A stretch of DNA of 25,000 nt from Prasinococcaceae sp. CCMP 1430 (lineage: Eukaryota > Prasinodermophyta > Palmophyllophyceae > Prasinococcales > Prasinococcaceae), in assembly GCA_013416795.1 (NCBI GenBank), contig RQSC01000029.1, positions 6,458 through 31,457 of the forward strand, in the 5' to 3' direction. Below, one piece after another: positions 1 through 25,000 of the stretch; position 1 is the stretch's first letter, and the number at the start of each line of letters is the position of its first letter. Both the position numbers and the translations under genes were made by a program. Below the pieces are notes generated by a model. That model did not search any database and had not been told where the DNA came from. It saw only the letters and a list, made by a program, of their open reading frames with translations.

Positions 1-1866
1 GCGCACGAACACGTACGCGCTGCCGCTGAGGTAGTCGTGATGATCGTCATAATAGGCGCCCACTAGCGCGTAGTCGCCCGAGAGGGCCACGCTGACGCCG
101 AACTGGTCATCCGTCGCACCGTCGCTGGCCACCAGCTTGGCCTGCTGCGACCACGACGTCCCATCGCGCACGAATACGTACGCGCAGCCGCTGTCGATGC
201 CGTTTTCGCGGCCATGTACAGCGCCAACCAGCGCGTAGTCGCCCGAGAGCGCCACGCTGGAGCCGAAGCGGTCACCTATCGCGCCGTCACTTGCCAGCAG
301 CTTGGCCTGCTGCAACCACGACGTCCCATTGTGCACAAACACGTACGCGCTGCCGCTGGAGAAGCCGCCGTCGTCGTCCCCTGCGGCGCCAACCAGCGCG
401 TATTCGCCCGAGAGCGCAACGCTCCTGCCGAAGGCGTCATGGTCTGCGCCATCGCTGGCCAGGAGCTGGGCAGCGTCGCAGTGAATGTCGTAGTCGCAGT
501 CGCCGCCGTCGTAGCCGCACTCCGCGTTGTTGCACGCGCTGTCACAATAGCCGTCGTCGATCAAGCTGTCGTAACAACCGGGGGCGCACATGCAGTCGCC
601 GCCGTCGTAGCCGCACTCCTCGTTGTTGCACGCGCTGTCGCACACGCCGTCGGTGACCAAGCCGTCGTGACAACCGGGGGCGCACATGCAGTCGCCGCCG
701 TCGTAGCCGCACTCCGCGTTGTTGCAAGCCCAGTCGCAATAGCCGTTATTCAGCGAATGCTCGGGACAACCGGGGGCGCAGTAGTCGTAGTCGGTGTAAT
801 GCTCAAAGCCGTGGTCGTAGTCGTAGTCGCAGTCGCCGCCGTCGTAGCCGCACTCCGCATTGTTGCACGCGCTGTCGCACATGCCGTCGGTGATCCAACG
901 GTCAGGGCAACCGGGAGCGCACTCATGGTCGTCCTGCGGGTACCCCGGGTAGTGCGGGTACTGGTCTTCGTAGGGGTGGTGCTGATCGCTGCCGGTGAAC
1001 CAGCACTCGCCGTCATCCCACGAGCATATCGGCTGCGACTTGCAATCCTTCTTGTCGAAGTCCGACTCCTCGCAGTACTCCTCGCCCCTTGCCACGTAGT
1101 CCATGTAGTAGTTCTCGTCGTAGCAGTCGCCGCCGTCGTAGCCGCATTCCGCGTTGTTGCAAGCACTGTCGCACATGCCGTCGGTGATCCAATGGTCGTA
1201 ACAACCGGGGGCGCACATGCAGTCGCCGCCGTCGTAGCCGCACTCCGCGTTATTGCAAGCGCTGTCGCACACGCCGTCGTCCAGCCATCGCTGTGGACAG
1301 CCGGAGGCGCAATAGTCGTAGTCGTAGTCATAGTCGTAGTTCTTGACCTGTTTCTTATCCTTCTTCTTGCTCTTCTTCTTGCTCTTCTTCTTGCTCTTCT
1401 TCTTGCCCTTGCTCTCGCTCTTCTTCTTGCTCTTGTTCTTGCTCTTGCTCTTGCCCTCCTTTGCATTTGAGGGCGGCGACGGCGCGGCATGGTCTTCGTA
1501 GGGGTAGTAGTCGTCTTGACTAAGGCCTTGGAAGCCGCACGCGGTGATGATCTCCTCGCCGGCATCCGCAACTTCAGAACCCACGCAGTATTGGAGAGGC
1601 AGGATCACGGCGAGGGCGAAGCCGCAATCATAGTCGAGGAAGCACTTGTCGCCGTACTCATCGTCTCCCTCGGAGCACTTCGGGATGCCAAGCTCCTTGG
1701 CCTCCGTCTTGTCAAACGAGCAGTCCTTCTGGCAGCTGTCGAAGACGTCGTCGACCATCCCGTTGAGCTGCTCCGCCTCGGGACACTGGGTGGCATGCGT
1801 CATGCGCACCGCCAGCCCCAGCATCAGAGCCAGCAGCGCGACACCAGAACGACATGTGGCCGACAT
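1..1866 (-). CDS. Secreted LNR (Lin12-Notch repeat) and FG-GAP repeat protein, partial
   Basis: The reading frame is open from an ATG at 1866 to the left edge (622 codons), so the C-terminus is missing. The first ~22 residues form a signal peptide (hydrophobic core ALLALMLGLAV). A Cys-rich region follows (~residues 27-115), then a Lys/Ser linker (~135-175, KKKSKKKSKKK type) and an Asp/Tyr run. Six Lin12-Notch repeats occupy ~185-457, each with the pattern CAPGC, then GxCDSACNNAECGYDGGDC. Repeats two and three are separated by a Cys/Tyr/Asp-rich insert. From ~460 to the edge are at least three FG-GAP/beta-propeller units (FGSSVALSGDYALVGA, then GSAYVFVRDGTSWSQQ). LNR modules bind calcium through their Asp/Asn residues, and FG-GAP units build integrin-type propellers, so an extracellular calcium-dependent adhesion or binding role is inferred. 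The function itself is not known. It is divergent from the E2F gene, with a 243-bp spacer. No intron is needed. Confidence 0.85.
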   Translation of the reverse strand, partial: MSATCRSGVALLALMLGLAVRMTHATQCPEAEQLNGMVDDVFDSCQKDCSFDKTEAKELGIPKCSEGDDEYGDKCFLDYDCGFALAVILPLQYCVGSEVADAGEEIITACGFQGLSQDDYYPYEDHAAPSPPSNAKEGKSKSKNKSKKKSESKGKKKSKKKSKKKSKKKDKKQVKNYDYDYDYDYCASGCPQRWLDDGVCDSACNNAECGYDGGDCMCAPGCYDHWITDGMCDSACNNAECGYDGGDCYDENYYMDYVARGEEYCEESDFDKKDCKSQPICSWDDGECWFTGSDQHHPYEDQYPHYPGYPQDDHECAPGCPDRWITDGMCDSACNNAECGYDGGDCDYDYDHGFEHYTDYDYCAPGCPEHSLNNGYCDWACNNAECGYDGGDCMCAPGCHDGLVTDGVCDSACNNEECGYDGGDCMCAPGCYDSLIDDGYCDSACNNAECGYDGGDCDYDIHCDAAQLLASDGADHDAFGRSVALSGEYALVGAAGDDDGGFSSGSAYVFVHNGTSWLQQAKLLASDGAIGDRFGSSVALSGDYALVGAVHGRENGIDSGCAYVFVRDGTSWSQQAKLVASDGATDDQFGVSVALSGDYALVGAYYDDHHDYLSGSAYVFVR

Positions 1867-2109
1867 GTCGAGAGCTAGCTTCTTGGGAGGGGAAGCTGCT
1901 GTTCGGGAAAGCGTCGAGCGTCAGCAGGCCCTTGCGCGTTAGCTTGCGTGCGGGGAGCGTGTGCGCACACTGCGGGCGGAGCTGCTCGTTCGCCGCCACC
2001 GCTCCCGCAACGAGGCACGGTGCGCCTGCGTGCAGGTGTGGCGCGCACGCGCCGCGGGCGAGCAAAGGCGGCGCGCGCGCGCATCGCGCACACGCCCGCG
2101 CCCGCGGCA
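1867..2109. promoter_or_regulatory. Divergent promoter spacer between the LNR/FG-GAP gene and E2F
   Basis: This 243-bp spacer separates two ATG codons on opposite strands and so must hold both 5' UTRs and promoters. It is very GC-rich, with alternating CG runs just before the E2F ATG (about 2060-2100). No TATA box is obvious. The E2F frame stays open upstream but has no ATG before 2110. Confidence 0.5.
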
Positions 2110-3507
2110 ATGGCCGGCGGGCGAAGGGGCAGCGCGGCGGCGCAGCAGCCATTCGTGCCTGCGCGCCCCGCGTACGCACTGCCCGAGGACTACCACCGCT
2201 TCGGCCCGGGCATCGATGCGAACGGCCTCGCCGCGAGCGGGCTGCCGCGCGGCGAGAACATCGTGATGGGCGCCCCAGCTGCCATCCTGCAGGGCCTGGC
2301 CGCGCCCGGCCTCGACAAGCCCGGCCTCGACAAGTCCAACGCGGCCGGGGGCGCCACGAGCGGCGTGGCCGCTGCGGCGGCAGATAGGAGCCGCTCACAG
2401 AAAGGCATGGCGTCGCCGACGCCCGCGTCACGCAGCGGGGCCCGCAACGGCGCTCACGCGGCGGGGGGCGCCGCGCCCAGCAACGGGGCGAACGGGGCGG
2501 CCACGACGCCCGCGAAGGCGCCCGGGTCGGCGGCCAGGCGCAAGAGCAGCGGCTCGCGCTCCAAAGCGCCGGGTACGCCGGCCGGCACCACCGGCGGCTC
2601 CCAGAGCGAGCAGCGCACGCCTGGCAGCACGTGCCGCTACGACAGCTCGCTGGGCCTGCTCACCAAGAAGTTCATCTCGCTCATCGAGGAGGCGGACGAC
2701 GGGACCCTCGACCTGAACAGAGCGGCGGACATGCTGTCGGTGCAGAAGCGCCGCATCTACGACATCACCAACGTGCTCGAGGGCATCGGGCTCATCGTGA
2801 AGAAGTCGAAGAACAACATCCAGTGGAAGGGCATGGGGATGGGGGGGGGCGCCTTGGAAGGGCGGCAAGACATGGCGGGGCTGCAGAAGGACGTGGAGGG
2901 GCTGCATGAGGAGGAGCGCCAGTTAGATGAGGAGATCGCGGCGATGCGCGAGAAGCTGCACCTCTTTTGCGAGGATGGCGCCAACAAGCGCCTGCTGTAC
3001 GTGCGGCGCGACGACATCGTCGGGCTGCCCGCGTTCGCGGGGGACACGCTCATAGCGATCAAGGCGCCGCACGGAACCACGCTCGAGGTGCCTGACCCCG
3101 AGGAGGGCATGGACTACCCGCACAGGCGCTACCAGATGATCATGAAAAGCAGCGACGGGCCCATCGAGCTGCTGCTGCTCGCTGATCCTCAAAACGACGC
3201 CAGGCAGCAGCAGCAGCTGTTGCAGGGGCAGCAGCAGCACGCCGGCGCGGCGGGCGCGGCCGACATGGCCGCACCGAGGGAAGTGAAGCGCGAGACGAGC
3301 GACCTGCTTCCCGACGGCATCCCTGGCCTGCCGCCGGCAGAGGCTTTCCTTGACCCCGGCATTGTCGCGCCGACCAGCCCGATGCGTCCTATCCGTCCGC
3401 ACCCTGAGCCTGACGACTACTGGTTCGCGTCCACAGAAGATGGCAAGCCCCACGACGTGAATCTCGCAGAAATGTTTGGCGAGCCCGAAGATGCCTTCTT
3501 CGGCTGA
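2110..3507 (+). CDS. E2F: E2F-family transcription factor
   Basis: This 465-residue, intronless protein is a canonical E2F, the heterodimer partner of DP that controls G1/S genes under Rb repression. The start is the first ATG in frame (2110) in a good context (gcaATGG). Residues 1-170 are low-complexity Ala/Gly/Ser/Pro. The winged-helix DNA-binding domain spans ~175-241 and carries the recognition signature [17 protein letters not shown] leucine-zipper coiled coil follows (~254-289), then the marked-box dimerisation region (~290-360, ending in ELLLL). A Gln-rich run lies near 365-377. The acidic/aromatic C-terminus (DDYWF, later NLAEMF, ~435-460) resembles the Rb-pocket-binding peptide of animal and plant E2Fs. 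A single DNA-binding domain plus a coiled coil and marked box places it with typical E2Fs rather than DP or the atypical two-domain E2F7/8/DEL type. A run of nine Gs (2841-2849) lies in the coding sequence without breaking the frame. Confidence 0.93.
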
Positions 3508-3982
3508 GCGCCGCTTCTGATCCGTTGCGAGAGGCGGCCGAGGCCATATGGCGTGCGGCACAAGCACCTGTATCAACACACACAAAACACAGACAGACAC
3601 GCAGCAGCAGCAGCAGCAAGCACGTGCCCTTCGTACAGCGACGAGCGAGCACAACAGAGGCGTACACCCGCAGGATAGGAGTGAGATGCACCTGCAGGGA
3701 CAGGCCGCGAGCGGACAGCACTGGATGTCAGGCTCGAGTGGTTGCGCCACTGTTCTCTGACGAGCGCTTGGATGGCAGACATTCTGATAAGAAGACCTGT
3801 TACACTTGACTTTCGCGGCGCGGCGCGGCGGGGGCGCATGTGTGTCGGGGTGCTGAGAGGCGCGAAGAGGGCGGCGTGGACATAGCGCAGGAACAGAGAG
3901 GGGATCACAAGGTCTTCTTATTGCGACAATCACCGGATCTCTCAGTTCTGTGCAGCTGTTGCTGTACGCAGAGAATGGCGCT
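3508..3982. other. Convergent 3' spacer between E2F and cysteine synthase
   Basis: This 475-bp stretch holds the 3' UTRs of two convergent genes. It contains short CA and CAG microsatellites (about 3576-3622) and a GGCGC run near 3818-3832. A TGTAA motif on the minus strand (3800-3804) lies about 180 nt past the cysteine synthase stop; TGTAA is the green-algal polyadenylation signal. No coding sequence or RNA gene was recognised. Confidence 0.5.
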
Positions 3983-5688
3983 TTAAGCCGCGAGCACGGG
4001 GTCCTCACCCGGCAGCAGCTGGTAGCTGGGCGTCGACTTGGCGATGGTGAGCTCCTCCTCGTTCATGTCGGCGTTGATGGCCGCGAACAGCGGGGTGGAC
4101 ATGTAGCGCTCGGCAGTGTCCGGAAGCATGGTCAGGATGACAGAGCCCTTCTCGGCCTTCTCAGCGACTGTGCGTGCGCATGCGCACGAAGCGGCCGGTC
4201 AGAGTTGGTACGGGCCAATGCAAGCGTCAGGCGCAGACAAGCGCGGGCGCACGCGACGGGCGCGGCGTACGGCGCCAACGCACCCTTGAGCGCCGCCGCG
4301 ATGGAGCCACCACCGCTGATACCGGTGAAGATACCGTTAGTCGCAGCCAGCTTGAGCGAGCACTGCACGGACTCATCGCCGGTGACAGGCACGAGCTCGT
4401 CCATGATGTTCAGGTTGAGGCCATCCTCGCACACCCTGAAAGCGACGCAACGCAATCGGGTTGGGGGGGGGGGGGGGGGGAAGAGTCAGACGATGCGGAG
4501 ATGAGGGAGGTGGAGCGGGCGATGACGCGCAGCGGGCTGGGGGCATTGCAGCGCACGTACTTGGGGATGAAATCCGGGGTCCAGCCCTGCACGGGGTGCG
4601 CAGCGAACGCCGGATGCGACTCCTTGGGAGAGCCATCGGCGTTGCGGTTGGTCTTGATGCCCGATGCAATCAGGCCCGCCGCCTCGGGCTCGGCCAGAGC
4701 GATCTTCGGTGATGCAAGAGGCAGCAGAGGGGAGCGGCGGCGTCAGTTGGTGCGACGAGGGCGAAGATTGCGTGTGCGCGCGCGTGCGCGTGCGTGTGCG
4801 TGTAGGGGCTTTGACGCGACCCCTCCGGTCGTCGGTGGCCCCGGTGTGTCGGAGCGGCGCGTTGCAGGCGGCCCGCGGCGTCCGCAGCGGCACACACCTT
4901 GATGTCAGGGCGCGCGGCCTTGAGCACGCGGCCCACGCCCTGGAACGTGCCACCGGTGCCGTAGCCGGTGACCCAGTAGTCGAGACGCTTGCCAGCGAAG
5001 TCCTTGAGGATCTCAGGGCCGGTCGTGGAAGCATGGTACGCCGGGTTGGCGGCGTTCTCGAACTGGTGGCACAGAAACCAGCCATGCTTCTCGCACAGCT
5101 CCTCGGCCTTGCGCACCATGCCGGTGCCCTTGCCCGCCTTGGGCGTCACGATCACCTTGGCGCCGAGCATGCGCATGATCTTCCTGCGCTCGACGGAGAA
5201 CGGCTCAGCCATGCAGATCACGCAGTTGTAGCCGCGCTGCGCGCACACCATCGCAACCGCAATGCCGGTGTTGCCCGAGGTGGCCTCGACCACGGTGTCA
5301 CCGGGCTTGAGCAGGCCCTTCGCCTCGGCATCGCTAATCACGGAGATGGCGAGGCGATCCTTGACGGACGACAGCGGGTTGAAGAACTCGCACTTGGCGT
5401 AGAGGTCCACGCCCTCCGGGGCCAGGCCCTGGAGCTTGACGATGGGCGTGTCGCCGATGGTCTCGGTGATGTCGTTGTAGATCTGCGCGCTGTGGGGGAG
5501 GGGCGGCGGTGCGCGGGATGGGGGTGAGGCGTGCACGGAAAGGCGCATCAGCGCGCCGCACGCGCCGCTGCGTTCGCGGGCGCTGCGCGCGGGCACGCCG
5601 AGGTTCGCACGCAGGCCACCATCTGGCTGCTAGGCGCGGCGGCCGCCTTGGCGGCCGACGCCTTGGACGCGAGCGAGCACACGGACAT
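3983..5688 (-). CDS. Cysteine synthase (O-acetylserine (thiol)lyase), probably organelle-targeted, five exons
   Basis: This PLP enzyme makes cysteine from O-acetylserine and sulfide. The inferred exons are 5688-5611, 5482-4898, 4703-4561, 4435-4284 and 4167-3983. They join in frame into 380 residues through GT-AG introns of 128, 194, 125 and 116 bp. Exon 1 encodes a short Ala/Ser/Lys leader typical of a transit peptide. The PLP lysine is in NPLSSVKDR (K67), the substrate loop is TSGNTG (94-99) and the phosphate-binding loop is GTGGT (201-205). The C-terminal half has the form HPVQGWTPDFIPK, later GIFTGISGGG and LPDTAERYMSTPLF, which suits the longer cysteine synthases seen in some bacteria and algae. 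The first junction is the least certain: the acceptor at 5483 keeps phase 0 with the donor at 5610, but a nearby CCCACAG with a different donor is possible. The second intron contains an 18-bp G/C homopolymer. Confidence 0.93.
4463..4480. repeat. 18-bp G homopolymer in a cysteine synthase intron
   Basis: Eighteen consecutive Gs on the plus strand read as poly-C on the coding strand. They lie 22 nt upstream of the acceptor at 4436, where a polypyrimidine tract is expected. The exact length may be a sequencing estimate. Confidence 0.9.
4769..4804. repeat. 36-bp perfect alternating purine-pyrimidine tract
   Basis: Every step alternates pyrimidine and purine (CG, TG and a final TA), which is the composition favouring left-handed Z-DNA. 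It lies inside the first large intron of the cysteine synthase gene (4704-4897). Confidence 0.9.
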
Positions 5689-6310
5689 GGCGAATCGCCG
5701 GGGGGAAAGCGCGGCGGGCGGCCGGGGCTCGGGGGTGAGCGGGCTGGCGGGGCGCGATCGGCGCGCGCGCGGGGTACTCTGTGGCACCGCCACAACAGGG
5801 CTCCGGCCTGCACCCCAATATGCCCCAACCACCCAAACAGGGGTCGCCGAAACCGCCAAAGGTGCCTCCATCGCCATCACTTTCCAAGCGGCCACGCGAC
5901 CCGGGCGGGCGAGCAACAACACCAACCAACACACGTTGGACACGTGTCCACGTGGGTGAAACGCACGCGGGCTGACCGAGCAGTACTGCAGTGTGTGTGT
6001 CTCTTGTGCGGCATCTTTGATCAACGTGCATTTGCATTGCATATGTAACCCTAATATGTTATGACCCTTACTGGCGCGCCCTAAGCCCTAACCTAAAGTC
6101 CGGATCGCCGCCGCGCGCGGCGAGTCCGCCGCGCGCGGTGGCGGGAGCCGTGTGCGCGCGCGCGCGCGGCATCGAAGTGCAGTGAGCGGTGTACTGTACC
6201 AGCTACGACCGTCGTCCTCTAGCTAGCTGGCAATGGCAATGCGACGTGGGGTGGTGGTCACCGCGGTCGTTTGACGGCGCAGGTGCGCCGCGGGCGAGCC
6301 CTGAGCTGCG
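5689..6310. promoter_or_regulatory. Cysteine synthase upstream region and 3' end of the membrane-protein gene
   Basis: This 622-bp gap holds the promoter of the minus-strand cysteine synthase and the 3' UTR of the next minus-strand gene. Left to right it contains GC-rich leader DNA, a less GC-rich patch (about 5995-6065), several telomere-like CCCTAA motifs (6046-6097), a duplicated CCGCCGCGCGCGG element (about 6109-6141) and a 20-bp alternating CG/TG tract (6149-6168). No coding sequence was supported. Confidence 0.45.
6046..6097. repeat. Degenerate telomere-like CCCTAA motifs
   Basis: The motif CCCTAA occurs at 6049-6054, 6079-6084 and 6086-6091, followed by CCTAAA at 6092-6097. On the other strand these read TTAGGG and TTTAGG, like eukaryotic telomere units. 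The copies are irregularly spaced, so this is at most an interstitial telomeric remnant. Confidence 0.4.
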
Positions 6311-7608
6311 TCATCTGAGCTGCTCCACGTTCACGAAGCCGTACTGCCGCTGCAGCTGCTGCAGCTCGAGCTGGTCGACCTCCTCGGCGACCTCCTTCCG
6401 AGGGAGGACTTTGAGCTTGCCCCGCGGCATCGGCCAGCTGCACGTGTGAACCACTGCCTTGATGTACACGAGTAGCACCACAAAGCCCATCAGGATGACG
6501 ACCAGCGCGATGAAGAGCGCGTCGGACAGCCCTTGGATGAGCGTCGGCCGGCTCTGGGGCGGGGGCGGAGGGGGCGACGGGGGTGAGGGCGGAGGCGATG
6601 GCAGCGGCGGAGGCGATGGGGGCGAGGGCGGCGACGGCGGCTCGGGCAGTGGGATGAGGATCGCAACGTCCGCCTGGCCGGCGAGCGCCGTGAATCTGCA
6701 CACTGCCGTCGCGTTGGCAGGGACAACCGCATTGCCGCAGCGTACAGGTGCAGCCGCGGCATCGCTGGGCGATGCAAGCGCCTGCCCCAGCTCGACCCAG
6801 TCTGTCGACCCAGATGCGAGGCTGCTGCACACCATCGGCACCTCCCCAAGCAGCTCAACCAAGTCTTGGGCGGGTCCGCCCTCCATCGCTCCCTCCTCTG
6901 CTGCTGCCGCCGCCGTTGCGAGCGGCAGTCTACGCAGCGCAATGGCGTGCCCAGTGGGAGCGGTGAGGGCCGCGAGTGACTCGAAGGGCTCGCCCGGCGC
7001 GACAGAGAGCTGCGCGTCGACGCTCACGAGCGTCGAGGCAACGGCGGCGCCCGCCCCCGGCAGCGACACTAGGGCTGGAGCGACCAGGCCATACCATGAA
7101 GGCTGCCAGACAGAAGAAAGGAGTGTGTGTGTGGAGCGGGGGGGAAGGGGGGAGGGCGAGATGGCCGAGTCAGCGGGCAGCACGAATGCGGGCATGCGCG
7201 CGCGTGCGTTTGTGCGCTCACTCGCCGCTCGCATACCTGTGCTGCCTCCTGCGGTGTGTGCGCCGTCGTGAGCGGCGCAAGTGGTGGCGGCACCGGTGGT
7301 AGGCACCTGTACGCCGTGAGCGTTATCCTTAGCGTGCCGTCCGGGGCGGCCGCGAGGAGGGTATCGGTGCTGAGGCCGCCCGCTGTTGCGCGCGTCACGC
7401 GCACGCCGCGGGGCACGCGCAGTGTGACGCCGCCGTCGGCTGCACCGACGTTCACGCCATTGCGGAAGGCGTGGCGTGCGCCGACGTTCACGGTGTACGC
7501 ATCTAGCGTCGTGCCTGCACGCACCGCGTATTCGGGCTCGCCAGCTGTTTCTGCGCGCGCCTGAAGCGCTGCCGACCACGCCACGAGCGCCACCGCTGCT
7601 GCGCGCAT
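6311..7608 (-). CDS. Type I single-pass membrane protein with an SPP-rich stalk, function unknown
   Basis: The inferred exons are 7608-7237 and 7102-6311, joined in phase 0 across a 134-bp intron with a good donor (CAG|GTATGC), a CTGAC motif and a pyrimidine-rich acceptor. The product is 387 residues. It starts with a signal peptide (MRAAAVALVAWSAALQARA), followed by a ~255-residue Ala/Val/Thr-rich, probably beta-rich ectodomain with few cysteines and an NAT glycosylation sequon. A proline stalk of PPSPPSPPP type follows (~278-310). There is one transmembrane helix (~319-338, FIALVVILMGFVVLLVYI) and a 49-residue charged cytoplasmic tail ending VNVEQLR. SPP repeats recall hydroxyproline-rich cell-wall glycoproteins of green algae. 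I do not recognise the family; a wall-linked receptor or adhesin is only an inference. It is divergent from the adenylate kinase fusion gene. Confidence 0.72.
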
Positions 7609-8021
7609 CGCGGCCGGCGCGCGGCCGGGCGCCTCAGGCGCGCCGCGTCATCCCACGCGTCCAAAGCCCCCTCCCCAACCCCCACCCGCACCGCCCACGC
7701 GGCGCTCACCCGCCCTCGGCCCTCCGCTTGTCCCGTGGTGTGACGCCCGCCGCACTACGCCGCGGACCGATGCGTCCCGTTGCGCGCGCGAGTCGCGAAC
7801 GTTTCTACGATGGTGCATGTACACCTGGGCAGCGCTGCTCACCCCAGGTCTGTGCAGGCATTCCCCGCTCATTTTCGGGATAATGTGCGTTTGCCAAAAA
7901 TTTCCCCCTAGGTTTTCTCAGGGGGCACAACTGATACTGTAGCAGCAGACGCGGCGTGCGGCCGGTGCGCGGCAGCGGGCGCCATAGTGCGCGCGGCGGG
8001 CGGGGCGCCCCCCCCCCCACG
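7609..8021. promoter_or_regulatory. Divergent promoter spacer between the membrane-protein and adenylate kinase genes
   Basis: This 413-bp spacer sits between two outward-facing ATGs. Most is GC-rich, but 7868-7920 is a conspicuous AT-richer island that includes a CCAAAAATTT run. It is followed by a 6-bp inverted repeat (CCCCCT at 7904-7909, AGGGGG at 7920-7925). A C-run (8008-8018) ends three bases before the adenylate kinase ATG. Confidence 0.45.
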
Positions 8022-9527
8022 ATGGCGCTCGTTGCGGCGGGGTGGCGGGCGGCGGCTGCTGCCGCAGCGGCGGCAGCGGCGGTCGCGGGGGGAGCACCAG
8101 GGGCAGCGGGGGGGGCGGGGGCAGCCTTTGGGATGGCGGCGCGGCTCCCGCTGCGATATGGGGGAATTCAAAGGGCGCGCCTTGTGCGACGAGGGAGCGA
8201 TATGCTCGCTGCACTGCACTGCTCGCCCTCCGTGGCAGCTTCCATGGCCACGAACGCCCACAGCGCCAGTTCAGGGCTTCCGCCAGCGATCCTCTTCCTG
8301 GGCCCACCTGGCGTAGGCAAGGGCACGTACGCGGCGCGGGTCGCGTCACACCTGGGCGTGCCGCACGTCGCCGCAGGCGACCTTGTACGCGACGAGATTG
8401 AGAGCGGAACACCGCTGGGGAAGGCCGTCGCCGCGCACATCGCTGACGGAGGCATGCTCCAAGACGAGGAGGTGTTCGAGCTCGTGTCCAAGCGGCTGGC
8501 CACAGGAGACGTCTCTCGCGCCGGCGTGGTCCTTGACGGCTTCCCGCGCTCAGTTCGCCAGGCGCAGATGCTCGAGTCCGCCGCACGCGCGGATGTCGTC
8601 GTCAACCTCGGCATGCGCGAGGAGGCACTCGTCTCGAAGCTGCTCGGACGCGCGACGTGCGCCAACTGCGGCGCGAGCTACAACACCGCCGAGGTCGACC
8701 TGCCGGAGGTCCCTGAGCAGGGGAAGCCTGCGGTGTTTCTGAAATCGTTGCCAATGCCCGAGGCTGGATGCCGCGAGTGTGGACACACCGAACTTGTGCG
8801 CCGAGCTGACGACGACGAGGCGGTCATCTACAAGAGGCTGCGCGCGCACGAGGTTCAGTGCGCTGGCGTTGCCAACCACTACCGCAACAAGGCGACCAGC
8901 GACAGCGACATGCGTGTGGTGGACTTCGAGATCACCTCGGGGATCCCCGAGACGCTGCCACTTCTCATAGACGCAGTGGTGGGTCCGGGCACGAAGGTTG
9001 GCGTGCCAGCCGGCGACGAGGCCACCGCCGAGGCGGTCAAGAGGGCGCAGGAGGCAGAAGCCGTCGCACCGAGTTCGGGACACCAGGGTACTGCAGCGGG
9101 GGGCACACAGGCGGCGGCGGCGGCGACAGATGTTGAGCAACAAAACAGTGGCGTGCAAGACAGGACATGGGCGCAAGCGAAGGCACAAGCGCAACCCGAG
9201 GCCGAGCCCGCTCACGAGGACGGTGAGCTGATGTTCGTGTACACATGTGGCCAGTGTGGCACGCGCTCTGCCAAGCGCGTCTCCAAGCGCTCGTACTTCC
9301 ACGGTGTAGTGTTGGTGCGATGCGATGGCTGCAAGGCACTGCACCTGGTGGCGGACCGCAAGGGCTGGTTCGACGACAAGCCCATCGGACTGGAAGAGCT
9401 CGTCGGCGCTGGTGCGACCATACTGCCCAGCGGCGATGTGACGCTATCACCAGATGATGCGGAGCGCGTGAAAGAGGCCATGTCAGTGCCTCGGCGCAGG
9501 CCGGGGACATCAGGGACCAATTCTTAA
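8022..9527 (+). CDS. Adenylate kinase fused to a C-terminal DNL-type (Zim17/Tim15/Hep1) zinc finger, organelle-targeted
   Basis: One uninterrupted 501-codon frame encodes two recognised domains. The start is the first in-frame ATG (8022). Residues 1-85 are Ala/Arg-rich and acid-poor, like a mitochondrial or plastid transit peptide. The adenylate kinase domain (~88-325) interconverts ATP+AMP and 2 ADP. It has the P-loop GPPGVGKGT (94-102), an NMP-binding segment GDLVRDEIESGTPLGK and LDGFPRS (171-177). Its LID carries the two Cys pairs CANC (213/216) and CREC (250/253) of zinc-LID kinases. An Ala/Gln linker (~330-405) leads to a DNL zinc finger: CGQC (409/412), RSYFHGVVLVRC, CDGC (434/437), then HLVADRKGWFDD. 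DNL proteins such as yeast Zim17 and algal HEP proteins keep organellar Hsp70 soluble. A role coupling adenylate balance to Hsp70 in an organelle is inferred. All zinc ligands and nucleotide motifs are present, so both halves look functional. Confidence 0.94.
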   Translation: MALVAAGWRAAAAAAAAAAAVAGGAPGAAGGAGAAFGMAARLPLRYGGIQRARLVRRGSDMLAALHCSPSVAASMATNAHSASSGLPPAILFLGPPGVGKGTYAARVASHLGVPHVAAGDLVRDEIESGTPLGKAVAAHIADGGMLQDEEVFELVSKRLATGDVSRAGVVLDGFPRSVRQAQMLESAARADVVVNLGMREEALVSKLLGRATCANCGASYNTAEVDLPEVPEQGKPAVFLKSLPMPEAGCRECGHTELVRRADDDEAVIYKRLRAHEVQCAGVANHYRNKATSDSDMRVVDFEITSGIPETLPLLIDAVVGPGTKVGVPAGDEATAEAVKRAQEAEAVAPSSGHQGTAAGGTQAAAAATDVEQQNSGVQDRTWAQAKAQAQPEAEPAHEDGELMFVYTCGQCGTRSAKRVSKRSYFHGVVLVRCDGCKALHLVADRKGWFDDKPIGLEELVGAGATILPSGDVTLSPDDAERVKEAMSVPRRRPGTSGTNS

Positions 9528-9732
9528 GCGATCAGCGACAGATGCAATTTTTCCACCCTTTGCTCTGCATTACGTGCGGCGCCAGCAAGACGAGAAGGGC
9601 GCCCCGGCGACATGCACGCACGCAATCGCACGCACGCGCGCGCGCCATACTGGCAGGCCCCGGCGCCTCTTTGACACGCTGTCTTACGATGCTCTTGGTA
9701 CGGCAGGAACCCGCCGTGGTCCCCCGTTGCTG
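9528..9732. other. Convergent 3' spacer with ACGC-rich tracts
   Basis: This 205-bp gap lies between the stop codons of the adenylate kinase fusion and the ELMO gene. It contains two alternating purine-pyrimidine tracts (9611-9624 and 9627-9645). A short AATTTTT run lies about 20 nt past the adenylate kinase stop. No gene was seen. Confidence 0.5.
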
Positions 9733-10806
9733 TCATCCTTTGACGATGTCAGTGAAGCTAAGCGCCCGTGACTTGGCTTCGTAGTCTCCTGTGCCGAGAG
9801 CTTGCTTGGTCGCCTGCGTGGCGGCCGCCAGCGTCACCCCAAAGTCCATATATGACGCCTTGGTCTCAAGCCACACAGCATCAAGCGCCTCGAAAGTGAA
9901 GGCATACAGCGAGTCGAAGGCTCGTGCGCCGTGCGCTCCATGGACGGAGAGCTGCTCAGCGAATGCGTGCAGCTCTGGCGATGTCGCGTGGGCCGGGATG
10001 ACGGCGCCGCCGGGCTCTGCTGGCGTCTCTGATGCCCCGACGGCAGCGCCGTTGTCAGTGTTTCCCCCCGCCAGCGCTGCCACCAGCGCCGGGTCGCGCA
10101 GGCCCAGCATCGACATCAGAGCGAAGGTGATGTTGACACCCGCCACCGCAAAAGGGTACTCAATGGACGCGCGTGTACCGCGGCTTTTGTTGAGCAGCGC
10201 AGAGAACGCCTGGGGGAAGTGCTGGTGCAGCCCCAGGAGGTTGTCGAGCCCCATCACGCCGCCCCCGCGGAAGTCCGTCGCAGGGTCCTTCCCCTGCCAG
10301 CCCATGTCTTTCCAGCGCTCGCTCGGCCCGCCATCGCTCGGGAGGTCACGGGGGAATGCTGCGGTCCACAACCGGGCCAGAGCGGCGCGATGCTCCGGGT
10401 TGTCGCCGTCAAACATGACCGCTGATCGCGCCACCAGTCCACGCAGCCTCCCTGCGGCGAGGGCACCGAGCACCAGCGGCTTGCCGCCTCGGCCCTTGTC
10501 CTTGCCGCCGAAGCCGCCCCCCCCTCGCTTGACGACGACGGCGCTCACGTTCGTCACTGCATCCAGGATCTTGCGCCATCCTGCCACGAGCGCTCTCAGA
10601 AGCGCCGCCCACACCTGCTGCTCGCGCTGCGAGCTGTCCGCCTCGCCACCGGCCCGCTCGTCGCCAGCCTGCTCATCTCCCGCGAGCAGCGGCGCGCGCA
10701 GCGCCGCGCCCTCCCCGTTGGCGGCGCCCCTTGGCATCCATCCGTCCTTGTCCCAGTGGCTGCCCCCGCCGCTCCCACGCCTGCGCCTCAGCCCCCCATC
10801 GCCCAT
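9733..10806 (-). CDS. ELMO/CED-12 domain protein (ELMOD-like, possible Arf-family GAP)
   Basis: This intronless frame of 357 residues starts at the first ATG (10806, context gcgATGG); the open frame extends to 10890 but without an ATG. Residues 1-100 are low-complexity and basic/Gly-rich. The ELMO domain covers ~130-330. Its hallmark is RWKDMGWQGKDPATDFRGGG (164-183), matching the ELMOD consensus in which the Arg after TDF (R180 here) is the proposed GAP arginine. MGLDNLLGLHQHFP, the YPFAVAGVNITFALMSML helix and the C-terminal FDSLYAFTFEALDAVWLE segment also fit the family. ELMOD proteins act as GAPs for Arl2/Arf GTPases; ELMO proteins instead scaffold Rac exchange factors. The lack of PH and armadillo regions and the conserved Arg favour the ELMOD type. 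A perfect E2F-type site lies 137 nt upstream. Confidence 0.88.
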   Translation of the reverse strand: MGDGGLRRRRGSGGGSHWDKDGWMPRGAANGEGAALRAPLLAGDEQAGDERAGGEADSSQREQQVWAALLRALVAGWRKILDAVTNVSAVVVKRGGGGFGGKDKGRGGKPLVLGALAAGRLRGLVARSAVMFDGDNPEHRAALARLWTAAFPRDLPSDGGPSERWKDMGWQGKDPATDFRGGGVMGLDNLLGLHQHFPQAFSALLNKSRGTRASIEYPFAVAGVNITFALMSMLGLRDPALVAALAGGNTDNGAAVGASETPAEPGGAVIPAHATSPELHAFAEQLSVHGAHGARAFDSLYAFTFEALDAVWLETKASYMDFGVTLAAATQATKQALGTGDYEAKSRALSFTDIVKG

Positions 10807-10942
10807 CGCCGCGCCACGCCACCCACCCCGCCGCGCCGCCTGCGCGCGCGCTCTGGCACCCGACTGGCACCCGCCCCCGGCCCGCCGCACCCCCCCACCG
10901 CTGCGGCGCGCAGCAGCAGCGCCGCGTGCGCGCGCCCATTCG

Positions 10943-10950
10943 GCGGGAAA
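10943..10950 (-). promoter_or_regulatory. Candidate E2F binding site upstream of the ELMO gene
   Basis: GCGGGAAA on the plus strand is the reverse complement of TTTCCCGC, an exact fit to the E2F consensus. An 8-bp match in GC-rich DNA can arise by chance. Confidence 0.3.
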
Positions 10951-11046
10951 GACCGGCCATCCGAAGAGGGTCCACGGATGTTCGAGAAAACCAAGCGTTT
11001 TGACCTTAAGTTAACGCGCGAAGTGGTTTAGGGTTCGGACCCTCTG

Positions 11047-11060
11047 ACTGTACGTACAGT
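11047..11060. promoter_or_regulatory. 14-bp perfect palindrome ACTGTACGTACAGT
   Basis: The sequence equals its own reverse complement. It has two GTAC cores, the core recognised by algal and plant SBP-domain factors, so it could be a dimer-binding operator. It lies beyond the flippase 3' end and upstream of the ELMO gene. Confidence 0.35.
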
Positions 11061-11131
11061 AAGAACTTAATTTACACGAATGGGGCGGCACTGAGGGTGC
11101 GAGGAACGGCTGGCGGTTTGCCCTCAAGCGC

Positions 11132-14100
11132 TCACGAGCCCGAGGCATCCGGCTGCTCTCCTGATTCCGCTTGGCTGCCCTGACGCGACGATTCCGTGAT
11201 GGACGGCATGAGGTCCATCGGGTCAACAGCGCGCAGGTTGAAGTCCGCCGTGTGCTCGGGCGCACTTGCCACGCGCCTGTGTGCCGAGCCACCCAGGCTC
11301 CTGCCTGACCTCGAGGAGGGTCCCCCTCCGGACTCACCGACCATCCCCAGGCGAGATGAATCGAGGCGGTTGAAGTCGACGTTGGCTGTCCTGGTGCGCC
11401 GGTGCTTGCTCCTCTTCTTCTTCTCGGGGCTAAGAAATTGGAAGGCTTTCGCCATCTGCTGCGCCTCGCCCGCGCTGATGGCGCCGCTCTGCCTGCGGAT
11501 GGTGTCGACGACCGTCTCGCGTTGCCACAGAGAACTGAGCGATGCCAGAACGTCTGGATCGGAAGAGCCACGCGACGTCCTGCGGCGGCCAGGTACGGCG
11601 CGCATGTCACGAGCGAATTCGACGTCGCGGAAGTCGCCACTCAGCGAGCCCAGTCGACTGCCGAAGGATGGAACCTTCGGGAGCGATGCGCCCCTCGAGC
11701 GACTCGAGCGACCCGCGCGCACGGGCGATCCAGGCGTCGGTGTCGCCGGAAGCGTTTCCACATTCAGAGGCTTGGTGATGACGCGGCTGTTGAATGACGG
11801 CCACGCCGCACCAGCCGCCACAGCTGAAATCGGTGCCACCGGGGCCACCGGCTCCGAGCTCGCCTCTGCATTGGGCTGTGTGCTACAGTCGTCGACAGCA
11901 GCCTTGACCACAGCCTCGGCACCGTCGCCGCTCTCCTTTGGAGTTTCAGCCCACTTGTTTGCAAGCCAGCCGCTCTCGATTTCCTGCAAGATGCCAACGT
12001 CGCCAGGGACCAGCAAACGCTTGGCGCCTACGAGGAGCATGTCGGGCAGCAGCGAGGTCACCACGGCGAGCGTGTACACCAACAGCCAACCAGGCGCGGT
12101 CTCGAGGTACTTCCACATGCCAGCCATATGGGGAAAACGCTGCTGCCAGCCCCACAAGGAGGAGCACGCGTAGAGGAACGGGAACCACAACGCAATCGAT
12201 ATCACCACGATGGACGCCCACTGAGGCCACGACCACCTGCACACGATCATGCCGATGCGCACATTCACAACGGTGATGCAGATGGTATACGCCACCACGC
12301 CGAGGAGCACCACCCCGCCAGACTGCATGCCGTCGTCAGCGGCGACCATACCGGGGTAGACCAAGAAAGGCACGTAGAAGACCACGAGCGAGTGCCAGAG
12401 CGCCAACACTATCCAGCCCGCAAAGCGCGGGAGGTACACGCTACGCATGGCACTAATAGCGACATGATCGTACACCGAGGGTGACTGCAGCACCGCCTTG
12501 TCGGACAGGTCCTTGTCGAAGATTGCCACTGCGATCGTGGGCAAGCTGGTCCAGAACATGTTGTACGTCGAGATCAGCGCCGCGGGATAAAAGGCCTGCG
12601 CCGAGAAGGCACTGTAACACGCGAAGTAGAAATTGGCCATGACGTACACGATGTTCTTGTAGAACGCGTAGCACACGAGGTCGGCGTTGCGCCGCTGGCT
12701 CTGACGGCCATGCACGAGGACCAGACGTTGCAGGTACGCGAACTGCGCCAGCGCAAAGTCAGACGCCAGCACCGCGCTCATGCCCTCTTTGCCTGAGATA
12801 CCAACGCCTACGTGCGCGTGCTTGATCATCGGCACATCGTTAGCACCGTCGCCGATCGCCAGCGTTGCCAACCCTTGCGGCGATTTCTCCTTCACCAGGG
12901 AGGTGATGGCCGCCTTTTCGAGTGGGCTCACACGGCAGCACACGACACTTTCGCACTGCGTACACAGCTGATGGAAGAGATCGCGGGAGTCGTCCCCTAG
13001 CAGATGGCGCACCGCCGATCCTTCGATGACCAGGCCGCACGGGGCCACGCTCGTGGTGTCCTCAGGCTGGTCAATGCCTGTCGCTGGATCTCGCGTGCCG
13101 TCGCTCGCCTGTGATAGCCTTGACGGCGACCTCGTGGGAAATCCCGACTCGATGCTGCTCTGCAATTTTTGGAGGAGCCCGTGGTCGGCTTCGTCCTCGT
13201 TCATTATGAATGAACCCGTCGAGCTACACCTCTGTAGCCTTGACGGCGACCTCGTGGGAAACCCCGACGCGATGCTGCTCTGCAATTTTTGGAGGAGCCC
13301 GTGGTCGGCTTCGTCCTCGTTCATTATGAATGAACCCGTCGAGCTACACCTCTGCATCTTGGAGCGGAACCCGTGCTCGCTGTCGTCTTCGTTCATGATG
13401 AATGAGCCGGTCGAGGTACGTGCATCCGATGTACGCGGCACGTCGCTCCAGTCATCGCTGTCGCTCCCCGACGCGGTGTACGCGCCGTAGGTGGCCGCGG
13501 GAGGCGTCCCGAGGTGCGTTTCCGACGGCGCCTTCACCATCTTGCCCCTGCCCTCCGGCGTCCCCTGCTCAACGACATCTTTGCCACAAGCCAGTGTTGC
13601 GGCGCGGGAGGTCTCACGCAGCAAGTTCCGCAGCGCGTCTGCCGGATTGTGGACCACGTCCTCCTCCCTGACGATGACTAGCTTCATCCATTCCTTGAGC
13701 AGGCTGCAGGTAAGGGCGATGGAGATGGCAGTCTCGAGCTTGTCGCCCGTGAGCATCCATACCTGGATGCCCGCCTCGCGAAGAGCATCGATAGTCTCGG
13801 GGACGCCCTCTTGCAGTTTGTCTTCCACAGCGGTCGCACCAAGCAGCTCGAGGTTCGTCTCGAGCCGCGCAGCACAAGCGCCCACCTTCTCCGATCGATT
13901 CTCCAGCGACACACTGGCCTCTTTGTACTCCTTAGCCCACTCATTCCATTCTTCCTCGGCGAGCACTCGGCGGCCGACGCAGAGGGTGCGCAAGCCGAGG
14001 CGCGCGTAGGTATACAGGTCCCTTTGTGTGACCTCGAGATGCTCCTGCGCGGGCGCGATGCGTTCGAGGATCACGCTGTCCGCACCCTTGCAGTAGACGA

Positions 14101-16937
14101 TCACCTCCCCTGTCGCTTGGCTGCGGCACACCGTGCTCATGCGCTTGCGATCCGATGAAAACTCGAGCACAGCGAGCACCTCGAAGACCTCGTCGACGCA
14201 CGCATCATCGGGCCCGGCTCCCTCATATCGGATGACCGCCTTGTCCGGTGTACGCGACACAAGCCGACATCCGCATTCCGCCACGCCCGTCACTAGGGCG
14301 TCTTCATCCGGTGAGGTGGCCTGGTACTCGAGTTGACCGTCTGTGCCGACGGCCGGGACCACCGTGTTGCAAAGTGCGAGGCATTCGAGGAAGCGTCTCG
14401 TCGCCTCCTCCTGGATGTCGAGGTGGAGCGTGTTCGACATCCGCCGCTGCCGTTGGTCATGTCCTGTTGAAGCATAGCTGCTTGCATCGCCACTGCCCAC
14501 TTTCAGGTCCACCTCGGACGGCGACCTCGGCTCAGAGTCGCCGGCCTCGTTCGACACCTGCGTGCGTGTGCGGACGAGCTCTGGCAAACACCTTGTCACG
14601 AGCTCCTGCACGGAACCATCGCGCGCCACGGCATGCACAGCGGCACACCCTTCCTTGACCCCCTGTGCCTGCCCCGTTGGAAATTTCCCTGGCGGATCGG
14701 TCCCTTCGCCAAAACGCACCCCGCGGATGCTCGTCGCGACGAATGCCATCCTGTTCTGCGTAAGCGTCCCTGTCTTGTCGCTCAGCACGCACGAGATGCA
14801 GCCCAGCTCCTCGTTGAGGTTTGTGGTCCGACACTGTGCTGGTGTGTCCGTTTCCTCGTGGTACATGGCAGCGTCGCGCATGATGAAGTAACACTGTCCA
14901 ACCTCTGCGCGCGGAGGTTTGGTGCGCGTGCGCGCGCGCCCGCGTGTGCGCGCGCCCGCGTGTGCGAGCGCAGGTAGGAGCAATGGTCAGATACAATGCA
15001 CAACATGGCGAAAGAAATGCTCGCACGGCCGACTGCGAAGGCGCCAACGCGCAGCTGCGATGACGTACTGACACACTCCAGCGAAATGTACAGGCTGATT
15101 GGTATGAGCTGCGCCATGAGGATGACGAAGCGCAGCGTCTGTGTGAGAACGCCAAGGGCACCCGCCCTGTACTCGGGCCACGCATCATCCTGCGATCCCA
15201 GGTAGTAGTGTCCCTTCGATGACGTCGTCCACCAGCCGTGCGAGGCGATCGCACTGATCAGGCATAACACAATCTGGAAGCTGAAGACGATTGGGACCAT
15301 CAGATTCATGTGACGCTCGAGCTGGCTAACTTTTCGTGGGGCGACTTCCTCGTTGCGCATGAGGCGCGTGTCTCGCCCGGTGTAGATCACAACGCCGTAC
15401 ACCGCCTCGACCTTGCGTAGCGTTGCTCCGCGCAGCAGAATGTTGTCCGCGACGATGGGTGCGACGAAGCAATCCTTGTTGCTGCCCCTTCCCGACGTGC
15501 CTCCACTAGCTCCTCTTTCCGCGTTTGCGCCCGCCCAACTCCCCTCGACATCCACAGTCCGTCCCGTTTCGGTGCCCCTGACGTTCTCAGCTTCACCGTC
15601 TTGTGCAGCGGCCATCCCCGTCTCCCGCAGATCGGCCCCGTCGGGGGATTGTTCTTGATCTCCCGGCGCGCCGCCGTTCCCACCACCATCGCCGTCGCCG
15701 TCCCCGCCGCCATTACCGCCGCCGTCGCCGCTGCTCTCGCCGCCGCCGTCGCCGCCACCATCAACGCCACCTTCACTTGTGCCTTCCAGTATCGAGTCGG
15801 ACGATGAGAGCGACGAGAACGACCTCAGGACATCGCCATCGACTCTGTATTCGATACTGCCTTCGAACTCATACAGCCGTGGGTTGGGACCCTCAGCGGT
15901 GATGAGAACGCCCTCAAATGCCTCCGCCACGGAGCGCGCCTCGGCCAGAGCGGCGCTCACCAAATCGATGCGCCTGTCTGTGGTGGGCACTGCACGCCCG
16001 ACCTGCCTCGGTGAGGGCTCGGTCGTCTGCACTCCGAGCATTGAGACAGCCTCGTAGTCCGGCGGCGCTGAGACGGCATTCTTGACCTTGAGGTTGGTCT
16101 CGCCATCCAGATTGGCTGTGTTACGGCCCGCGATGCACGGTGGGATCGGTGCGCGCCGGCGCGCCGCCCAAAAAGTTAGTTCGCGCGCGTTCGACCGCCT
16201 CAACTGGGCCCACGCACGCACGCACGCACGCACACACGAGCTGCTATGAAGCATCGCAGCACACGCGCATCCGATTGCAAACCAGCACACGCGCTGCTGC
16301 GTCGCCCGCCGCTGCTCCTCAATGGGGCCCGGGCCACACACAGAGTCGCGCAGTCGCGCGCGCGCGCACCTGTCTCAACGTATGCCACCCCATTGTCCTC
16401 GCTGCTGGAGACGAGCAAGAGGTCCGCGGGAATTTCCTGGTCCTTGTCGACGCGCAGGAGCATGCCCACCTCGACGTTGCGCCACTCGACCCTTCTCTCG
16501 GCGCCCTCTTTGCCGATGACGGCGACCGAGCGCGCGTTGACCTCCCTGTCGCTGATGTGGCGAAAGTAGTCGTCGTAGATTTCCTTGACGGCGTTGACGG
16601 CCAGCACGAGGCCCAGCGGCATCACCGTGGTGAACCAGTGCGTGGGCGACAGGCCTGGGATGAGCTGCAGCGCGGCGATGATGGCGAAGTACACGTTGGC
16701 GACGCGCGTGAACTGCTCGAACATGTTGATCGGCACGAACGTGAGCACTGTGTATTTGGATGTGGTCACCTCGTTGGTGCCGAAGGCGACCTCCTGCGGC
16801 GCAGCGGGGGAGCTGTCCTCGCCTTCCACGCCCACGCGCACCAAGCGCACGCCGCCATCATCGCGCGGGCGCTCGTCGCCGCGCCCGAGCAGCCGCAGCA
16901 CGTGCTCGCAAGCCCCGCGCACAGCCTCGGCCATCAT
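11132..16937 (-). CDS. P4-type ATPase (phospholipid flippase), three exons, with low-complexity and repeat insertions
   Basis: The inferred exons 16937-16370, 16115-15069 and 14904-11132 join in frame into ~1795 residues, against ~1150-1350 for usual P4-ATPases. The 254- and 164-bp introns split conserved motifs exactly: YVET|ANLDGETNLK and ISLECV|KVGQCYF. P4-ATPases move aminophospholipids to the cytosolic leaflet, usually with a CDC50 partner. The N-terminal FVPINMFEQFTRVANVYF signature and first two membrane segments are present. The actuator DGET is at 193-196, PISL is in membrane segment 4, and the phosphorylation site DKTGT starts at ~D581. TGDKLET is near 921, GDGANDVPMIK near 1220, and a multi-pass C-terminal membrane region follows, ending in a ~330-residue Ser-rich tail. 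Two insertions enlarge it: a Gly/Asp-rich block (~302-338) in the actuator domain and a tandem 40-residue repeat block (~1030-1136) before the GDGAND motif. The start is the first in-frame ATG; 16934 is an adjacent alternative. Confidence 0.94.
13115..13354 (-). repeat. Two tandem 120-bp repeats in the flippase coding sequence, plus partial copies
   Basis: Copies 13115-13234 and 13235-13354 differ at only two of 120 positions. Each encodes 40 residues containing SSTGSFIMNEDEADHG. A truncated third copy (about 13379-13419) and an older variant (SEHGFRSKMQ) lie upstream in the protein. The exact codon multiple keeps the ATPase frame. Confidence 0.95.
14922..14967. repeat. Alternating CG/TG tract in the second flippase intron
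   Basis: Three runs of alternating purine and pyrimidine (14922-14939, 14941-14955, 14957-14966) are interrupted only by single CC steps. They sit just upstream of the acceptor at 14905. Confidence 0.85.
16211..16238. repeat. CACG microsatellite in the first flippase intron
   Basis: A 28-bp perfectly alternating tract built of CACG units lies in the intron 16116-16369. A second CG tract (16355-16369) abuts the donor of the same intron. Confidence 0.9.
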
Positions 16938-17211
16938 CCCCCACAACCACCACACCACCAACACACACGCACACACACACACCTCCCTAGCGGCCCGCCC
17001 GCCCGCCCTGCCGCGGCAGCAGGGCCCGGCGCGGGCGGCCGCGCTCGCGCACCCGCGCCCGCGCCCGCGCCCCGTCCCAGCCCGACCTGACCGCCTCACC
17101 GCCTGACTGCGCGCGCGGCGCGCGCTCGGGGAACGGCGGCCCAGCCAGTCGATCAGAATCTGATGCAAGGCGGAATGGGACGCGGCGCCGTCCGGCCGAA
17201 GGCACGGCGCA

Positions 17212-17236
17212 GATCCCGAATCGCAGATTCGGGATC
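17212..17236. repeat. Perfect inverted repeat, 11-bp arms with a 3-nt loop
   Basis: The arms GATCCCGAATC (17212-17222) and GATTCGGGATC (17226-17236) are exact reverse complements around GCA. It lies about 275 bp upstream of the flippase ATG. It could be a protein-binding operator or the stem of a small RNA. Confidence 0.9.
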
Positions 17237-17712
17237 CGTCGATCGATCGAGGCTCGCCTCCTCCGCCGTCCGTCCCAGATCGACCGACCGACCGACCGAC
17301 CGAACAAAACAATGCACGCCGGGCAACCAACCAACATACAGTAACATCCAACCCCCAACCAACCAAAACCGGGTTGCGGGTCTCAGCCCCGGTTGGGACC
17401 TCCTGGATGTGTTGGGGCTGACTGTATTGTGAACTCGTCACTCGTCTAATATTCCTATTCCTTCCAACCTCACGCCCCGACCGACCGACAGATCTAGAGC
17501 CTGGCTGGCGGGGTTGATTGAGCACCAGCCGTCCAGTTTTGATGGTCGGTCCCGCTGCGCTGCGCAAAACCTCAAATAATGGTCGCTGGGAGCGGGGCGT
17601 TCTGGTTCGAATTGGTACGGGTGCCGTCCAAATGGGAAACCCTACATTCCGGGGGCGCGCGACGGCTGGCCAGCCGCCGCCACACCGGCGCGCGCGCGCG
17701 CGGCGGCCGGCG

Positions 17713-17740
17713 GGGGGGGCGGGGCAGACGGGAGGGGGGC
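17713..17740 (+). other. Potential G-quadruplex in the UTP7 leader
   Basis: At least four runs of three or more Gs fall within ~28 nt of the plus strand, in a purine-rich block extending to ~17870. If transcribed, the G-runs are in the UTP7 5' UTR. Confidence 0.5.
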
Positions 17741-17974
17741 AGAGAGGAGGGCGCGCTCGCGCGCGCGGGGAAGGGAGGGGGGTTCGCGAGGCGGGAAGGC
17801 GAGAAGGGAGGAGAGGGTGCCAGGCGACGAAGGGGGGAGAGGGGGCGCTTGGGGCGGCGGGGGGCCGGGCAGCGGTCGCTTCACGTCGCTTCCGTTCGCT
17901 TCGCGCCGCGTGGCCTCAGCGGGCAGGCGGAGGCGGAGGCTGCGCACGCAGGCCTGGGCGGCGAGGGCTGCGCG

Positions 17975-19696
17975 ATGGCGGCGGGTGGCACCGACGGCGG
18001 CGCGCAGGGCGCGTCGCCCGAAAGCGAGCGCGCGCCGACGCGCGCCGAGCGGCAGGCAGCGGCGACGGTGTCCGCGAAGAAGCGCAAGGCTTCGCTCGAT
18101 GCGGCGACCAAGGCGACAGCCCGCGAGAAATACGCGCGCGCCCCGGGCGACGCCAAGGGTGTCACGACCGCCAAGATGCGCGACAAGAAGCTCAAGGGCC
18201 AGGTCAAGTCGCAGGAGAAGAAGTTCGCTGCGGCCGCGCGCCAGGCGGCGCTCATTGAGCGCTGGCTGCTGCCGTCCGAGGCGGGCTCGCTTGAGGCCGA
18301 CGGCCCGCTGGAACGCACGTGGCGCTTCAAGCAGGACGACATCCGGGCGGCGGTGGACAGGGCGTCGGCGAGGAAGGCGTTCGAGCTAACGCTGCAGGGC
18401 GGCCCCTACCGAGTCGACCTCACGCGGTCGGGCAGGTACGCGCTGCTCGCGGGGCACAAGGGCCAGCTCGCGGTGATGGACTGGAGCCGCCACCACGCGG
18501 TGACCGAGCTCGACGTGCGCGAGACTGTGCACGACGGCGTCTTCCTGCACAACGAGCGCTTCTTCGCCGCGGCGCAGCGCAAGTACACTTACATTTATGA
18601 CCAGCGCGGCATCGAGATTCACTGCCTCAAGAAGCACGCGGGTGCCACGCGCCTGACGTTCCTGCCGCACCACTACCTACTTGCGAGCGTGGGCTCCAAG
18701 GGCGTGCTCACATACCAGGACACAACGTGCGGCGAGGTGGTGGCGCAGCACAGAACAAAGTCGGGCGCGTGTGGCTGCCTCGCACTCAACCCGTGGAACC
18801 AGGTGAGCGTGCTGGGTCATCAAAACGGCACGGTGTCGCTGTGGACGCCAAACATGCCCGCGGCCGTGGCCAAGGTGCTCACGCACCGCGGCAACGTGCT
18901 TGCGGCTGCGGTGGACCCGCATGGGCGATACCTCGTGACGGCGGGCATCGACAGGCAGGTGGCAGTGTGGGACGTGCGCACCTACGCCAAGCTGCACGCG
19001 TACCAAGTGCCCACGCCTGCGACGGCGCTCGAGGTTTCGCAGCGCGGCGTGCTGGCGCTGGCGTACGGCCCGCACGTGCAGCTGTGGAAGGACGCGCTGG
19101 TGGAGAAGGCGCAGGCACCCTACCTCCGCCACTCGTATCCTGGGCGTGGCGCCATCCACGACGTGGCCTTCGTGCCGTACGAGGACGTGCTGTTTTGCGG
19201 TCACGGCAGCGGCGCGGGCACGGTGCTCGCACCGGGTGTGGGTGAGCCGAACTTCGACTCGTTCGTGGCCAACCCGTACGAGACGAAGAAGCAGCGCCGC
19301 GAGCAGGAGGTCCACCAGCTGCTCGACAAGCTGCCGCCCAAGACGATCCAGCTGGATCCTGACCGCATTGGCACGGTCCAAAAGGAGGCCAAGGAAGAGC
19401 AGATCGAGCGCCAGAGGGCTGCGGCGGAGGCGAATCGCTCGACCAACGTCAAGCGCAAGACGGAGGAGCAGGACACGAAAACCAAGCGCGTCAAGGGGCG
19501 CAACAGGGCGTCCAGGCGATTCAAGCGCAAGCAGCAGAACGTCGTAGACGTGGCGCGTTTCCAGGCGGAGGCGAAGGCAGAGGCGCTGGTGAAGAAGGCG
19601 GAGCGTGAGAAGGAGGCACTCAAGGAGAGGCAGCAGCGCCAGGCCGGAGCGATGGGCGACTCGGCTGCACTCTCCAAGCTCTGGGGCAAGCGCTAA
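17975..19696 (+). CDS. UTP7: UTP7/WDR46 (BING4), U3 snoRNP small-subunit processome WD-repeat protein
   Basis: This nucleolar scaffold acts in 18S rRNA processing. From the ATG at 17975 (context gcgATGG) the product is 573 residues, matching yeast Utp7 (~554) and human WDR46 (~610). The N-terminal Lys-rich region contains the family pattern KGQVKSQEKKF, then LLPSEAGSLEADGPLERTWR and FKQDDIRAAVD. WD-type blades occupy ~140-380 (for example YLVTAGIDRQVAVWDVRTY). The BING4 C-terminal domain (~383-465) carries YLRHSYPGRGAIHDVAFVPY, then GEPNFDSFVANPYE and LLDKLPPKTIQLDPDRIG. A basic coiled tail follows (KGRNRASRRFKRKQQN, ending LSKLWGKR). An upstream in-frame ATG (17579) would add 132 Gly/Arg-rich residues with no family similarity, so it is less likely. 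No intron is needed. It is divergent from the flippase gene and convergent with the Ser-rich gene. Confidence 0.95.
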   Translation: MAAGGTDGGAQGASPESERAPTRAERQAAATVSAKKRKASLDAATKATAREKYARAPGDAKGVTTAKMRDKKLKGQVKSQEKKFAAAARQAALIERWLLPSEAGSLEADGPLERTWRFKQDDIRAAVDRASARKAFELTLQGGPYRVDLTRSGRYALLAGHKGQLAVMDWSRHHAVTELDVRETVHDGVFLHNERFFAAAQRKYTYIYDQRGIEIHCLKKHAGATRLTFLPHHYLLASVGSKGVLTYQDTTCGEVVAQHRTKSGACGCLALNPWNQVSVLGHQNGTVSLWTPNMPAAVAKVLTHRGNVLAAAVDPHGRYLVTAGIDRQVAVWDVRTYAKLHAYQVPTPATALEVSQRGVLALAYGPHVQLWKDALVEKAQAPYLRHSYPGRGAIHDVAFVPYEDVLFCGHGSGAGTVLAPGVGEPNFDSFVANPYETKKQRREQEVHQLLDKLPPKTIQLDPDRIGTVQKEAKEEQIERQRAAAEANRSTNVKRKTEEQDTKTKRVKGRNRASRRFKRKQQNVVDVARFQAEAKAEALVKKAEREKEALKERQQRQAGAMGDSAALSKLWGKR

Positions 19697-19884
19697 GCCT
19701 CCATCGCCGCTGCGCGAGTAATAATTTTTGGTCGTTGGCGGCCTTCTTTCAGTACCCTCGCGCCCCTGCGGCGCGTGCTGCCACTGGTGTGATTCGCGCT
19801 CGCCCCTCGGAGTGCAGCCACCCGCTCCTGTCCCTCTGGTAAATTCGTTTACATCGCGCGTGGATACGATCAGTGCGAGCACTA
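19697..19884. other. Short convergent 3' spacer after UTP7
   Basis: This 188-bp gap contains an AATAATTTTT patch just past the UTP7 stop. A minus-strand TGTAA (19849-19853) lies about 32 nt past the stop of the Ser-rich gene and is a candidate polyadenylation signal. Confidence 0.4.
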
Positions 19885-20410
19885 TCACGACGGAACTACT
19901 AGCTGCACGAGGACAGCGCCGCCGCCGCTCCTTTCGCTGCCCGTCCCCAGATGGTCGGCTTCGATGGGAATCAGCATGACCGCGATGGCGCCACTGAGCG
20001 TCGATGCCGCGCGCTCGATAAAACCAAATGACACGCGCCCCGCGCCTGCGTGGCCGTCGTCCTCGGCGGCAACCTTGCTTTCAGTCTGGGGAGGTGAATC
20101 CTGAAAGTCTGCCCAACCCTCCTCTGCATCACGAGGCGGCTGCTCTACTGGCGACGATGCCGCACCGGAGAGCGCACGCGCCACGGCGGCATAATAGAGC
20201 CCTGCTCCAACTGCAAATGCCCGCTGCGAGTCGGACTTTGGTGTGTCGGGCACGTCAAATACCGACGTGCGAATGTCAAGGAACGAGATGAGTGCGCGTC
20301 AATGCCACACGGGCGCGTCAGCACATGACGGTATGCCGCATCGCAGGCACGGGATCCGGGTGAGCGTGGGAGGTGGGGCTGTTGGGTCGGGAGGTGATCC
20401 CTTGGGGTCA

Positions 20411-20466
<56 letters not shown>

Positions 20467-22014
20467 TTGAAGGAAACGCACCAGCTGGGTGTTCAAGTCG
20501 TCCAGTGCCTGCGATGCCTCCGAGATGCAGTTGGCAGCTGCCTTGCGATAGCTCTGAATTTGTTTATCTCTCGCATCAGCGCGCTGGCATCCGGCCAAAG
20601 ACAGGACGCGCATGATCCCAGCGCGAGCCGCGCCGGCGAGGGCGCTCAACGACCTCAGAGAATCCAGCGAGGCGCTTGTTGCCACCGAAGTGTATTTCTC
20701 AAACGCAGAGCGTACGATGCCCAGCTTCGCGAGTTCATCTTTGCCCCTGGAAACGATCAGCCTCGCCTCCATCATCTTGTGGCACGTTTCTGTCGCTGCA
20801 ACCGCTGTGAGTGCGCTCGCCTCCCATGCCGCTGCTTCCCCACACGCGTCATCCAAAGTCCGCAGTAGAGAGCGAGCCTGAACCATATACTGCTGTAGGA
20901 CCTCGTCTTTTGCAACAGCGAGCTCCTCCCCCGAAGCACCCCTACCCCTTGCGTCCTTGCCTCCCCGTGCGTCGTCACTGGCAGCTGCGGACGATTCTGA
21001 TGTGCCTCGCCGCGATGATGGCATGCCCAGAGACGCCCGGACGGACCGCCCCGCGCTGCGCATGCTGCTGAAAAGCCCCGATGCCACTCTTCCCTTGCCG
21101 CGCTGCGACGTTGTCGGGAGTGCGCCTTCGGAGTCTGCACCGCGCGAGCTGATACTGCTGCTGCCGCTGCCGCTGCGAACGAGCTGACGCCGCTGTCCTC
21201 TCTTGTTGGTCGAAGGTATGGCACATTCCTCGCTGCTGCGTCCGTGAGCGTCCGTGGGGTGGATGTCCGTGTCGCTTTTTTGCCTTGGAACGGCTCCGTG
21301 CTCCTGTCCCTCACTTTGCAAAGACAATGAAGGCGCCGACCTGGTTGTTTGTGCGCGCATATGCCTATTGCTGTGATATTGGTGCCCAGTGTGAGCGAGC
21401 GTCGGCCTTCCGACGCACACCATCGACTGTGCGCTGCCTTGTTGGAGGCCTTCGTGTGGCTCTTCGTCGTCCTCGGACGAGCCTATGTCGTCGTCTGAAG
21501 GCTCATAATAACCTGTGCAGAGGTAGCAGTCGCGCGCGTTGGCGCCGCGGCGCTCCGTCAGCGAGTGACATGCTGACATCTGCACGTGTCTTGCCCTAAA
21601 TTTCGTTCGACGGAGGAAAAACAGCAACAATGACCACGACTTAGCGGGCGGTGCCATTCATGAGTTATCACGCGCATCGCGCCCCCGGCAACCGACAGTC
21701 CGACACGCGTGCGCGCAAAACGCCTGACGCGTACCTGTCTGCAGGCTCTTATCATCTCGTGCGACCCGTCGCTGGGTGAGGCCGCTGGCCTCGGACGCCC
21801 TCCTCCCGACTGCGCCTGCACCACGCACGATCGCCCCGGAGCCCTGCCGCACGAGCGCCGCCGCGCCTAGCACACCCGTTCCGAGCACAGGCACGGCGCG
21901 CAGCGCACTCTCAACCGCGCCATTGCCGCCGGTGCCACCACCAGCGCCGCCACCGCCCTTGCCGGACGCCTGCGGCTGGTACCGCCCGTGAGAAATGCTG
22001 CGAGAGTTGAGCAT
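19885..22014 (-). CDS. Ser-rich protein with a central helical region, function unknown, three inferred exons
   Basis: The inferred exons 22014-21735, 21572-20482 and 20235-19885 join in frame to ~573 residues. Donors are G|GTACGC and CTG|GTGCGT. The second acceptor could be 20236 or 20224, both in phase. Exon 1 encodes a Gly-rich then hydrophobic/Ala segment (VPVLGTGVLGAAALV). Exon 2 has an acidic patch (PSDDDIGSSEDDEEPHE) and a long Ser/Arg-rich, probably disordered region. It then has a ~150-residue amphipathic helical stretch (from EELAVAKDEVLQQYMVQ through ASQALDDLNTQL) with Ala/Leu spacing like BAR-type or other coiled bundles. Exon 3 has a WADF motif beside acidic residues, resembling WxxF clathrin-adaptor ligands. 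A membrane-trafficking role is a guess only. If the last intron is not removed, the frame would instead read ~17 prolines through the homopolymer and stop at 20299. Confidence 0.58.
20411..20462. repeat. 52-bp G/C homopolymer inside a predicted intron
   Basis: Fifty-two consecutive Gs are on the plus strand, which is poly-C in the transcript of the Ser-rich gene. It begins 18 nt after the donor at 20481. The run length is probably unstable and may be mis-sized in the assembly. Confidence 0.92.
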
Positions 22015-22512
22015 CCCTGGCCGGTGAAGATGCACGTGTAAAAGCGGGAGTGAGCGTCCGCCGAGCAATGCTCGTTCGCGCGCTCCGCCCACGCGCGGGG
22101 CGCGTACCAGCCCGTCTCACCCCGCTCCGCGCGCAGAGCCTGGCTCTGTGCGGCCCTGGCGCGCCGTGCTGGCGCGCGTGGCGCGCGCGGCGTGTGGCGC
22201 CGTCCTGTCGCCCGCTGCGCATCGAGACATTGGCGCGAGGCCGCGATAAAATGTTTTCCGGAGGATTTCGAATCGAAATGTTTCCAAAATCATTTTTGTG
22301 GTGCGTCGTCTGCGCGCAGCGAGCGAGGCGGGCGCGGCCGCCACACGGTGTGCGCGCGGGCCGGCCACGGGGGGCGGCATCCTGCCGCAGGCACCCCGGC
22401 CGCGCCGCGCGCCAGCCTCCTCGATCCGATCGCCCCCCACTCGTGCCGCGACGCGCGCGTACTACGGGCCTCGCCCCGCGCCACCCGCCGCGCGGTCGCG
22501 CGGGTTTTCGCC
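22015..22512. promoter_or_regulatory. Divergent promoter spacer between the Ser-rich gene and FAM72
   Basis: This 498-bp spacer is GC-rich except for an AT-richer island (22244-22302). The island contains an inverted repeat (ATTTCGA, one base, TCGAAAT; 22265-22279) flanked by two ATGTTTYC-like motifs. The FAM72 frame stays open through part of the spacer, but the first ATG with family-like context is 22513. Confidence 0.45.
22265..22279. promoter_or_regulatory. 15-bp inverted repeat in the AT-rich promoter island
   Basis: Seven-base arms ATTTCGA and TCGAAAT flank a single A. The symmetry, AT-richness and location between two divergent starts suggest a transcription-factor site. Confidence 0.4.
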
Positions 22513-23993
22513 ATGGTCCACGTGCACGTGACCGTGCGCAGCCCTAGCGGCACGGAGCACACGAGCACGATGGATCTGCCGGTGCGCGCGGTGCCGCTGC
22601 GAGCGGCGGTGGCGAGGGCTCGGGCTCGCGAAGTGGCCACCGCCGAAGCCAGCGATCAGGAGCCAGGAGGCCACGGCGGCGGCGCCAGTCCCGCAACCGG
22701 CGCCGGGCCTGACGGTCTCTCCACCAGCGGCGCTGGCGGCGAGCATGGCAGGGGCGATCGCGGCGGCGGCGACGGCGCTGGTGGTAGCGGCGGTGGAGTT
22801 GGAGGAGGCGCGGGTGGCAGAGGCGGCGCGAGAGATGCGCCCCCTGGGCGCATCCATCCTGTTCGCGGGTACTCGCCGTTCGATCCAGAGGATTGCATCG
22901 ACGATGGCGAGCGAGACCGGCGGCCTTTGGGATGGCAGGAGATCGCCCAGGCCGAGAGCGATGATGACGAGTACGTCGAAAGGCTGGTGTTGCCGGAGGA
23001 GCTGCGCAGGCGCGGCGCAACCACCAGGCCCAGCGCCCAAGTACTGGGACGACGGGACGACATGCACTTCGACCGATACTGTCCGCCCAGCCCCGACGAG
23101 TTCTCGGTCGATCACGTGTGGCGAGTCATGTGCGGATGCTGCGGCTGGCGGCTGACTGAGCGCGGGATGGCGGTGGAGCTGGTAGCTCACGAGGAGCGGG
23201 CCGACCCGTTGTCGACAATCCCATCTTATTTCTCCACAGATGATATGCTCGCGTGCGTGGTAGAGGTCGACGACGTGGCCGTCGACGAGAAAGCTGAGCA
23301 CTGCGACTGCACCATCCGACCGATCCTGTGCGAGGCATGCAGGTGGAAGGTTGGCTACAGAGTCATGCGCGCGTGCAAGGCCTGCAGCGGCAGCAGCACC
23401 AACGGGCACCGGCTCATCTTCGACCCAGATGAAGTGGCGTTGTGCGTCGCGCGCGAAACCAGCCCGCCTCGCCCGCCCGCTCCGCAATGGTGTCCTCCAC
23501 GCGCCCAGGTTGACTGGCACGCTCCGCCCGTGCTGACTGCGCTTTTGCACCACCTGCCAACTGCGCACACATGATGCGCGCCGCCACTGCGCGCGCCGCA
23601 TGCCTGATCTCTCGTGCGCGCGGCTCATCGCTCCGCAGCGACTACGTACTCACCGAACAGGGCGACTATTTGCTGTGGGACGAGGCGCAGCTCGAGGATG
23701 TAGTCGACAGGTGCCCCTCGCCAGCGGCGGTCGCAGCCGCGCGCAAACGCGACGCAGAGGAGGAGAGAGAGTTCGAAACCAAGCGCAGGAAGCGCCTGCC
23801 GAAGCGCTGCCGCGGAGGATACGCCGAGGCTACCTATCCCAGCTCCCGGAAGCTTCTGAGGCCGAGCTCGCCGCCACGATGGGTCCAAGGCGGCGCCTGG
23901 CGCTGGCAGCCGGGCCCCGTGACTGCTCAGAGCCGTGACGCAGCAACAGCTGGCACCAGCACAGAAACGGCCAAGAACGCCGAAAGCCCATAA
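22513..23993 (+). CDS. FAM72: FAM72-family protein with a long N-terminal extension, two exons
   Basis: The inferred exons 22513-23441 and 23639-23993 encode ~427 residues. The donor TT|GTGCGT and acceptor CCGCAG keep phase 2 across a 197-bp intron. The start ATG sits in an optimal context (cgccATGG). Residues 1-~195 are an extension: a basic start, a long Gly-rich run and an acidic segment. The FAM72 core (~200-345) aligns by eye with the family. It has CGCCGWRLTERGMAVELVA, then an ST(I/D)-type segment FSTDD, CDCTIRPILCEACRWKVGY, and CKACSGSSTNGH followed by LIF, with the cysteine pattern of a probable zinc-binding fold. After the splice, YVLTEQGDYLLWDE matches the family's GVNVLLW region. 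A basic tail (KRRKRLPKR) could be a nuclear signal. Human FAM72A binds and antagonises the uracil glycosylase UNG2 and is cell-cycle regulated; whether that holds here is unknown. Family assignment is firm, function less so. Confidence 0.86.
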
Positions 23994-24448
23994 TACACCG
24001 TACTTTAATATGCTCCCCGCGCCGTCACGCCGGCGCACTGTCGCGTGCCGCACCGCTGCCCAGCCTCTCTGCTCCCCCTCCTCCCCCGCCCCCATCGGCC
24101 CGCCTTCCTCGCTGCTGCCGCGCAGCCCGCGCGGCGGCTGTGGTCCCCTGCGCCCGCGCCCCGCGCATGCGCATGCGCTCGGCGGCTGCGCATGGCACAT
24201 GCCGCCTCCGGTGGTGAAGCTTCCCCGCGCATTACGCGCGGGCTGCGCGCGCGCCGCGGGCGCGCCCAACTCGCGCGCCCGCTGATGCGAAGTGACCTCA
24301 GCGGTGCCGAAAAACGGGGGCCTCTGCAAATCTGCGGAAATGTGGCGCGCATGACAGGTGTATTTGCATTCATTAGAGCCTTCCCGAAGCCACTCAACGC
24401 CCTCATGCGCTGCAATCGCACGTACGTGTGTTTCCCGGACCCATGAGA

Positions 24449-24474
24449 GAGGGGCGCGCGCGAGCGCGCCCCTC
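24449..24474. repeat. 11-bp perfect hairpin with a GCGA tetraloop
   Basis: The arms GAGGGGCGCGC (24449-24459) and GCGCGCCCCTC (24464-24474) enclose GCGA, which as RNA is a stable GNRA tetraloop. This is the first of the hairpin series. Confidence 0.85.
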
Positions 24475-24722
24475 GATCGCACCCCGGCGAAAGGGGCTAG
24501 TTGGGAGGCTGTCCTACGGGACTGGGCCACCCGACTCCGGAGTGGGCGCGCTGGAGGCTTCTGCCTCCGGGGCGCTCTTCGGTCGCTCGACTGAGCGAGC
24601 CTCGAGTAGTTGGATGAGCGACACCCGCGAGAGGTGCGCTCGGAGGTCGTTTGGCTCGGCCGTCCTCGGACGGCTGCCCTCCGGCTTCCGGGCTCGGCCC
24701 CTCTCGCGAATCGACGTGTGTT

Positions 24723-24769
24723 GGCCCCCATCGTCCGGTCGGATTCGCTTCCGACCGGCCGCGGGGGCC
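24723..24769. repeat. Two-part hairpin, 7-bp outer and 9-bp inner stems
   Basis: GGCCCCC (24723-24729) pairs with GGGGGCC (24763-24769). Inside it, CCGGTCGGA (24735-24743) pairs with TCCGACCGG (24750-24758) around TTCGCT. The stems are separated by an asymmetric internal loop. Confidence 0.85.
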
Positions 24770-25000
24770 GAGGCTGCCTTTGCTTTTGTTGGCTCGGGCG
24801 GCGCACGATGATTGGATTTGTTTTGATACGCGATGCGAAGTCGTATGTCGTCACGAATCTCGTGGGTCCGCTCTGCCGCGCCGCGACCGATGTGTTTAAA
24901 CATTGGTTGCGGCCGGCGGTGTCGCCCACGCCACGGGGTGGCCTGGGGGAGGCACGTCGTGCTTGTCTGCCTTGTGCGCGCGCGCTTCGGTGGGTCGGCC

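What the first reader, a model, noticed from the sequence alone, without database searches (positions are those of the whole stretch)
8022..9527. Adenylate kinase fused to an Hsp70-escort DNL zinc finger in one reading frame
Seen: one uninterrupted frame has all adenylate kinase motifs (P-loop, DGFPR, two zinc-LID Cys pairs) followed by a linker and a complete DNL finger (CGQC, CDGC, HLVADRKGWF), behind a transit-like leader. Known: DNL proteins (Zim17/Tim15/Hep) keep organellar Hsp70 soluble, and Hsp70 cycles on ATP/ADP. Inference: the fusion may tie local adenylate balance to chaperone function or import in a mitochondrion or plastid. I know of no described protein with this architecture.
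Basis: partly seen in the sequence, partly recalled or inferred. Interest (0 to 1): 0.75.

Follow-up and report, generated by a model that had tools for sequence, protein, structure and literature searches.

The report
Adenylate kinase fused to Hsp70 escort
A green alga seems to make one protein that joins an ATP/ADP-balancing enzyme to the small zinc-finger helper of the mitochondrial Hsp70 chaperone, an unusual combination that may place this enzyme inside the mitochondrion next to the chaperone machine.

Summary
Window 8022-9527 (+) is one 501-codon frame with an adenylate kinase (Pfam ADK 2e-32) and a DNL zinc finger (2e-21), joined by a ~74-residue linker that is coding-like only in the ORF's frame. 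An independent database protein (P0001; 8 differences, same length) has the same architecture, so an assembly error is unlikely. No other fusion was found (limited sensitivity). The kinase belongs to a clade of green algal and plant kinases in which none of 7 other kinase genes of this genome falls. The DNL groups with yeast mitochondrial Tim15 (4980 of 5000 resamplings); the only other DNL detected is a plastid-like type. Best reading: a bifunctional mitochondrial-matrix protein, part Hsp70 escort (Hep1/Zim17), part adenylate kinase. Reviews say plant mitochondria keep adenylate kinase in the intermembrane space, not the matrix (PMC7865908, PMC4309032; passages). Coupling is plausible, since Hep1 is released from mtHsp70 by nucleotide (PMC4890766), but untested. 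Matrix targeting is inferred; the leader gives no statistical support. New combination of known parts.

The parts
8022..9527 (+). whole fusion gene, uninterrupted ORF of 501 codons plus stop
   Evidence: same architecture in P0001
8022..8282 (+). N-terminal leader (residues 1-87), Ala/Gly/Arg-rich, one acidic residue (D60); further in-frame Met at 38 (8133), 61 (8202), 75 (8244)
   Evidence: amphipathicity not above shuffles
8283..8999 (+). adenylate kinase domain (residues 88-326), long type with zinc-type LID
8658..8669 (+). first LID Cys pair C213/C216
8769..8780 (+). second LID Cys pair C250/C253; C250 is shared only with P0001 and P0002 among the 20 rows of A3
9000..9221 (+). linker (residues 327-400), mostly pLDDT under 50, coding-like only in the ORF frame
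9222..9446 (+). DNL zinc finger (residues 401-475), mitochondrial Tim15/Hep1 type
9246..9257 (+). zinc knuckle 1, C409-GQ-C412
9321..9332 (+). zinc knuckle 2, C434-DG-C437
9342..9356 (+). H441 to D445; H441 and D445 align with the His and Asp of yeast Tim15 taken as H107 and D111
   Evidence: residue roles from PMC4890766 (passages)
9447..9524 (+). C-terminal tail (residues 476-501), predicted helix 477-487

Best explanation
The gene encodes one bifunctional protein that is imported into the mitochondrial matrix. Its C-terminal DNL finger serves as the cell's mitochondrial Hsp70 escort (Hep1/Zim17/Tim15 role: holding aggregation-prone, nucleotide-free mtHsp70 soluble and handing it over when it binds nucleotide). 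Its N-terminal domain is an active zinc-LID adenylate kinase (ATP + AMP <-> 2 ADP), tethered by a flexible linker. The fusion therefore gives this alga a matrix adenylate kinase and puts it beside a chaperone whose release from the escort depends on nucleotide. Shown: the frame, both domains, retained motif and zinc residues, the Tim15-like sub-type of the DNL, and that no second gene with this DNL sub-type, and none of this kinase clade, was detected in the genome. Inferred: matrix targeting, catalytic activity, Hsp70 binding, absence of proteolytic splitting. Speculative: that the kinase tunes the escort cycle.
Confidence: 0.68

Rival explanations
1. Neutral fusion: two ordinary mitochondrial housekeeping proteins share one leader after loss of the intergenic region; the two domains work independently and the linkage has no regulatory meaning. 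(A sub-reading of the best explanation, not exclusive of it.)
For: Long, low-confidence linker; interdomain contacts were not tested; found in one lineage only; sister ADK P0002 lacks it.
Against: Domain fusions are used to predict functional links (general principle; only abstract starts of PMC2879367 and PMC3155505 seen), and Hep1-Hsp70 binding is nucleotide-gated (PMC4890766 passage). None of this is direct.
Confidence: 0.45
2. Plastid protein: the fusion acts in the chloroplast stroma with plastid Hsp70 (HEP2-like role).
For: Two ADK relatives are named chloroplastic (P0018, P0021); AMK1 (At2g37250) is listed as mitochondrial and plastid (PMC7865908); leader type is ambiguous.
Against: DNL groups with mitochondrial Tim15, and the second DNL (L002, counterpart P0040) looks like the plastid type.
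Confidence: 0.15
3. Dual targeting: one protein serves mitochondria and plastid, or precursor forms from different in-frame Met go to different organelles.
For: Several in-frame Met in the leader (1, 38, 61, 75; 75 is Val in P0001); dual targeting of import-motor parts is reported in Arabidopsis (PMC9695410 passages).
Against: A plastid-like DNL already exists; Arabidopsis Tim15-2 itself was mitochondrial only.
Confidence: 0.15
4. Gene-model artefact: two genes or two spliced products wrongly read as one.
For: No RNA evidence available here; leader coding score is slightly negative; weak in-frame GT-AG pairs exist in the linker (41 of 89).
Against: Uninterrupted frame, in-frame coding signal in the linker, no listed strong donor with a distant AG in it, no Met between 297 and 404, and an independent sequence with the same architecture.
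Confidence: 0.05

Closest known systems
Hep1/Zim17/Tim15/DNLZ/ZR3 (mitochondrial Hsp70 escort; PDB 2e2z)
   Same: zf-DNL domain, four Cys, His107- and Asp111-equivalents, R81-equivalent, Tim15-like sequence sub-type
   Different: a small 15 kDa protein in humans (PMC8347752); here it is the C-terminal part of an adenylate kinase; yeast R106 is Leu
Green-lineage organellar adenylate kinases of the clade with Zea mays 'adenylate kinase 6' (hits P0002-P0029)
   Same: 28 hits at 36-51% identity, 24 of 28 at 40% or more, all in one clade (98/96); same LID region in the 18 of them aligned in A3
   Different: none of the 28 has zf-DNL among its precomputed Pfam domains; four LID Cys here, as only in P0001 and P0002 among the 20 aligned rows
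HEP2 / ZR1 / ZR2 plastid DNL proteins (L002, P0040, P0041 by resemblance)
   Same: zf-DNL family
   Different: different sub-type: 'LVDNL.LV.EYD' after the finger instead of 'L[IV]AD....F.D'
Human AK3/AK4 (mitochondrial adenylate kinases)
   Different: no DNL domain (recalled); not in the tree, so kinship within ADKs untested
Other adenylate kinase fusions, e.g. bifunctional HGPRT/AK of Zobellia galactanivorans (PMC7326950, abstract start)
   Same: adenylate kinase fused to another functional domain
   Different: partner is a metabolic enzyme, not a chaperone cofactor

Membership tests
Adenylate kinase (long type, zinc LID) | Pfam ADK over curated cut-off and complete fold | tested here: met
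Adenylate kinase (long type, zinc LID) | P-loop Lys, DGFPR, phosphate-binding Arg residues (roles recalled) | tested here: met
   R123, R176, R210, R261, R272 lie in invariant and K100 in nearly invariant columns of A3; position 206 is Lys in 90% or more of rows
Adenylate kinase (long type, zinc LID) | four zinc-binding Cys in LID | tested here: met
   C213, C216, C250, C253 align with the LID Cys of 1zin; Pfam ADK_lid itself is below cut-off
Adenylate kinase (long type, zinc LID) | kinase activity | not testable with these tools
   needs assay
Mitochondrial Hsp70 escort (Hep1/Zim17/Tim15) | zf-DNL domain with tetracysteine zinc site | tested here: met
   76.3 bits against 27; C409, C412, C434, C437
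Mitochondrial Hsp70 escort (Hep1/Zim17/Tim15) | Hsp70-interaction residues (yeast R106, H107, D111; human R81, H107, D111) | tested here: inconclusive
   R81-, H107- and D111-equivalents present (R415, H441, D445), R106-equivalent is Leu440
Mitochondrial Hsp70 escort (Hep1/Zim17/Tim15) | closer to mitochondrial Tim15 than to the plastid-like type | tested here: met
   23 of 56 identical to Tim15, 19 of 56 to L002, 14 of 56 to P0041; split found in 4980 of 5000 resamplings
Mitochondrial Hsp70 escort (Hep1/Zim17/Tim15) | matrix location and binding of mtHsp70 | not testable with these tools
   leader amphipathicity not above shuffles; client gene not pinned down
Plastid Hsp70 escort (HEP2/ZR1/ZR2) | plastid-like DNL sub-type | tested here: not met
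   fusion does not group with L002/P0041; the plastid label of those two is partly recall

The most novel reading that the evidence does not exclude
A dedicated matrix adenylate kinase is hard-wired to the only mitochondrial Hsp70 escort of a green alga: the kinase makes ADP/ATP locally at the nucleotide-free Hsp70 held by the escort, or senses AMP/ADP, so that chaperone release and protein import follow the matrix energy charge. This would also be a matrix adenylate kinase in a lineage whose mitochondria are described as lacking one.
Probability: 0.27. Interest if true: 0.78.

Novelty: new variant of a known kind. Interest (0 to 1): 0.58.

Why it matters
Hep1 binds only nucleotide-free mtHsp70 and lets go when nucleotide binds (PMC4890766, passage), while plant mitochondrial adenylate kinase is said to sit in the intermembrane space and to be absent from the matrix (PMC7865908; PMC4309032). 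A natural fusion of these two parts makes two questions directly testable: does a green-lineage matrix contain adenylate kinase activity, and is Hsp70 escorting linked to local adenylate balance?

Tried and rejected
Assembly error or two genes: rejected on the frame, linker coding signal, lack of a strong splice donor with a distant AG in the linker, and the independent P0001.

More fusions elsewhere: the whole-protein search (39 hits; only the 7,995 candidates sharing most words were scored) and the DNL-region search among proteins of about 275-877 aa (31 candidates, 1 hit) gave only P0001 with both domains. The DNL-only search gave two proteins among 461 candidates, so sensitivity for DNL is poor and further fusions are not excluded. 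Scans of viral contigs (DNL alignment) and prokaryote genome contigs (whole protein) gave none; neither is a collection of algal genomes.

Species: not established. Genome 24.5 Mb in 145 contigs, 65.7% GC over the loci held. Prasinoderma coloniale (25.3 Mb, 69.8% GC, 22 chromosomes; passages of PMC7455551) is similar in size but not shown to be the source. A look for a Pycnococcus comparison led nowhere (listing; one search found no mention; one search failed).

mtHsp70 client: searches gave BiP (L017), cytosolic Hsp70 (L018), a plastid-like DnaK (L019; that two of its best models are cyanobacterial DnaKs is recalled) and divergent DnaK-like genes (L022/L023, L025), but no clear canonical mtHsp70; the gene may be divergent, missing or withheld. 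Searches gave no match: one search read L019 on the wrong strand, one search used a very strict limit.

Leader as a mitochondrial presequence: largest hydrophobic moment 0.51 in residues 38-75, reached by 435 of 2000 shuffles: no support.

Papers: none seen describes the combination. Searches: 13 (adenylate kinase, DNL zinc finger, fusion; 1,192 papers with at least 2 terms, 20 listed, none of these with 'DNL zinc finger'), 57 (adenylate kinase + zf-DNL: 0 papers), 58 (adenylate kinase + Zim17: 1 paper, separate mentions, passages), 85 (DNL and fusion terms; 241 papers with at least 2 terms, 10 listed, none of these with a DNL or escort term). Only open-licence PubMed Central text is covered.

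Rows dropped: the ADK tree left out P0001 (near-identical), P0038 (777 aa), P0040 and P0041 (DNL proteins), and own-genome locus L016 (below the Pfam cut-off). Alignment A3 holds the window and 19 of the 39 hits; A4 32 sequences. The tree's bootstrap had not settled, 24 of 42 inner branches are open and several own-genome rows are partial or on long branches; only the two named splits are used as evidence.

Full report

Is it one protein? The linker codons score +0.17 bits per codon in the ORF frame under a codon model from five other ORFs of the window (one trimmed); the other five frames are negative; leader and tail score slightly below zero. In residues 323-403 there are 89 GT-AG pairs of at least 60 nt, 41 in frame, but none begins with one of eight strong donor hexamers. 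There is no Met between residues 297 and 404, so internal initiation could give only a DNL piece without leader. P0001, the best hit in a 5.8-billion-protein set, has 501 residues with 8 substitutions (positions 26, 28, 75, 78, 167, 283, 295, 380) and both domains; it stands for 23 member sequences, with one listed contig of 2209 bases. I cannot tell whether that contig is a transcript. Either way a second, slightly different sequence with the same architecture speaks strongly against a chance assembly join.

How widespread? Among 39 hits of the whole-protein search only P0001 carries zf-DNL among its precomputed Pfam domains. A search with words only from the DNL region among proteins of about 275-877 aa found P0001 alone (31 candidates). 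The method needs shared 5-residue words and found few DNL proteins at all (2 of 461 candidates), so rarity is likely but not proven.

Which kinase? In a tree of 45 rows the fused ADK is sister to P0002 (100/99), a 331-residue ADK without DNL, and both lie in a 31-row clade (98/96) that holds the ten rows with a green alga or plant name; two of these are named adenylate kinase 1 and 6. Seven other ADK-family genes of the genome fall outside (an eighth, L016, below cut-off, was not placed). Against a profile made without the fusion it scores 271.7 bits, the next own gene 199.9. Plant AMK2 and AMK5 are described as plastidic and the other isoforms as mitochondrial or dual targeted (PMC5853452, one passage). 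[quoted passage not shown] Another says AK is absent from the matrix of plant mitochondria (PMC4309032, passages). That the fused clade corresponds to AMK1/AMK6 rests on protein names and recall.

Which DNL? The genome gave two zf-DNL matches over the cut-off: the fusion and L002 on C37; a protein search with the fused finger gave the same two. An intron-split third copy could be missed. L002 has a near-identical database counterpart (P0040) and resembles Mesotaenium P0041 (32 of 56 identical; the genus is read from the source's label 'Mesen1'). The fused finger has 23 of 56 identities to Tim15, 19 to L002 and 14 to P0041; the split (fusion,Tim15 | L002,P0041) won 4980 of 5000 column resamplings of a similarity-score four-point test. 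[quoted passage not shown] Tim15-1 and Tim15-3 branch apart and were seen in plastids (Tim15-3 also in the cytosol) (PMC9695410, passages). Calling L002 the plastid escort also uses my recall of plant sequences. Of the residues reported as important for Hsp70 binding or stimulation, the equivalents of H107, D111 and human R81 are kept; yeast R106 is Leu (PMC4890766, passages).

How it most likely works. Hep1 is a small matrix partner of mtHsp70 that prevents its self-aggregation and in humans raises its ATPase rate (PMC8347752, passages); [quoted passage not shown] If the fusion is the alga's Hep1, as the sub-type and the lack of another detected gene of that sub-type suggest, it must act in the matrix, and the kinase goes with it. 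The genome also encodes Pam16 and Tim44. The kinase keeps its motif and zinc residues, so it should interconvert ATP, AMP and ADP there (inference). Whether the tether matters is open. The neutral reading (two housekeeping activities sharing one leader) is, in my judgement, likelier than true coupling: 0.45 against 0.27.

Weak points.

Verdict. It is a real and, as far as these searches go, undescribed domain combination of two well-known families: a new variant, with a specific, testable link between adenylate balance and the mitochondrial chaperone system.

Noticed in passing
window 11132-14881 (-): The long ORF with a DKTGTLTQN motif (P-type, probably P4 lipid ATPase; recalled motif, no family search run) carries near-identical stretches around 'SSTGSFIMNEDEADHGLLQKLQSS' (seen in the translation).
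   Followed up: no
L022/L023 (G000 C101:163514-165275, -) and L025 (G000 C82:902584-904554, -): Divergent DnaK-like Hsp70 genes; no clear canonical mitochondrial Hsp70 was found, only a plastid-like DnaK (L019), BiP (L017) and a cytosolic form (L018).
   Followed up: partly
L002:1387-1740 (+) (G000 C37): The second DNL gene of the genome, plastid-like sub-type, with an Ala/Glu-rich tail; P0040 is its near-identical counterpart.
   Followed up: partly
window 9733-10806 (-), 2110-3507 (+), 4670-5548 (-), 17579-19696 (+), 22513-23574 (+): Neighbouring genes: ELMO/CED-12, E2F with CC-MB domain, a PALP-family PLP enzyme, BING4CT/WD40 protein, and a protein matching Yippee homolog 2 zinc finger; no evident link to the fusion.
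   Followed up: partly
P0022, P0023, P0025 (with P0028, P0029): A separate cluster of ADK relatives (five rows, 100/100); the three sequences printed have low-complexity C-terminal tails of roughly 50-70 residues ending in ACA or ACG, another C-terminal extension on this kinase.
   Followed up: no
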